Source of the DNA: Phycisphaeraceae bacterium
GTDB taxonomy: Bacteria; Planctomycetota; Phycisphaerae; Phycisphaerales; Zrk34
DNA: 64,000 nucleotides
Reading direction: 5' to 3'
Assembly: GCA_028284925.1 (NCBI GenBank)
Contig: JANQQT010000020.1
Location: 1-64,000, forward strand
Below the pieces are notes generated by a model. It was not told the DNA's origin and did no database searches. It saw only the letters and a program-made list of their open reading frames with translations. A program made the translations under genes and the position numbers. Of this stretch, positions 1-64,000 are shown piece after piece; within the stretch, counting starts at the first letter, position 1, and each line of letters opens with the position of its first letter.

Positions 1-2
1 AG

Positions 3-134
3 AGGAGGCGGGAGGCAACGCCAGGGGTTGTGGTGGGAGGTGTTGGAAAGATGAAGCGGCATGAGATGGATCGGTATGGTGAGAAGGACGTGAAGGCAAG
101 GGTAAGGAGGTGGGGGGAGGTTTTGAAGAGTTGA
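3..134 (+). CDS. C-terminal end of an unidentified protein (partial)
   Basis: One frame is open from the first bases of the window to a TGA at 132-134. It encodes about 43 residues rich in Arg, Lys and Glu, ending in RRWGEVLKS. The G-rich composition matches the plus-strand genes that follow, and the next gene on the same strand starts 224 bases later, so this is plausibly the 3' end of a gene cut by the window edge. No family can be recognised from so little sequence, and a chance open frame cannot be excluded. Confidence 0.35.
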   Translation, partial: RRREATPGVVVGGVGKMKRHEMDRYGEKDVKARVRRWGEVLKS

Positions 135-358
135 CAGGAGTAAATCGAGCGTAACCGGGTGTCCGATTGAGACAATTGAAGGTAGACCGGAGCGGTTTTG
201 GGGTTGTGGGCGGGGTTTTTGGCAGGTTAAGGCGGTTTTATACGTACACCGTACAATATCCGGCAGACTTGGGCGTTGAATGGGGGTGAAGGGCGAAAAT
301 GGTTGTGAGATGACCGGGCAGGCGATCAGTGGTATGAGTTAACGCAGGAGCGTTCGGC

Positions 359-2527
359 ATGATGAAGCGAATGGTGTTTACAGTCGTGGTGATTCTGGGA
401 ATGGGCGGCGGCATTGTGTTGGGCGGTTCGGCGAAGGTTGGGGTGGTTGATCGAGCGAAGGTGAAGGCGGCGGCGGCTGGGATTGATCGGTTGATTGAAA
501 AGGATGCCAAGGCGAGTGGGAAGAAGCTTGGGGCAATTGTGAGTGATGAGGTTTTCCTGCGACGGGTGTATCTGGATATTGCGGGGCGGATTCCGACGTA
601 TAACGAAACGGTTTCATTTTTGAAGTCGAAGGAAGCGGGGAAGCGGGAGAAATTGATTGACAAGCTTCTGAATTCGGCGGGGTATTGGTCACATCAGTTT
701 AATTACTGGGCGGATGTGTTGAGGATCAAGAGTCGGGTTCGAGGTGGGGCGACGGGATATCCTTATATTGATTATGTTCGGACGAGTTTGCGGGAGAACA
801 AGGGGTATGACGAGTTTGTGAAGGGGTTGTTGGCGGCGAGCGGTCCTGCGAATGAGCGAGGAAACGGGGGTACGGGGTATTACCTTCGCGATTTCAACAT
901 GCCGGAAGACAATATGTCGAATACGGTGCAAGTGTTTTTGGGGACGCGACTGGTGTGTGCGCAGTGTCATGACCATCCATTTGACCAATGGACACAGGTT
1001 GAATTTTTTGAGATGGTCGCGTTCACGGGTGGTGTTGATTCGCGGTATTCGGAATTTTACAAGAGTAAGAAGTATGAGGAGATCAAGAAGGCGATGGGGC
1101 CGAAGATGGAGAAGGATCGTGAGATGCGTCGCGCAATGGGAAGGCTGTTGCAGCCGTTGAGGTATGGGGTGTCGGGAAGTGGTACGGGGCTAGCGATGTT
1201 GCCTAAGGACTATCAGTATGATGATGCCAAGCCTTATGATGTTGTGAAGGCGAGTACGATGTTCGGCGAGAATGTGAGAGTGAATTATGTGGGGAAGGTT
1301 CCTGATAATGCGTTGAACCCGACGGGCAGCAAGCGGAAGCGCAAGGTGAATTCACGATATCGTCCCCGGTTGCGGAGTGCGCAGGTTAATTCGCGTGGCG
1401 CGTATGTGGAGTGGATGACATCGCCGAAGAATCCGCGATTTACGACGGTGATTGCGAATCGTTTGTGGAAGCAGGCGATGGGTCGTGGTTTGATTGAGCC
1501 TGTGGATGATTTTTCGGATGATACGAAGGCTTCGAATGAGGCGTTGATGAAGCATCTGGAAGGGAAGATGGTGGGGTACAAGTATGACATGAAGCAGTAT
1601 CTACGGATGATTTATTATTCGAAGGCTTATCAGCGGGCGGCGATGGCGGAGGATGTGGATGAATCGAAGCGGTTTGTATTTACGGGACCGATGCTTGAGC
1701 GGATGAATGGAGAGCAGATCTGGGATTCGATGATTACGCTGGTGAGCGAGGATGTGGATGGGGTGTTGGAAGATATTGAGACGTCGCCCGTGCAAGGATC
1801 GATTGAGGGTGTTTATCGGGGTTATGAGGGGTTGCTGAATTTGAGTGCGAAGGAGATGGTGGGGCGTGCGAAAGAGATCATGAACTATGAAAGGGAGCGG
1901 GTGAAGATTTATGCGGATAAGACGCTGAGCAAGACGGAGAAGAACCAGAAGATTCGGGAATTGAGGAATAAGCAGCGCAATGCTTACAAGGTGGATCCAT
2001 CGGCGGCGAGGTTGTCGAAGCTTTATGCGGCGTACAACAAGGCGAAGAAGCGGGGTAATAAGAAGCAGATGGATAAGCTGCGGAAGCAGATCAATGCGGT
2101 ACGAAAGTCAGATGCTTATAAGAAGTATTCGAAGAAGCGTTATCGAGCGGCGTATGTAAGGGCGAGTGAGATGACGAGTCAGCCTGCGAGGCCGGGGCAC
2201 TTGTTGAGGGAGTTTGGCCAGTCGGATCGAGATCAGATTGAGGCATCGCATAAGGACGCGGCGGTGACGCAGGTTTTGAGTTTGTTGAATGGGTTCGTTG
2301 AGAAGTCTGTGATCTATAACAAGAACTCAGAACTGACGCGCCGTATCAAGTCGGCGGGGAGCGCAAAGGAGAAGGTGAATGTGATTTATCTTTCGATCCT
2401 GAATCGGTATCCGACAAAGGATGAAGCGGGTTATGCGATTAAGGCGATCGAAGAGGATGCGACGCAGGGGTGTGAGGACCTGGTTTGGACACTGACTAAC
2501 ACGCATGAGTTCATGTTTATTCAATGA
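359..2527 (+). CDS. DUF1549/DUF1553 domain secreted protein
   Basis: A 722-residue protein with an N-terminal hydrophobic export signal (residues 1-24). Residues about 60-240 match the planctomycete DUF1549 family, including VYLDIAGRIPT and a c-type heme-like CxxCH at C200/C203/H204, within a CHDHPFDQW stretch. Residues about 370 to the end match DUF1553, including VIANRLWKQAMGRGL. Larger family members usually carry an N-terminal planctomycete cytochrome domain, which is absent here. Residues about 500-605 form a very Lys/Arg-rich, probably helical or coiled-coil segment between the DUF1553 halves. The gene lies 122 bases upstream of a DUF1501 gene; such pairs are typical and probably act together outside the cytoplasm. 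The biochemical role of the family is unproven. Confidence 0.9.
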   Translation: MMKRMVFTVVVILGMGGGIVLGGSAKVGVVDRAKVKAAAAGIDRLIEKDAKASGKKLGAIVSDEVFLRRVYLDIAGRIPTYNETVSFLKSKEAGKREKLIDKLLNSAGYWSHQFNYWADVLRIKSRVRGGATGYPYIDYVRTSLRENKGYDEFVKGLLAASGPANERGNGGTGYYLRDFNMPEDNMSNTVQVFLGTRLVCAQCHDHPFDQWTQVEFFEMVAFTGGVDSRYSEFYKSKKYEEIKKAMGPKMEKDREMRRAMGRLLQPLRYGVSGSGTGLAMLPKDYQYDDAKPYDVVKASTMFGENVRVNYVGKVPDNALNPTGSKRKRKVNSRYRPRLRSAQVNSRGAYVEWMTSPKNPRFTTVIANRLWKQAMGRGLIEPVDDFSDDTKASNEALMKHLEGKMVGYKYDMKQYLRMIYYSKAYQRAAMAEDVDESKRFVFTGPMLERMNGEQIWDSMITLVSEDVDGVLEDIETSPVQGSIEGVYRGYEGLLNLSAKEMVGRAKEIMNYERERVKIYADKTLSKTEKNQKIRELRNKQRNAYKVDPSAARLSKLYAAYNKAKKRGNKKQMDKLRKQINAVRKSDAYKKYSKKRYRAAYVRASEMTSQPARPGHLLREFGQSDRDQIEASHKDAAVTQVLSLLNGFVEKSVIYNKNSELTRRIKSAGSAKEKVNVIYLSILNRYPTKDEAGYAIKAIEEDATQGCEDLVWTLTNTHEFMFIQ

Positions 2528-2649
2528 CACACACCCCCACCGCGGCAGGTCTGACTTGAGAATGAAAGACCTGGCTGCGTTTTCAGGGACGGTGGACCGG
2601 TAAGCCGGTTTTAAACAGGTAGAGTTATTGACGATTTGAACAGAGGTAA

Positions 2650-3966
2650 GTGATGACGAACGAGTTTAATCGAGCGGATGAGATTTCAAGGCGAAGTGTA
2701 ATGGCACATGCGGCGAAGGCTTGCATGGGGGTCGGCTTTGTGGGCGGGATGGGGTATGGGGGGAGTGGGTTGTTTGGGGCGGATGTAAAGAGTGTCAAGG
2801 CGAATCCGCCTGGCGGAGGTAAGGCGAAGCGCGTGATTTATCTGTATATGGGAGGGGGGATGAGTCATCTTGATACGTTTGATGTGAAGCCCGGCGCGGC
2901 GACACAGGGGCCTGTTGAGGCGATCAAGACGAGTGCAAAGGGGTTGAAGGTATCGCAGTATTATCCGAAGACGGCGAAGCAAGGACATCATCTGTGTTTG
3001 ATGAACAGTCTGACTTCAACGGCGGGTGCGCATGAGCAGGGTAATTACTTCATGCATACATCGTATCCGATGCGTGGGACGATCAAGCATCCGCATCTTG
3101 GGGCGTGGGCGGCGAGGTTGAAGGGGCGGGCGAATCCGACGTTGCCGGCGAATGTGAAGGTGGGGCGCGGCGGAAATTCGCTGGGTGGTGGATTTCTGGA
3201 GACGAAGTATGCGGCGTTGCCGATTGGTGATCCGGCGGCGGGCTTGCAGGATTCGAAGCGGTTTTATCGCGTGAAGGAAGATCGGTATAACAAGCGGCTG
3301 GCGCGGGCGAAGGCATTAAATCAAAAGTTCTTGCAGCGGTATAACCAGAAGCAGGTACGGGCGTATGGGGATTTGTATGCGGATGCTGTGAAGCTGATGA
3401 AGAGTGAAGATTTGAAGGTCTTTGATTTGAGCCAGGAGAGCGCGGCGACGCGTGCGGCGTATGGGGCGGATAACTTTGGGCAAGGGTGTTTGTTGGCGAG
3501 GCGACTGGTGGAGAAGGATGTTCGGTTTGTGGAGGTGTATTACGGTGGTTGGGATACGCACTCGAATAACTTTGAGGCAATGGCAACAAAGGGAGCTGTT
3601 TTGGATGCGGCGCTGGGGAGTTTGTTGAAGGATTTGAGTGAGCGTGGTTTGCTGGATTCGACGATGGTGGTGTTGTCGACGGAGTTTGGCAGGACGCCTG
3701 ATATTGTGAAGGAGAGGAAGGGGAGGAATCACTATCCGAAGGCGTTCACGTGTCTGCTTGCGGGTGGCGGGGTTAAGGGTGGGCAGGCGTGGGGTAAGAC
3801 GGATGCAGAGGGTAAGAAGGTGGTGAAGGATCCAGTGAACATTCCTGATTTCAATGCGACAATTGCGTATGCGATGGGATTACCATTGAGTGAGATAGTG
3901 CATTCACCGAGTGGTCGACCGTTTACAGTAGCGCACAAGGGGAGGCCTGTGACGCAGATTTTCTGA
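2650..3966 (+). CDS. DUF1501 domain protein (Tat-exported, sulfatase-like fold)
   Basis: A 438-residue member of the DUF1501 family, which is related to the alkaline phosphatase/sulfatase fold. An N-terminal twin-arginine stretch (ISRRSVMAHAAKA) suggests Tat export. Typical motifs are YLYMGGGMSHLDTFD near residue 66, the YYGGWDTHSNNF region, and VVLSTEFGRTP followed by GRNHYP near the C terminus. The start is either GTG at 2650 or ATG at 2653; an AGAGGTAA ribosome-binding site lies just upstream. It pairs with the DUF1549/DUF1553 gene and is followed by a clear terminator, so the two probably form one operon. The substrate is unknown. Confidence 0.92.
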   Translation: MMTNEFNRADEISRRSVMAHAAKACMGVGFVGGMGYGGSGLFGADVKSVKANPPGGGKAKRVIYLYMGGGMSHLDTFDVKPGAATQGPVEAIKTSAKGLKVSQYYPKTAKQGHHLCLMNSLTSTAGAHEQGNYFMHTSYPMRGTIKHPHLGAWAARLKGRANPTLPANVKVGRGGNSLGGGFLETKYAALPIGDPAAGLQDSKRFYRVKEDRYNKRLARAKALNQKFLQRYNQKQVRAYGDLYADAVKLMKSEDLKVFDLSQESAATRAAYGADNFGQGCLLARRLVEKDVRFVEVYYGGWDTHSNNFEAMATKGAVLDAALGSLLKDLSERGLLDSTMVVLSTEFGRTPDIVKERKGRNHYPKAFTCLLAGGGVKGGQAWGKTDAEGKKVVKDPVNIPDFNATIAYAMGLPLSEIVHSPSGRPFTVAHKGRPVTQIF

Positions 3967-3991
3967 TCGGTGGGTTTAATTTTTGAGTATG

Positions 3992-4022
3992 AAAAGCGTG
4001 TCGAGAGACACGCTTTTTTTTT
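3992..4022 (+). terminator. Rho-independent terminator after the DUF1501 gene
   Basis: An 11-bp perfect stem (3992-4002 with 4007-4017) encloses a GAGA loop and ends in a run of nine T residues (4014-4022). It starts 26 bases after the DUF1501 stop codon and separates this pair from the next gene. Confidence 0.9.
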
Positions 4023-4105
4023 GATTTTGACTGCAAGGGGATTGAACTGGTGCGTTATGTCTATAGGAGAGTAAAGGGTGGGCGGGGAATTTGCAGGAGT
4101 GTGAT

Positions 4106-5719
4106 ATGGGACGGTTTGGCTTGATCCTGGTTGTATTGGGTAGTTTTGGCTACGGGGGACTGCAAGGGGTAGCATCTCTATTGGAACCGAATTGCCGTGG
4201 TGTGCATCAGGAGTTTGCAGCTCCTCAGATTGTCAATTTTGGAGATTGCGTATCTGAAACAGGGGTGTGTGATACATTTGATGAATTGTTTGGGAAGCAG
4301 ATAAGACAAGTGAAGACGACGCGAGGAACGAAGGATGATATTGAGTTGGCCGAGGAGTTGTGGAAGTCATCGGAGACGGTGAAAGATTCGAATGAGATTC
4401 GAGGGAGGATACTAGAGGCCGTGTATGATCTGACGGCCAAGACGGATGCGGCGGTGAAGTTGGGGATCAGTGCTTTGCGTGCGCTTGAGGAAATGCGGCC
4501 TGAGCGGGCGAGCGAATATCGGAAGAAGGTGCGTGAAGTCTGGGAGTATGTATATCGGCGGGCCAAGGGAGAGGAAAAGAAGGAGGCGGGGAAGGAATTG
4601 GTTTCAATGATGATGGAGGAGGGTGAGGCGTTGATCAAAGAGTTGAAAGTAATGGAAGCGGCTACCGTTTATCGTCGGGCGTTGGGGATGGCGCGGGCGG
4701 GACGATTGTCGAATGTGAAGTATCTGCAAACTCTGACGAATTATGCAACGAAGATGATGGGTGTGGTACGAGAGATTACAAAACTGGAGGGAGAGAGGAA
4801 AGCGGGGAGTCTGACGGAGAATAGCGCGAAACGGCTAGCGATGTTGTATGTGGTAAAGTTTGATTCGCCGGTGCGTGTGAAGGGATTTTTGGGCAAGGTT
4901 GGGGAGCCGGAAGGCGGGTTAATTGGAAGTGCGATGGCGGAGGTGGGTGAGGCGGATGTCAAGGCGTGTCGTGGGCTTGGGGAATGGTACACAAAGTTGG
5001 CGAAGGGTGAAAAGGGATTGGTGGAGCTACGTATGCTAAGTCGGGCGGAGGGGTATTTGAGACGATATCTGAATGAGGGGAAGGAAAACCTCAGGGGGAC
5101 GGACCAGTTAAAGCTAAGTCTGATGTTGAAGCGGATTGAGGGGAAGCTGGCGACGTTGAGAGGACAATTGGGTGATACAGGGAGGTGGAAGGATCTGACG
5201 GGGTATTTTGCGAAGATGGTCGCGGCGAAGAAATATGGAGCAAAGAGCGGAGAGGTGAGCCATAAAAATGGTGTGTTTTCATTATCAGGGACGTCGACGT
5301 GGTTGCCTTATCCGGCGAATGCGAAGGATGTGATATTAAGCGCAGAGATCAAGCGGGTTGGAGGTTTGTTTGTTCTGATACGCGGCAGGTGGCGATGGAA
5401 GGAGAAGGCAACCGGGTATGCGATTGAATCGGCGTTATATGAGACGTTGATCCTAAAGCAGGGTGAACGGGAGCTGACGCGGAAGGGAGTGAAAGAAACG
5501 GCAAATGGTAAATTCTTTGAGGTCCAATTTGGACTTATTGGCGAGCAGATTATTGTGGCGGTGAATGGCAAAAAAGTAATTCAGATGACGGATAAGTCGG
5601 ACTTGAAGGCTGGAAATGTGTATTTTGGAGCAAGGAACGCGAAGACGGATATGAGGCGACTGCGGATCATGATTCCATCGAAGGGTCAGGCTAAGAAGTG
5701 GATTGGGAGTTTGAAATAA
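4106..5719 (+). CDS. Secreted alpha-helical protein with C-terminal jelly-roll domain
   Basis: A 537-residue protein of unknown function. I chose ATG 4106 because it begins a signal-peptide-like stretch (MGRFGLILVVLGSFGYGG); an in-frame start also exists at 4091. Residues about 55-360 are helical and repeat-like, resembling TPR architecture. The last 160 residues look like a beta-sandwich of the DUF1080/LamG-like type, with alternating hydrophobic strands and IIVAVNGKKVI. The protein is a distant paralog of the minus-strand gene at 21182-22996. Both share an N-terminal FD[EQ]L[FY]G plus KDD[IL]ELA[EK]EL block, a motif with [MR]LxRA[ED]xY followed by RIE, and the C-terminal sandwich. It stands alone between a terminator and the xylose isomerase gene. 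Confidence 0.8.
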   Translation: MGRFGLILVVLGSFGYGGLQGVASLLEPNCRGVHQEFAAPQIVNFGDCVSETGVCDTFDELFGKQIRQVKTTRGTKDDIELAEELWKSSETVKDSNEIRGRILEAVYDLTAKTDAAVKLGISALRALEEMRPERASEYRKKVREVWEYVYRRAKGEEKKEAGKELVSMMMEEGEALIKELKVMEAATVYRRALGMARAGRLSNVKYLQTLTNYATKMMGVVREITKLEGERKAGSLTENSAKRLAMLYVVKFDSPVRVKGFLGKVGEPEGGLIGSAMAEVGEADVKACRGLGEWYTKLAKGEKGLVELRMLSRAEGYLRRYLNEGKENLRGTDQLKLSLMLKRIEGKLATLRGQLGDTGRWKDLTGYFAKMVAAKKYGAKSGEVSHKNGVFSLSGTSTWLPYPANAKDVILSAEIKRVGGLFVLIRGRWRWKEKATGYAIESALYETLILKQGERELTRKGVKETANGKFFEVQFGLIGEQIIVAVNGKKVIQMTDKSDLKAGNVYFGARNAKTDMRRLRIMIPSKGQAKKWIGSLK

Positions 5720-5819
5720 GGGGGGCGCAGGGGAATCGGGCGAGAAGGAGTGGTGGAAAAGTCTTCATTGGTGTGGGAGAATGGGGGGCTTGTGATTTGA
5801 TTTATTAAGGAGTCAAGCG

Positions 5820-6854
5820 ATGGGTAGTGGTTATCGTTTTTCGTTTGGGCCGTGGAATATTGGCGAGGGAGCCGATCCGTTTGGGCCTGTGGTTCGGGAT
5901 GAGGTGGCGTTTGGGGAGAAGTTGAAGGCCTATCAGGCGTTGGGCTTTGAGGGTGTGCAGTTTCATGATGATGATGCCGTGCCTGATCTGGATGGGCTGA
6001 GTCATGGGCAGGTAATGGAGAAGGCGAGGGCAATGAAGGGGATGCTGGATGATCATGGACTGGTGGTGGAGTTTGTGGCGCCGCGTTTGTGGGAAGATGC
6101 CCGGGGGATCGATGGCGGGTTTACGAATAATACCGAGAGTGAGCGACGTTGGGCGATCGACCGCACGAAGGTGTGTGCCGATATTGCGGCGGAACTGGAG
6201 ACGGATTTTATGGTGGTGTGGTATGCGCGGGAGGGGACGTATATTCGTGAGGCGAAAAGCGCGATTGAGGCACATCGACAGTTGATTGACGCAATGAATG
6301 AGGTGTTAGAGCATCGTGGAGATTTGCGGATTGCAATTGAACCGAAGCCGAACGAGCCCATGGATCATAATTATATTCCGACGGTGGGTCATGCGGTTGC
6401 TCTGGGACAGGCGACGGTGGCTCCGGATAGGATGGGGACATTGATCGAGACGGCGCATTCATTGCTGGCAGGACTTGATGCTTCGGATGATATGGCGTTT
6501 GCGCTGGCGTTAGGTAAGTTGTGGTCGGTGCATCTGAATGATCAGAATGGGTTGAAGTATGACCAGGACAAATCGTTCGGGTCGGCGAATTTGCGAGTTG
6601 CGTTTAATCAGGTAAGGGTCTTGGAAGAGGCAGGATATGCAGAAACCGGGTATTTTGTGGGGTTGGATGTGAAGGCGATGCGGACGCAGAAAGCTGAGGC
6701 GGCGACGAAGCATTTGTCGAACAGTAAGCGGGTGTTTGAGCATCTGGTGGAGAAGGTGAGGACGTGGGACAAGGGTGTTGAGGCTGAGTGTGTGGCGAAT
6801 CGGGATTATGAGGAATTGGATCTGAGATTGCTGGAACACCTAATGGGTGTGTGA
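5820..6854 (+). CDS. xylA: Xylose isomerase family protein
   Basis: A 344-residue TIM-barrel enzyme resembling the actinobacterial type of D-xylose isomerase, which interconverts xylose and xylulose. Conserved blocks include the catalytic FHDDD near residue 43, DGGFTNN, REGTY, AIEPKPNEP (metal Glu and catalytic Lys), ETAH (metal Glu and His), and KYDQDKSFG (two metal Asp). The usual HIDLNGQ metal motif appears as the shorter HLNDQNG, so the metal-site Asp is displaced or replaced. The protein is somewhat shorter than the roughly 390 residues of the Streptomyces enzyme. An AAGGAG ribosome-binding site precedes the ATG. The family match is strong; the true sugar substrate is not certain. Confidence 0.88.
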   Translation: MGSGYRFSFGPWNIGEGADPFGPVVRDEVAFGEKLKAYQALGFEGVQFHDDDAVPDLDGLSHGQVMEKARAMKGMLDDHGLVVEFVAPRLWEDARGIDGGFTNNTESERRWAIDRTKVCADIAAELETDFMVVWYAREGTYIREAKSAIEAHRQLIDAMNEVLEHRGDLRIAIEPKPNEPMDHNYIPTVGHAVALGQATVAPDRMGTLIETAHSLLAGLDASDDMAFALALGKLWSVHLNDQNGLKYDQDKSFGSANLRVAFNQVRVLEEAGYAETGYFVGLDVKAMRTQKAEAATKHLSNSKRVFEHLVEKVRTWDKGVEAECVANRDYEELDLRLLEHLMGV

Positions 6855-6915
6855 TTTTGGTTGATGAGGAATGAGAATTGAAGATTCTTGATTGGGTGAT
6901 GTAGGTTTGGCACAG

Positions 6916-8004
6916 ATGGGTAAACAGCATCATCCTTTGACGGGCATGCGGGCGTGGGCGTGGTGGAAACTGTGTTTGACGCACGGGCCGATTGGAATGC
7001 GGTATTGGTGGCGGGCTATGAAGATTGGGTTGCTTGGGCTAGGAGGGCTTGGGTTTCGGGCGTGGGAGACGATGCGGTGGGCCGGGCGATTGAGACGGAT
7101 GAAGATTGAGAAAGATCCGGTCTTTATCCTCGGGCACTGGCGGAGCGGGACGACGTTGTTGCATAATCTGATGGCATGTGATGATCGATATGGGACGGTA
7201 CGTATGCATCACTATGGCGTGGGGACGATGCTGGAGTGGCCTCGTCTGACGCGGAAGATGGTGGGGGCGTTTACGCCGGAGGTAAGGCCTATGGACCAAA
7301 TGGGGTTGGGGGTGGATGAGCCGGCTGAGGAGGAGTTGGCGCTGGGAAGAGTGAGTGAGTATTCGTTTGACCACGCGTTCTGTTTCCCGAGGCGAGCACG
7401 AGAGGTGTTTGAGAAAACGATTATGTTTGAAGGAGTAGGGGAGAAGTATGTGGAGTCGTGGAAGTGGTATTATGAGCATGTGTTGAAGAAGGTAACGGTG
7501 GAGCAAGATGGAAGACGATTGGTATTGAAGAGTCCGGGGAATACGGGACGGGTGGCAACGTTACTGGGGATGTTTAAGAAAGCAAAATTCGTACATCTGG
7601 TGCGTGACCCTTATGAGGTGTTCGCCTCGACGAGGCATTTGTGGCGGAAGGTGTTGCCGTTGTGGGCGTTGCAAGGGTATGAAGAGTTGGATGTGGATGG
7701 GCTGGTGTTGGACATTTATCAGAGGATGATGAAGAGGTATTTTGAGGACCGGAAGAAAATCGGCGAGGGAAGGTTATGTGAGGTTCGATACGAGGCGTTG
7801 GTGGAGCGACCGATTGAGGTTCTGGAAGAGATTTATGTAACACTTGGTTTGGAGGATTATGAGGGGGTAAGGGAGAGAGTCGAAGGCTATGTGGCGGGAT
7901 TGGAGGGATATGAGAGGAATCGCCTGGCGTTGACGAAAGAGGAAAAGGAACGCGTGAGAGAGGTCTGGGGGTTCGCGTTTGAGGCGTTTGGGTATGAGAT
8001 GTGA
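6916..8004 (+). CDS. Sulfotransferase family protein (PAPS-dependent)
   Basis: A 362-residue protein with the two PAPS-binding signatures of sulfotransferases. The 5'-phosphosulfate loop is FILGHWRSGTTLLHN near residues 70-85, and the 3'-phosphate site is KFVHLVRDPYEVFASTR, preceded by LKSPGNTGR. It would transfer sulfate from PAPS to an unknown acceptor. ATG 6916 is chosen; a TTG at 6892 would add eight residues. An N-terminal basic and hydrophobic stretch may associate with the membrane. It lies 61 bases after the xylose isomerase gene on the same strand and is followed by a converging gene. Two sulfatase genes lie 8-11 kb further on. Confidence 0.88.
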   Translation: MGKQHHPLTGMRAWAWWKLCLTHGPIGMRYWWRAMKIGLLGLGGLGFRAWETMRWAGRLRRMKIEKDPVFILGHWRSGTTLLHNLMACDDRYGTVRMHHYGVGTMLEWPRLTRKMVGAFTPEVRPMDQMGLGVDEPAEEELALGRVSEYSFDHAFCFPRRAREVFEKTIMFEGVGEKYVESWKWYYEHVLKKVTVEQDGRRLVLKSPGNTGRVATLLGMFKKAKFVHLVRDPYEVFASTRHLWRKVLPLWALQGYEELDVDGLVLDIYQRMMKRYFEDRKKIGEGRLCEVRYEALVERPIEVLEEIYVTLGLEDYEGVRERVEGYVAGLEGYERNRLALTKEEKERVREVWGFAFEAFGYEM

Positions 8005-8034
8005 GTGGTCTTGGGTCGAGGGTCGAATATCCAA

Positions 8035-10122
8035 TTAATGGGCGGAGAGGAGACGGAAAGTTGAAAGTGTCTGCTGGAGAAGCGGGGTGGTTCGACGTTG
8101 GTCGGACTCGAGGGTTTCGTAATGGAGGGCGTATTGGATTTTGGAGGATTGGAAGACAGCATAATAGAGACGGATGGTGGGAGAACCGGCGCGGTAATTG
8201 AAGGTGACTTCGACTGCGTAGGCACTCTGGCCAGCGATCTGGGTCTGGTGGATCGGTTTGGTGACGACGAGGTTTTTGTATTCGCGTTTAGATGCACTGA
8301 GGACGGAATTGATGTGATCGCGGGTCGAGAAACGAGGGTTTATTTTGAAGTTTCGGACGGTGAGACCTGTTGGGGATGTCGGGGCGGGTTTAAGGTAGAG
8401 GGCATAACGCTTGTTGGAGATCTGACGATAGTTTGACGGGATGAGGATACGAAAGTCGAGAGACTTGTTGGTGTGGCGTATCCAGAATGTCTTGGTTCCG
8501 GGGCGGGTTGGTGTGCCGGGTCGAGAAGGGATGTTGGGGCCGGGCGGAACTGGTTTGCGTGGGATTGGTTTGACAGGAGTAGAGGGTCGAGAAGGATTGC
8601 GAACGATGCGGCGCGGTTTGATTCTTTGAGAGAGGAGCGTCCACTCCGTATTCGTGAAACGTGTTGGGCGATAGGTCTGGCCTTGCGGAGTGGCGATGGT
8701 GTACGTTCCGACGGGAAGATTTTGTACGGATCGTGATCCGTTGGGTTTGAAGGACGCGCGACCGGTTTTGACATAAAGGTAGGAGCCGAGGGCGAGTTTT
8801 CGGATGGCAACGGTGGTTCCGTCTAGGCCGAAGATGCCACCGGGAATGTAAATGTTTGTTCGACCGTGTTTTCCGGGTCCGGTGTGATTCCAGATGAGCG
8901 AGCCGTTGACCTGTACCGTAAGGGGTTGGGTGGTGGAACCGGATGAGCGAACGGTAAAGGTGGAATCGGGAGCGAGGTCGACTTCGTGTTGTGCATTGGG
9001 GTTGGAGGGATCGGGGAGTTCCATGGAGACATAGCCGGTTGGTCCGGTGGTGATGTGATCGCCTTCCCTTAGTTTGTCGCCTGTGCGAAGCGGTATCTTC
9101 TTGCCGCCCCTAGTGATGGTGACCTGGCCTATGACGGCGGTCGTTCTTCCGATATCCTTACCCGGTTTAACATCGGGCTTTCGGGGTGTCACGACGCGCG
9201 GGGCGGGACGGGGCACGGCAAGACGCTCAACGTTTTGGAGCATCTTTTCGGCAAGCTGTTTGGCGAGGGCGCGTTGTGCTCCGTGGCCATTCCATGTGAG
9301 CTGAGATTTACCGGTCTTTCGGGATTCGGAGAATGAGAATATGACCTCCGCCTGGCGCGTCCGGGATGCGACGAGGTCGTACTTGCCTTCTTTGGTTCGT
9401 CTTGGATTGTTGAGACTCTTGGCGGGATCGGTGATGTAGGGCCATTTGGGTTCATGCCCGGGCTGCGGCGTGACGGCCCATTTGACCTCGAAGTTAATCA
9501 CACCATCCTTGTAATTGGGAAGCCGGTAACTGAATCTGACATTTCGCTGCCCCTGCTTGAAGTAGGCGTGATTTCGATAACTGGAGTAGTGCGAGTGAAC
9601 AAGGCGGAATTTGCCAAGTGTTGGAGGTTGACCGGGTGCGACGACGATGGGATCCCAGGGTCTTGCCTTGGCCGCGATGGTGTTGAGTACCTGCTGTGCG
9701 AGAGGAAGGATTTGCGCGACAGTGACTTTCGATTTGGCTCGGTCGTTTATTTTGATTTCGACGCGTGCCTGTTTGGTGGTGGAATAGACGGCTGAAAATG
9801 TATCCATGATGTATGGGCCGTGGATGAATTCTTTTTGTTCGGCTCCGGGCTGGGCGTTGACGACCCATTTGGCAGTAAGGTAAAAGTCGGAGAATTTACC
9901 GTTGCCGACGATGTAATAACCTGCAGCGTTGATTTCGCCAGACTTTTTCGGCACGTAATAGTTGGGTGATACTTTGTTTGCTTTGAACTGACCGAAGCGT
10001 TTGGGCATGACGCCGCGATCGAATGAGGAGGGTTTGCGTTGGGCGAGGGAATTCGCCGGTAGAAGTAGCGTGAGGGCAAGGAGAATGAAGGTGGTATGAT
10101 TGGCTGGGGATTGGTTTAACAT
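8035..10122 (-). CDS. FecR-domain secreted protein, C-terminal gene of a tandem pair
   Basis: A roughly 695-residue protein with a signal peptide (hydrophobic run ending in ANSLAQ). After an N-terminal region of about 300 residues comes a FecR-like beta-rich domain (about residues 330-470). It begins TAVIGQVTITRGGKKIPLRTGDKL, here given only as positions plus the key phrase TGDKLREGDHITTG. A Pro/Arg-rich linker follows, then a C-terminal domain of about 140 residues that resembles the PsbP/MOG1 sandwich. I prefer ATG 10122 because an AAAGG ribosome-binding site sits 9 bases upstream; ATG 10131 is possible. It follows, in transcription order, a related FecR protein 48 bases upstream. No FecA or FecI partner is adjacent, so an envelope scaffold or sensor role is only a guess. 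Confidence 0.8.
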   Translation of the reverse strand: MLNQSPANHTTFILLALTLLLPANSLAQRKPSSFDRGVMPKRFGQFKANKVSPNYYVPKKSGEINAAGYYIVGNGKFSDFYLTAKWVVNAQPGAEQKEFIHGPYIMDTFSAVYSTTKQARVEIKINDRAKSKVTVAQILPLAQQVLNTIAAKARPWDPIVVAPGQPPTLGKFRLVHSHYSSYRNHAYFKQGQRNVRFSYRLPNYKDGVINFEVKWAVTPQPGHEPKWPYITDPAKSLNNPRRTKEGKYDLVASRTRQAEVIFSFSESRKTGKSQLTWNGHGAQRALAKQLAEKMLQNVERLAVPRPAPRVVTPRKPDVKPGKDIGRTTAVIGQVTITRGGKKIPLRTGDKLREGDHITTGPTGYVSMELPDPSNPNAQHEVDLAPDSTFTVRSSGSTTQPLTVQVNGSLIWNHTGPGKHGRTNIYIPGGIFGLDGTTVAIRKLALGSYLYVKTGRASFKPNGSRSVQNLPVGTYTIATPQGQTYRPTRFTNTEWTLLSQRIKPRRIVRNPSRPSTPVKPIPRKPVPPGPNIPSRPGTPTRPGTKTFWIRHTNKSLDFRILIPSNYRQISNKRYALYLKPAPTSPTGLTVRNFKINPRFSTRDHINSVLSASKREYKNLVVTKPIHQTQIAGQSAYAVEVTFNYRAGSPTIRLYYAVFQSSKIQYALHYETLESDQRRTTPLLQQTLSTFRLLSAH

Positions 10123-10170
10123 GTTTCGCATCCTTTGGATGAAACTTGAGTAGTGCTTTATGTGAATGAA

Positions 10171-12459
10171 TTACCCAGGCGGAGCTGCAAACTGGGTAGA
10201 GGATATGGCACGGAGCATATCAACGCGTATTTTCTTAGCCAGTGATTTGGGACAATTAGATTGGATGATGAGGAATTGCTTATCGGTTTTGATGATGTAG
10301 ATGTCGTAGTAGCGAAAGATCTTGCTGGAGGCGAGGAAGACGTAGGCGGAGGATCGAATGGCGGGCCTGCCATCGAGATAGGTGTGAACAGGTTTGTAGA
10401 ACGTTGAACCCGGGTTGGACTTTCGGGAGTTGGTGATGATCTGTTCATGACGTTGGGTAAGGGTTTGGGAGGTGGCGTTTTCAGCGAAAATGGAGATGTA
10501 GGCGTATGATTTGGTTGTCTTGTCGTAGTGATTGAAGCTAAGAGGGCGACGGGTGGACACCTTTTCACGTTTGAAATAACGGGGGATGTCCATGGCAATG
10601 GCGCGGTCGGAGGTGTGGTAACGAACGAACGTCGTTTTGCTCTTGTCAGGCGGAAGGGGATTTGGAGAAACGGGTTGGCGCGGGACAGGGTTGACAGGGT
10701 CGCGTCGCACGATGGGGCGCTGGCTTCGGACGGTTCGGGCGAGTCGATCGTATTGGCCGCGCGGGGTCGTATGTGGGTTGCCGACGTTGGAACGATTGAT
10801 GGTAATGGACTGACCGGGACGAAGTGAAACCGTGCGGTTTGTTTGATTCTCTCGAACGGTGATTTTGCCTGATTTGAGATGAAGATCGATTTTTCCTCGA
10901 AGACGATCGTATTGGGTCATGAAGTCCGTGCCTTCGATGATGATGGTGACATTGTTGATACGAAGATGGGAGGATTTTTGGTTGGGCAATTTCTTGCCGG
11001 TGACCCAGCGTGCAATTCCACCGACGAAGTTTGCGACACGTGTTTTGATGCCGGCGGCCTGGGTGACGTCGAATCGAATGGAGGATTCGGGACCGAGTTC
11101 AACCTGTGTGCCCTGCCCGGTGAAGGCTCCTCCAGAAGCGAGTTCGACAGAGGCATACGCGTCTTTACCGGTTTCGATGTTCTGGTGCAGATTGAGCGTT
11201 TGGCCCAGATGCAGTCGAAACGGGCGGGCATCGACGGGTCGCACGCCATAGACACGACCCGATGCAGCGGTGATTCGGGCGGCGGCCTGCGCGCGGTGGG
11301 GTTTGGGATTGGGTGTTTTGACCTTGAGATAACGGTCGAGATTGGAGTTAAAAATTTTTGTGTTTATCGAAGTGACCTGGGGTTTGTTGTCGTTGATGAT
11401 CGTGGCCTGCTGTCCTGATCGAAGCTTGATGTCGGTGTAATCGTTCCACATTCCCAGTATCTGGGCCGGGGTGGTCGCTCCCGATCTGAAGTAAAGGGTA
11501 TTGACACCGGCGGCATTGCCGATGTCCTTATCGCGGAGAATGAATTGCCCTCTTGTGATTGCGAATTTTTTCCCGCCGGCAAGTGTAGTGGCGAGTCCGC
11601 CTTTGCGCCACGGACGGAGGATATCTGCGTAGGTCCAGCCGTAGGATTGCTGGATGGTCATCCACGGGCCGAATTCGGCAATGGAGACGTATGAGTTTTC
11701 ACCGATGTAGAGTCTGGCGCTGGGAGCACGGGAGCGGGTGGCCGTGCCGTCGTTTTGAAAGAGCTGAATGGATAATCTTCCGCCGGGTTGGGTGACAAAG
11801 ACATCCCAGTTAAGGACGGGATCGCCGGCCTGGATATCTCTATATTTGAAGTTTTTCTTTTCGATGAAGCCCATGCCACCGACCTTTCCCTGTACGGCGA
11901 TGACGCGACCGATGACGAGGGGATCATCGGTGAGTGGTTTATTGGGCCAAGGGAGGGCGTGTTTCCGGACTTTGTCATAGATATTGGAAGCACGTTGGAC
12001 CCAGGTATGTTCTTCATCGCTATTTGTTGGGGCGGAGGTTTGGACGTCGACACGGACTTGATGGGAGGGGCTGTAGAAGACGAGATAGGGGCCTGTGTCT
12101 ATGACCGGTTTTGATAGCGTGGCCTGTTTAGTGCGATCGGCAGATTTCTGGACGAATTCGATTGAAACGGTGGCGGAAACGTGGCGGGACTTGGAGTCGG
12201 TGTATTTGAAGATTGCGCGTTGTCGACCGTCAGGAGAGGGGAAATACTCGATCGAACGTTTGGCATCGCCAAATGCGATGGGGGCGAAATCTTTGACGAA
12301 TCTGGGGATCGTATCGAATTGCTGGGCCTGGATGACAGGCATTGCGAAGGGGAACAAGAGAAGGGAAATGGTGAAAACCAGGACTACCGTGGATGAGGTT
12401 ACGGGGCATAAGGGCGCGTCGCTGGAATGCACGCGTGGGTGATGCTTTAGGGGCTGCAT
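10171..12459 (-). CDS. FecR-domain secreted protein with two FecR-like domains
   Basis: A 762-residue protein. ATG 12459 is chosen because a GGAG site lies nine bases before it. An N-terminal signal segment ends near VIQAQQ. Two FecR-like sandwiches are visible: one around residues 170-330 (VIGRVIAVQGKVGG, then GGRLSIQLF and LYIGENSYVSI) and one around residues 385-560 (ITAASGRVYGV, LGQTLNLHQNIETG, LRPGQSITIN). The C-terminal 150 residues match in outline the last domain of the following gene (YHTSDRAIAMDIP, then paired strands). The pair is probably one transcription unit and arose by duplication with domain gain or loss. Function is unknown; FecR domains usually sit in the periplasm and bind partners in signalling. 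Confidence 0.8.
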   Translation of the reverse strand: MQPLKHHPRVHSSDAPLCPVTSSTVVLVFTISLLLFPFAMPVIQAQQFDTIPRFVKDFAPIAFGDAKRSIEYFPSPDGRQRAIFKYTDSKSRHVSATVSIEFVQKSADRTKQATLSKPVIDTGPYLVFYSPSHQVRVDVQTSAPTNSDEEHTWVQRASNIYDKVRKHALPWPNKPLTDDPLVIGRVIAVQGKVGGMGFIEKKNFKYRDIQAGDPVLNWDVFVTQPGGRLSIQLFQNDGTATRSRAPSARLYIGENSYVSIAEFGPWMTIQQSYGWTYADILRPWRKGGLATTLAGGKKFAITRGQFILRDKDIGNAAGVNTLYFRSGATTPAQILGMWNDYTDIKLRSGQQATIINDNKPQVTSINTKIFNSNLDRYLKVKTPNPKPHRAQAAARITAASGRVYGVRPVDARPFRLHLGQTLNLHQNIETGKDAYASVELASGGAFTGQGTQVELGPESSIRFDVTQAAGIKTRVANFVGGIARWVTGKKLPNQKSSHLRINNVTIIIEGTDFMTQYDRLRGKIDLHLKSGKITVRENQTNRTVSLRPGQSITINRSNVGNPHTTPRGQYDRLARTVRSQRPIVRRDPVNPVPRQPVSPNPLPPDKSKTTFVRYHTSDRAIAMDIPRYFKREKVSTRRPLSFNHYDKTTKSYAYISIFAENATSQTLTQRHEQIITNSRKSNPGSTFYKPVHTYLDGRPAIRSSAYVFLASSKIFRYYDIYIIKTDKQFLIIQSNCPKSLAKKIRVDMLRAISSTQFAAPPG

Positions 12460-12599
12460 GGTGTGCGACTCCGTGGGGTGTAAAGAGATCACGAGCGTCG
12501 AGAAAGTATCAGATTAACCTATTGTACGTGGAGGGCGTAAGAATGTTACAAGGATTGGGCGAGATTGGTGATACGGATACGTGCATGTTAAGGTAGTCA

Positions 12600-12632
12600 T
12601 AAAAAACGCCCGTTTGGCAACGAGCGTGATGT
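12600..12632 (-). terminator. Rho-independent terminator of the 12657-14213 gene
   Basis: Read on the minus strand, ACGCTCGT and ACGGGCGT form an 8-bp stem with one G-T wobble around a six-base loop, followed by a run of six T residues. It lies about 30 bases after the stop codon. Confidence 0.8.
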
Positions 12633-12656
12633 TCATTTGAGATTGGATTTGCAGGA

Positions 12657-14213
12657 TCAGCCCTTCTCGATAAGGCGTCCTGACTGTTTTCGTTCTTCGT
12701 TATTGTATTTGTTCTTGAGGAAATCGCTGCCGCCGGTTGACTTTTTTTCGGTCTTTTTCCTTTCACGTTCGGCATATTTTTTCTTGAGATAGTCGCTGCC
12801 GCCAGATTTCTTTTCAGCGTTTCGTTGAGCTTTTTGTCTTTCACGTTCGGCGTATTTCTTCTTGAGGTAGTCATTACCGCTGGTTTTCTTTTCAACACCC
12901 GATTTGGCAAGACCTTCATCGGTGGACTTTGTGATTGCTTCCGCTGCGGCAATGTTCTTTAGGCGGCGCTGCTGAATTTCAGAGACAATGGCCGGGATAG
13001 AGCCCTTGGTATTGCTTCTCATCAATTCGCGAGCGACGACGACAAATTCGGCGGGCGTCATGTCGGCTTCCTTAATCAGGCCGACGAAATGCTCTTCTTT
13101 CATGGTCGCTTTGAAGTACTTGGCGTTGACGGCAATGAAGTCTTTGGAGGTGGATCGTCTTGATTTGGAGGATTTGGATTGGACTTGCTGGACGATGACG
13201 ATCTGCGCGCCGGTCTTTGAAAGGCCGGGTTCAGACCAGCGAAGGCCGGGCGCGGCAGTGCTGGTGGCGAATCCAATGAGGCGAAGTCGTACGCCTTCAA
13301 ATTTGGTCTGAAGTTTAATCGCTTCCTGTCTGGCTTTGTATCGGGTCTGGATTGCCTTCTCGACATCGGCGGCGGTGATGCGGGGTTTTTCACTGAGCCT
13401 TTGTCGGCTGGAAGAACTTCTTCGAACCGAACCTCGCGAGCCGCTGCCGTTACGGTCATATCGGTCGTAGCGTCGCATCTGCTCGTTCTTGCGTTTTATG
13501 GCTGCAATGCGAGCATTTTCAGCACGTACCATGGCCTGTCCTTTGGTCTTGGCAGACTTGATTTCACGCTGGATCTTTTCGGTATCGACGAGCCAGATGT
13601 TTGAGACGATCATGTCGTATGGTCCGCGTACTTGATCGACTCGAGCGGAATTGATGTGGCCGTATTCTCCGACACGAAATGTGCGGATTGATCCGACTGC
13701 AGCGATGGCTTCTTCGAGTGGGGGTTTGCTGGTGGTTTTCTTTTTCAGGTTGCCGCCAATGGAGGCGTATTTGGTTTCGGAGTTTTCATCGATGTACTTT
13801 TTGACAGTGATACCAGCGGAGCTGGGATAGAGTGGGTTGAATTTGAATGCCGGGTAGTATTTGCCATCGACATAGGCGAATTGTTTTGCGACGCGTGACC
13901 AGTTGAGTCGCCAGAATTTGAGTTCATCGCCGGTGAGCTTGACGGACTCGGCGGGCTTGATGGGAGTATCCGGTTTCTTGGGGTTGAGATTAACGCTGCC
14001 TTTGCTTGTCTTAGCAGAGGCTCCGTCGATAAGAGAGCCGGAGGCTTTCTGGGACTTTTCGACGAGTTTTTTGGCATCGTCGAGAGCACCTTTTTTGATG
14101 AGTGTGGAGTCGACAAGTTGTGCGGAGACGGGGCTTGAGACGAAGGCAAGTGACAACGAAAAGGCAGTGATGAGAGCGATTGACATGACGCTATTGGTGC
14201 TTTGAATTCGCAT
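12657..14213 (-). CDS. Secreted protein with three C-terminal Lys-rich repeats
   Basis: A 518-residue protein of no recognised family. Residues 1-31 are a signal peptide ending SPVSAQ. The middle is mixed and charged, with a Ser/Arg-rich patch around residues 250-270. The C terminus carries three tandem repeats of 23-26 residues (445-469, 470-492, 493-518). Each is built on the core S-G-x-D-[YF]-L-K-x-K-Y followed by Arg/Glu/Lys-rich helix. The ATG at 14213 is preceded by GAGG ten bases upstream. A terminator follows at 12600-12632. It is next to, but not clearly co-transcribed with, the FecR pair. The repeats may bind nucleic acid or acidic polymer; this is inference from charge only. Confidence 0.8.
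   Translation of the reverse strand: MRIQSTNSVMSIALITAFSLSLAFVSSPVSAQLVDSTLIKKGALDDAKKLVEKSQKASGSLIDGASAKTSKGSVNLNPKKPDTPIKPAESVKLTGDELKFWRLNWSRVAKQFAYVDGKYYPAFKFNPLYPSSAGITVKKYIDENSETKYASIGGNLKKKTTSKPPLEEAIAAVGSIRTFRVGEYGHINSARVDQVRGPYDMIVSNIWLVDTEKIQREIKSAKTKGQAMVRAENARIAAIKRKNEQMRRYDRYDRNGSGSRGSVRRSSSSRQRLSEKPRITAADVEKAIQTRYKARQEAIKLQTKFEGVRLRLIGFATSTAAPGLRWSEPGLSKTGAQIVIVQQVQSKSSKSRRSTSKDFIAVNAKYFKATMKEEHFVGLIKEADMTPAEFVVVARELMRSNTKGSIPAIVSEIQQRRLKNIAAAEAITKSTDEGLAKSGVEKKTSGNDYLKKKYAERERQKAQRNAEKKSGGSDYLKKKYAERERKKTEKKSTGGSDFLKNKYNNEERKQSGRLIEKG
12660..12881 (-). repeat. Three tandem coding repeats of about 70-75 bases
   Basis: These are the DNA copies of the repeats at the C terminus of the 12657-14213 protein. 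The plus strand shows three versions of cttgag[ga][at]a[at]tc followed by a gctgccgcc-type block, at about 12715, 12784 and 12863. The second and third are most alike, while the first has drifted. Confidence 0.8.
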
Positions 14214-14518
14214 GACTGGGTTACCTCATGACGTGGGAGGAGAGCAAGTTGCTACCGCCCTACCGTTGTTGGAGGAAACGGGAATTTTCCCGATTTTAGC
14301 GGATTATCAGAATTCTCTATCGTCATATTGTACTTGACGAGGGAGGAATAAACGAGGTTATGCAGCAGAATATTGGGGGAAAATGGGGCGTGGTTACATG
14401 AGGGATATGGGACAAAACGGGCAGAAATGTCCAATAAAACCAAGTTCCAACGATCCCAGCGTGGCGGGCATGTATGAGAAGGTCGAATTGGAGGATGCTC
14501 AGGCTAGGAACGATTGGA
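14214..14518. other. Intergenic region between the MFS gene and the repeat-protein gene
   Basis: About 300 bases with no supported gene. It must hold the promoter of the 12657-14213 gene and the 3' end of the MFS transcript. A 14-base palindrome, CGGGAATTTTCCCG at 14279-14292, is the only symmetric element I saw. It lacks a T tract, so it is not a standard terminator and could be a binding site. Confidence 0.4.
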
Positions 14519-16009
14519 TCAGGCTGTTCCAGCTTCGTTGGCTTCGGTAGTGGCCTGAGCGACATCGACATCGTCCACATCGTCGGCGTCTACGGAGTCG
14601 TCTTTGAAGAGGATGGTGAACAGAACAAGAACGGCGAGGGCACCACCTGCAGGGTAGAGCCAGACGGATTTCCAATCGATTAGCTGACTGGCGGCGAGAG
14701 CTTTGGCTTTCTTCTGTTTGTCTAGTCCCTTGTATTGCTCCTGAAGGGCCTTCCCGGCAGCGGAAAGCTCGCCTGTATCCGCCGATTTGGCCGTCTCAAT
14801 CTTCTTGTTGAGATCGAACATCTCGGTGGTCAGTTTGCCGACCTCCTTGCTGATCGCGACAGATTCGGCCGGAGTGTACTTTCCGACGATCATCCCCGAG
14901 AGTTTGGCTCCGAAAAAGAGACCGAGTCCGAGGGTCATAAGAACGAGAAAGCCCTGAGCCTGTCCACGGATTCTCTTGGGGGCAACTTTATCCACATAGA
15001 TTTGGCCTGTGACAAAGAAGAAGTCGTAGCAAATGCCGTGAAGAATGATTCCGCCAAGGACCATCCAGCGAACGGAGTCGTCAGCAGCCAATGAGAAGAG
15101 GCCATACCGAAGAACCCACGCGGCCATACCGATGGCAAGCATCCATTTCACACCAAACTTTGCAAAGAAGAGGGGCATGATGACCATGAAGATTACTTCC
15201 GCCATTTGGCCAAAGGACATGGTGAAGCCCGGATTTTCGAATCCCATTGCCCCGGCGAAGAGAGCGGTGAAAGAGTAGTAGGCGGCAAGGGGGATACAGA
15301 TGAGCGTTGAGCAAACCATAAAAATAAGAAAGCTCGGGCGTTTAAGAAGGACAATCGCGTCAAGGCAGAGAACATCCTTAAGGGTTGCTTTCTCGCCCTT
15401 CATGGGCGGCGGGGTGTGGGGGAGGGTAAAGCTGTATACACCCAGAACGATTGCAGAACCGCCTGCGATGTAGAACTGAAGAACAGAACCATCGGCTTTG
15501 AAGATCTTGCTGACGACGATGCCGGCAACGATCCAGCCGATCGTTCCAAAGACTCGAATGAGGGGGAACTGTTTCTCGCGATTGGTCATGTTGGCGAAGG
15601 CCAGGGTATTCACGAGCCCGAGGGTCGGCATATAGCAGAGCATATGGCCCAGAAGCAGCCAGAAGAGGATTGCGGAGGAGGGGGATTCGGCGGTGGTGAC
15701 ACTGGGGACGAGTAGCATAAGAACGCCGCCGGTGAGGTGGAGTACGCCGAGGACTTTTTCGGTAGCGAAGAAACGATCAGCGATGAGACCCAGGAAAAGA
15801 GGAGAGAGCATACCCGCAATCGGAGATACGGAATAGACGGATCCGACGATTGCGCTCCATTCGCCATCGCTCCACGCGACGGTGTAGATGTAGATTCCGA
15901 CGGTGACGTACCATGCTCCCCATACGAAGAACTGGAGGAACATCATAATCGAGAGTCTTGCGCCGATGCTTGAACCGGCGTTGGCGTTGATGGCGTTCGG
16001 GTCTGTCAT
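14519..16009 (-). CDS. Nucleoside:H+ symporter-family MFS transporter
   Basis: A 496-residue inner-membrane protein with about twelve hydrophobic segments. The start (LSIMMFLQFFVWGAWYVT) and the overall pattern resemble the nucleoside:proton symporter (NupG/XapB) family, which is common in planctomycetes. Helpful landmarks are FLGLIADRFFATEKVLG after helix 2, NREKQFPLIRVFGTIGW after helix 4, and DKVAPKRIRGQAQGF in the second half. A charged helical insert of about 70 residues (about 395-460) precedes the last membrane helix, and the C-terminal tail is acidic (DADDVDDVDVA). A GAGG ribosome-binding site precedes the ATG. The true substrate may be a nucleoside or a sugar; the assignment is to family level. 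Confidence 0.85.
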   Translation of the reverse strand: MTDPNAINANAGSSIGARLSIMMFLQFFVWGAWYVTVGIYIYTVAWSDGEWSAIVGSVYSVSPIAGMLSPLFLGLIADRFFATEKVLGVLHLTGGVLMLLVPSVTTAESPSSAILFWLLLGHMLCYMPTLGLVNTLAFANMTNREKQFPLIRVFGTIGWIVAGIVVSKIFKADGSVLQFYIAGGSAIVLGVYSFTLPHTPPPMKGEKATLKDVLCLDAIVLLKRPSFLIFMVCSTLICIPLAAYYSFTALFAGAMGFENPGFTMSFGQMAEVIFMVIMPLFFAKFGVKWMLAIGMAAWVLRYGLFSLAADDSVRWMVLGGIILHGICYDFFFVTGQIYVDKVAPKRIRGQAQGFLVLMTLGLGLFFGAKLSGMIVGKYTPAESVAISKEVGKLTTEMFDLNKKIETAKSADTGELSAAGKALQEQYKGLDKQKKAKALAASQLIDWKSVWLYPAGGALAVLVLFTILFKDDSVDADDVDDVDVAQATTEANEAGTA

Positions 16010-16168
16010 AAAACTGCCTCGATCTTGGGGTTTCGATGCCTAGCTGGAGGGGGGATATGGTATCAGGTTGGGGAAGATACGTCACGTGAAGATTGCTGGT
16101 TGGCTAATACGGAAACCGCCAACGCAAGAATTGCATGATATACATAAATATTGGTACAAACGGAAAGG

Positions 16169-17596
16169 TTATTTCTTGCCGAGTGAGCCAACGGGGCGGG
16201 TGTTGGTTTTAAGGGATTTGTCGAAGTCTTTGGCGAGTTTGGTGAGGCGGGCGACGATGTCGGGGTGTTGGGAGGCGATGTTGTTGCGTTCGCCGATGTC
16301 GGCTTTGAGATTGTAGAGTTGGGGGGCGGGTTTGGGTTGGGGTTTATGATTTTTGTTTTTGGGACGTCGGCGGCGGGGGCCGGTGAGGCGGAGTTTGTAG
16401 TTGCCTGCACGGACGGCTTCGAGGCGTGAGCCGCGGTAAAAGAAGTAGCCGGATTTTTCGTGGGGGGAGGTTGCGTTTTCGGAGAAAATGAGGGGGGAGA
16501 TGTCTTTGCCATCGATGATGTGATTGGGGCGCAGTTGGGCGCCGGCGAGGTTGGCGAAGGTAGGGAGAAGGTCGATGGTGGCGGCAACTTTGTCGCAGAT
16601 GGTGTTAGGTTTGATTTTTCCGGGGAAGCGCATGATACAAGGAACGCGCATGCCACCTTCCCATGTTGAGAACTTGCCATCGCGGAGTGGGCCGGCGCTG
16701 CCGCCGTGGTGTTTTTTGCTGAGCCAAGGGCCATTGTCTGTGGTGAAGACGACGAGGGTGTTCTTCTCGAGGTTAAGTTCTTGGAGATGGCTGAGGATCC
16801 GGCCAACGGAGGCGTCGATCTCCTCGATGGTTGCCTTATACGCAGATTTAGGATCCTTGACGAAGTTTTCATCGGCGACGAAGAGGGGGATGTGAGGCAT
16901 GGTATGGGGCATGTAGAGGAAGAAGGGTTTGGCTTTATTTTGGGTGATGAATTTGAGAGCTTGTTCGGTGTAACGTTTGGTTAGGGTGCGTTGGTCGGCG
17001 GGACGCTCGATGACTTTTTCGTTAAGCATGAGGGGGACGTTCCAGGGGGAGAAGTCCTTTTCGATCCATGCGCGATCGAGGGAACGGTTTTTGCCTTTGA
17101 CGGGGTCCATGTCGTTGGAGTAGGGGACGCCGTAGTAGATGTCGAATCCGTGGTTGGTGGGAAGGAATTTGGGGAGGTGGCCGAGGTGCCATTTGCCGAT
17201 GGCGGCGGTGGCGTAGCCTTTGGATTTGAGGAGTTTGGCGATGGTTTGTTCTTTGGGGTTGAGGCCTATTTTGTGGCGGGGGAAGAGGACGCCGGTGATA
17301 CCGACGCGGAGTGGGTAGCTGCCAGTAAGGAGGGCTGCGCGTGAGGCGGAGCAGATGGGAGCGGCAACGTAGAAGTCGGTGAACTTCCGACCTTCTTTGG
17401 CCATGCGGTCGAGTGCGGGGGTTTTTATGTTTTTGGATCCAAAGCAGCCTACATCGCCGTAGCCCTGATCATCGGTGAAGATGAGGATGATGTTGGGGGG
17501 TGTTGCGGCGGCGCAAGTGGAGGAGGCGGTGAAGACACTAAAGAAAGTCAGGGCGAGAATAAAGAGTGGCGTGAAGCGAAGCAGGCGCGAGTTCAT
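16169..17596 (-). CDS. Sulfatase (arylsulfatase type, exported)
   Basis: A 475-residue sulfatase of the alkaline phosphatase superfamily. The start is ATG 17596, preceded by AAAGGA and followed by a signal peptide ending near STCAAA. The metal-binding N terminus NIILIFTDDQGYGDVGC is present. The formylglycine motif is C82-S-A-S-R, where Cys82 would be converted to formylglycine by a maturase. GKWHLGH and TTDNGPW complete the active site. It would hydrolyse sulfate esters outside the cytoplasm, perhaps on algal or host polysaccharides. It lies 71 bases downstream of a second sulfatase on the same strand, so co-transcription is likely. Plus-strand G richness here is strand-wide, not coding bias. 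Confidence 0.93.
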   Translation of the reverse strand: MNSRLLRFTPLFILALTFFSVFTASSTCAAATPPNIILIFTDDQGYGDVGCFGSKNIKTPALDRMAKEGRKFTDFYVAAPICSASRAALLTGSYPLRVGITGVLFPRHKIGLNPKEQTIAKLLKSKGYATAAIGKWHLGHLPKFLPTNHGFDIYYGVPYSNDMDPVKGKNRSLDRAWIEKDFSPWNVPLMLNEKVIERPADQRTLTKRYTEQALKFITQNKAKPFFLYMPHTMPHIPLFVADENFVKDPKSAYKATIEEIDASVGRILSHLQELNLEKNTLVVFTTDNGPWLSKKHHGGSAGPLRDGKFSTWEGGMRVPCIMRFPGKIKPNTICDKVAATIDLLPTFANLAGAQLRPNHIIDGKDISPLIFSENATSPHEKSGYFFYRGSRLEAVRAGNYKLRLTGPRRRRPKNKNHKPQPKPAPQLYNLKADIGERNNIASQHPDIVARLTKLAKDFDKSLKTNTRPVGSLGKK

Positions 17597-17667
17597 GTTT
17601 GATCCTTTCGATTTTGAATTAGTGTATAAGCAAATCACACCTGCCGCCGCAACGCCCAACTCTCCCC

Positions 17668-19554
17668 CTACCGCTGTTGGTTCTTTCTTTTATTTCGTTT
17701 GGGGCGTCTTTTGGCGGGTTTGCCGATGAGGTATTCAAGGCGACGGGAGATAAGGGCATCGCGTGTTCTAATGTCGGCCTGGGTGATGTTGAATTTGTAA
17801 CCCGGCTTGCCATCGCGGAGAAGGACTACGGTGTTAAGGGTGAGAAGCGCTTCGAGAGGATGGTTTGCAGTGGCGAGGACGTCCATGAGGACTGGGCGGG
17901 AATCGGCAGCACCAATGAGTGCGAGGAATTCGGCGGCTCGAACGCGAACGAGAGGTTCAGGATCTTTTGCGGCCAGGGTTTTGGCGCGATTGATGAATTG
18001 GGAGGCTTGTTTGGAGAATGAACTGCAGGCGATCAGGGCCCAGTAACGGTGCCAAGGGTTGGAGGAGGTGAGGGCGGATTGGATATGCGGTTTAGCTTTG
18101 GGGAATGGAAGGAGGGAGAGGTTGGCGATGTCGATGAGTTTGGCGATTTCGGACTTGTGGGTATGGCCGAATTGGGTGGGGTTGGAAAAAGCGTGTTTGG
18201 CCAGGTGGCTTTCAGGGTAGAAGCTGAGGTCGGGGAGGGATTTCATTTTTTGGGTCAGTCGATTGCGGAGGTCGGCGAGGGTTTTGACGTGAGCGGGATC
18301 GGCGGCAAGGTTGTTGACTTCGTAGGGGTCTTTGGAGATGTCGTACAGGGCTTCGGCAGGTCGAGGCTGAAAGAAAAGGGCGGCCTGTTTGTTGAGCTTA
18401 CCGGCTTTGAAGAGGGTCCACCATTCCTTGTAAGCTTTCATGCGATAGCGGTAATTGTTCCAGAGACCATCGAAGTTGAAGGGTTGGTATGAGCGGATGT
18501 ATTTGAAGTTGGCTTTACGAATGGTTCGGACAAAGTCGTATTTTTCGTCGAAGCGATCGGCGAATCCGAATGTTTCGTCACGGGTGGAAAGATTCTTTTG
18601 AGTGACACCCTTACCAAGGAAAGGCTTGCCATCCATTTGATTGGGGATTGGGATGCCGGCGAGATTGAGGATGGTGGGGGCGAAGTCGATGAAGGAAATG
18701 AAGGCATTGGAGCGTGTGTTGGGCTTGAGGGGAACGAGGTGTTGGTACTTTTCCGGTATGCGGACGACGAGGGGGATGTGGAGACCGGTTTCGTAGGCGT
18801 AACCTTTGGAGCCAGGGAGAACGCCGCCGTGGTCGCCGAAGTAGAAGATAAATGTTTGTTCGAGGAGGCCCTCTTTCTTGAGCCGACTGACTACGGTGCC
18901 GATTTGGGTGTCCATGCGTTGGACAATTCTTTTGTAAGCGAGATTGGCTTGGCGAAAGAGGGGTGTGTTTGGATGGCAAGGGGCGACGAAGGTTTTCTGA
19001 TCCGTACCACCAGTGTTGGCACGGTGAAGAGCGCTTTCGTGTGATACGCCGAAGGATTGTTTGTGAAAGAAAGGTTGGCCGGGTTTTCGGCCGTGCCAAT
19101 CCTTTTTCGAGTGCCAGGATGGTCCTTTGAATGTAAAGTTGTAGTCGGTTTTGGTCTTGTTGGAGGTATAGTAGCCAGCCTTTCTCATAAGGGCGGCAAT
19201 GGGGGCAAGGCCATCGGGTAGAGGGACGGGTTTGTATTTGCGGTGGAATTGGGTACCGATACGAGAACCGTAGCAACCGGTGGCAAGTACGGAGCGGGCG
19301 GCGGAACAGACGGGAAAGTTAGAGAAGGCGCGCGTGAAGGTGATGCCTTGTGATGCGAGTTTTTCAATATGGGGAGTTGGGGCGCCGTTGGGGTCGAAGT
19401 GCTTGAGGTAATGTTTGGAGTTGTCTTCGGAGATGAGTAAGACGATGTTGGGACGAGTGAGGAGAGATCCGGATTGGGCGAAGATGAAGGAAGGGACCAG
19501 TGAAAGGAAAAGCAGAGAAAGGAGAAATGGATTGAAAAGCAGGCGAATTGGCAT
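17668..19554 (-). CDS. Sulfatase (heparan N-sulfatase-like) with C-terminal helical region
   Basis: A 628-residue exported sulfatase. After the signal peptide (ending SFIFAQ) come PNIVLLISEDNS and the formylglycine motif C83-S-A-A-R, then FYFGDHGGVLPGSKG. The order resembles N-sulfoglucosamine sulfohydrolase-like enzymes. Residues about 470-600 add a helical, HEAT-like extension (HRYWALIACSSFS, PLVRVRAAEFLALIGAADS), which is a common planctomycete add-on. The last 15 residues are strongly basic. GGGA eight bases upstream of the ATG gives a plausible ribosome-binding site. It is the first gene of the sulfatase pair. Substrate is unknown. Confidence 0.92.
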   Translation of the reverse strand: MPIRLLFNPFLLSLLFLSLVPSFIFAQSGSLLTRPNIVLLISEDNSKHYLKHFDPNGAPTPHIEKLASQGITFTRAFSNFPVCSAARSVLATGCYGSRIGTQFHRKYKPVPLPDGLAPIAALMRKAGYYTSNKTKTDYNFTFKGPSWHSKKDWHGRKPGQPFFHKQSFGVSHESALHRANTGGTDQKTFVAPCHPNTPLFRQANLAYKRIVQRMDTQIGTVVSRLKKEGLLEQTFIFYFGDHGGVLPGSKGYAYETGLHIPLVVRIPEKYQHLVPLKPNTRSNAFISFIDFAPTILNLAGIPIPNQMDGKPFLGKGVTQKNLSTRDETFGFADRFDEKYDFVRTIRKANFKYIRSYQPFNFDGLWNNYRYRMKAYKEWWTLFKAGKLNKQAALFFQPRPAEALYDISKDPYEVNNLAADPAHVKTLADLRNRLTQKMKSLPDLSFYPESHLAKHAFSNPTQFGHTHKSEIAKLIDIANLSLLPFPKAKPHIQSALTSSNPWHRYWALIACSSFSKQASQFINRAKTLAAKDPEPLVRVRAAEFLALIGAADSRPVLMDVLATANHPLEALLTLNTVVLLRDGKPGYKFNITQADIRTRDALISRRLEYLIGKPAKRRPKRNKRKNQQR

Positions 19555-19694
19555 TGTATCTATCCCTGGGAGTCATATATCAAGTTCAAACGTGGTATGT
19601 ATGATAATTGAAAGACTCAATCCGGAGGAATGGGAATTGCGGAAACGGAGGTAAGATTTGGCTTCTTCGGGCGGTATGTGGTAGTGTTGGAGGA

Positions 19695-21134
19695 ATGAGT
19701 AGGCGTGTAAGTAGTATTTTGTTGGCTTTGGGATTTGGGGTGTTGTTGGCTGTGCCGTTTGTGATGAGACCGGCGGGCGCGGGAGATGAGGAGGGGGCGT
19801 TGAAGCTGGTGATCATCACGCCACACAATGAACAGATTCGAAATGAGATTGGGTGGGCATTCAATCGTTGGCACAACCAACATTTCGGGAAGAACGTGGT
19901 GATTGACTGGCGTGTGATGGGGACATCGACGATGGTGCGTCAGTTGCAGAGTGATTTTAAGAAGTTGGCGAGAACCGAAGATGAAGATATAGGAACAGGA
20001 TATGACGTCGCGTTTGGTGGCGGGGATTATACCTTTGACAAACAATTGAAGCCAGGCATCCGGGTGAAGGGGAATTCGGGGGAAAGGCGGATAACGTTCA
20101 CCGTTCCGATGACGCTGGATGAGAAGTTTGCGACGATAGAGGAGGTGTATGGGGGACGGGAGAAGATTGGGTCAACGAGACTGTACGATACGGGAGGACA
20201 CTGGTATGGGGTGGTGTTGAGTTCCTTTGGGATAGCGTTTAACCGAGATGTTTTAAAGTATGCGGGAGTAGATGAACCGAAGACATGGTCTGACTTGAGC
20301 AATTTTGATTTGTATGGGAAGGTTGCCTTAGCGGACCCCGCACACTCAGGTTCGATTACCGTGACTTATCAGACGATCCTGAATCGTTATGGGTTTGAAA
20401 AGGGATGGAAGACGCTGCGGCGCGCGGCGGCGAACGCGAGATATTTTGCGGCATTATCGTCCAAAGTTCCTCTTGATGTGGCGGCGGGAGAGGCGGCAGT
20501 GGGAATGTGTATTGATTTTTATGGACGTCAGCAGGCACAGATGGTTGGGGATGATCGGATGGGCTATGTGGCGCCGAAAGGCGAGACAATTGTGACACCG
20601 GACCCGGTGGCAGTTTTGCGAGGGGCCAAACATCGGGAGACGGCGGAGCGATTTGTGACATTTTTGTTGACGCGAGAAGGGCAGGCCGTGTGGTGTTTCA
20701 AGAAGGGGGAAGAAGTAGATGGGTTGAGAGGGCCGGCGAGATTTCCATTGAGGCGACCGCCGGTACGCGTTGATTTGTATAAGGAATATCTGGATCGCAT
20801 GATGGATCGGGTGAATCCGTATAAAATTGCCAAGGCGTTTAAGGGCAAGCCGAGGGGATATTTTCGTACGATCTCACCCGTGCTCTCGGCGATGGCGATT
20901 GATGTCCAGGCGGTGTTGCGGAAGGCTTGGGTGGCGATACATGAAGAGAAGGATAAGGCACGACGTCACAAGATGTTGACGTTGTTTGATGCGTTGCCGT
21001 TTACAGAAGAAGAATTGCTGGGAAGACCGAATGTGTGGAAGCAAAGTCCTCGGCAGAAAGGAATAGACCGTCGAGCATGGACGACGTTTTTTGAGGAGAA
21101 GTATCGAGAGATCATTCGTATGGGCGCAAAGTAA
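19695..21134 (+). CDS. Orphan ABC-type extracellular solute-binding protein
   Basis: A 479-residue protein resembling the iron/thiamine-type periplasmic binding proteins. ATG 19695 is chosen because an AGGA site precedes it and a signal peptide follows (SSILLALGFGVLLAVPF). ALKLVIITPHNEQIRNEIGWAF is the first strand-helix unit, quoted here in outline: VIITPHN, then IGWAFNRWHNQHFG. DVAFGGGDYTFD, SSFGIAFNRD, GKVALADPAHSG and the helix beginning RFVTFLLTREGQAVW fit the type II binding-protein fold. The C-terminal 120 residues extend beyond the usual length of about 340 and are helical. No permease or ATPase gene is in the window, so its transporter partner is elsewhere or it has another role. Confidence 0.82.
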   Translation: MSRRVSSILLALGFGVLLAVPFVMRPAGAGDEEGALKLVIITPHNEQIRNEIGWAFNRWHNQHFGKNVVIDWRVMGTSTMVRQLQSDFKKLARTEDEDIGTGYDVAFGGGDYTFDKQLKPGIRVKGNSGERRITFTVPMTLDEKFATIEEVYGGREKIGSTRLYDTGGHWYGVVLSSFGIAFNRDVLKYAGVDEPKTWSDLSNFDLYGKVALADPAHSGSITVTYQTILNRYGFEKGWKTLRRAAANARYFAALSSKVPLDVAAGEAAVGMCIDFYGRQQAQMVGDDRMGYVAPKGETIVTPDPVAVLRGAKHRETAERFVTFLLTREGQAVWCFKKGEEVDGLRGPARFPLRRPPVRVDLYKEYLDRMMDRVNPYKIAKAFKGKPRGYFRTISPVLSAMAIDVQAVLRKAWVAIHEEKDKARRHKMLTLFDALPFTEEELLGRPNVWKQSPRQKGIDRRAWTTFFEEKYREIIRMGAK

Positions 21135-21135
21135 C

Positions 21136-21178
21136 ACCACAAGAGAAGCATGAATCAAGCTCAATGCTGAATTGTGGC
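21136..21178. terminator. Possible shared hairpin between converging genes
   Basis: CCACAA (21137-21142) pairs with TTGTGG (21172-21177), and inside it AGCAT (21147-21151) pairs with ATGCT (21164-21168), giving a two-part stem. It lies exactly between the stop codons of converging genes. There is no T tract on either side, so termination function is only suggested by position. Confidence 0.35.
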
Positions 21179-21181
21179 AAT

Positions 21182-22996
21182 CTACCTGCCATCCAGTGCG
21201 CGAATGACGGCTTCCAACCGATCACCGGTGAGACCTCTTGCCCGCGCGACGTCGATGAGGCGTCGTCTTTGCTCGGGGGAAGCTGCCTTCCAGAGTGGAG
21301 CAAGACGTTCGACGGCAGCTCGTTCTTCGGCACTAAGTCTGGCAGAAGCAGGGGGAGTCTTTTTCTTGGAGACTTTCTTAGGAGTAATCTTTCCACCGCG
21401 AGATTTAATTCTGAGCGAGTGATAAATAAAGTCGGAGCGATTGGCAAGGAGACCGAGGATGGCATTGCCTGACATATCGCCAAGTTGGGGTTCGAGTGCG
21501 AGGTCGGCCTGGGGGCCTGACCAGGCAAAAGCCTTGGATCCATTGAGCGTGGCCTGTACGGCGACGTTGTCCTTCTTAACGATGACGGTGATCAGGACCG
21601 TATGAGATTTGTTGAGTGGAAGTGCTTTGGACGCCGTCCTGGAAGGATTCTTGGCAGTGGTAACCTGCTGACCTTTGATGGTCTGGAGACCGTCGAAGAA
21701 GTTTTTCTTGGTGTAGTCGGCGCGACCAAGTTGGAGAGTCGTAACGGATTTGCCCACAGGGAGAATGACAACAAGTGTGGCGCCGGACGTCAGAGTGAAC
21801 TTAACCTCAAATTCGTAAGAACCCTGGATTTCGACGGGGAGACGAATAGCAGAAAGGAAACCTGCGCTGACAGAGAGCTTTTTGCTGCGGACAGCCCATT
21901 GGCCGCGGATGGTGTCGCGGTTAATGTCGATTCGAGACAAGAGATCAATCCACTTACCGCCTTTTGAGGCCGTGCCTGACTTGACGTCAAGTCGGGCGAG
22001 TTGTTTTTCGATGCGTGACCGAGCGAGTGTAGCTTTAGTCTTGGCAAGGGAGTCTGTTGAATTCTGCGTAAGGAAGTGGGCGTAATACTTGTCGGCACGT
22101 CTGAGCATCAGGGATTTGGCCTGATTGGCCTGGGTGGATGCGGCGAGCTGCATGTACCAATCGGCAAGTTGAATGGTTTTTGCTTCGTCGAGTTCGGTAA
22201 GTTCCGCACGAGCAAGGGCTATATTGGCGCGGGTCTTGATGTCGTTGGCAATCAGGGTGAAAGGAAGGGCGCCCTTCGGATCGTCAAGCTCCACGAGATA
22301 GAGGCGAATGAGTTCACGGGCGGCGTTGGTGTCTTTGGGGTTGCGTTTGAGCTTAGCTTTTTCTAATTCAATGGACCGTTCGATTCTGCGTGCAGCGACA
22401 GCGGCATCAAGATCGATTTTTACATCTTCTTTCCTGTCGGACTTTATGGCAATGGCCTGGCGATAAGCTTTCTGGTATGCGACGACCGCAGGCGTATATT
22501 GCTTTTGTCTGACGTGGTATTCGGCAAGGGCGAGATAGGCGGTAATCAGTTTGTCGCCAAGCACCGGCCTCTGATCTCGAGGCGCACGAATGTATGATTT
22601 TCGCATAAGCTCGGCGGCCGCCGTAAGACTAGGGAGAGCAAGTTTGGAATCGGTTGCCGCAATGAGTTGGTGAGCCTCAGCAGCGATTTCGTAACCATCG
22701 GGTTTCTTTGAGGCGAGTTTGACCGCATTTCGGGCAAGGATTACGACAAGTTGAGGATTCTGGGGAGACTGGACGGCCGCGGCGCGGAGCTCTTTGGCGA
22801 GTTCAAGATCGTCCTTGAGTTCGGCAGTCCTTGCGACAGACTTCAGACGCTCGCCGTATAGCTGGTCGAAGACTTTCTGTGCCTGCGCGGACGATGGGGA
22901 AACTGCCTCAGGAGCCTGAGCGAGAATCGGGCAGGACAAGCCTAAGAAACCAAATGCGAATACAAGGCATACGATCATGTTGTTTCGGTGTTTCAT
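21182..22996 (-). CDS. Secreted repeat protein with C-terminal jelly-roll domain, paralog of 4106-5719
   Basis: A 604-residue protein with a signal peptide ending SCPILAQ. Residues about 35-340 are helical, Ala/Lys/Leu-rich and TPR-like (LALAEYHVRQKQYTPAVVAYQKAY). Residues about 360-555 look like a beta-sandwich similar to DUF1080/LamG domains. The last 60 residues (after KKTPPASARLSAEE) form a helical tail, RLAPLWKAASPEQRRRLIDVARARG. The head, the RxxKYY/RIEKQLARL block and the sandwich match the plus-strand gene at 4106-5719, so the two are paralogs 17 kb apart. The tail is missing from that copy. A TATAAT box lies upstream at 23053-23058 on the minus strand. Function is unknown. Confidence 0.8.
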   Translation of the reverse strand: MKHRNNMIVCLVFAFGFLGLSCPILAQAPEAVSPSSAQAQKVFDQLYGERLKSVARTAELKDDLELAKELRAAAVQSPQNPQLVVILARNAVKLASKKPDGYEIAAEAHQLIAATDSKLALPSLTAAAELMRKSYIRAPRDQRPVLGDKLITAYLALAEYHVRQKQYTPAVVAYQKAYRQAIAIKSDRKEDVKIDLDAAVAARRIERSIELEKAKLKRNPKDTNAARELIRLYLVELDDPKGALPFTLIANDIKTRANIALARAELTELDEAKTIQLADWYMQLAASTQANQAKSLMLRRADKYYAHFLTQNSTDSLAKTKATLARSRIEKQLARLDVKSGTASKGGKWIDLLSRIDINRDTIRGQWAVRSKKLSVSAGFLSAIRLPVEIQGSYEFEVKFTLTSGATLVVILPVGKSVTTLQLGRADYTKKNFFDGLQTIKGQQVTTAKNPSRTASKALPLNKSHTVLITVIVKKDNVAVQATLNGSKAFAWSGPQADLALEPQLGDMSGNAILGLLANRSDFIYHSLRIKSRGGKITPKKVSKKKTPPASARLSAEERAAVERLAPLWKAASPEQRRRLIDVARARGLTGDRLEAVIRALDGR

Positions 22997-23758
22997 GGTG
23001 ATAATCTGACCAGCTAGAGAGGGAGCAGGATACGAAAGGTAACCGCTAGGATATTATACTAACTTATCGTGTTTCAGGTTGCGTCGGTCATTTCAGGCAA
23101 GCAATGTTGTTAAAACCCGTAATCCCGATGAATGGCACGATTGTCCCGTGAGGTTGCCAAGGAATGACTTTGCCAGAGAGGGTATTATCGGAGCCAAAGA
23201 TCCATCTTTCATCCAAGTCCGAGTAGCGTTATTGAAGACAATCTCGCCGCCCGTTTCGAGAATTGACGACAAATATGGTTCCTGATATTCGAGTATCCAA
23301 CGCGGGATCCTTTCCACTATTTGACGCCGATGTTATTGCGCCTGCTTCAGACAACTTCTTTGGAAGACAACAGTAGCTGGATTCGGGAAAAAACCACCTG
23401 ACATAGCCGCCACATTGGGTCAAAACGCCATCATTCATATGCCTTTCCAAGACGAGTAGCGATGTGCTGAGATTATCCGATATGTCGATCCGGTGACGCA
23501 CTGAGATCATCACAGGAATTACCGTCGACGGTTAACCCGGGCTGACCATCGAATGTATATCGCAACGTAAGCAAACTCCACGTTGCCGGTGACGCAACCA
23601 CAAATAGAAATCTTATGTAACTTCAGAATTGAGATGTTCTCGCGTAAGATACGCGTGTTGCCTGACGTTGTGATTTATTGGCGACAAATCCGGAATTCGA
23701 CTTTACTAGATATTTTTACCTATAGTAAGACAGAGATTTATCTGTTGAGGATCCGATT
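22997..23758. other. Gene-free region at the GC-skew switch
   Basis: About 760 bases without a supported gene; short frames here have no family look and no ribosome-binding site. It is one of the largest non-coding gaps in the window. Plus-strand G excess ends around here: minus-strand genes to the left are G-rich on the plus strand, while those to the right are not. Two stretches resemble one arm of bacterial dif sites: TTATACTAACT at 23054-23064 and TTATGTAACTT at 23613-23623. The last part contains the promoter of the receiver-domain gene. Confidence 0.5.
23053..23058 (-). promoter_or_regulatory. Possible -10 box upstream of the 21182-22996 gene
   Basis: The minus strand reads TATAAT here, 57 bases before the ATG at 22996. 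No convincing -35 hexamer sits 17 bases upstream (CAACCT is the best). The same bases overlap a dif-like XerD arm, so this assignment competes with that one. Confidence 0.3.
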
Positions 23759-24160
23759 ATGGTGACGATGCCATTGGAAAAACCAAGTAAGTCGGGACTT
23801 ACTGTCTTACTCGTGGAAGACAATTATCTGGTTGCAAGCGCAATGATGCAGCATCTTAATGAAATGGGATGTGAAGTGGTCGGGCCCGTGCCAAGTGTGG
23901 ATGAGGGAGTTCGCATGATTGAAGAGTCTGAAAGGTTGGATGGCGGCATTCTGGACATCAACATCATCGGCGGATCGAGTGAACCTGTGGCCAAGGCACT
24001 GCAAGGTCGCGGGCTGCCTTTCTTTTTTATAACAGGATACGCTAGTCCAAATCTGCTAGGATCGGATTATGATGAAGCATTAAAATTGAGAAAGCCTCTA
24101 GATCACCAACAGTTGCGGGAAGCTGTGGGGACGTGCTTCGGTAGTCTTGACGAAATGTAA
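23759..24160 (+). CDS. Stand-alone response-regulator receiver protein
   Basis: A 133-residue single receiver domain with no output domain. The acidic pair is E20-D21, the phosphoacceptor is D66 (GGILDINI), and the switch residues are T92 (FFITGYA) and K112 (LRKPLD). GAGG eight bases before the ATG supports this start. Such CheY-like proteins are phosphorylated by a histidine kinase and act by binding partners. The wording of the core (VLLVEDNYLVASAM, FITGYA) is like the receivers attached to or partnered with HWE/HisKA2 kinases. No kinase gene is in the window. Confidence 0.92.
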   Translation: MVTMPLEKPSKSGLTVLLVEDNYLVASAMMQHLNEMGCEVVGPVPSVDEGVRMIEESERLDGGILDINIIGGSSEPVAKALQGRGLPFFFITGYASPNLLGSDYDEALKLRKPLDHQQLREAVGTCFGSLDEM

Positions 24161-24226
24161 GAAATCATCTATCACTCTACTCGAAAAAGTGCTATGTTGG
24201 CTAGGAAAAAAATCAGGTAAGTATTT

Positions 24227-25120
24227 ATGGGATATGCAATAGGTGTGGATTTGGGGGGAACGCGAATCAAAGCGGTGGCAGTAAGTGAAACGGGAGAGAT
24301 TCTTGAGCGTGTGATGCGGAGGACTGGTGATGAAACGGGAGAGGCATGGTGGGGATACGTTAAGGAAATCGTCGAGGAACTAGAGTCGGGCCAGGGGGCG
24401 AAAGCTTCATGGATCGGTGTAGGCGCACCCGGTATTGCTCGGCCGGACGGGCGTTGTATTGGCTGGATGCAAGGAAGGCTTGATGTACTGGAAGGCCTTG
24501 AATGGACAGAAGTATTGGGCCGAACGAGGCAGATTCCGGTCATCAATGATGGTCAGGCAGCGTTGATGGGCGAGGTGTGGGTTGGGGCGGCGAAAGGATG
24601 CGAGAATGTCGTGATGTTAACGCTAGGAACAGGTGTGGGAGGGGCGGTAATCTGCGATGGACGCCTGTTGAAAGGAGCAATTGGTCGGGCGGGTCATTTA
24701 GGACATCTCAGCGTGGATATGAATGGTGCGGTAGATTTTGTGAAGACACCGGGCAGTGTGGAGTGGTTTATCGGGAATCATTCGATAGGCGAGCGAAGCA
24801 AAGGGAAGTTCGTATCCACTTATGAGCTGCTTGAGGCGTATCGGGCTGGAGATAAGGAAGCGAAACGGATCTGGCTACAATCGATCAAAGCACTTGGGGC
24901 AGGCGTGGTATCGATTGCCAATGCGCTTGATCCGGAGATTGTGTTATTGGGAGGAGGGATTGCGGAGGCGAATGATGACTTGTTTGGACCGCTAAAGGAC
25001 GTAATGGATGAAATGGAATGGCGACCGCACGGACATCAGGTGAAGATTTTGAAAGCCGAGGGTGGCGAGTTTACGGGGGCAATGGGGGCAGGGTATAACG
25101 CGATGCGATTTGACGGATGA
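24227..25120 (+). CDS. ROK-family sugar kinase lacking zinc-binding cysteines
   Basis: A 297-residue ROK protein, the family of bacterial glucokinases and related sugar kinases/repressors. GVDLGGTRIKA at residue 6 is the ATP phosphate-binding motif. VINDGQAALMGE contains the catalytic Asp, and LTLGTGVGGAVICDG follows. The usual zinc motif with four cysteines or histidine (GHxxVDxxGxxCxCGxxGCxE) appears as GHLSVDMNGAVDF then TPGSVE, so all Cys are missing. There is no DNA-binding domain, which points to a kinase rather than a repressor. AGGTAAG precedes the ATG. It is 66 bases after the receiver gene and converges with the next operon. Sugar specificity is not known. Confidence 0.9.
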   Translation: MGYAIGVDLGGTRIKAVAVSETGEILERVMRRTGDETGEAWWGYVKEIVEELESGQGAKASWIGVGAPGIARPDGRCIGWMQGRLDVLEGLEWTEVLGRTRQIPVINDGQAALMGEVWVGAAKGCENVVMLTLGTGVGGAVICDGRLLKGAIGRAGHLGHLSVDMNGAVDFVKTPGSVEWFIGNHSIGERSKGKFVSTYELLEAYRAGDKEAKRIWLQSIKALGAGVVSIANALDPEIVLLGGGIAEANDDLFGPLKDVMDEMEWRPHGHQVKILKAEGGEFTGAMGAGYNAMRFDG

Positions 25121-25160
25121 ATTGATACAACTACGTGAACTGATGGCGGACGGTACCTCA

Positions 25161-26498
25161 TCATTTATCGCGAGACGCTTTCGAATCACGGTCATTACCC
25201 GGGCGGCGATCGCGCGGTCCGAGATGGTCACGTCCGCGGTCTCCCCTAACTCGGTGTGCACGACGTTCGGTGTAGAACTTGAGCTGTCTTTCGAGCTCCG
25301 CCTTCTTGTCTACCTGCTTGATTCGGGAAGCGGCATCTTTAAGTTTTTTTTCCGACTTGCTGATTTCGTGTTCGCGTGATTTGATCATGGCGTCAAAGTG
25401 ACTTCCAAGGATGGTTTTCAGTTCCTTCTTAAGCCTGACGTTTTCTTTTACACCATCTCGGATTTTTCTAGCGAGCGAATAGGCTTTGACTTCCAGCTGT
25501 TTCACCTTACGATAAAGCTCGAATCCAACAGGGTCATTTTTCTTGTGACGTCTTGCCCATTCGACGCGACGAATGTAACGAGGAATGATGCGTCGAAATT
25601 CGTCCGGCTTCTCTTTCTGAAGCTTTGACAGATGGTCAGCAAGTTTCTGGTCTTCTCGGGCTATAAATTGGATGGCCTCTTTGATCTGTTTTGCCGTTGG
25701 AGCAGAGCGACGACGAGACGAGCGAGAAGATTTGTACGAAGATCGCCTGGATGACTTGTCATTGTTTGCTCTCGGTTTTCGCTGATTGTCATCGACAGAA
25801 ACGATTTCGTTAGGTGGATTCCGTTTCTGCGGATTATCGCCAACTTCACGATCTTTCCGCTTTTCATTTGAATCGTCAAAAATGCGACGCCCAGCGAGCA
25901 GGTTATTGAATCGCTTCTCCACCACCTTGGCTCGGTTCTTACGTTGATCCGCAATCGACTGGCGAAACTTCTTGATCCGCATTTGCCAACGATCCAGATC
26001 GTGCTTGTGTTTTTTAAGACGGGTGTCATAAGCCTTCTCAAGCACGGTCTTCAGTTCCGCGATTCGTTCTTCTTTGTCATTCGGATTGGACCTGATTCGT
26101 CGACCAAGATCATATGCTTTTCGTGTTAACTGTGTCAGTTGGAATTTGAGTTCGGCCCCTTCAGGATCGCGTTTTACTTGCTCGATGCGATATCGGAGAA
26201 AGTTGATGTAACGGGCAATGTCACGTTTGAATTTGTCAGGGTTTTCTTCACGAAGCATCTCGAGTTGGTCGGCACGATCGGGCTTGTAGTTTCGAATGAG
26301 CTTGAGCGCAATTTTGATGTCCTGCTCAGAGATGGAGCTTGAGTATGAACGGCGATCCTTTCCGAAACGATCCGGACGCGCCTCGCCAGACACGCGCGGC
26401 CCTCCAGCCTCCCCTTCGCGACCCTGCGCCAAACCTGTAGGTGAGAGCAGAGCGAAAACAGTGACGGTCAGCACAAAATGTATGGGTTTGAGAGACAT
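25161..26498 (-). CDS. Secreted, internally duplicated charged helical protein
   Basis: A 445-residue protein from ATG 26498 (a longer frame extends upstream, but the signal peptide starts here). Residues 1-24 form the signal, ending GLAQ. Two similar units of about 150 residues follow, at about 57-205 and 270-415. Each has [ES]xxDxxLA[DK]xLxxLxxE[KN]PDxF+R at its head, then RYI-x-[FR]-[LV], DP-x-G-x-EL and a Lys/Arg-rich helix. The linker between them is rich in Ser, Arg and Lys. It resembles no enzyme. It is the third gene of a sigma/anti-sigma operon, so a cell-envelope role under that sigma factor is likely, as with CpxP/ZraP-type proteins; that analogy is inference. Confidence 0.8.
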   Translation of the reverse strand: MSLKPIHFVLTVTVFALLSPTGLAQGREGEAGGPRVSGEARPDRFGKDRRSYSSSISEQDIKIALKLIRNYKPDRADQLEMLREENPDKFKRDIARYINFLRYRIEQVKRDPEGAELKFQLTQLTRKAYDLGRRIRSNPNDKEERIAELKTVLEKAYDTRLKKHKHDLDRWQMRIKKFRQSIADQRKNRAKVVEKRFNNLLAGRRIFDDSNEKRKDREVGDNPQKRNPPNEIVSVDDNQRKPRANNDKSSRRSSYKSSRSSRRRSAPTAKQIKEAIQFIAREDQKLADHLSKLQKEKPDEFRRIIPRYIRRVEWARRHKKNDPVGFELYRKVKQLEVKAYSLARKIRDGVKENVRLKKELKTILGSHFDAMIKSREHEISKSEKKLKDAASRIKQVDKKAELERQLKFYTERRAHRVRGDRGRDHLGPRDRRPGNDRDSKASRDK

Positions 26499-26556
26499 TG
26501 CATGATCGGTGCTTATACGGATTCTCCGGTTCCTGCTTTGGGATATGCGAATAATC

Positions 26557-27318
26557 TTAGAAGGAATCGATCTGCGCTTCCAGAAGAGACAAATCCTCCT
26601 CAAGATCATGAATCATGGGATCATAATAGGGATCGGCCATGGGATCGACATCGACGGCAATGGCAAATTCATCGACACTCGCTGCGACAGCCTGAATTTC
26701 AGCGTCAATGGCCTGAACCGGAGAAGGCGGCGCCAACAGTGTATCGAGATTTTGCTTGAGCTCGGCCACAGAGGGAGTTGTTTCAGGGTTCGACGTAATT
26801 TCGAATGTAGGATTAAGCCAGATCAGTGAAAGGGTTGCCGCGAGAAATACGGCGGCTGCGATGGCAGCACGCCAAGACGCCGTCCAAGCAGGTGTTACTC
26901 TTGCAATCACCGGAGGGTCAAACGTCAGATAATACGAAGTAGCGGAAAAGACTCTATCCGTGAGATCGGCAGGAGGAACGGCATGCAACGCAATGCGAAC
27001 AGAAGTTTCAAATTCAGAATCGTCTACTTCATTTGTGGCATTGGATGCCAACACATGGGCGGTGGCATTGTGAACTGCGTCGACCAGATCGACGGGCGGA
27101 GAGACAGCCAGCGCGCTATGAAGAGATGCGTCAAGAGAAACAAGTTCTGAATCTTCAAATGGGGTTGCCACCAGATGCTCGACGGTGGCATTGAAGAGTT
27201 GCCGCGCGATCCGGGCGGAGGTATGCGGATTAACATTAAGACGCAAGGCCTCTGCCAACTGCTGATCGAGCCGAGCGAGTTCCGGGGGAAGCGAGTTGTT
27301 AGATGCTTGAGCGTTCAT
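26557..27318 (-). CDS. Membrane-anchored presumptive anti-sigma factor with three repeats
   Basis: A 253-residue protein whose gene begins 9 bases after the sigma factor stop. One membrane helix (about residues 150-172, AAIAAAVFLAATLSLIWL) divides it. The N-terminal part has three repeats, at 17-49, 62-90 and 103-131. Each has a core [LF][DE]xx[LV]xxAL then a Pro/His turn and ending AT-x-x-x-L. The C-terminal part is acidic. It lacks the zinc-binding anti-sigma motif HxxxCxxC. Position and topology make it a likely inhibitor of the neighbouring ECF sigma factor. The repeats could each bind sigma or each other; family is not known. Confidence 0.75.
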   Translation of the reverse strand: MNAQASNNSLPPELARLDQQLAEALRLNVNPHTSARIARQLFNATVEHLVATPFEDSELVSLDASLHSALAVSPPVDLVDAVHNATAHVLASNATNEVDDSEFETSVRIALHAVPPADLTDRVFSATSYYLTFDPPVIARVTPAWTASWRAAIAAAVFLAATLSLIWLNPTFEITSNPETTPSVAELKQNLDTLLAPPSPVQAIDAEIQAVAASVDEFAIAVDVDPMADPYYDPMIHDLEEDLSLLEAQIDSF

Positions 27319-27327
27319 GGTTCTGTC

Positions 27328-27897
27328 TCAGGCCTGTTCCTGTTTGATATCTTCGATTATTTTCTTGAGTTTCTTGAGCGCCCGGTGTCCTCTTGCCAAG
27401 ACCGTACCGAGCGGTTCATCCAACGATTCCGCAATCTGTGCGAAGCTAAGTTCGGCGGTGTATCTCATGTAAAGAATCTTCTGATCAGCATCGGGAAGTT
27501 GCTTGACGGCTTGTCTCAACTGGTCGTGTTCCTCTGTCTGTTGAAGTTGATCAAACGGTGTTTGCTGATCGTGACTGTGCCCTATTGATTCAGGCGGCGT
27601 GGAGTTCAGATCAACGGTTGATGCGTGACGCTTTTTTCTTCTCATCTCATCGCGAAGCGTGTTCATTGCGATTCGAAACAGCCATGGTTCAAATCGCCCC
27701 TGTTCGCGATATTCCGAAAGCTTGGTGACGACCTTTACGAAAGTGGCCTGAGTGATCTCCTGTGCAAGTTCTCCGTTGGCACATTGCCGGTAGAGTAGGC
27801 CGAACACTCTGCCGGAGTATGTCTGAATGAGTGAACGCCAAGCGTCCTGATCGCCTGCGGCGGCGTTTTGAAGGATTTCGTCGAGAGCTTCACTCAT
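27328..27897 (-). CDS. ECF-type RNA polymerase sigma factor
   Basis: A 189-residue sigma-70 family protein of the ECF class. Region 2 spans about residues 15-90, with the conserved QATFVKVVTKL and PWLFRIAMNTLRDEMRR, and recognises the -10 element. Region 4 spans about residues 125-180, with LPDADQKILYMRY and the helix-turn-helix SFAQIAESLDEPLGTVLARGHRALKKL, quoted here as SFAQIAESLDE plus the final RGHRALKKL. It is the first gene of an operon with the repeat-containing anti-sigma factor and the duplicated secreted protein. It would redirect RNA polymerase to envelope genes when released. Confidence 0.95.
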   Translation of the reverse strand: MSEALDEILQNAAAGDQDAWRSLIQTYSGRVFGLLYRQCANGELAQEITQATFVKVVTKLSEYREQGRFEPWLFRIAMNTLRDEMRRKKRHASTVDLNSTPPESIGHSHDQQTPFDQLQQTEEHDQLRQAVKQLPDADQKILYMRYTAELSFAQIAESLDEPLGTVLARGHRALKKLKKIIEDIKQEQA

Positions 27898-28174
27898 GTT
27901 GTTACAACTGACTAACGAGGAATAGGGGCCGGGTATTGCAACAAACGCATGTTATGCCCAATTAACGACTTACGGAAATTCTACAAACGGGCACGGATGG
28001 GGTTTTCGTTTGAAACACCACGGATTATCGGCGAAGTTGCACTTCATTGATACGTATAGTGAGCAATGAGCGACATTGGCCGTTAAGGAGTAGTAGTTTT
28101 TTCCAGACACAGGCGGTTCAGGCAGAAACGGACAATCAAGCAACGCAGCGGGCTGTTCAGAAAGGGGTACTTCC

Positions 28175-31153
28175 ATGTACGACATGCCCGAATTCCTGGT
28201 TTTTCTGATTCTGGTCTACGTGATCGCCATGCCTCTGGTAGCAATTAGGAATTGCGGTTGCGAAAGGGAAGCAAATAATGGAGATTGAGCGACGGCTATC
28301 TGACTTGAGCAAGGAATTGAAGGATTTCTTGATTGATAAGATGGCGAAAAAGACATCGAACGTTCTATCGCCTTTGGAGGCATATCCCGAATCAAAACAG
28401 GAAACGATTACGAATCGAGAGATTAGCCAAGAGGAACCGAGTACATCAGGCATAGAGAAAAAAGTAGATATTGAAGAGGTTGAGAATGCTTGGGAACCAA
28501 GCGAGACAGACCAGACGGCGCGACAACCGCCAATGTATGAAACGCAGGATGAAGTGGGGCAATGGGTACCGATCGATCTGAGTGAAGTGAGAGTTGAAGG
28601 GGAGGCGGTCAATACGGCGGACACTAAAGATTCACGGAATGGGCAACCGGCCACGATTGATGGCGTTTGGGAAGCCTCTATGGCTGAGAGTTTTCTCGAC
28701 AAGGAGGAAACATCGACCGCTGAATCCGATTTGACTCGAAAAACATCCACCGTCGAGGGTGGATTTGAAAAACTCTTAACGACTCGCGTCATTGTTTGGG
28801 CGGCGGCGGTGGCGATGACAATTGGCGGACTGTTATTCGTCCGACACATGGCGGAACGTGGGATGCTGGGTCCTCTGGCGCGCGTGTGGCCGCCTGGTAT
28901 CGGGGGACTGGTGATGGTGGCACTTTCGGAGTGGTGGAGAAACAGACAGGGGCGGATTAGTCAGGCGTTGTGTGGAGCGGGGGTGGCGATCATGTTTGGC
29001 GCGATTTTGGCTGCTTCACCGATGGTCCACAGATTCTTAGAAGACCGGTCTGCGCTCAGTATGCTGGCAGGCATGACGGTACTAGCGATTGTGCTTAGCC
29101 TGAGACACGGAATGCCGGTCGGTTTGTTGGGGCTGGCGGGCGGGTTTATCGCGCCAGCCATGATCATTAAGACGGGGCCAGCGGCGGGACAGGCTCTTGG
29201 ATACCTGTTCCTGCTGCAGTTAGGAATGGCCTTAAATTGCACGAATCAGGAGAGAGTGGTGGTGGATGAGGCTGGTCGCGGTGGCGGGTGGATATTTGGG
29301 CAGCAATCTGGCCGGTGAGCCTTATGCAGGCTGGAGAAGGCGCTTGGATCGGTATCTTTGTGCTGGCGTCGATGGGGAGCGTGGTCTTGGGAAGTTTGCT
29401 TGAAAACGCACGAAGAAACCTGAAAAACGGGGAGGATGAAACGTGGAATGATGACCGATTCAAGGCTCGCCGCGTACTAGAGTGGTTGGGGTTGGGCGGA
29501 GGTGTAATTCTACTTGCAACAACCGGCGGGATGTCGGGATTCACTTGGTTTCTTTGGGCATATATGGGCTTGTTAGGATTGGGAGGGCTTGTTTTGGGCC
29601 GCCTTCATGAGCGGTATATTGGATTGTCCATCCTCAGCGCCATTGCAACGTTGGCCATGCTATGGACATGGGATATAGGACACACGAACGGTGATATCAC
29701 AACGTTTTGCTGGGTTACAGGTGTAATGGGCGTACTCTATGATGTAGTGTGTTACTTGAATGGAATGCAAAAAGTCCAATTGCATCTGGTTTGGATTGGG
29801 ACGTGCCGCCTGGCTGGACTCGCATTCTTCTGGACAGGTTACGTCAAGACGATATTCGAAAACACTTACTGGATCTGGTGGTTGGTTGGAGGTGGAACTG
29901 CAGGACTCTATGCCGCGATCGCTGCGCTCGTTGTGCGAAAACGGGAATCGGGAAATACGTGGGGCAAAGGCAGTGAGATGCTGGTAAGCGCTGCTGGTTC
30001 GCTTCTAATAGGAACGGTATTGATTGAACTGGACAATCAATGGATCACCATCGCATGGGCGGGCATCGCAGGCGCGATTGCCATTTGTGGTAAGTGTTTC
30101 GGTATGAACCGCCTGCTGGATACGGCCATGGGCATTAGGATTGCGGCAACGATTCGGCTCGTTCTGAACCCAGCGATAATCTATTACCCAACAGACGGCA
30201 ACTTCATCTGGAACTGGATGATCTATACGTATCCGACCTTGATCGGCTCAATGGTCCTTTACGGCCGGCTATGCAGAAAACAAAACCGGTGGGATCGAGT
30301 CGGGACGTTCGACGCACTGGCGGTGATGTTGAGTTTTGCGATGGTCACGCTACTGGCTCGATATGGATTTACCGGTGAAGGATTCGGCTTAATCGGGGAG
30401 ATCACATCCGCGATCGGCCTGCTGGAGATAGGAACCTACATCAACGTCTGGCTGGGGTTGGCAACTGTGATGCTGGGGTTTGGATGGAAAAAGGACTTAG
30501 AGTCCCTTCGTTTCGGCGGCGTGGCCGCTCTATGGCTAGGGCTGGCAGGATCCGTCCTCGGACTGTGTCTGGCAATGAACCCTCTCTGGTACAGCAGCAA
30601 TGTGGGTGAAATGAAGATTGTCAATTGATTGCTCTATCTGTACGGTTCACCGTGCGTTTTTCTGTTAGCCTGCAGTCTATTCTGTAAGGAGATGCAAGGC
30701 GGATCTGTTGCTGTTCGTAGCATGAAACGGTTTGCGGGCATCGGTGCTCTTGTTATGTCGTTCGGCCTGGTAACGCTAGAGGTTCGACAATTATTTGCAG
30801 GTCCATTCCTCAATATCGGCGAGTTCACCCATGCGGAGTGGTACGCCTATTCCGCCGCATGGATACTTTTTGCAGCGCTCCTACTGGTCATCGGCATTTG
30901 TACAAAGGGAAAGGTCATACGCTGGGCCAGTCTTTCGGTCATGATGGTCGCGGTGATTAAGGTCTTTCTCCTCGACAGTGGCCACCTGGAAGGGTTCTGG
31001 CGGGTTGCCAGTTATTTCGGGCTTGGTGTCAGCCTTTTGGCCCTTGCGTATGTCTATCAAAGATATGTGTTTGCCCAGATTTCGGACGTTGACTCAACGC
31101 AGCAGGTTGAAAGTCGTACGAAGACATCTGAGGATTCCCAGGCATCCGATTGA
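28175..31153 (+). pseudogene. DUF2339 multi-spanning membrane protein, broken by frameshifts and a stop
   Basis: Four pieces in three reading frames together cover a DUF2339-type protein of about 990 residues. ATG 28175 follows an AAAGGGG ribosome-binding site and encodes the family's first membrane helix (MYDMPEFLVFLILVYVIAM). The coiled coil MEIERRLSDLSKELKDFL continues in another frame from 28278. The core VIVWAAAVAMTIGGLLFVRH and later helices run to about 29250. Here a third frame gives REWWWMRLVAVAGG, then a shift leads to the frame starting at 29288. An in-frame TGA at 30626-30628 splits off the last 174 residues, which continue with family-like helices. The lesions suggest a pseudogene; assembly or sequencing error is the alternative. 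Confidence 0.75.
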
Positions 31154-31162
31154 TACGCGCGT

Positions 31163-31903
31163 TCATCTTCCATTCTTTGATTTGATGTACGCCTTCAAAC
31201 GATTAATCCGCTCATCAAAGGGCGGGTGCGATGTAAAGTAATTCCAAAACGAAGGCGTTGAATCTTCCCGGGCAAGAACCTGAAGACGACGAAGTAAAGA
31301 CGGGCCTGCCATCGGATTGAATCCCGATGACTGCGGCAATCGCGCCCCAAATTTATCAGCCATGAATTCTGCATCATGCGAATAGGCCGACTGAATAACT
31401 TTGGTCCCCGCGGATCTTATCCATTGCGTAGCCAAGCCCGCTATTGGAATCTTCCGAATGGATGCAGCCAATGCTTTGTCATTCATCAATCGGTTCATGG
31501 GGTCCTGCTTAATCACATGACCCATTTCATGCGCAAGAACGAATGCCAACTCGTCGCAATAATTATCGATTAATCGGCAAAGCGACCTAGTTATAAAGAT
31601 ATGCCCCCCCGGCAAGGCAAAAGCGTTCGGATCCCCATTCTCGACAACACAAAAATTAAACTGAAGCGACTTATTCTTGACGCATCCGACCAGACGACAC
31701 CCAATTGTACCCACAAGATCATTGACTTCCGGATCCCGACAATTCCCCATCTCCGACGTCATTGCAACCGCTAAGTCTTTTCCCACGGCCTGTTCCGCCT
31801 TGAGAATATCCTCTTCAGACCCTGTGGCCGACTGTAGGAGCCAGTTAGCCTTCCGCAAGGTTTTTCCAGTGAATTCGCCAAGTTTTCTGAAGATTGGGGG
31901 CAA
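31163..31903 (-). CDS. M48-family zinc metallopeptidase
   Basis: A 246-residue peptidase with the zinc motif H125-E126-M-G-H129 and the third ligand E179 in AEFMADKFG. ALPGGHIFITRSL precedes it, as in Oma1/YfgC-type M48 proteins. No signal peptide or membrane helix is obvious, so it could be cytoplasmic or peripheral. The start is TTG at 31903, preceded by AGGAG nine bases upstream; no in-frame ATG precedes the domain. It converges with the broken DUF2339 gene and is divergent from the EF-hand gene. Many M48 relatives degrade damaged membrane or periplasmic proteins. Confidence 0.9.
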   Translation of the reverse strand: MPPIFRKLGEFTGKTLRKANWLLQSATGSEEDILKAEQAVGKDLAVAMTSEMGNCRDPEVNDLVGTIGCRLVGCVKNKSLQFNFCVVENGDPNAFALPGGHIFITRSLCRLIDNYCDELAFVLAHEMGHVIKQDPMNRLMNDKALAASIRKIPIAGLATQWIRSAGTKVIQSAYSHDAEFMADKFGARLPQSSGFNPMAGPSLLRRLQVLAREDSTPSFWNYFTSHPPFDERINRLKAYIKSKNGR

Positions 31904-32063
31904 GCGTAATCTCCTATGTGTCCAAAATCATAGGACAAAAGTTAAAGCCAATATGCAATATCTTCGATGGGATCGCGTTTTGCTGCTGAACCGCCCGGGA
32001 ATACGGAAATGGTTTCCGAATCACGGGCCATCATGGGAAATAATCAGAAAAGAGGAATTGATT

Positions 32064-32471
32064 ATGAAGAAGGTACTGATGATGGTATTCGCCGCTGCGT
32101 TGTTAGTTGGTTTCAGTGGCCTGAGTGCTAACGCGTACGGCGCGGAAGGTGACAGAAAAGGTAAGAAGGGCGCAGAAGGTAAGCGTAAAGGCGGTGACAA
32201 GCGACGCGGACGAAGCCCCGAAGCGCTGATTAAGCGAAAAGATAAGAATGATGACGGCAAGCTCAGCCTGGAAGAGTGGGTCGCCGGCGTCGAAGGTGAT
32301 CGCGCTACACGCATGAAAGCCATCTTCAAGCGAATCGATAAGAACGGCGATGATTACGTCACCGCTGAAGAACTCAAGGCGGCCTTCAAAGCACGCAAGG
32401 GCAAAGGCAAAGGCGGCGAGCGTGGCCCCCGTAAAGGTAAAGGGAAGGGAAAAGGAAAGGACAAGGAATAA
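32064..32471 (+). CDS. Secreted EF-hand protein with basic tails
   Basis: A 135-residue protein from ATG 32064, preceded by AGAGGAA. Residues 1-27 are a signal peptide. Two EF-hand loops follow: D60-E71 (DKNDDGKLSLEE) and D92-E103 (DKNGDDYVTAEE). In the second loop the usual Gly at position 6 is Asp97. Flanking segments are very basic (residues 30-50, and a GKGKGKG tail), which could bind acidic polymers. Short signal-peptide EF-hand proteins are frequent in planctomycetes and probably bind calcium outside the cytoplasm. A terminator follows. Confidence 0.9.
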   Translation: MKKVLMMVFAAALLVGFSGLSANAYGAEGDRKGKKGAEGKRKGGDKRRGRSPEALIKRKDKNDDGKLSLEEWVAGVEGDRATRMKAIFKRIDKNGDDYVTAEELKAAFKARKGKGKGGERGPRKGKGKGKGKDKE

Positions 32472-32505
32472 GATCCCATCGACAACCCTGTTGATGCTGT
32501 AAAGA

Positions 32506-32531
32506 AGCCCCGACTTCGGTCGGGGTTTTTT
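32506..32531 (+). terminator. Rho-independent terminator of the EF-hand gene
   Basis: CCCCGAC (32508-32514) pairs with GTCGGGG (32519-32525) around a TTCG tetraloop, followed by six T residues. It lies 37 bases after the stop codon. Confidence 0.95.
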
Positions 32532-32771
32532 AACGCGCAATCGGAGATAGTGGTATTCAGTTTAACGAGCGCCGAGAGAACCATGAATACTGCGCCAACG
32601 TACCACTGGACTATGTATCGATGATGCGGACTATCGCTATGCGTACACAACGAACCTACAGGATACATTCAATTTTGAACCAAAACCTCTTTCTCCCATC
32701 TGATAATATTAAGAAAAACACCTCGACATAATGTTAGAGGCCTTGGTCTGGTTACAAGAAAACTCTCCCGA

Positions 32772-35765
32772 TCATTGATGGGCGCGCCGGACATTCTCAA
32801 AGTAAGTCTTGAGTTCGACGCTGTTAAATCTGGAATCCAATCCTTCAAGTCGGGAGATAATTCGCAAAATCTTCTTCGAAATGGCTTTCTTCTCCGCACC
32901 ACTGGCAGCTGCGTGCTTTCCACGCTGGACTTCCACAACCAATCGCCAAGTATCCCAGTAAATGTCCTTGAATCGACCCTTATCTAAAGGTACGCCGCGG
33001 CGATCTTTGGGTATGTTCTTTTCCAGTTTGATCAAAATCATTGAAGCCACATCCCAGTCCTGTGCACATACGTAGGCTCGAGCGAGGCCATAGACGACAT
33101 CCAATTTCTTTTGACCTTTGACACCGTCTGCGTAAACCTGGCTTTCCAGTTTCTTGAAGAGTGCTACAGCCTTTTCGCATTGGCCTGAGACGATATACAT
33201 CTCACCAAGATCATTCTGGAACGGCAAAAGATACTCATTGACCTGTTGCTCATCATCCTTGAATTTCTTCTTCGGCAGTTGTTGCCTGGCCCATTTGAGC
33301 ACATCATTGGCAAAGTCGATTCCACCGAGCGCGATTTTTTTGGCACGATCGCGAAGCTCTTTCTTATCTTCCTCTAAACGCGCGATTTCAGCATCACGAC
33401 GCAGGCGGTTAATCGTCTTCCTCGCGCCGGCAAGCATTTGGGCCGCTACAGCTCCGACAAACTTACCGTTCTCAACCCTACGAAGTTTGGCCATTACCTT
33501 CTTGGCCGCTTCAGCGTTGTTTGCTTCCTGATTGGACCTGATTTCAATTTGCCACTTGCGAATCATCAGGTTGATGTCCTTGCCGAACCGATCGTCAAAA
33601 CCGATGAACAATGCAAGGGCGACCTGAGGTTTTCGGGCAATCGTGAGTTCTATCTCCGCCATGTTCAGAATGGCCAATCCCAGCCAACCATTGATCTTTG
33701 CCTGATCCGCTCCAACGGTCTTGGCAATCGTCGCCTGCAGAACCGGTTTGGTCTTGGCGTACTCAACACGTAACTGGTTGGCAAACTTGACCTGCTGTGC
33801 GCCGCCTTGGGATGCCGCGAGATACAACGCATGGATTACCAGAAATCGACCATGCGTGTACAACTTGGACTTTTCCGAAATTTTGCCGAAGTGCTCCGCG
33901 GCTGCGGCATATTCCTGTTTGGTGATACTCAGAAACCCGTAGTTGTAGTAAACATCATCTACAAACGGGTCGAGAGGGAACTTCTCAATAAATACTTTCA
34001 TGGCCCGCTCGAATGCCGCAGCAATATCCTGATTCGCCGGATTGGCCTTATGCTCCTGCCTGCCGATGTTGACCGCGAATTTACCCGCCTGAATCGCTCG
34101 TGCCACCTGCGGGAATTTCTCCGCCAGATCCGTCCAGGCCTTGACCGCATCGACCGTATTTCCGCGACGAAAATTCACCAGCCCCAGCATGTAGTTCGCC
34201 TCGACTGCAAGGCCCTGCTGTAACCCCTTGATCGCAACCACCTTTGCCAACTCCGGAACGGCAATATCAAGATAACCTTTTGCTTTCTTCTGAAGGGCCT
34301 CTTTGCCCGATCCAACCGCGTCCTTGGCCTTGATATTCAGGGCGTTGGCTTCCAACTCAAGAGCTTTACTCCATGTAATTGCTATGAATGGCTGCGTTCC
34401 ATCAGGAAATGGAGAAGGTATTTTGTCCAGCGGCGGAGTTAACGCCTCCCGAATCCAAGTCTCCACGGCAGCCTTCTTGACCGGATCCTGAACATTCTTG
34501 TCGTTCAATAGATCGATGTAATGAGCCGTGTCATCCGACGCTACATACCGCCGATCGTAACTGAGAATCAGAAGTAAGGTGGACTTGAATAATTGCTCCA
34601 ACCGCTTCTCACCCTCACGCATCTTTTTGAGTACAGCGATGGCCTGCTCGACTACGACCTTGCGATTGGCCGCGGCGGCCTTGACGGCACTCTCCGCGCG
34701 CGTTAACGCAGCCTTCGCTTCCCTGATCTTCAACTCCGCTGCTCGAATGGCCGCGCCGTCCTTTGCCTTCTCGGCCGCTTCCTTTTCCAACTCAGCCGCC
34801 TTGAGATTTTCCTCCGCCTTTTTTCTCTGTCGAATAGGACCATCGGCCTGACGCTGCAACGCCTTCGACTTGGCCAAGTATGCCAGAAAGAGATCAAGAG
34901 GGGCGAGGCCTTCCATGGCGATGGCTTTATCGAGATTCTTTACCGCCGCCGCAGTCTGACCAATGTTGACCTGTGCTCGTCCCAAAAGAACTATCGTCTT
35001 ACCCTGCCACACGGGTCCGATTCTCTGATTTTTGGATAGCGTCCGAAGATCTCCGAGCGAATCGGCGATCACCTGCTGCTCGATTCGGCTCAATTCAGTG
35101 AGCATTGCACCGTACACACCCACACGCCCGCGAATATAGCGAAAACGAAGTTGGTGGTACATTAACTCAAAATCATCCCAGATGCCCGTGTTGACATACT
35201 TCCTCTGAAAATCCCGATCTCTCTGCATCCGACGCCCAATTTTTGAAAAGTCCAATCCCGCCTCGTCAATGACACCCAAGGCCATTCTAACATACTTGTC
35301 AAAAGGCTTGCGTTGCGCTTCAAGCTTGGGCATACCAAACTCCACAAATTCGGCAGCATTCTGATAGACATTCGGCAAAAGCTCATCGAGTAGGAAGATC
35401 GCAAAGTCCGTCGCCTTCATGGGCTTTTTGTAGTGACGTCGCAGCTCCCTGAGTTTGAGCATCTCCTGATAGGTGCTGATGACGGCCTGGGCGGTTTTTT
35501 CTTTGTCCTTAACACCCGCCTTGTCGTATTTAGCTTTGTTGAGTACGAGTTGAATTTCGAGACGCTGGATGGCATCTTTGGGAGGATTCTTCTTGAGGAA
35601 ATGCTCTAGGAGATTATCCATCTTCATTGCGCGTAATTCATCAATGAATTGCGCATCATCCAGCTTCTTGCGACGTTGCGCCTCGGCTGTATGGCAAAGA
35701 CCGCCCAAAAGTAAGGCGGTGATCATTGTTAAGAGTAGACCGGTTTTCTTAGGAAGATAATTCAT
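32772..35765 (-). CDS. Large secreted repeat protein at the end of the ExbB/ExbD/VWA cluster
   Basis: A 997-residue protein from ATG 35765 (an in-frame ATG at 35777 adds four residues). The signal peptide ends near CHTAEAQ. Most of the protein is helical and TPR-like, for example ANYMLGLVNFRRGNTVDAVKAW and YNYGFLSITKQEYAAAAEHFG. A coiled-coil stretch rich in Ala, Lys and Glu spans about residues 305-375. It is the last gene of a minus-strand cluster with a TolQ/ExbB channel, two ExbD proteins, another repeat protein and a VWA protein, with short gaps. It may be a periplasmic scaffold for that complex; this rests on gene order. Confidence 0.8.
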   Translation of the reverse strand: MNYLPKKTGLLLTMITALLLGGLCHTAEAQRRKKLDDAQFIDELRAMKMDNLLEHFLKKNPPKDAIQRLEIQLVLNKAKYDKAGVKDKEKTAQAVISTYQEMLKLRELRRHYKKPMKATDFAIFLLDELLPNVYQNAAEFVEFGMPKLEAQRKPFDKYVRMALGVIDEAGLDFSKIGRRMQRDRDFQRKYVNTGIWDDFELMYHQLRFRYIRGRVGVYGAMLTELSRIEQQVIADSLGDLRTLSKNQRIGPVWQGKTIVLLGRAQVNIGQTAAAVKNLDKAIAMEGLAPLDLFLAYLAKSKALQRQADGPIRQRKKAEENLKAAELEKEAAEKAKDGAAIRAAELKIREAKAALTRAESAVKAAAANRKVVVEQAIAVLKKMREGEKRLEQLFKSTLLLILSYDRRYVASDDTAHYIDLLNDKNVQDPVKKAAVETWIREALTPPLDKIPSPFPDGTQPFIAITWSKALELEANALNIKAKDAVGSGKEALQKKAKGYLDIAVPELAKVVAIKGLQQGLAVEANYMLGLVNFRRGNTVDAVKAWTDLAEKFPQVARAIQAGKFAVNIGRQEHKANPANQDIAAAFERAMKVFIEKFPLDPFVDDVYYNYGFLSITKQEYAAAAEHFGKISEKSKLYTHGRFLVIHALYLAASQGGAQQVKFANQLRVEYAKTKPVLQATIAKTVGADQAKINGWLGLAILNMAEIELTIARKPQVALALFIGFDDRFGKDINLMIRKWQIEIRSNQEANNAEAAKKVMAKLRRVENGKFVGAVAAQMLAGARKTINRLRRDAEIARLEEDKKELRDRAKKIALGGIDFANDVLKWARQQLPKKKFKDDEQQVNEYLLPFQNDLGEMYIVSGQCEKAVALFKKLESQVYADGVKGQKKLDVVYGLARAYVCAQDWDVASMILIKLEKNIPKDRRGVPLDKGRFKDIYWDTWRLVVEVQRGKHAAASGAEKKAISKKILRIISRLEGLDSRFNSVELKTYFENVRRAHQ

Positions 35766-35820
35766 GGGACAACTCATGTAGTTTCAAGCCGGCATGTCGA
35801 ATTTATCCGTGCAACGAGCC

Positions 35821-36330
35821 CTAATTGGCCTCGGAAAAATTGATGTTGGAATACTTGGCCCTGACGCAGGCGTTATAAACATTGACCACATGATCCCACC
35901 TTACCTGACCATCAGGCTTGATGATAATCGGGTTGTCATGGTCATACGTCGAACCGCGTCGACTCTTCAGCTCCCGGAACAAAGCACGAACGCTCGCAGG
36001 CCTTTGAGCGCGACTAATATTTGTAGTAAGCCTAAACCCTGTATTTCCCTCAACCAAAACGTTGATGTTAATGGGCTGTTCCGGCGTGTCTTTATTGGGT
36101 GTTCCCTGCCCCAACGGCAAATCGGCGGCCAAGAAGCCCTCGCCCTTGGCGAAACTGGCCGTGAGAATAAAGAAAATCAACAACTGAAAGCAGACATCGA
36201 GCATCGACGTAAGGTTCAGATCACGAATACCCTTTGGCGGAACGCGTTTGGTGTGAGACTCGTGATGAACGGTTTCGTCAACAGCAGGCTTAGTGCCAGC
36301 CTGTTGTTTTTGAGGAGGGACTTGAGCCAT
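35821..36330 (-). CDS. ExbD/TolR-family biopolymer transport protein (second copy)
   Basis: A 169-residue protein with a short cytoplasmic N terminus, one membrane helix (LNLTSMLDVCFQLLIFFIL) and a periplasmic domain. The Asp in the helix is the conserved proton-responsive residue of TolR/ExbD/MotB-like subunits. AGGAG precedes the ATG. It is one of two adjacent ExbD genes in this cluster, 62 bases apart, which are diverged from each other. With the TolQ-like gene it would form an ion-driven force generator across the inner membrane. Confidence 0.92.
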   Translation of the reverse strand: MAQVPPQKQQAGTKPAVDETVHHESHTKRVPPKGIRDLNLTSMLDVCFQLLIFFILTASFAKGEGFLAADLPLGQGTPNKDTPEQPININVLVEGNTGFRLTTNISRAQRPASVRALFRELKSRRGSTYDHDNPIIIKPDGQVRWDHVVNVYNACVRAKYSNINFSEAN

Positions 36331-36392
36331 ATTATTGCTCCTACATTAATACGAATGAGGCGATGAATGAGTTTGCCGGGCGTAGGCGAAAA

Positions 36393-36875
36393 TTAGTTCC
36401 GTTTTTCCATCAGTGTGATAACATTAATCTTTGAAACACCCGCTTGGACAATCGCTTTCATCACGGGCTGCACGTTGACATAGTGAATACGAAAATCACT
36501 CCGTAGGTCGACTTCCAGTTTCTTTCCTTCATCGTCCGCAAACTTCTTTTCCTTTTCGATCAGGGCTGTGAGTTTTTCGTATTCGTTCGTTTTGATTCGT
36601 GAAATACCCACGCGAAGCTCGCCGACATCGCCACTCTCATCAAACTTACTGGTATCGCTTTGTTTGCGAGGGGGAACAATATTGACGACGATACGCTTGC
36701 GTTTACCGGTAATTTCCGCCTGGGGCTCTTCTGGTGCCGGCGGAACGAGCTCGGGAAGTTCAGCGGTGGTGAAGTTGGTCACAAGGATGAAGAAAATGAT
36801 CAACTGAAACACAATATCCATCATGGATGTCATGTTGAGCTGTATCGGTGAAGGTTCTCTTCGTTTGGTTTTCAT
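36393..36875 (-). CDS. ExbD/TolR-family biopolymer transport protein (first copy)
   Basis: A 160-residue protein with a basic N terminus, one membrane helix (MTSMMDIVFQLIIFFILV) carrying the conserved Asp, and a C-terminal periplasmic domain ending VSKINVITLMEKRN. It is encoded directly after the TolQ-like channel gene. The C-terminal half (DLRSDFRIHYVNVQPVMKAI) fits the ExbD fold of strands and helices that dock in the envelope. The gap to the second ExbD is short, so both may join the same complex as a heterodimer; this is inference. Confidence 0.92.
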   Translation of the reverse strand: MKTKRREPSPIQLNMTSMMDIVFQLIIFFILVTNFTTAELPELVPPAPEEPQAEITGKRKRIVVNIVPPRKQSDTSKFDESGDVGELRVGISRIKTNEYEKLTALIEKEKKFADDEGKKLEVDLRSDFRIHYVNVQPVMKAIVQAGVSKINVITLMEKRN

Positions 36876-36963
36876 GGCGCGTTTCCATCGAAAAGGTAGA
36901 TGGGAAATTCTTCTTACATCAAGCGACGCAACACGCCGCCGTTGACGAATGCGTCATGCCCGA

Positions 36964-37803
36964 TCAGGAGGGTCTTGGCTTCGGAGGAGCGGCAGGCTGA
37001 GGCTTGGGACCGGACGGCTTGGCGCCGCCACCACTTGACGAGCCGCCGGCAGCGGTCTTCTTCGCACCAGGAGCGAACTGGCTAATCAACTCTTCGGATT
37101 GCACCATCACCTCGACCATGTTGCCGTCGATCTTGTTTCGAATCAACGCTGCAGCGGCAACCGCCGGAATACCAACGATCAGACCCCAGAACGTAGTGAC
37201 GAGAGCGGTGGAAATACCATCCGCCAAGTCGGCTGGATTGGGCTGGCCGCCTTTGGTCACGATCACCTGGAACGCCTCGATCATACCGTAAACCGTACCG
37301 AACAGACCGATCATCGGACCCACGGCACCTAGAACATTCAAAAGCTCGATAGATCGAACTCGTTTATTACCCAGAAGGTCGGCCTGTTCCTCAATGGCAC
37401 GCTCCATGGCGGCGTAACCGTTCGAAGCCTGCGAAAGAGTCGCGTGCATGACCTGACCGAAAGTCGTGTCATCCATCTCAGCAAACTCGATGGCATCGCG
37501 AAAGCGTTTCTCTTCGAGCAGATCGGCATAATGATCCACCGTGTCGCCAGGCATGATGTTGTCACTTCGATTTGCAAGTGCATACATAATGACCAACGCC
37601 ATCGTGACCATCGACATGAGGATAAGAATCCACAAGACGATCTTGCCAAGCGCGCTTCCCGACCAGAAGAACATTTTGAACGTGCTCTCTGTGGTGACCG
37701 TACCACTACCGTCACCCTGAGCTAACGCAGGACTCGCGAAGAACAGGACGAGGAAAAGGGCGGGCAGGATGACCCAGCACATTTGATTCAATCGTAGACG
37801 CAT
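36964..37803 (-). CDS. TolQ/ExbB/MotA-family proton channel subunit
   Basis: A 279-residue inner-membrane protein. An N-terminal signal-like helix ending ASPALAQG precedes the three typical helices: LGKIVLWILILMSMVTMALV, GAVGPMIGLFGTVYGMIEAF and ALVTTFWGLIVGIPAVAAAAL. GLFGTVYGMIEAF and the Thr residues of the last helix are hallmarks of TolQ/ExbB. The C terminus is a Gly/Pro/Lys-rich tail. AAGGAG precedes the ATG. It would form the stator pentamer around ExbD dimers and couple the ion gradient to work on the envelope. Confidence 0.94.
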   Translation of the reverse strand: MRLRLNQMCWVILPALFLVLFFASPALAQGDGSGTVTTESTFKMFFWSGSALGKIVLWILILMSMVTMALVIMYALANRSDNIMPGDTVDHYADLLEEKRFRDAIEFAEMDDTTFGQVMHATLSQASNGYAAMERAIEEQADLLGNKRVRSIELLNVLGAVGPMIGLFGTVYGMIEAFQVIVTKGGQPNPADLADGISTALVTTFWGLIVGIPAVAAAALIRNKIDGNMVEVMVQSEELISQFAPGAKKTAAGGSSSGGGAKPSGPKPQPAAPPKPRPS

Positions 37804-37892
37804 ACCGTCTCCTTGGATTTTTACACGGAGGTTAAGGGAAACAAACCAGGTTTTTCGTATTGGGAGTTGCCTGGTGTGGATTCATGGTGGGT

Positions 37893-38942
37893 TTACTTGA
37901 TCTTTTTCGCTTTGAGGGCCTCAAGCCGCGCTTTCATGTCTGCGGCGATCGAGGGTTCAGCGGTGATACCGGACGTTCTTAGCCCTCGTTCCCAAATGGT
38001 CTTGGCATGCTGAGGCTGCCCAAGAACCATAAAGGTCTTTCCCGCCTCAAGATGCGCCAACACCATCGTCTTCACGCTGGTTCTGGGGAAATGGACCACG
38101 ACTCGGAGATAAGCAATCGCCGCGTCTTTGTGCTGTTTTAGTGCCGCCAGACAATATCCTTTTTGAAGTAGCAGCTTGGACTGTGACCCCACGCCCGACT
38201 GCAAGTCCGCGTTTACCTTTTTCAACGCGTCGGCCGCCTTACCTTCGCTGATCATCTTCAGAATCTGATCCTGATTCGCTTCCGCGGATCGAATCAGAAC
38301 TCCCGCACCCCGCAATTTGGACTTCAATGGATCATTCTTGGGCGGCGCCAAACCTCTCGCACGACGTGCCAGTGACTTCAGCATTGCGCGAACAGTGGCA
38401 TCTCCCACTGCCGCAGCTTCGTCTTCGATCTGTTTGGCAACCTGCGCCTGTTGCGCTTCCGTTGCAGGCTTTTTGGTCGGCGCAGCTAACTTCACTAATT
38501 CAGACTGACTCACCTGCACAAGGGAAGCAAACCTTGCATATGCTTCGGAAATCTTGTTTGCCCGCTCCAAAGCTACGACCAGCTTGGCGCCATAGATGAT
38601 TTTCAGGTACTTCTCGGACTCCGTGGCATCCGTATACACCTTCTCATACTGAGCCGCGGCCGTCGCATAATCCTTGGCCTCAAAAGCCTTGTCCCCAGCA
38701 TCCAGTTGGGGGTATTTTTCCAGCCGAACCGCCTCAATTGACTCAAGGTACACCGAGCGTTCACCGGCCACTGATTCGTAAACCAGCTTACCATCGCGAA
38801 TGGACTTGATGCGCACCTTGTATTTGACGCCCTTGACAATGATTGTCTGAGCGGCGGCCGACTCGACGAAACAAACCGCCGCAAGCAGCATTACGATAAG
38901 AATGACTGGACTGTACCTCATTCGCCTCTCGTCTCTCATCAT
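37893..38942 (-). CDS. Secreted repeat protein translated in coupling with the VWA protein
   Basis: A 349-residue protein whose ATG (38942) overlaps the TGA of the VWA gene as ATGA, so translation is probably coupled. A signal peptide ends SAAAQ. A small beta-rich domain follows (IIVKGVKYKVRIKSIRDGKLVY), then TPR-like helices (FEAKDYATAAAQYEKVY and ALKQHKDAAIAYLRVVVHFP). The overall form fits a periplasmic or membrane-associated adaptor. Family is not known. Its position between the VWA protein and the TolQ-like channel suggests it belongs to the same machine. Confidence 0.85.
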   Translation of the reverse strand: MMRDERRMRYSPVILIVMLLAAVCFVESAAAQTIIVKGVKYKVRIKSIRDGKLVYESVAGERSVYLESIEAVRLEKYPQLDAGDKAFEAKDYATAAAQYEKVYTDATESEKYLKIIYGAKLVVALERANKISEAYARFASLVQVSQSELVKLAAPTKKPATEAQQAQVAKQIEDEAAAVGDATVRAMLKSLARRARGLAPPKNDPLKSKLRGAGVLIRSAEANQDQILKMISEGKAADALKKVNADLQSGVGSQSKLLLQKGYCLAALKQHKDAAIAYLRVVVHFPRTSVKTMVLAHLEAGKTFMVLGQPQHAKTIWERGLRTSGITAEPSIAADMKARLEALKAKKIK

Positions 38943-40027
38943 CTTCCCACTTCCGATGGATCAACAAACTTGTAAGTTCCGCCATGCCCTTTGGCGATGT
39001 CACGTAGCGTGTTAAGCGGATCCGGGTAAAGAAACTGAATCGTGTTAATTTTGGCTTTACGTCCTTTAACACCGGGCGTATTCAGTTTTGCAACCGTATC
39101 AAGCAGTTCATTACGATTGACTTCATACTTGCCGCGACCCGTAATGTTATCAGAAAGTATAAACATCAACTGAGGACGCGGCTGCAACTGCAACGCTGAC
39201 TTGATGGCCTCAACGGGGTTCGTCTGACCTCGTGGGACAATGTCATCCCCATCAAGCCAGTGCATGACCGCTTGTTTGTTAGCATCCGTCAACGTAATCC
39301 ATGAATTTCGATTTCCTCCAACCGGACAACGCAACGCTGCCCCATTTTGGAAGAAATAGATTTGCGTACGCTGTGGCTCGCGCATCCCCCGCAGCGTGTT
39401 CTTTAACTCCGCAATCACAAAAGGCATGGTATCGATCAATGAGCCTGAGGCGTCCACCACAAACACAATGTCATTCGCATTGCCTCCCGTACCATAAAAG
39501 TTCGCACCGATCCCGCCGCCCTTGCCGTTGTTAGCGCCATATGGCGCTAACTTACCTCCGCCCCCACCGCCGCTATTTCCTATCAACGCCTGGGTTGTAT
39601 CCAGTTCGCTCTTCTTATTATTAGGTGTCTCAGTCTCACTGGTATTCTCAGCCTCAACTTTCTGTTTATTCTGCTGTTTTTGCTGTTCCTTGTCCTGCGA
39701 TTCAGCAAGTGAACCACCGGGGTTCTGGCTCAGTTTTGCGACAGGGATAATGTCCTCCGGATCCTTCTCCGGGACTTTCCAGATTTTCCAGATCAGGAAC
39801 ATTGCCAATACCATTACGGCCACGTGCGCCAAGAGTGAAATCATCCAAGGCATAACGACCTTCATGACATCGTTCACCTCACCCACTACCCCTTCATCTT
39901 CCTCATCGTCAAATTCATCCTCATCATCAATATCCGGGGCCGTCGAACTACTTGGAGCAGGCTTGGAGGAAGAAGGGCGCGGGGGATTACCAGGACCGGG
40001 TTGATCTGCAAAGAGCCAAAACCACAT
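38939..40027 (-). CDS. VWA-domain inner-membrane protein, first gene of the ExbB/ExbD cluster
   Basis: A 362-residue protein. A Pro/Ser-rich then very acidic N terminus (residues about 10-48) precedes one membrane helix at about 61-83. Next comes a Gln/Lys-rich segment and a poly-Gly linker (about 100-180). The von Willebrand type A domain starts near residue 187. Its metal-ion-dependent adhesion site is complete: D192-x-S194-x-S196, the Thr of GQTNP, and the Asp of FILSDN. AGGAGGTC before the ATG is a strong ribosome-binding site. The domain would sit in the periplasm and bind a ligand through a divalent metal. As first gene it may define the cluster's promoter. Confidence 0.92.
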   Translation of the reverse strand: MWFWLFADQPGPGNPPRPSSSKPAPSSSTAPDIDDEDEFDDEEDEGVVGEVNDVMKVVMPWMISLLAHVAVMVLAMFLIWKIWKVPEKDPEDIIPVAKLSQNPGGSLAESQDKEQQKQQNKQKVEAENTSETETPNNKKSELDTTQALIGNSGGGGGGKLAPYGANNGKGGGIGANFYGTGGNANDIVFVVDASGSLIDTMPFVIAELKNTLRGMREPQRTQIYFFQNGAALRCPVGGNRNSWITLTDANKQAVMHWLDGDDIVPRGQTNPVEAIKSALQLQPRPQLMFILSDNITGRGKYEVNRNELLDTVAKLNTPGVKGRKAKINTIQFLYPDPLNTLRDIAKGHGGTYKFVDPSEVGR

Positions 40028-40558
40028 AATGTAGACCTCCTGTACGGGTCGCCGAGCGACGCGGGTGACGCGCCAAAAGCAGATTTCGACCTAATCCATG
40101 CCCACCATTTCCATTCAAGGCGATATTGAACGAAATATGGGTGCAAAAGTCAAGTTCTGCGTTATTTTGCGGCGCGGATTTACGTTTTATACGCCGGACG
40201 ATCGTTTCACGTGCAAGATCGATCCTGTCCGACGCCTCGGCCACGTCATTTTACAATGATCGGCCGAATTTTCCCACATTTTTGTGGGCAGGCGGGCAAG
40301 ATATACGGCTCATCGATTTCAAATTCAAGCGAGATCAGAATCACCGACCGTAAGGGCAACCCCCTTTGATGGGTACTAACCCGTCGTGTTTCGATCGTCC
40401 AATACGGGCTTAACTCCAAGGGAATTTCGTGGAAATTCCGGGAGATGATGGTTTGGACGCGTGAACACAAGGTTGGTTCCGGTTTGGATCACGATATTTT
40501 TTACAATTTGATCCAAAAATAGGACGGGGTCGGACGTACCTGGCACTGACTGTTTACG
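40028..40558. other. Intergenic region upstream of the VWA cluster
   Basis: About 530 bases without a supported gene. It must hold the promoter of the ExbB/ExbD/VWA cluster and the 3' end of the DUF1552 transcript. Two hairpins are visible: CCCACA-TTTT-TGTGGG at 40273-40288, and a 9-bp inverted repeat TTTGGATCA/TGATCCAAA at 40483-40517 with a 17-base spacer. Neither has a T tract in the required direction, so they are not standard terminators. The AT-rich spacer of the second could be an operator. Confidence 0.45.
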
Positions 40559-41911
40559 TCAGGCCAATAAGTCGTTCACCAGGCCTGCGCTGTCGGCAAA
40601 CCGGCCTCTCTTAACCCCCATCGCCTTTGCCTGTGTAAGCCAGAGATTCGCCAAAGGCGTCTTATCCCGACAATGCAAGTGCCCGAGGCTTTTTAACCGC
40701 CCTCCGCCCCCGCCCGCTACGACTATCGGCAGATCGTTATATTGATGCGTCGCTCCGTCGCCCAGACCTGAACCGTAGGTAAAAATGGTATTGTCCAACA
40801 GTGATGTCCCATTCGACTCCTTGATTCCGTCCATCTTTTCCAGCAGATATGCGAATTGCTGCATATGAAAACGGTCTACCTTGAGCAAATTCTTCGTGTG
40901 CTTCTTCTGATTGTGGGACATGCCGTGATGACTCATAGGTTTCTTGAACAAACCGTCAAACATATAGGGTGTATCCCATCGCTCTGGACCGACCATAAAC
41001 GTTGCCACATTCGTCAAGCCAGTCTGTAGAGCAACGACCATTAGATCGCCCATGAGCCGAATATACTCTCCTCGCGGCAGACGAGCGGCGACCGGCTCCT
41101 TAAAAGGCACCTTCGCAATGGAGCTTTTGACCTTCTCCATCCTGTCCATTCGCTGCTCGATTGCGCGAATAGCTTCAAAATACTCCGCAAACTTTTTCTG
41201 ATCATCCGAGCCCAACTCGCGCCTTAATGACCGGGCGTCTTCAAGAACGAGGTCCGTAATGTTCCGGAATTTCTTGTCTTCCTTCGTGCTGAACAACCTT
41301 CGATACGCTTTGCGCGGATCGCGCATCGATGGCGCCACATGCCCGGTTCCGTACCAAGAAACATTGTCAAAGTGAATAGACTCTTTGTTATCCCGATGAC
41401 TGTTGCAACTGAACTCCAGCGTGCGGAATGGGGAATCCTTACCCACGTAATCCGCTACGATGTGATCCAACGTCCTATCCAGAGGCCATGCGGAATTTCT
41501 TATGGAATACGGTGCGGCACTGCTCAAAAAGCACGATGCACACTGAGAATGGACATCTACACCATTCTGATAGGTCCGGTCCATACCGGTGATGAGCGTG
41601 ACCTTGTTTTTCATCTTCACCAACGGCTTGAGCGTCGGCGTCAGATTCAATGGCTGAGGCCCCAGCTTCAATTTCGCACCCTCAACCGCAGGCGTCGACG
41701 GACCCTGAAAAGCCGGAATCGGTACTTTCTCTTCCTTTGGAAAGAAACCGCTACGCACGACGCCGATCGGCACATAGAAGAACGCCAGTCGCTGTGCAGG
41801 GGAGGTGGCAGCAACGACTTCCGCTGGAGCCGCGAGACTTTCAAGATTCGGCAACGCGAGCATCGCGCCTCCTGCCCCCTGTAAAAACATACGTCTCGAA
41901 AAGGCCTTCAT
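40559..41911 (-). CDS. DUF1552 domain protein (Tat signal)
   Basis: A 450-residue member of the planctomycete DUF1552 family, related to DUF1501/sulfatase-like proteins. The N terminus SRRMFLQGAGGAMLALP is a twin-arginine signal. Conserved blocks are FFYVPIGVVRSGFFP, TLITGMDRTYQNGVDVHSQ and MSHHGMSHNQKK. The start ATG overlaps the stop TAA of the upstream DUF1592-type gene as TAATG, so the two are translated together. These pairs are thought to act on the outside of the cytoplasmic membrane; their reaction is not established. Confidence 0.93.
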   Translation of the reverse strand: MKAFSRRMFLQGAGGAMLALPNLESLAAPAEVVAATSPAQRLAFFYVPIGVVRSGFFPKEEKVPIPAFQGPSTPAVEGAKLKLGPQPLNLTPTLKPLVKMKNKVTLITGMDRTYQNGVDVHSQCASCFLSSAAPYSIRNSAWPLDRTLDHIVADYVGKDSPFRTLEFSCNSHRDNKESIHFDNVSWYGTGHVAPSMRDPRKAYRRLFSTKEDKKFRNITDLVLEDARSLRRELGSDDQKKFAEYFEAIRAIEQRMDRMEKVKSSIAKVPFKEPVAARLPRGEYIRLMGDLMVVALQTGLTNVATFMVGPERWDTPYMFDGLFKKPMSHHGMSHNQKKHTKNLLKVDRFHMQQFAYLLEKMDGIKESNGTSLLDNTIFTYGSGLGDGATHQYNDLPIVVAGGGGGRLKSLGHLHCRDKTPLANLWLTQAKAMGVKRGRFADSAGLVNDLLA

Positions 41912-44016
41912 TACTCGCTTTCCTTCCTGGGATTGTACTTATGCAAGAATGGCCGGCTCAAAATTACATACTTGATCATTGGCCGCATCCGGTACTTTGC
42001 GGCAATTGTCCTACGCACAATCTTGGCGACCGCAGGATCATCCGCCGGCTCTAACTCACGCCCCAGAGCGTAAGATAGCAGATGTTTAGCAAAGGCCCGG
42101 GTAAATCGGTCTTTCTCAGCAAGAATCGCGTTTTTGAACTCCACAGGCGTAGAAAATTTATGCTTATTGAAGAGAACACCCCCTGAATCGACCTTTCTCC
42201 CGTTTTCGTACCGATCGCGCCACACACCCGTCGGACCATAATTTTCCAAAGCAAACCCCAGTGGATCGATTTTCGCATGGCATCCCCGGCAATCCTCACG
42301 TTTGCGATGCAATTCAAGCCTCTCTCGAAGGGTCATTTTTGCCGAATCGGGCGTATTGGCTTCAGGCAAAGGCGGAACATCCGCTGGGGGAGGTTTCGGT
42401 GGGTTATTAAATATCACCGTCGAAATCCACGCCCCGCGCGTTATCGGTTTTGTACGGCCAGGGCCGGATGTCATTGTCATTACCGCTGCATTGGTAATCA
42501 CACCCCCCTGCCGTCGATCCTTGATCGGCACGCGACGAAACGGAATCACCACCGGCGAACCGGAGTTGCCGCGTCCCTTGGCAAACCAGGTTTCCAGCAA
42601 TCTACTTCGATAGGTAAATTTCGGATCAATCAGCTCGATAATCGAACGATTTTCAACGTAAATCGTTTCGAAAACCAACAACGGTTCGAGAGCCATGTGC
42701 ATGCTGGCCATGTATTTACCAAAATAAAACCCCTTGAACCGCTTTCGGTTCGGCAGGGATGAGATAATCCGGTCCAGTTGAAGCCACTGGGTGGGGAAAT
42801 TGTCACAGAAACGCTTCATCCGACGGTCATTCAACATACGATCTAACTGCCCATTCAGCACTTTCGGGTCGCGCAGCTTTCTTTCAGCGGCGAGTTTTAA
42901 CAAGGTCTGATCCGGAATACTTCCCCACAGAAAAAACGATAAGCGCGAGGCCAACTCAAAATCATCCAGTTGCTCCACCTTTGCAGTCACTCCCGCCTGA
43001 TCGAAAAGGTATAGAAAACGCGGTGACGCCAAAACTCCTGACACTGCGGTTTTCATGCTTTCCGTAAAGGATTCGCCAGACTTGATCTGTGATAGGACGA
43101 AATCCACATAACGCTCAAGCGTGGTCTCGTTCACTATCCGTCGAAACGCACGTGTAAGGAACAGTCTTAGCCGCCGCCTAACCACCGCCTCTATCTTTTC
43201 ATCGTCCTTTGGCTGCGCAAACAAAACGCCCCATTTTCCACACGTCTTCGGTCCAAAATCACGGCTATCCACTATCGAACGGCTGAGCTTGAGAAAGGCC
43301 TCCATCAAATAAGGCGACATTGAAAGATGATCACCCCGATTGTCAAAACCGTGTTCCGCTCTTAGATCCTGTGGAAACGGTCCCACCCCTGCAAGCCGAC
43401 GTTCAATCAATTGCGATTTCCCCAACGGACGATTCCCAACCCTTAACGTTCCAGGCATCTTCCCGATATCCGGACGAAAATAATTGCCGTATTCCCGCAT
43501 GATGCTCTCGGGCAAGGGGAAAATCGTTACCTTCATATCCAAGAGATCACCCACCGCGTTGCTGTACTGAAACCGATTCATCCGTCGAATGGGCGTGCGC
43601 GGAATTGCTTTCTGTGCGTCGACTGCGGCGTGGAGCATCGTGCGAAGCCCCAAAACCAGCTTCTTTCGCCTGGAATCCTCCAGAGGCCTTTCCTTCTCCG
43701 GTGGCATGTCGCCGAAATCCAATGCCTCGATTAATTTCTTCATGAGTTTTGGACTTCGAGATAGATCTTCCCCACTCTTAATCTTCGAAAGATCAACCTT
43801 CCCCTTTACTTTGCCCTTTTCGCCATGACACTTAATGCAGTTTTGGATAAAGGTTGGTCTGAGTAAGTCATCAAATGTATTTTCAGCCAAAGCATGATAG
43901 CCAACCAGATAGAGGAACAAAGGTAAGGTCCGCCAAGGCCATCTCGTGTGGCCTTTCAAACGGCGCCGGTTGGAAGAGCGTTTCTCCTGGCAAACTGACC
44001 TTATCAGCCTCCGCAT
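41911..44016 (-). CDS. DUF1592-family cytochrome-type protein (DUF1587/1592/1588/1585)
   Basis: A 701-residue protein from ATG 44016, with GAGG ten bases upstream (a TTG at 44022 would add two residues). A basic N terminus is followed by a signal or anchor helix (LPLFLYLVGYHALA). A cytochrome-like CIKCH motif follows near residue 60, then DUF1587 (RRMNRFQYSNAVGDLLDM), DUF1592 (LASRLSFFLWGSIPDQTLL), DUF1588 (GVITNAAVMTMTS) and DUF1585 at the end. A second CRGCH motif lies in LHRKREDCRGCHAKIDPLGF. The order is typical of planctomycete proteins of about 700-900 residues. It overlaps the DUF1552 gene and is probably its partner. Confidence 0.92.
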   Translation of the reverse strand: MRRLIRSVCQEKRSSNRRRLKGHTRWPWRTLPLFLYLVGYHALAENTFDDLLRPTFIQNCIKCHGEKGKVKGKVDLSKIKSGEDLSRSPKLMKKLIEALDFGDMPPEKERPLEDSRRKKLVLGLRTMLHAAVDAQKAIPRTPIRRMNRFQYSNAVGDLLDMKVTIFPLPESIMREYGNYFRPDIGKMPGTLRVGNRPLGKSQLIERRLAGVGPFPQDLRAEHGFDNRGDHLSMSPYLMEAFLKLSRSIVDSRDFGPKTCGKWGVLFAQPKDDEKIEAVVRRRLRLFLTRAFRRIVNETTLERYVDFVLSQIKSGESFTESMKTAVSGVLASPRFLYLFDQAGVTAKVEQLDDFELASRLSFFLWGSIPDQTLLKLAAERKLRDPKVLNGQLDRMLNDRRMKRFCDNFPTQWLQLDRIISSLPNRKRFKGFYFGKYMASMHMALEPLLVFETIYVENRSIIELIDPKFTYRSRLLETWFAKGRGNSGSPVVIPFRRVPIKDRRQGGVITNAAVMTMTSGPGRTKPITRGAWISTVIFNNPPKPPPADVPPLPEANTPDSAKMTLRERLELHRKREDCRGCHAKIDPLGFALENYGPTGVWRDRYENGRKVDSGGVLFNKHKFSTPVEFKNAILAEKDRFTRAFAKHLLSYALGRELEPADDPAVAKIVRRTIAAKYRMRPMIKYVILSRPFLHKYNPRKESE

Positions 44017-44280
44017 TACCAAAAAACCTCGTTATTGACCCTTGTGAGACCTGAAAGAAACGCATTCCGGCCGAAAAGGTGGATATATGTGAGCTTATCT
44101 TATGATACCACCCATTGATAACCCCAACAAACGTTTTTCCCTTGCACTAGGGAACCCTTGATATGTGTTCGATCCCGAAAGGCATAATCGACGGGATTGT
44201 AAGACGCACGTGCCGCCGCTTTATTTTATTGCCCGATACGTGTACGATCCGGGCGGACAAACCTGCTGGAGCTTTCTTGC

Positions 44281-44883
44281 ATGCCACTCGACCATCCACG
44301 AAATACCACTAGAGAGAGAAGACTGACCACCTTCTCATTGCGACTGTTCGTTGGCCTAGTCGGCATACTCTCGTTGACCGGTTGCGTGTCCATGAAACCA
44401 AGCCTTCCCAAGCTTCCAAAAGTTCTTCAGAAACCCGAAACCGAGGTCGCGCGCGTTGATCTTGTCGAACGCAGCAATGAGGCATCTCGGTACTTCGTTA
44501 CCGTGATCCTCAAAAATCCCAACGACTATCCGCTCCCGCTGACACATGCTTCATATTCTCTTAAGGTGGCGGGCGGCATGTATGCGGGCGACACGGTCCC
44601 CAACGCCACACTCCCCGCCAATGGTACGGTAAGCGTTCAGTTTTCAGCCGCCGTCCCGGGTGGCGGCGAGGGTGCGTATGACACGAGCGGCTCGATCCAA
44701 ATTGTCCCGCCAGGCAAAATACGTGAGTTGATGTACGAGTTGGGCGTGCCCATTCCCCGTGTCGGGTTCAGCGGAACCGGCAATATTGTTACCGCGCTTA
44801 AACCCAAAAAAGAGTCCACCAAAATCGCTGGAAAGAATAATACCGATAAGACAAACGACGATGCTAAGTCGCCCTCCAACTAA
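44281..44883 (+). CDS. WHy/LEA2-domain lipoprotein
   Basis: A 200-residue protein with a lipoprotein signal: hydrophobic LFVGLVGILSLTGC, with the lipobox LTGC. Residues about 60-160 match the WHy (LEA type 2) fold, with LKNPNDYPLPLTHASYSLKVAGG at its centre, quoted here as LKNPNDYPLPLTH. The tail is Lys/Asn-rich. GGAG nine bases upstream supports the start. It is divergent from the DUF1592-type gene and overlaps or abuts the next gene. WHy lipoproteins are linked to envelope stress tolerance in other bacteria; a role here is not shown. Confidence 0.88.
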   Translation: MPLDHPRNTTRERRLTTFSLRLFVGLVGILSLTGCVSMKPSLPKLPKVLQKPETEVARVDLVERSNEASRYFVTVILKNPNDYPLPLTHASYSLKVAGGMYAGDTVPNATLPANGTVSVQFSAAVPGGGEGAYDTSGSIQIVPPGKIRELMYELGVPIPRVGFSGTGNIVTALKPKKESTKIAGKNNTDKTNDDAKSPSN

Positions 44884-45637
44884 TCGTCCCCCCGGAGGTT
44901 CAACTGACCGCGCAGAAAGTCCAACGCCAACCCGGAATGACGTGTCTTTACAGAAGCAATCACTTCACCTATCTCCAGATACTTCCAATCGCCAATGTGA
45001 CATCGTCATGTTTGACCTTGGAGGTGTATTGATCCGTATTGTCAGTGGCGTATCGGAAGCTTGCGAGGCGGCAGGTATTGAGGTCAGGAGTGATCCTTTA
45101 TCCGGCAAGTCTGCAAGAGAGTTGGTCGCGGCGAGCAACGCCTTGGAAGTTGGAGAAATCGAAGTAGACGACTTTGTGAATCTAATGGCAAAGCGAACGG
45201 ATTTCTCCATTGCCGAAGTAAGACGGATCGTTGATGTATGGTGTCTGGACATGCAGGATGGGGCGGAGGAACTGCTTGTCAACCTTGAGAACGCGGGTAT
45301 TCAGGCCGGATGTTTGTCCAACACAAACGCACGACACTGGGAGTTTTTAGATAATCAGGCAGGTGCCTTTGCCCCTTTGCAGCGATTGGACTTTCGTTAT
45401 GCCAGCCATCTGATCGGCGCGCGAAAACCCGATGATCGCCCTTATCAATATGTCGAGGAACAGACGGGGTTAAGCGGGAATGCGATTCTGTTCTTTGATG
45501 ACAAGCAGGAGAACCTCGACGCCGCCGCCCGGCGCGGCTGGCGGGTGGCACACGTCCATCAGGATTTTGATAAAGCAGGCACGGCCGTCGAGCAGATTCG
45601 CAAGTCCCTAATTATGCACGGAATTGAGATCACCTAG
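44861..45637 (+). CDS. HAD-superfamily phosphatase (YihX-like)
   Basis: A HAD hydrolase of about 258 residues from ATG 44861, overlapping the previous gene by 23 bases; the open frame extends to 44759, and a GTG at 44942 is another possible start. Motif I is MFDLGGVLIRI, with the nucleophile Asp; the second motif-I position is Gly, as in YihX-type sugar phosphatases. Motif II is LSNTN, motif III Lys is in GARKPDD, and motif IV is FFDDKQEN. It would dephosphorylate a small sugar or nucleotide phosphate. The first 45-50 residues have no domain look, so the true start is uncertain. Confidence 0.87.
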   Translation: MLSRPPTNRPPGGSTDRAESPTPTRNDVSLQKQSLHLSPDTSNRQCDIVMFDLGGVLIRIVSGVSEACEAAGIEVRSDPLSGKSARELVAASNALEVGEIEVDDFVNLMAKRTDFSIAEVRRIVDVWCLDMQDGAEELLVNLENAGIQAGCLSNTNARHWEFLDNQAGAFAPLQRLDFRYASHLIGARKPDDRPYQYVEEQTGLSGNAILFFDDKQENLDAAARRGWRVAHVHQDFDKAGTAVEQIRKSLIMHGIEIT

Positions 45638-45706
45638 CCTAACCGGACATGCAATTAGGGATTATGTGTTACCTATTGGGTATGATGCGTCTTTCCCAAA
45701 ATATGG

Positions 45707-48700
45707 ATGAAGGTTAGCCCAATCATGACCACAATGACGAGCGATGGATCGATCACCACCGTTGGCGCCAAACGCGTGTGGCGCGTCGAAGTTCACCCGA
45801 AAAACGCAAGTGATGATCCGGTTGGCGCATCGGTAAAACACGAAGCAGAGGAATTGGGTGTTTGCGAAGGACTGACGGAAGTTAGGTCAGCATCCGTTTA
45901 CCTCATACAGACAAGTTCGGATCAGGACACGATTGATCGCATCGCATCAGAATTGTTGACAGATCCGATTTGCGAGAGGTATCGACTGGGATCGACACCG
46001 CGTGAAGAAGAAGCAGCGATGGTCGAAGTCCACTTCCTGCCCGGTGTGACAGATCAGGTGGCGGATTCAACCGAGGGAGCAATACGGGAGATGCTGGGTA
46101 ACGACAGCGACTGTGTCGTCCGAACAGGCAAACGCTATGACCTGTTCGGCGTCGAGCAGAATGAAGCCGTCGCGTTTGCTAAGAGGGCACTCGCCAATAG
46201 CGTCATTCAGTCCATTAGCGGGTTACCCGAGTGGCCGCAGAGTTTTGTTGAGGGACATCCATACGAGTTTCACCTGACCCATGTGCCGATTCGAGATCTG
46301 GATGATGCCGGCCTGGAACGTATGTCCCGCGAAAGTCATCTGTTTTTGAGCCTTGAGGAAATGCAGGCTGTAAAGAGTTATTACCTGGAGGCGGGTCGTG
46401 AACCGACGGATGTGGAGTTGGAAACGCTTGCCCAGACTTGGTCCGAGCACTGCGTGCATAAGACACTCAAGTCAAAAGTAAGTTATCGTGAATCAGGTGA
46501 CGTATCGCCGTGCGCCAAAGACTGGGCCAATCGGCCAGGCCACAGCCTGGGAGAAAACGGCGAGTTGTTGATTGACAATATCCTTAAATCAACCATCGCC
46601 GCCGCCACCCATGAGCTAAGGCAAGAGGGCGTGGACTGGTGTATTAGCGTATTCGTCGACAACGCGGGGATTATCGCATTTGACGAAGCGGACGCCGTGA
46701 CGTTTAAGGTCGAGACTCACAATCGACCTAGTGCCATTGAGCCTTACGGCGGAGCCGCGACCGGCATCGGTGGTTGTATCCGCGATACGATGGGAACCGG
46801 CTTGAGTGCCAAACCCATTGCCAATACGGATGTATTTGCCGTTGCTGATCCGGACTATCCGGTTAACGATCTGCCCAGCGGCGTTCTCCATCCGCGTCGC
46901 ATACTGAAACAGGTGGTGGCAGGCGTTCGAGACTACGGCAACCAAATGGGGATTCCCACGGTGAACGGCAGTGTCTGGTTCGACAACCGCTATCTGGGTA
47001 ACCCGCTCGTATTTGCCGGATCGGTTGGGCTGATCCCTAACGACCTTTGTTTTGGTGAAGCGCAAGCAGGTGATCGCATCTTGGCCATCGGGGGCCGTAC
47101 GGGCAGGGATGGAATTCATGGGGCAACGTTCAGCTCTGCGGAGTTAACGGAAACCCACGCCGACGAATTTTCACACGCGGTACAGATCGGCAATCCAATC
47201 ATGGAAAAGAAAGCACTGGATGTGATCCTGCAGGCTCGCGACTACGAAGAGGGTTGCTTGTACAGTGCCATCACTGATTGTGGAGCAGGCGGCTTTAGCA
47301 GTGCCATCGGCGAGATGGGAGAAGAGGTTGGGGCATGCGTGGAATTGGATCGGGCACCGTTGAAGTATGATGGTTTGAGTTATACCGAGATATGGATCAG
47401 CGAGGCACAGGAGCGCATGGTACTGGCCGCACCCGCTGCGAATGTAGACCAAATTCGTGACATCTGCGAAGCAGAGGATGTTGAAGTCAGTGATCTGGGC
47501 GAATTCGGGACAGAGAATCGAGAGTTAGTACTGAAATACGGGGGAAAGGAGGTCGGTCGACTTGGAATGGGCCTCCTGCACGATGGTATCCCTCAACCCA
47601 CGCGGGAGGCGATGTTTAGAGGGGTCGCAGCCCAAGGTGAAAACGACGCCGTGATTTCCGGAACGGGATCTGTATCCGGGGAGAACATCGAAGCTGTTCT
47701 CAAAGCGCTAGTCCGCCATCCCAATGTCGCATCCAAACATTGGATTATTCGGCAATACGACCATGAAGTTCAGGGTGGATCGGTGATCAAGCCATTGGTT
47801 GGTCCCGGTCATGATGGTCCGAGTGACGCAGCCGTCCTTCGCCCCAAGTTGGATAGTGATCGTGGAATCGCATTGTCGAATGGTTTGGCGACGAATCTGG
47901 GGGATGCCGATCCGTATTGGATGACACTGGCTGCGATTGATGAGGCAGTACGTAATGCGGTATGCGTAGGAGCGCGGCCCGACCGAGTGGCCGTACTGGA
48001 TAATTTCTGTTGGGCCAAATGTGATCGACCGGAAAACCTCGGCGGCTTGGTCCGAGCGGCTGAAGCGTGTTACGACGGAGCTAAAGCGTACCGTACGCCT
48101 TTCATCTCTGGAAAGGACTCACTAAACAATGAGTTTACCATGGAGGATGGAACAGTCATTGCAATTCCACCAACGTTGCTGATCAGCGCGATTGGGATTG
48201 TGGATGATGTGACCAAATGCGTCACGATGGATAGCAAGGCAGAAGGTAATCTCCTGATACAAGTTGGCGTCACACGCAGCGCGATGGGCGGATCACATTT
48301 CCATTCAGTCACAAACGGGCCTGCAAACGGAGACATCCCAAGAGTGGACATCACCAACGCTCCAGAAGTATTGGCTGAGGTAGCAAGGTTAATTGCGGAA
48401 GGTGTCGTGCGATCAGCCCATGACTGCAGCGAAGGCGGCATGTTGGTCGCGGCTGCGGAGATGGCGTTTTCGGGCGGATTAGGACTGAACATCAATATCC
48501 ATGGCGTTCCGCGCAATGGTGAGCTTGGCGTGACTGAAGCCTGTTTCGCCGAAACACCGACCCGAATCCTTTTAGAAGTGGAAGCAGCCCATTTCGACAG
48601 CGTTGCGCGTTCTTTGCGTGGGGCAGGTGTGCCGTTTGGCCAAATAGGAACGTTCACGGATAGCGGTCGTTTATATGTAAGGCACGATGAGGGAGGTAAG

Positions 48701-48760
48701 CTGGCTGACATATGTCTAAGAGAAGTTAAGGATGCATGGCTTGCCCCACTGGATTGGTAG
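45707..48760 (+). CDS. purL: Phosphoribosylformylglycinamidine synthase, synthetase subunit with PurS-like N terminus
   Basis: A 1017-residue PurL that makes FGAM from FGAR, ATP and ammonia in purine synthesis. The C-terminal 800 residues carry the two PurM-like halves: TWSEHCVHKT, VETHNRPSAIEPYGGAATGIGG and DCGAGGFSS, then HDGPSDAAVLRP, FISGKDSLNNE and AHDCSEGGML. The N-terminal 190 residues hold two alpha/beta units (EVHPKNASDDPVG..., EVHFLPGVTDQVADSTE...) that resemble PurS, which is a separate small protein in Gram-positive bacteria. The start could be ATG 45707 or 45725. purQ follows after 94 bases on the same strand. The glutaminase subunit would supply ammonia. Confidence 0.96.
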   Translation: MKVSPIMTTMTSDGSITTVGAKRVWRVEVHPKNASDDPVGASVKHEAEELGVCEGLTEVRSASVYLIQTSSDQDTIDRIASELLTDPICERYRLGSTPREEEAAMVEVHFLPGVTDQVADSTEGAIREMLGNDSDCVVRTGKRYDLFGVEQNEAVAFAKRALANSVIQSISGLPEWPQSFVEGHPYEFHLTHVPIRDLDDAGLERMSRESHLFLSLEEMQAVKSYYLEAGREPTDVELETLAQTWSEHCVHKTLKSKVSYRESGDVSPCAKDWANRPGHSLGENGELLIDNILKSTIAAATHELRQEGVDWCISVFVDNAGIIAFDEADAVTFKVETHNRPSAIEPYGGAATGIGGCIRDTMGTGLSAKPIANTDVFAVADPDYPVNDLPSGVLHPRRILKQVVAGVRDYGNQMGIPTVNGSVWFDNRYLGNPLVFAGSVGLIPNDLCFGEAQAGDRILAIGGRTGRDGIHGATFSSAELTETHADEFSHAVQIGNPIMEKKALDVILQARDYEEGCLYSAITDCGAGGFSSAIGEMGEEVGACVELDRAPLKYDGLSYTEIWISEAQERMVLAAPAANVDQIRDICEAEDVEVSDLGEFGTENRELVLKYGGKEVGRLGMGLLHDGIPQPTREAMFRGVAAQGENDAVISGTGSVSGENIEAVLKALVRHPNVASKHWIIRQYDHEVQGGSVIKPLVGPGHDGPSDAAVLRPKLDSDRGIALSNGLATNLGDADPYWMTLAAIDEAVRNAVCVGARPDRVAVLDNFCWAKCDRPENLGGLVRAAEACYDGAKAYRTPFISGKDSLNNEFTMEDGTVIAIPPTLLISAIGIVDDVTKCVTMDSKAEGNLLIQVGVTRSAMGGSHFHSVTNGPANGDIPRVDITNAPEVLAEVARLIAEGVVRSAHDCSEGGMLVAAAEMAFSGGLGLNINIHGVPRNGELGVTEACFAETPTRILLEVEAAHFDSVARSLRGAGVPFGQIGTFTDSGRLYVRHDEGGKLADICLREVKDAWLAPLDW

Positions 48761-48854
48761 CCCATGTGATCTGGTCGTTTCAGTTCTCTATTAACACATG
48801 TGATACGCGGAAGGCGTTTTCTTCTCTCGACGAGGGTGTGTATACTGCAAAGCC

Positions 48855-49706
48855 ATGAAGCCAAAAACTCTGATCATGCGGACAGCGGGAACGAATGCAG
48901 ACGTAGAGCTTGCTCACGCTTTTGAGGTAGCGGGTGCTGATACCGAGTTCGTTCATCTGAACCGGTTAATCAAAAACCCCGCACATTTAGGTGAATTTGA
49001 TCTTCTCGGCGTACCCGGCGGTTTCAGTTATGGCGATGATATTTCTGCGGGCCGGATTTACGCCACGCGCGTTCGGCACCGCCTGTATGGAGCTTTGCGA
49101 GAGTTCGTTTTGGCCGGAAAACCCGTCATTGGTATCTGCAACGGATTCCAATTGCTGGTTAAGACGGGATTACTCCCGGGCTTTGAATTGCCACAGGACA
49201 CAGCCCCTGCCCAGTTGGCAACGCTCACAGACAACACGATCCCACAGTACGTCGATCGCTGGGTAGGCATTAGAACGCCTGAACAGACACCCTGCATATG
49301 GACAAAGGGTCTTGATGAATTCGATCTTCCGATAGCTCACGGCGAAGGCCGATTTGTGTCGACTCCAGACGTTTTGGCCCGGCTGAATGAGCTTGGGCAA
49401 ATCGCAATTCGATATACGAGTAACCCAAACGGATCGATGGAGGATGTCGCGGGAATATGTGATCCAACAGGTCTCGTATTTGGGCTAATGCCCCACCCTG
49501 AGCGCTATGTGACACACGAAAATCATCCGTGCGCCACACGAGATGGAATGGGTGGGGAAATGCCCGCGGGTCTGGCGATGTTTATCAATGCTGTGGAGTA
49601 CGCTACCGTGGGAAAGCGTGAACAGGCGAAGGTCGTGATCGAGGCTGTCGATGGCGGCGAGTTGGATCAACCCATGACAGAGGGCATCACAAGCTACAAC
49701 CGATAG
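48855..49706 (+). CDS. purQ: Phosphoribosylformylglycinamidine synthase, glutaminase subunit
   Basis: A 283-residue class I glutamine amidotransferase. The oxyanion strand LLGVPGGFSYGDD, the nucleophile Cys in GICNGFQLL, and the catalytic His/Glu in LMPHPERY are all present. It makes ammonia from glutamine for PurL, encoded 94 bases upstream. The protein is longer than the usual roughly 230-residue PurQ, with inserts such as TLTDNTIPQYVDRWVGI, as in the longer planctomycete and archaeal forms. The two genes probably share a transcript, but the gap could hold an internal promoter. Confidence 0.96.
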   Translation: MKPKTLIMRTAGTNADVELAHAFEVAGADTEFVHLNRLIKNPAHLGEFDLLGVPGGFSYGDDISAGRIYATRVRHRLYGALREFVLAGKPVIGICNGFQLLVKTGLLPGFELPQDTAPAQLATLTDNTIPQYVDRWVGIRTPEQTPCIWTKGLDEFDLPIAHGEGRFVSTPDVLARLNELGQIAIRYTSNPNGSMEDVAGICDPTGLVFGLMPHPERYVTHENHPCATRDGMGGEMPAGLAMFINAVEYATVGKREQAKVVIEAVDGGELDQPMTEGITSYNR

Positions 49707-49723
49707 CGTTGGAGAGGAGGCTT

Positions 49724-50299
49724 ATGTTTTCTCCCGAGATTCAACGCGTAATCGATCGTGTTGATCGGTTGCGAAATGAGGTAGACGACCACTGGCAGAT
49801 ACCGGCAGAAGAGGGGCGACTGCTTGCACAGCTTGTTCGTTTGGCCGGAAGCAAAAGTATCTGCGAGATTGGGACAAGTTACGGGTTTTCGACTTTACAC
49901 CTTGCAGCCGCGGCGGCGAGACATGAGGGTGTCGTTCATACCTTCGACATCGATGACCGTAAAGTCGTTGCAGCACGCGAATACGTCCAAGATGCGGGAT
50001 TGGGAAAGTTTGTATTTTTTCATTGCGGAAGGGCGCAGGATCTGATTGGAAGCATCGAACTCAACGCCCCGTTCGACTTCGTATTCATCGATGCGTGGAA
50101 GAGTGAATCAGAAACCTACCTGGATGCCGTGCTGCAACGAATCGGTAAACGATGTGTCCTGGTCACGGACAACACGGACACACACGCGGACCAGTTAAAT
50201 GACTTTGTGAAGCGATTACGAAATCTGGAGGGAGCGATAAGTTGTAACATCTCAGTTGGAAACGGTATTGAATTAACGATATTGGACGGCGTGGTATGA
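49724..50299 (+). CDS. Class I SAM-dependent O-methyltransferase
   Basis: A 191-residue methyltransferase from ATG 49724, preceded by GGAGG; a TTG frame extends to 49709. The SAM-binding motif is SICEIGTSYGFSTLHLA, with the acidic VVHTFDIDD on the next strand. FDFVFIDAWKSE and VLVTDNTDTHAD match the catechol-O-methyltransferase-like family. The last four bases overlap the next gene as ATGA. It is encoded 17 bases after purQ. Substrate is not known. Confidence 0.92.
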   Translation: MFSPEIQRVIDRVDRLRNEVDDHWQIPAEEGRLLAQLVRLAGSKSICEIGTSYGFSTLHLAAAAARHEGVVHTFDIDDRKVVAAREYVQDAGLGKFVFFHCGRAQDLIGSIELNAPFDFVFIDAWKSESETYLDAVLQRIGKRCVLVTDNTDTHADQLNDFVKRLRNLEGAISCNISVGNGIELTILDGVV

Positions 50300-51465
50300 G
50301 CGATAACGATCCTAAGACAGCTAACGTCATGGCGGGGATACCGGCGACCAACTTCAATCTTTATCATCGGATTCGATTCAGTGTGGGTGACCCGGCGGCT
50401 TTAATTGAAACAACTGGGGAGAGCGGAGTACCGCAAACTCTTCTGATTCTGAGAGATATTGAAATGGACCGCGCGAGAATGTTCGCGCGGGCGGACGAAG
50501 TGAAATGTCCAAAAGACTATGAGCCTGAAGGCGGATTGAGCGGCGATCGTGAAACCGCGACGGCACAGGCTGTGGGTGAGTATTTAAGACGGATAGGCAT
50601 ACAGCGTGTTATTGCAGACCGTACATTACCGTTGATATTCGCTGACGCGATACAGAATGTGGGTGTCGAGGTCTTCTGTGATCTCGAGAAGGGCGTGCGT
50701 GAGCGTCGAGCCAAGGATGAGCAGGAAATCGGCTGGTTACGTCAAGCACAGGAAATGACAGAGGAAGTCATGCGAATGGCTTGCGAGCGTGTGGCTTGCG
50801 CCGATGCCGATAAGAATGGTATTCTGACGGTTGGGGGAGAGATATTAACAAGCGAAGGAATACGAAGTAAGATCGATGTATACCTGATGAAGCGGGGATA
50901 TGGCAATCCGGAAAGTATCGTGGCGGGTGGCGCGCAAGGGGGTGACTGCCATGAACACGGTAGTGGCGCACTCCGAACCGGCGAACCAGTCATCATAGAC
51001 ATATTCCCGGTGAATCGTGAGACTAAATACAATGGTGACTGTACACGCACCGTGGTGCATGGAGACGTCAGCGAAGAAATTGCCCGAAGACATGAAGCAG
51101 TCATCACCGCAAAAACAGCAGCGATCGAAGCGATTCGAGCCGATGTAAGTGGTGAAGAAGTTCATTCCGCAACTGCAAGTGTGATCGGTGAATACGGATA
51201 CTCAATGGGCATTGAGGAATGGGAAAAGGATGAGACACGAGCCGGTATGCCACATGGCACGGGGCACGGAATCGGGCTGGAAGTCCATGAACCTCCCTTC
51301 CTGGACAAGAAGGGGACGATTCTGGTGACGGGTGATGTCTTGACTGTGGAACCCGGAGTTTATTGCAAGCAATTGGGCGGTGTGCGCATTGAGGACATGG
51401 TCGTCGTAACAAGAGATGGATGTGAGAATCTAAACACGCTATATGAAGGGTTGAGTTGGAAGTAG
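50296..51465 (+). CDS. M24-family Xaa-Pro peptidase-like protein
   Basis: A 389-residue protein whose ATG overlaps the TGA of the methyltransferase gene. The N-terminal 140 residues are the creatinase N domain. The pita-bread catalytic domain has metal ligands in VIIDIFP, YNGDCTRT, GTGHGIGLEVHEPP, VEPGVY and RIEDMVVVT. It would cleave X-Pro dipeptides or N termini. The likely operon with purQ and the methyltransferase suggests no specific pathway. Confidence 0.93.
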   Translation: MSDNDPKTANVMAGIPATNFNLYHRIRFSVGDPAALIETTGESGVPQTLLILRDIEMDRARMFARADEVKCPKDYEPEGGLSGDRETATAQAVGEYLRRIGIQRVIADRTLPLIFADAIQNVGVEVFCDLEKGVRERRAKDEQEIGWLRQAQEMTEEVMRMACERVACADADKNGILTVGGEILTSEGIRSKIDVYLMKRGYGNPESIVAGGAQGGDCHEHGSGALRTGEPVIIDIFPVNRETKYNGDCTRTVVHGDVSEEIARRHEAVITAKTAAIEAIRADVSGEEVHSATASVIGEYGYSMGIEEWEKDETRAGMPHGTGHGIGLEVHEPPFLDKKGTILVTGDVLTVEPGVYCKQLGGVRIEDMVVVTRDGCENLNTLYEGLSWK

Positions 51466-51471
51466 ATTACC

Positions 51472-51505
51472 AAAAAAACGCCGCGAGAAAAAGATTCTCG
51501 CGGCG
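51472..51505 (-). terminator. Rho-independent terminator of the large surface-protein gene
   Basis: On the minus strand an 11-bp stem (51505-51495 with 51489-51479) has an AAAGA-complement loop and is followed by seven T residues. It lies 37 bases after the stop of the surface-protein gene. It also sits just beyond the M24 stop on the opposite strand, where the hairpin may help too. Confidence 0.95.
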
Positions 51506-51541
51506 CACGGAATTTAGTGAATAATCAAGTTCAATTTCATA

Positions 51542-54500
51542 TCACGGCAACAACTCGTCACCGGTAAGAAACTCTATGTCCGTAACGGTAAGCACTTCGT
51601 TGGCACGCTCATCCGTGCAATCCTGATTGTCATCCGCCAGGAACCAGTCAAGACCTTGCAATCCGAACAACCAGTCCCTCACGCCATCCGAGGAAACTGT
51701 CGTGCTGTCCAACTTGAAGATCCCACCTGCCCCGACTCCCATCGAGATATTTGAAATACGCGTCAGATAATCGTTAGCATCATTCCATGCCGCAAGCAAT
51801 GCGAGGGCGGCAGCTTCAGAGTTAGCATCAATGTAATCACCGCCAATGAGAATGTCATCGTCTCGTTGCCCAAGAATGAAGTCATATCCATCGCCTCCGA
51901 TCAAAATATCACGACCGTTTCGGCCCGCGATTAGATCGCCGCCATTTCCACCATATATGAAATCAACGCCTTTACCACCTGACAGATAGTCGTGACCGTT
52001 GCCACCATAGAGCTGCGTAATCACATCGGCATCACGATGACGCATACGGATAAAGTCATTTCCATCCTGACCATAAACCACGATGCGCCCGATGATTGGA
52101 CCGAATGAATCCCGCAGACGGAAATGGCCATGATTCAGTTCGTTAAGTTTGACGATCACTTCGCCATCCTGGGATCCGGGCCGAACCTTGATAATGTCTG
52201 AGGACTGACTGCCACCGATACGCAAAACCTGGAAACCGGGATTTTCGGGATCGGGCAGTTCAAGCGTTACCGTAACCGAAAGCGTAAGCGACTCCGAGGC
52301 GATGCCCCCGTCTCCGTCATCTGCAGTATGGGTAATGGTAAATTCACCCGTCTCGATCGGCGTAAAGTCAATCGAGCCTCCAGTACCGGATGCCACAACG
52401 ATATTGGAAGAATCAGTAACCTCCCAAGACTGCGTAAGAACATCTACCGGGTCAGATGCCGATGCATTATAAGTAAGTGGCTGACCACGTACCGCCTGTG
52501 TCTCGCCATCCAGAACATCAATGGTCGGAGCAACGTTAAGAATATCTATCGTCGCAGAATCGGTCGCCAATCCTCCATCGCCGTCAGTCACGCGCAAATG
52601 AACCGTGACGGTCGTGTCGCCATCCAATGCTGACGCATCAAACACAGGTGACGCACCGACTGCATCATCAAAAACGCCATCATTATCCAAGTCCCACTCA
52701 AAGGTGAGCGGGTCATTCACGCCTGCCACATCCGAACCAATACCGGCCAGACTGATGGAGCCACCCTCATCAACCGTGTATGGTCCACCGGCGTCAGCCG
52801 TGGGGGCAACATTAAGTATCTCAATCGAAGCCGAGTCCGTTGCCGAACCACCATCGCCATCCGTGACACGAAGGTGAACGGTAATCGTCGCGTCGCCGTC
52901 CAATGTCGAAGCGTCGAAGACTGGAGATGTGCCAACTGCGTCATCAAAGTTCCCGTCGTTATCGAAATCCCATTCAAATGTAAGCGGATCATTGACCCCC
53001 GCGATGTCCGATCCTGAAGCTGAAAGGCTGACCGAACCGCCTTCGTCTACCGAGTAAGTCCCTCCGGCATCGGCGGTCGGATCAACATTCAGAACGCTAA
53101 CAGTGGTAGTACCCGTGCCAACGAGGCCGCCATCATCGGTGGCGCGAACGGAAACGTTCACGACAGTAGGACCATCCAAACCAACGGCAGAGAAAGTCGT
53201 CGTAATGCCAACGGCATCATCGAAGTTACCATCCCCGTCCAAGTCCCATTCATAGACAAGTGTGTTGCCGGCTTGCTGCGCATCGGTCGTCCCCGAGGCG
53301 TCCAGTAAGACCGAGCTTTCTTCATTCACCGCGTATGGTCCGCCGATATCCACAACCGGCGGAGTATTGGGTGGAATCTGTACCGTAGGCGATAGTTCCG
53401 ATGTGTCGCCATGACCAATGATCGTGCTGAACGAATCAGTCTCGGCAAGCGTAGCAGTGGATGTAATGTAATCGCCAGGCGCAGCTAATGTTCCGAGGAC
53501 GGCCGAGAATGACGCATTGCCCAAAGCATCCGTAACCACATCAATGGAACCGAGAAGTACTTGCGCCTCTGCAATTCCCGGTGAATCCTCAGACGAATTG
53601 GCGAAAAACTGCAATGTAAATGTCTCATTGGCAAGTGAATTGAGCGAACCACTCACAGTGGTGGTTGTCGCGCCGATCGAAGCCGCCGTGAGTATTGGAT
53701 GATTCTGCAGATTGTTCGCCCCAATATCACCGTCACCAGGATCATTTGCTGTCGGGCCATCGACACTCAGATCGATACCGAATCCGGCGTTATTGGTCAC
53801 TGAATTTGAAAGAAATGCATTCCTTACACCGGAAAAGATCTGGACTTGAAGTCCCGTTCCGCCATTGTTCGCAACTGTATTACCATCCGTAGGATTGATT
53901 CCGCCAATCGTATTGTCGACACCGTTGGTAACACGAACACCTTCGCTTCCATTTCCAACAGGTGTCACGCCATCCGAACCAACGCCGATCCGATTGGCCG
54001 TAATCGTATTGTCATTTCCACCGATGAGAAGACCCTGAGTAGTATTTCCGGAGATGGTGTTATCGTGAACGGTGTTGTTGGAGCCGGCCGGCGTCGAGCC
54101 GCGCGTCGTAAATGCCACACCCGCCGAGGCATTGGCGAGCGAAACGAGTCCGGATATGTCCGTCCCAATCAGGTTCTGTGTTACCAAGTTGTTGGTTGGC
54201 GCGCCTCCAAAATCAACACCGAAATCTCCATTTCCGGAAATGACATTGCCTTGAACCGTATTGAAGGTCGCAAAAAAAGTAAGAGCAACACCGCGATTAG
54301 TATTGGGTATGGGCGATGTCCCAGTTACATCCGTCCCGATCAGATTTCCTATAACCTTATTGCCATTCCCCAGACTACCAGACGAGTTTCCTGAAATCTC
54401 GACACCAACACCAGTGCCAAACGAACCAGTATTCCCGGAAATGACATTGCCTTCTCCCGCGCCAAGGCCGCCGATCAGGTTTTGATCACCTCCTGAAATG

Positions 54501-55501
54501 GTGACACCATTCCCGTTGGAAACACCTGAAGTCCCCGTAATGTTCGTTCCTATAAAGTTCCCCTGAACAACATTCGCATCGGCAGAGAATCCGTTAATCC
54601 GTACACCCGTGCCAAAGTTCCCCGAGATGATGTTGCGCTCAGTCGCTGAAGAGCCGCCAATCACATTCGATGATCCATCATTGATTAACACGCCGTCAGA
54701 CGTATTTGCGTTGCGGACCAATCCCGTGGCGCGCATCCCAATAAGGTTTCCCGTGATGATGTTCTGATCCGAGCCGTTAATTTCAACACCATTTGAGTTG
54801 TTACCGGAAATGACATTCCTTTCCGCAGCGTCATTCGTCCCATCGGCATTCGTTCCTATACGATTGTTGTTGGAAGAAGCAGATATGTTCACCCCATCCG
54901 ATGTATTACCCTGATCAAGCGTGCCCGAGGCATCGATACCGATGTGGTTACCCGCAAGCCAATTGTTCTGCGCCCCCCCATTGATAGCAACACCATGCAA
55001 ACTAAAGGATCGAATGACCAGCCCGTGTACTTCGTTTCCATCGCTTGATATCGTAAGTCCGGATACTCCCGGGCCTGCAGACAATCCATTCAGAATAACC
55101 TCAGGCCCAAGCGCATTGGTATCACCTGTGCTGCTTGTCTGCGTGGTGCCGTCGATACGTACGCCGCCCGCAACATCGCTCAATGCAGGTAATGCCGAAA
55201 GAAGGTCTATCTGAAATGCATCGGCGGAAGCGTCACCCCCTGTCACCGCCGAGTCGGTATCAATGAACCCTGAATCTGAAGTAGGAATATCGAATGAAAT
55301 GACATCCGGCCCGATGTTCGCATTGGCATCAATAATCGCCTGCCTAAGTGAACCCACCCCTGCATCGAGCGTATTGGTCACCACAAACGTCGAAAGTAGA
55401 AGTCGGTTTTCCAGAGACTCCAAGTGCAAATGTGGATTCAGAAATTGATGATGCGCGCGCCGATGGCGCAGGCTCTTTCGAATAGTACGGTCGTATGACA
55501 T
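51542..55501 (-). CDS. Large surface protein with beta-helix, PKD and RTX-like domains
   Basis: About 1319 residues from ATG 55501, with AAGGATGG upstream. A basic N terminus leads to LESLENRLLLS, a motif seen at the head of many big planctomycete surface proteins, then GSLRQAIIDANANIG, like the CSLREA domain. Residues about 80-720 are parallel beta-helix repeats, with phrases like NVISGN and GTDVTGT. Four PKD/Ig-like units follow (about residues 720-1080); the second and third are near duplicates (DPLTFEWDxDNDGxFDDAVG). The C terminus has RTX-like calcium repeats (YGGNGHDYLSGGKGVDFI). It probably is exported and binds calcium or polysaccharide. Confidence 0.9.
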   Translation of the reverse strand: MSYDRTIRKSLRHRRAHHQFLNPHLHLESLENRLLLSTFVVTNTLDAGVGSLRQAIIDANANIGPDVISFDIPTSDSGFIDTDSAVTGGDASADAFQIDLLSALPALSDVAGGVRIDGTTQTSSTGDTNALGPEVILNGLSAGPGVSGLTISSDGNEVHGLVIRSFSLHGVAINGGAQNNWLAGNHIGIDASGTLDQGNTSDGVNISASSNNNRIGTNADGTNDAAERNVISGNNSNGVEINGSDQNIITGNLIGMRATGLVRNANTSDGVLINDGSSNVIGGSSATERNIISGNFGTGVRINGFSADANVVQGNFIGTNITGTSGVSNGNGVTISGGDQNLIGGLGAGEGNVISGNTGSFGTGVGVEISGNSSGSLGNGNKVIGNLIGTDVTGTSPIPNTNRGVALTFFATFNTVQGNVISGNGDFGVDFGGAPTNNLVTQNLIGTDISGLVSLANASAGVAFTTRGSTPAGSNNTVHDNTISGNTTQGLLIGGNDNTITANRIGVGSDGVTPVGNGSEGVRVTNGVDNTIGGINPTDGNTVANNGGTGLQVQIFSGVRNAFLSNSVTNNAGFGIDLSVDGPTANDPGDGDIGANNLQNHPILTAASIGATTTTVSGSLNSLANETFTLQFFANSSEDSPGIAEAQVLLGSIDVVTDALGNASFSAVLGTLAAPGDYITSTATLAETDSFSTIIGHGDTSELSPTVQIPPNTPPVVDIGGPYAVNEESSVLLDASGTTDAQQAGNTLVYEWDLDGDGNFDDAVGITTTFSAVGLDGPTVVNVSVRATDDGGLVGTGTTTVSVLNVDPTADAGGTYSVDEGGSVSLSASGSDIAGVNDPLTFEWDFDNDGNFDDAVGTSPVFDASTLDGDATITVHLRVTDGDGGSATDSASIEILNVAPTADAGGPYTVDEGGSISLAGIGSDVAGVNDPLTFEWDLDNDGVFDDAVGASPVFDASALDGDTTVTVHLRVTDGDGGLATDSATIDILNVAPTIDVLDGETQAVRGQPLTYNASASDPVDVLTQSWEVTDSSNIVVASGTGGSIDFTPIETGEFTITHTADDGDGGIASESLTLSVTVTLELPDPENPGFQVLRIGGSQSSDIIKVRPGSQDGEVIVKLNELNHGHFRLRDSFGPIIGRIVVYGQDGNDFIRMRHRDADVITQLYGGNGHDYLSGGKGVDFIYGGNGGDLIAGRNGRDILIGGDGYDFILGQRDDDILIGGDYIDANSEAAALALLAAWNDANDYLTRISNISMGVGAGGIFKLDSTTVSSDGVRDWLFGLQGLDWFLADDNQDCTDERANEVLTVTDIEFLTGDELLP
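51840..52080 (-). repeat. RTX-like calcium-binding nonapeptide repeats
   Basis: Inside the surface protein, about eight imperfect GGxGxDxxx repeats occur, such as YGGNGHDYLSGG, YGGNGGDLI and GGDGYDFILG. Such nonapeptides form calcium-binding parallel beta-rolls in secreted proteins, often exported by type I systems. Confidence 0.8.
52270..53375 (-). repeat. Four PKD/Ig-like repeats of about 90 residues
   Basis: In the surface protein, four units start with [DA]PT or PPVVD followed by DxGGxY[ST]VDE. Units two and three are clearly similar along their whole length, differing at roughly one position in five, which points to a recent duplication. Units one and four are more diverged. Confidence 0.8.
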
Positions 55502-55830
55502 CGGTCCATCCTTTCTCGTGGAACAACTGCAAAATCCCGGAGGAGCAAAAATAACTGAACACATGCTCAGAACGTACGCAGGAATTTACATCCAATTCTT
55601 TTTAAGTGTCAACGACTATTTTGAAGTAAGTCGACGAACCGGTGGTCCAAACCCAAAATCCAGAGTAGGGGAAAGTATGAAGCCCGATTTCGCAAGACGT
55701 GTAGATCCGTTCGCGGCATTACCGGATTGCCGTTAATTCTCCAGCAAATCCAACATGCCACGCACTATGCGTTCTCAATGCAGCAATGCAATGTATCAGG
55801 GAAATTCCGATGACTCGGCAAACGGATGGC

Positions 55831-56847
55831 CTACAAAAAAAGTCTCTGAATTTCTTCAATGACGCGCTCACGTACATCGTCGACCGGCAAATCCAGCTTT
55901 GCTCCCGCCGCCTTTTCATGTCCACCACCACCAAATCGTTGGGCAAGATCCGACACATTCACCGGGCTAGAACCTGGCTTTGATCGAAAACTCATTCGCG
56001 TAGGCCCTTCTGACTGCTCCGTAATCAAAACGACAACCTCCACATCGTTCACGATCTGCGGAATATCCACCAACCGCTCCGTTTCCTCCGGCCACGCTCC
56101 TGTTTCCACGAAATCGCGTACACGCAAGGTCATCACAACAGCCTTCCCGTCGGCAATGATCTCCACAGACTGCATCGCACGCACCAGAAGCTTCAACTTC
56201 TGAGGTCGCTCAGCCTGCTCCAGCTGCTTGTACAAAACCGCATGATCAACTCCCCCACGAATCAAACGAGCCGCCAGCTCATGCGTGAATGGACGCGCAT
56301 TGGAAAACCTGAACCAACCGGTATCCGTCGCTACTCCTACGTACAGTGCTTCACAAATATTCTTATCAAAATTAACATTAAGCTCATCAACGAATTCAGC
56401 CACAACCTCGCACGCCGCAGCTGCATCTTTATCAATGTACTTGGCAGCCCCAACGTCATCCCCGTGCTGATGATGATCCAGAATAATCGTTCTCTCATAC
56501 TTATCGGCTAGATAATCACGCAGGGGCTCCAACTGCGACCACGCACCTGTATCACAAACGATAATCAGATCGAAATCATCGGGAAGGCACATATTCTCAT
56601 TGGGATCATAAACAACCGGATCGACATTTCGCAGGATAACATGGAGGCTGTTATTGATGGGCGGCATAAACAGTGGTGTAACCGTCTTGCCTAAGTTACG
56701 AAGAGCGCAGGTCAACGCTACGACGGAACCTACGGCATCTCCATCCGGCTTGGCATGTGACGTTACCATAATCCGAGACGCTCCACCGACGACATCAGCC
56801 AAAGAGGTAAGCGTGGTGTTGGATACATATTCAGTCAAAGCAGACAA
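55831..56847 (-). CDS. nrnA: DHH-family phosphoesterase (NrnA-type oligoribonuclease/pAp phosphatase)
   Basis: A 338-residue DHH/DHHA1 phosphoesterase. Motifs are SHAKPDGDAVGSVVAL near residue 29, IVCDTG, the DHH motif in ILDHHQHGDD, and the C-terminal GGGGHEKAAGA. It would degrade nanoRNA and 3'-phosphoadenosine 5'-phosphate. The pAp role fits a cell that uses PAPS, as the sulfotransferase gene suggests. The start is TTG 56847 with GAGGAA almost against it, and another TTG at 56838 is possible. It follows ribF by 34 bases. Confidence 0.92.
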   Translation of the reverse strand: MSALTEYVSNTTLTSLADVVGGASRIMVTSHAKPDGDAVGSVVALTCALRNLGKTVTPLFMPPINNSLHVILRNVDPVVYDPNENMCLPDDFDLIIVCDTGAWSQLEPLRDYLADKYERTIILDHHQHGDDVGAAKYIDKDAAAACEVVAEFVDELNVNFDKNICEALYVGVATDTGWFRFSNARPFTHELAARLIRGGVDHAVLYKQLEQAERPQKLKLLVRAMQSVEIIADGKAVVMTLRVRDFVETGAWPEETERLVDIPQIVNDVEVVVLITEQSEGPTRMSFRSKPGSSPVNVSDLAQRFGGGGHEKAAGAKLDLPVDDVRERVIEEIQRLFL

Positions 56848-56881
56848 TTCCTCAATCGTTGTTTTTACTAATCTGGCCAGA

Positions 56882-57871
56882 TCAATATCTTTCGGTCAAG
56901 TCAGATGACCCCGTTGTATTCTTCAAGACCGAACTTTGGGCTAGCGCGGCCGCGTCCAACACATCCTGATCAAACAATCCCCGAATCTCATTCACATCGC
57001 GATTGATCTGCCGAATCAGGCTGTCTTGGCCGCTAAAAGCCAGTTGAGGACGCAAATGTCGCAATAGCTTGCACTCTAGGGTTTTTCCGTAAAGGTTGCC
57101 ATCAAAATCCAGAATATACGCCTCGAAGATCCTATCCATCTCGTTGTGAAATGTGGGTTTCTTTCCTACGCTCACTGCTACGGCGTACGCTTGCCTCTCC
57201 AACTGGATCATACCGCCGTAGACACCATCCGCCGGCAACAGTTGCTTACCCACATCCAGATTCACCGTTGGAAATCCGATCTCCCTGCCTCGCTGCTCAC
57301 CTTTCATCACATCACCGCGAATTGCATAAGCCTCTCCAAGGCACAGGTTGGCATCCGCGATCCGCCCCTGCTCGATCAGCCACCTGATCATAGTACTACT
57401 GACCGACACAACCGTCTTATCTCGAAGCGTCTGCTCAACAGAATTAATGACCACAACTGAGAAGCCAAACTCCGCCCCCAAGTCCCTCAACAGGTTGATA
57501 TCACCAGCTCGGTCCTTTCCAAATCGAAAGTTAGGGCCTTCGACCCAGGCAATAGCCTGATGTCTCTCCTGCATCGTCGCGACAAACTCGCGCGGTGATT
57601 GATCCAGAAATTCAGCCGATGGCTTGAGCCATGCGATCTCGTCTACTCCCGAATCCAGCAACAACGAAGTTCGCATAGCCGGGGATGTAAGGCAGGCCGG
57701 AGCTTGCTCAGGCCTCAATACATTCGCAGGATGGTCTTCAAACGAGGCAACAATCACCTTGGCACGACTATGTTGCGCCGCTTCTCGACGAGCAGCGGCA
57801 ACCAATGCTCGATGCCCTCGATGCACACCATCGAAATTGCCTACCGAAAGTATACTTGGACGCGAAACCAT
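56882..57871 (-). CDS. ribF: Bifunctional riboflavin kinase/FAD synthetase
   Basis: A 329-residue protein from ATG 57871 (the frame extends to 57913). The N-terminal adenylyltransferase has GNFDGVHRGHRAL and WVEGPNFRFGKDRAG. SVSSTMIRWLIEQG is the next landmark. The C-terminal riboflavin kinase carries GREIGFPTVNLD, DGVYGG and LRPQLAFSGQDSLIRQI. It makes FMN and FAD. The ribosome-binding site is weak. It is followed by nrnA, with which it may be co-transcribed. Confidence 0.95.
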   Translation of the reverse strand: MVSRPSILSVGNFDGVHRGHRALVAAARREAAQHSRAKVIVASFEDHPANVLRPEQAPACLTSPAMRTSLLLDSGVDEIAWLKPSAEFLDQSPREFVATMQERHQAIAWVEGPNFRFGKDRAGDINLLRDLGAEFGFSVVVINSVEQTLRDKTVVSVSSTMIRWLIEQGRIADANLCLGEAYAIRGDVMKGEQRGREIGFPTVNLDVGKQLLPADGVYGGMIQLERQAYAVAVSVGKKPTFHNEMDRIFEAYILDFDGNLYGKTLECKLLRHLRPQLAFSGQDSLIRQINRDVNEIRGLFDQDVLDAAALAQSSVLKNTTGSSDLTERY

Positions 57872-57946
57872 AAGTCGAAAGGATAACGCCCGATGACCTG
57901 AAAACCAAATCAACGGGCGTCATGATAAAACTGAAATTAATGGATA

Positions 57947-58684
57947 TCAGGGCTTGATCACAATTGATGGCCCGGGAACCGATCCATGCTCGCGAATCTT
58001 CCTCTGAATCTCAAGGTCCGTGGGATCAATGCCATATGCGATACGAAGTTGAATCAACGCCGCTGCACGATCGTTCACGTCATCATAAAACTCCGCAAAT
58101 GCCAGATAAGGCACCTTGGACTTTCCTTTGCCGATCTTGATCGCCGTCTGATACGCAGTCAGCGCAGAATCATGATCGCCCGTTCGGTGCAGATACTGGG
58201 CACGTCTCAGATAATCCCGCATCTTGCCATGGTCATCAATCATCTTTTGCAGAAAACTGAATAATTCCTCATTGCGTTGTTGCTGAAAAATAGACTCCGC
58301 CAGTCCATCGGCAATCTGCTGGTTGGTCGGACGCGGCACAAATGTCGCGGACTTTACTTCTTGTCCCGTGAGCGCAAAACGATGATTCAGATTCATGGTA
58401 TATGCCTGTCGAAAGTGAAACCTTGCCTTGGAAGGATCACTCTTGACGTTCAATGCTATTTGTCCGAGATAAAAATGACTCTTAATATCCCGCGGTCGTT
58501 TTTCGAGGATCTGCTCAAACTTTTGCTGTGAAGCACCATAATCCTCATCCCGATAGGCGTCGTAGGCCTTCATGCGGTGATAATCAGCGTTAAACTCGGT
58601 CACAACCTGATTGTTGCAGCCCGTCAAGAACACAACGCAAAATAGAAAAAAGGTCAAACCCCACGATCGAGCAACAGTGGTCAT
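57947..58684 (-). CDS. TPR-repeat lipoprotein
   Basis: A 245-residue protein with a lipoprotein signal, FFLFCVVFLTGC (lipobox LTGC). At least four helical TPR-like repeats follow: YRDEDYGASQQKFEQIL, SHFYLGQIALNVK, AQYLHRTGDHDSALTAY and AFAEFYDDVNDRAAALI. AGGA nine bases upstream supports the start. It lies just upstream of ribF on the same strand. It likely acts as an envelope scaffold; no specific family is recognised. Confidence 0.87.
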   Translation of the reverse strand: MTTVARSWGLTFFLFCVVFLTGCNNQVVTEFNADYHRMKAYDAYRDEDYGASQQKFEQILEKRPRDIKSHFYLGQIALNVKSDPSKARFHFRQAYTMNLNHRFALTGQEVKSATFVPRPTNQQIADGLAESIFQQQRNEELFSFLQKMIDDHGKMRDYLRRAQYLHRTGDHDSALTAYQTAIKIGKGKSKVPYLAFAEFYDDVNDRAAALIQLRIAYGIDPTDLEIQRKIREHGSVPGPSIVIKP

Positions 58685-58741
58685 AGGTCACCATCCTTGA
58701 ATTACCTGACTATGCTACCAACATAGGCGAAGAACTCGATT

Positions 58742-59173
58742 ATGACAAGGGCGCAACCTGTGCAATTGGCCGAATGTGTATTGTTGAGACACGAAACGGA
58801 CGGTAAAAGCCATTTTGATTTCATGATCGAGGATTTAGACGGGGAAAAAGACCCTGACAATAAGTGTGGATTAATGACGTGGCGGGTTGCGCTCTCCGAC
58901 GAACAATGGGCCGATTCCGCCTCCTTCCCCATGACCCGACTTCCCAACCATCGACGCATTTACCTGACGTATGAAGGTAGAATCTCCGGCGGGCGAGGAA
59001 CGGTCATTCGCGTGGATCAAGGCAATGCGAAATTTGAAGACATCGGCAGCGACGAGATGACTATCGCTCTTCGAATGCGTGACTTTGCCGGTCGCCTCAG
59101 AATCTGCCGCGCCACCCCAAACGAAGCGCCGGAAAATATCTGGCAAGGAAAGGTCTTGGAGGTTTTCTCCTGA
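58742..59173 (+). CDS. Stand-alone LigD 3'-phosphoesterase-like protein
   Basis: A 143-residue protein resembling the phosphoesterase domain of LigD, the bacterial NHEJ ligase. SHFDFMIEDLD matches the HxDxxxE metal site, MTWRVALSD follows, then RLPNHRRIYLTYEGRISGGRGTV matches the later His and YxEG motif, quoted here as LPNHRRIYLTYEG. Small proteins of this type occur in planctomycetes without the ligase and polymerase domains. The metal-binding residues seem kept, so it may process 3' ends of DNA or RNA. There is no Ku or ligase gene nearby. The assignment is from motif reading. Confidence 0.7.
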   Translation: MTRAQPVQLAECVLLRHETDGKSHFDFMIEDLDGEKDPDNKCGLMTWRVALSDEQWADSASFPMTRLPNHRRIYLTYEGRISGGRGTVIRVDQGNAKFEDIGSDEMTIALRMRDFAGRLRICRATPNEAPENIWQGKVLEVFS

Positions 59174-59291
59174 ATGTGTATCATGGTGGTCTGAAAAACT
59201 TGACCAACTAGCGATCGACCTCACCTCTTCGGATATCGCGACCAGTCAGAGAATGAACCAAATTCTTAAAACTTCAATTGGAGCAAGTGCA

Positions 59292-59705
59292 ATGTCTGAC
59301 CTAGAAGATCCTATTCCGTTGGACGACGGAGATAATGACGCTTCCCGGGATTCTGGTCGAAGTAAGATTACCTATGGAAGCGGGAACGCCGCGAATAATG
59401 ATCCGCTAGACATCGACTTAAGCGAACCCACATCCGGAGAAAGCAAGATTCGCGCAATCGGCGTCAGCGAAGATAAAAAAGCTTCTAAGTGGAAACGTCA
59501 ACCCAACCTCACCGGCACTGGCGCCACACACGTAAGAACGTTTTTTGCCAAGACACGCGTGGAAGGGTTTGCAGCTCTGGATGAGCAGATCAATGCCTGG
59601 CTTGATGAACACCCCGAATTTGAAATCAAATTCGTCACAACAAGCGTCGGAGAACTCATCGGCAAGACCAAGGAAGCCGCTCTCTTTGTCAACGTCTGGG
59701 TGTGA
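59292..59705 (+). CDS. Small acidic protein of unknown function
   Basis: A 137-residue protein from ATG 59292, with GGAG eight bases upstream; the frame is open to 59079 but overlaps the previous gene. The first 60 residues are acidic and probably disordered (DDGDNDASRDSG, DPLDIDLSEPTSGES). The last 70 form a compact domain: HVRTFFAKTRVEGFAALDEQINAWLDE, in outline HVRTFFAKTR, LDEQINAWLDE and IKFVTTSVGEL. This C-terminal pattern resembles small alpha/beta proteins found in planctomycetes. Function is not known. Confidence 0.8.
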   Translation: MSDLEDPIPLDDGDNDASRDSGRSKITYGSGNAANNDPLDIDLSEPTSGESKIRAIGVSEDKKASKWKRQPNLTGTGATHVRTFFAKTRVEGFAALDEQINAWLDEHPEFEIKFVTTSVGELIGKTKEAALFVNVWV

Positions 59706-59744
59706 TACTCTAATCCGGATTCGGAGTCCCTGGAAACTCGTCGT

Positions 59745-60629
59745 TCAAATACGAACATCGGCAAGTTGCACCAGATGGTCAACAAGTTCATCTCTTGTAT
59801 ATTCCCGCGCTAAATCAAGTTTCAGCGCCACACCTAATTCATGATCGGAATTGATGACGAGAATAGTCTGCCCCACGGATTCATATCCGTGTTCGGTGGG
59901 CTGATGCCCTAGAATGAATAACTTCGTCTTCCACTTGTCCGCAAGTTCATTGGCATACTTCTGCGTCAACCGCCGCCCCCACACCATCAAATACACAGAC
60001 CCCTCAGGCCCCATCAAATCCCCTTTCGCTGGCTTCCGATTGATCACACGTGGGTCAAACATCTCACGATCACGCGGCGAAGGTAGGCTATGTGCACAAA
60101 ACAAACCGTTGGCCGAACGAACAGCCATCGGCAGGGTCTCGATATACCTTCCGATGGACTGCGCTACACGTGATGCATCGCCCTTAAAAACCCAATCCAA
60201 CGCATCATCAAACGCGTCACATACGCTCACACTTCCCTTGACTATTCCATCTCCAAAGCGCTGCGCCAACTCATGATTGCTTTGAATGTGAAAAACCTGA
60301 TCCGGGAATTTCAGCTTTAACTCCGCCGCCCGTGCAAGAATTCGGTAGGAAAAATCCATCTCATCCTGAAGCTCATCTCCATGGACCAGCTCCTGAAGCA
60401 CAAGATAGTTTTCCGGCGAGGCGTTCAGCCTGGCAAGTCGAATCACGCGCTCATAATTATCCGCATGATCGTGAAGATCCCCTGCCACCACAAGATTGCC
60501 TTTCCCCGGAAGATTAATCAACGAGCCAGACCGCAAACCTGTCGCCACATTCGCTTCAGCCGCGCGATCAAACAACTCGCAGATATAGTCGGCATCTTTC
60601 AACTGTGTAGCTTTGGCCATGATAGTCAT
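59745..60629 (-). CDS. Calcineurin-like metallophosphoesterase
   Basis: A 294-residue protein of the PPP-like metallophosphatase fold. VVAGDLHDHADN is motif I (GDxH), VHGDEL is a degenerate motif II, QSNHEL is motif III (NHE), CAHSLPS holds a His ligand, and FILGHQPTEHG holds the last ligands. It would dephosphorylate a protein or small molecule in the cytoplasm. The start may be ATG 60629 or 60620. Motif II is unusual, so activity should be regarded as likely, not sure. Confidence 0.88.
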   Translation of the reverse strand: MTIMAKATQLKDADYICELFDRAAEANVATGLRSGSLINLPGKGNLVVAGDLHDHADNYERVIRLARLNASPENYLVLQELVHGDELQDEMDFSYRILARAAELKLKFPDQVFHIQSNHELAQRFGDGIVKGSVSVCDAFDDALDWVFKGDASRVAQSIGRYIETLPMAVRSANGLFCAHSLPSPRDREMFDPRVINRKPAKGDLMGPEGSVYLMVWGRRLTQKYANELADKWKTKLFILGHQPTEHGYESVGQTILVINSDHELGVALKLDLAREYTRDELVDHLVQLADVRI

Positions 60630-60835
60630 TGCTCAAACGATATCGGACGCATCAGCGCCCAGGCAATAGATTTATCGAGGCTTTTTCAACTTAACTTAAA
60701 TGTAAAGCGTTGTTATGAAAGACATTAGGGCAATGAATACCTGACGATAAAAACCCACCAGAGTTCAACCTTTTCTTGATAACCGCAACCCTTCAACGAA
60801 AGGCTACCCCCAGACTTTCATCATCCTCTGCCACC

Positions 60836-62737
60836 TCAATGTTTATCCAGTGCAAACGCCAACACCGTCAAGTCCGCTGGATTGATCCCCGCCAATCTCG
60901 ACGCCTGACCAAACGTAGCGGGACGAAACTGAGTAAGTACACACCTCGCTTCGTTTCGCAGTCCCTGCAAAGAAGAGTAATCGTAATCAGTCGGAAGCAC
61001 ACGCGATTCCATCTGCTCCAGGCGCTCATGCTGCCGTCGATTCCTTTCAATAAACCCTGCATATTTGATTCGACTCATCACCGCCGTAATGACGCGCGAA
61101 TCTCGCGCGAGTGGAGGCAGATGACCTGCCAAACTCACTCGCTCGACCAAAGCCTTCTCACAGACATCGGGCCGCTTCACGTAATCCAACAACTTAATCT
61201 CCCGATCCGCCAGATCGCCCGCCGGCTCAACACGCAAATGCGCCTCTAAAGACTGAATTGCCGCCTGACGAGCGTTATACATCCCCCATCGATCGTCGTC
61301 GATCAAACCAAGCTCTCGGGCTACCGGCGTGAGTCTATCTGCCGCATTATCCGACCTCAGCAACAACCGATGCTCTGCACGCGATGTGAACATACGATAA
61401 GGCTCCAGAGGAACTTTCGTCACCAGATCATCCATTAACACACCAATGTACGCCTGATCCCGCTGCAGCCGAAACGGCGTCTGGCCGCGAACATACAACA
61501 CGGCATTCACACCCGCCACCAACCCTTGCGCTGCAGCCTCCTCATAACCCGTCGTCCCATTGATCTGCCCGGCCAGATAAAACCCCTTGACTGACTTTGT
61601 CATGCATGTCACGTCAATCTGATGCGCCGGTACCATATCGTACTCAACGGCATACCCATACCTGAGAATCCGCGCATTCCCACAACCGGGCATCAACGAA
61701 ACGATCTGCCGCTGAACTTCATCCGGCAAGGATGTACTGATCCCGTTGCAATAAACTTCATTCGTCCTGTGCGATTCGGGTTCAAGAAAAACCGTATGCC
61801 GTTCCTTATCCGAAAAACGCACAACCTTGTCTTCGATCGACGGACAATACCGCGGCCCTGCAGTCTCAATCTGCCCGTTATACATCGGTGCGCGATCCAG
61901 GTTCAGACGAATCAAATCATGAATCTCCGCCGTGGTATTTGTCAACCAGCAGTACGTCTGGTCAATCCTGGGGAATCGATCCGCCGTGGAATACACCTCA
62001 GGATCCGACTTCTCAAATGGAATCTGCGACATGTCGCTGAACGGCACCGGACAAACATCCCCCGGCTGCTGCTCCAGCACATTAAAGTCCAATGTCGTTC
62101 CGTCAAGTCGCGGAGGCGTCCCTGTCTTCAGTCGTCCCAACTTGAACCCAAGCCGTCGCAACGAGTCGCTGATCGCATTTGCCGGCCCTTCGTCAATTCG
62201 ACCTCCAGGCGTCTTGTTATCACCCCGGTGCATCAAACCTCGCATGAACGTCCCGGTCGTCAGAATCACCGCCGACGCCCGTAACTCTTTAGAAACCGCG
62301 CACTGTTCCCCCTTCGATGTATAAACAACACCTTGACACACACCCTCGTCCACCAGGACTTCATCCACCGCGCCCGCAAGAATCGTCAGATTCTCTCGCG
62401 TCTTCAGCAAACGCTGCACTTCTTCCGCATACGCATATTTGTCCGATTGGCAGCGCGGCCCTCGCACCGCAGGCCCCTTTGACCCATTCAATAGTCGAAA
62501 CTGAATACCCGTCGCATCCGCCGCCAGCGCCATCAACCCGCCCATCGCGTCAATTTCCCGAACTATCTGGCCCTTCGCCAAACCCCCGATCGCCGGATTA
62601 CACGACATCTGACCGATTCTGTCTGGATTCATAGTCAAAAGCGCCACGCGCACACCCATATTCGCTGCCGACCATGCAGCTTCCGCACCGGCATGTCCCC
62701 CGCCGACGACAATGATGTCATATTCCGTCTGCGCCAT
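60836..62737 (-). CDS. mnmG: tRNA uridine-5-carboxymethylaminomethyl modification enzyme MnmG
   Basis: A 633-residue FAD protein, the classic GidA/MnmG length. Motifs are VVGGGHAGAEAAWSAA (FAD), MSCNPAIGGLAKGQIV, GPAVRGPRCQSDKYAY, GTFMRGL and RPGYAVEYDM-like RYGYAVEYDMVPAHQID, in outline YGYAVEYDM. NGTTGYEEAAAQGLVAG follows, then the C-terminal helical domain that binds MnmE. With MnmE it modifies U34 of several tRNAs. mnmE is not in the window. Confidence 0.97.
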   Translation of the reverse strand: MAQTEYDIIVVGGGHAGAEAAWSAANMGVRVALLTMNPDRIGQMSCNPAIGGLAKGQIVREIDAMGGLMALAADATGIQFRLLNGSKGPAVRGPRCQSDKYAYAEEVQRLLKTRENLTILAGAVDEVLVDEGVCQGVVYTSKGEQCAVSKELRASAVILTTGTFMRGLMHRGDNKTPGGRIDEGPANAISDSLRRLGFKLGRLKTGTPPRLDGTTLDFNVLEQQPGDVCPVPFSDMSQIPFEKSDPEVYSTADRFPRIDQTYCWLTNTTAEIHDLIRLNLDRAPMYNGQIETAGPRYCPSIEDKVVRFSDKERHTVFLEPESHRTNEVYCNGISTSLPDEVQRQIVSLMPGCGNARILRYGYAVEYDMVPAHQIDVTCMTKSVKGFYLAGQINGTTGYEEAAAQGLVAGVNAVLYVRGQTPFRLQRDQAYIGVLMDDLVTKVPLEPYRMFTSRAEHRLLLRSDNAADRLTPVARELGLIDDDRWGMYNARQAAIQSLEAHLRVEPAGDLADREIKLLDYVKRPDVCEKALVERVSLAGHLPPLARDSRVITAVMSRIKYAGFIERNRRQHERLEQMESRVLPTDYDYSSLQGLRNEARCVLTQFRPATFGQASRLAGINPADLTVLAFALDKH

Positions 62738-62833
62738 AGCGGTAAGTATAGGTGAGAATCTTGCGGGAGATGCCCTTTAGAGCCTCATTTTCAAGCTCAA
62801 GACAAAGGGGATTTGACGAAAACCCCCTGAAAT

Positions 62834-64000
62834 TCACCCGATCAGTCCTTCACCTACACTCACATCCTCAAGAATCTTTACAGGCTCAATCTCTCCTTCA
62901 ATTGAAACGCCTCCATCCGACGAAATGACACACACGGGTATCTTCCCCGCCGACCAATCGGCCAAAGGCAACAGGGGCCAACGTGCCGGACGATGACGAT
63001 CCGGATAAACTGAAATGTACTTATTGTCCAGACGATCGATCACCAGTCGGGGCCCCGCCAACAAGTGCCCGAACGCCGTTACGCCTCGCGGATGAAAACA
63101 AATCTCGTTCGGAAGGTATGTATCGCAAAACCCAAAGCTGTGAGGTCCCGTATTGGCATTAAGCAACAGATCCCAATACCGTGTGTCCAACCCCCAAATC
63201 TCTGCTTTCAAATACCGCGCCGTCAGATCGCGCCACAAATTCTGAGAAATCCGAATATTGTCATAATCTGAAGAACTGTGTGCGCAGCCATACGCCCTTA
63301 ACGTCTCCCGGTGCGAATTCTGAATATCTTCCGTCAGTCGGTCTTTGTCAAACGCTACAGGCTGAGCAATCATCAACGGCAATAACAACCCGTTGGTGGT
63401 ATAGATCGAATAGTCATCCCACCCGGTATACTCATTCGTATCCACCTGCTGTCGCGTGTAACCATCTTCAACGCCCCCGGCCTCAGGATTCACGCAAACC
63501 GCATAATGATCTTCCAGCCAGGCTGCGCGCTCGATCTTCGGAGCCGCCTCCGCTGCCGCCAACCGACATTTCTCAATCACCTCCTGATGCGCACTCGGAT
63601 CGACGGCCCGTTCCAGCATATCTACGGCTGCATCCATAGCCGTCGTGCGTTTGATCGCCAGGTAGGTCTGGCCTGCCGCGTACTGCACCACGTGCGCTGC
63701 ATCGTCCAGCGTATTCGCCGTACCCTCGGCAGGAAATCCGGTGTTATTCGTATCGGTCCAATGCAAATACTCCGCAAGCCTATGCACGGTCTCATCATGC
63801 CGACGCGCAGGCCCGGCATCACCCGTCCAGTGAACATACGCCTGAAGCAAGAGCAGAAAATTCGAATTCTCCTCCACCGGCATCGGATGGTCATAAGCCT
63901 GCCCCTCAACCCGTATCCCTCGCCCCATATCGTGATTCATAACCAACCCGCCGGATTCTGGATGCTCTGTACAATGCTCCACCCACCGTTCAAGCTGCAT
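62834..64000 (-). CDS. Glycoside hydrolase-like protein, truncated at the window edge
   Basis: A 388-residue C-terminal part of a larger protein; the gene very likely continues upstream past 64000, although the first codon in the window is ATG. The pattern GHPMPVEEN-like YDHPMPVEENSNFLLLLQAY, in outline MPVEENSNF, TANTLDDAAHVVQYA, AIKRTTAMDAAVDML and GWDDYSIYTTNGLLLPLMI suggests an (alpha/alpha)6-barrel glycosidase. Similar helical domains occur in planctomycete GH52-like and DUF4965-like proteins. A beta-rich C terminus follows (RLVIDRLDNKYISVYP). The family is uncertain, and the catalytic residues could not be identified. Confidence 0.6.
   Translation of the reverse strand: MQLERWVEHCTEHPESGGLVMNHDMGRGIRVEGQAYDHPMPVEENSNFLLLLQAYVHWTGDAGPARRHDETVHRLAEYLHWTDTNNTGFPAEGTANTLDDAAHVVQYAAGQTYLAIKRTTAMDAAVDMLERAVDPSAHQEVIEKCRLAAAEAAPKIERAAWLEDHYAVCVNPEAGGVEDGYTRQQVDTNEYTGWDDYSIYTTNGLLLPLMIAQPVAFDKDRLTEDIQNSHRETLRAYGCAHSSSDYDNIRISQNLWRDLTARYLKAEIWGLDTRYWDLLLNANTGPHSFGFCDTYLPNEICFHPRGVTAFGHLLAGPRLVIDRLDNKYISVYPDRHRPARWPLLPLADWSAGKIPVCVISSDGGVSIEGEIEPVKILEDVSVGEGLIG

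Follow-up and report, generated by a model that had tools for sequence, protein, structure and literature searches.

The window analysed here, a stretch of 64,000 nucleotides from a member of the Planctomycetota, class Phycisphaerae, as judged by its related loci, carries on its minus strand (40027-32772) six genes in the transcription order VWA, TPRs (SH3-like/TPR), ExbB, ExbD1, ExbD2 and TPRL, with every open reading frame lying where a preliminary description had placed it. The intergenic gaps in this order are -4, 89, 88, 62 and 43 bases, the first being the ATGA overlap claimed in that description, confirmed at 4 bases, by which TPRs is translationally coupled to VWA. The first gene (38939..40027) encodes a candidate VWA force transducer of 362 amino acids, having an acidic N-terminal tail, one transmembrane helix, a disordered linker of about 100 residues and a VWA domain. 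It is followed by TPRs (37893..38942; 349 amino acids), with a signal peptide, a small β (SH3-like) N-domain, read from the sequence alone, and TPR repeats, then by an ExbB/TolQ-type pentamer subunit of 279 amino acids (36964..37803). Two ExbD proteins come next, ExbD1 (36393..36875; 160 amino acids) and ExbD2 (35821..36330; 169 amino acids), where, from Pfam and the alignment, Asp20 and Asp45, respectively, are the predicted proton carriers. The last product, TPRL (32772..35777), has 1001 amino acids and is predicted to be a secreted, all-helical TPR solenoid by AF2 and its TPR_2 matches.

Regarding the domain assignments, Pfam places MotA_ExbB (PF01618) in ExbB with an E-value of 2.2e-25 and ExbD (PF02472) in the two ExbDs with 1.1e-14 and 5.6e-18, and the VWA_3 and TPR_2 matches are clear and consistent, yet under or near the gathering score. 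The top NCBIfam matches are TolQ for ExbB and TolR for both ExbDs, all far under the equivalog cut-offs. No TonB_C or TolA Pfam domain was found in the VWA protein, which possesses a VWA domain in its place, and neither TolB nor Pal was found within the cluster by Pfam and the neighbourhood survey. The genes flanking the cluster (upstream, DUF1552 and DUF1592-type genes at 40559-44022; downstream, an EF-hand gene and an M48 peptidase) were not found to recur beside it in relatives. Upstream neighbours vary by family, such as a membrane protein of about 765 amino acids in f1 and a DoxX-like protein, recognised by eye, in f3, and because of these differences they are considered to be outside the system. 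A small open reading frame that recurs upstream of VWA (85 amino acids in the window) was rejected, as its sequences differ among loci and look spurious. Promoter and terminator scans of the locus gave no signal above shuffles.

The conservation of the cluster was surveyed with family-specific HMMs in 40 stretches of 11-20 kb (relatives and the source genome) and 54 loci from named genomes, resulting in 65 non-redundant clusters with both VWA and ExbB. The majority follow the general order VWA-(VWA)-(TPRs)-ExbB-ExbD-ExbD-TPRL, and most end in TPRL; the commonest arrangements are VWA-ExbB-ExbD-ExbD-TPRL (n=21) and VWA-TPRs-ExbB-ExbD-ExbD-TPRL (n=16), while another group carries tandem VWA genes, in two copies and in one case three. 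Overlaps of 4 bases are frequent at the VWA/TPRs, VWA/ExbB, ExbD/ExbD and ExbD/TPRL junctions. The full cluster is also present in a cultivable relative, strain ZRK34 (CP050848.1). By coordinates, VWA immediately precedes ExbB, in the same orientation, in 56 of the 61 genomes of the order; in one genome (G007) a contig end cuts through the cluster, and a single family, f5 (six genomes), has a split system, with VWA-TPRs at one site and ExbB-ExbD-ExbD at another. The genes are therefore not scattered among relatives, the point on which the preliminary description had made its system depend, and the recurrence of the gene order is far beyond chance. Several genomes from more distant planctomycete classes have the plan VWA, a protein of about 390 amino acids, ExbB, ExbD, ExbD and a protein of about 890 amino acids; the latter aligns with TPRL over 807 columns at a probability of 99.7% in a profile comparison, where TPR repeats can inflate scores. 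This vertical, order-wide conservation is unlike that of defence islands. Zorya defence also uses a 5:2 motor, so a Zorya-like system on a MotA/B-type motor could be imagined here; considering that PADLOC, like PHROGs, gave no match for any of the six proteins, such a function is hardly credible.

In ExbB, the residues Thr170, Thr204, Ser64 and Pro213 are each present in 65 of 65 clusters. The first two and Pro213 align with Thr148, Thr181 and Pro190 of E. coli ExbB, and Ser64 with Ser34, a match that rests on a weak ungapped stretch. As seen by cryo-EM, Ser34, Pro190 and Trp38 belong to the TonB-contact network of ExbB (PMC12215075). The tryptophan is not conserved in the clusters, where Ile, Val, Met or Leu occupies its place (Met68 in the window protein). 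A transmembrane aspartate is found in all 119 ExbD proteins, and the maximum-likelihood tree separates those in first and second position into two groups of 53 with a support of 100/100 and no exchange. On this phylogeny, ExbD1 and ExbD2 are two separate ancient clades in strict orthology, which bears out their earlier description as diverged. The retention of both lineages next to each other after a single ExbB gene points most readily to a heterodimer within the pore, an idea of the preliminary description that fits the two distinct lineages; alternatively, the pore may hold homodimers.

The sole membrane helix of the VWA protein reads PWMISLLAHVAVMVLAMFLIW and contains the signature Ser64-x3-His68 (SLLAH, 39824..39838), corresponding in the alignment to the first half of the SHLS motif. 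This motif docks TonB (S16, H20) and TolA (S18, H22) onto ExbB/TolQ, as seen by cryo-EM (PMC12215075). Among the 76 cluster VWA proteins aligned, three without the histidine are truncated or mis-started rows; in the remaining 73, His68 is present in all and Ser64 in 67, whereas the columns of a 23-sequence alignment average only 28% identity. Conservation does not extend to the Leu and Ser that follow in SHLS, a situation shared by many TonBs (PMC12215075). The second VWA copies of tandem pairs also carry the histidine, and anchored VWA proteins from other classes of planctomycetes keep the signature. Two VWA proteins with no nearby motor (L055 and L131) lack the motif, and other stand-alone anchored VWA proteins possess it, indicating that it marks the anchored family and not motor adjacency alone. 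The source genome has in addition a second motor cluster, whose anchored VWA protein carries the histidine too.

The AF2 model of the VWA protein has a transmembrane helix at residues 48-83, low-confidence stretches at 97-111 and 122-177, and a confident VWA domain at 185-357 (38957..39475), which matches solved VWA domains in the PDB with E-values to 1e-8. The positive-inside rule only leans towards an N-in orientation (45 versus 19 of 73). At residues 93-100 (39728..39751), 25 residues past His68, stands the strand-like motif IIPVAKLS, and many members have IIPxAxLS or a variant 23-25 residues past the histidine. The simpler pattern [VIL][VIL]P occurs 14-40 residues past it in 33 of 73 proteins (29 of them at 23-25), compared to a mean of 10.5 and a maximum of 20 in 500 shuffles, and the AF2 monomer has no strand there. 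By its sequence, the motif resembles the 'motor box' of TonB/TolA, which was defined in PMC12204202 and is believed to contact the dimer of ExbD/TolR. The docking signature, the disordered linker with this motif and the conserved synteny support the earlier suggestion that the VWA protein stands in place of TonB/TolA.

The preliminary description had also claimed a complete metal site in the VWA domain. This holds for the window protein, whose MIDAS comprises Asp192-Ala-Ser-Gly-Ser196, Thr269 and Asp293, but, judged from the alignment, not for all relatives: DxSxS alone shows good conservation (about 97%), with Asp at position 293 in 43 of 76 proteins and Ser or Thr at position 269 in 66 of 76. 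A VWA protein could also be the partner in the stator pore itself, as in the TPH-vWA type, or an unrelated co-transcribed chaperone, as in Bat/MoxR-VWA systems, since both kinds of VWA protein are known beside motors or TPR proteins. The second family described in PMC12204202, TPH-vWA/TolQ, likewise encodes its VWA protein with a TolQ-like gene; however, it has a pore Asp and lacks ExbD and SHLS, whereas the helix here bears the SHLS-type Ser/His and no Asp, and two bona fide ExbDs are present. The VWA helix is therefore not of the pore-inserting type, and the conserved genes of the cluster include no MoxR AAA+ ATPase, so that either reading is very improbable.

Of the two TPR proteins, TPRL carries a signal peptide, and AF2 models it as one continuous helical solenoid with a mean pLDDT of 87. 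Its PDB matches are generic TPR solenoids and scaffolds with low TM-scores, uninformative on function. As most members lack a lipobox (present in 9 of 53), TPRL is probably soluble in the periplasm. The TPRs gene is found in about 40% of clusters and, being absent from more than half, is not obligatory.

The preliminary description had stressed that TonB, TolA and Pal are missing. This is correct for the neighbourhood; as evidence, the local absence of TonB is weak, because two TonB-dependent-receptor plug domains are present in the source assembly (92% complete, with no TonB_C domain found) and TonB is present in 7 of 8 same-family relatives. Of the 61 genomes of the order, 30 have TonB_C and 31 have plug-domain receptors; the VWA system occurs both with and without them. 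The TolB N-domain (TolB_N) was found in none of these 61 genomes and, phylum-wide, in 4 of 148; distant TolB propellers are possible despite this, because generic PD40 propellers are present in every genome. The TolB model TIGR02800 gave only below-cut-off matches to PD40 propellers, in all genomes, and is uninformative. A largely reduced Tol-Pal system in Planctomycetes has been described by Leonard et al. (2022, PMC8871954). In Rhodopirellula baltica, high salinity induces expression of exbB RB12053 and exbD RB12055 (PMC2754498), a loose lead, as their membership of the VWA system is only conjectural.

These counts also bear on a TonB-like import function, in which the VWA protein would supply energy to a transporter of large substrates, as yet unrecognised, in the outer membrane. 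Uptake of large polymers is known from planctomycetes, and the motor and docking signature are the same as those of TonB. Nevertheless, no receptor gene was found within or next to the conserved cluster in the surveyed loci, and TonB with plug-domain receptors occurs separately in half of the genomes, with the VWA system kept regardless, which makes import unlikely. The system shares its motor, Ser-x3-His and flexible linker with TonB-ExbBD but has a VWA domain where TonB has its C-terminal domain; its ExbDs form two lineages, the cluster contains no receptor, and Trp38 of ExbB is replaced. With TolQRA-TolB-Pal it shares a TolQ-type motor, a Ser/His transducer and a TPR protein near the operon (CpoB/YbgF in Tol-Pal); however, the cluster lacks a TolA domain, TolB and Pal, and the order-wide search for the TolB N-domain was negative.

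The closest description is that of Williams-Jones et al. (2025, Mol Biol Evol, PMC12204202), who proposed a vWA force-transducer family, defined from Tichowtungia aerotolerans, with an SHLS motif and adjoining TPR, tolQ and paired tolR genes in PVC bacteria including Planctomycetes. In their AF3 models the transducer helix docks on the motor, and they state that no deletion phenotype is known. Shared with that family are a single N-terminal transmembrane helix with SHLS-type Ser/His, a disordered linker of about 100 residues followed by a VWA fold, and gene neighbours that comprise a TPR gene, tolQ and a pair of differing tolR genes. Meanwhile, VWA lies upstream of the motor genes here and downstream in that paper, and this cluster has two TPR genes, one encoding about 900-1000 amino acids, and tandem VWA copies. 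The locus fits the family on the features compared, bar gene order, the Tichowtungia protein being matched by description and not by sequence. Because the family had already been proposed, though without phenotypes, the system is neither categorically new nor undescribed. The present analysis adds the order-wide fixation, the strict ExbD1/ExbD2 orthology, two TPR partners with the TPRL solenoid as core partner, the tandem VWA copies, the incompletely conserved metal site and the occurrence in genomes without TonB or TolB.

Taken as a whole, the six genes probably form one trans-envelope, proton-driven motor of the 5:2 type with its own force transducer, a reading given a probability of about 0.78. 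We infer its assembly, force transduction and partners as follows. ExbB would make a pentamer, with one ExbD1 and one ExbD2 as an asymmetric dimer in its pore, and the VWA protein would dock on the side of ExbB via its Ser-x3-His helix, like TonB/TolA. Proton flow would then turn or shift the ExbD dimer, which would engage the strand motif just past the VWA helix, and the VWA domain, on its flexible linker of about 100 residues, could extend to a partner in the periplasm or outer membrane and exert a pull on it. Secreted TPRs, together with the long solenoid of TPRL, would likely act as adaptor and scaffold. Against this reading stand the replaced Trp38 of ExbB, the split in f5 and the clusters without TPRs. 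The two strictly separate ExbD lineages would provide a natural heterodimeric 5:1:1 motor, useful for the question of asymmetric ExbD/TolR dimer action, and the named residues (Ser64 and His68 of VWA, Asp20 of ExbD1 and Asp45 of ExbD2) make the mechanism directly testable.

For the physiological role of this motor, envelope maintenance like that of Tol-Pal is a tentative best guess, ahead of import and motility. It is favoured on the grounds that nearly all genomes of the order keep the VWA system, although half of them lack TonB and none yielded a TolB N-domain. Adhesion or surface motility by a machine of the Agl-Glt kind, whose force or adhesion tip would be the VWA domain, has been suggested by Williams-Jones et al. 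(PMC12204202); VWA domains adhere, and the linker is weakly similar to GltG (E 0.055), but this looks like low complexity. Such a machine is quite improbable, as the clusters contain no other Glt components, a linker of about 100 residues ties the VWA domain to the inner membrane, and the system is near-universal in an order of varied lifestyles. Planctomycetes of this kind are thought to divide without FtsZ. In the Phycisphaerae at least, or in planctomycetes, a VWA-tipped motor with an obligate ExbD1/ExbD2 heterodimer might functionally replace Tol-Pal, powering envelope invagination or outer-membrane upkeep, a more specific proposal that is rather doubtful. No other transducer found in the order is kept as widely as the VWA motor, which, being near-universal where TonB and the TolB N-domain are not, is the main candidate there for coupling the proton-motive force to the outer membrane.

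The genome that holds the window carries an additional motor cluster on contig C165 (locus L081, 8662-14565), encoding ExbB, a single ExbD, and TPR and VWA proteins of 884 aa and 616 aa, respectively. Like the window VWA protein, this one bears Ser-x3-His within its TM helix, here as SIFLH. Regarding gene order, VWA is the final gene of this cluster. A further locus of the same genome (L079; contig C135, 1-7973) has ExbB and two ExbD genes, with the gene of a large protein that combines TPR and galactose-binding-like domains immediately upstream; the length of this protein, which runs into the contig end, is 1968 aa as a minimum. Within the window itself, a DUF2339-type membrane protein (28278-31153) is seemingly broken into three ORFs (28278-29318, 29288-30628 and 30629-31153), perhaps by frameshifts or sequencing errors.

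Among the 61 genomes of the order, a domain search found the TolB N-domain in none, and TonB and TonB-dependent receptors are present in only about half. In family f5 (L037, L039-L043 with L169-L172), the system is divided between two loci, the first being VWA-TPRs and the second ExbB-ExbD-ExbD, preceded by a gene of about 500-680 aa. The arrangement VWA, ~390 aa, ExbB, ExbD, ExbD, ~890 aa, seen at five loci (L173-L175, L179 and L185), is a paralogous or more distant version of the system; its carriers belong to Phycisphaerales and to other classes of planctomycetes, and several genomes possess both versions.
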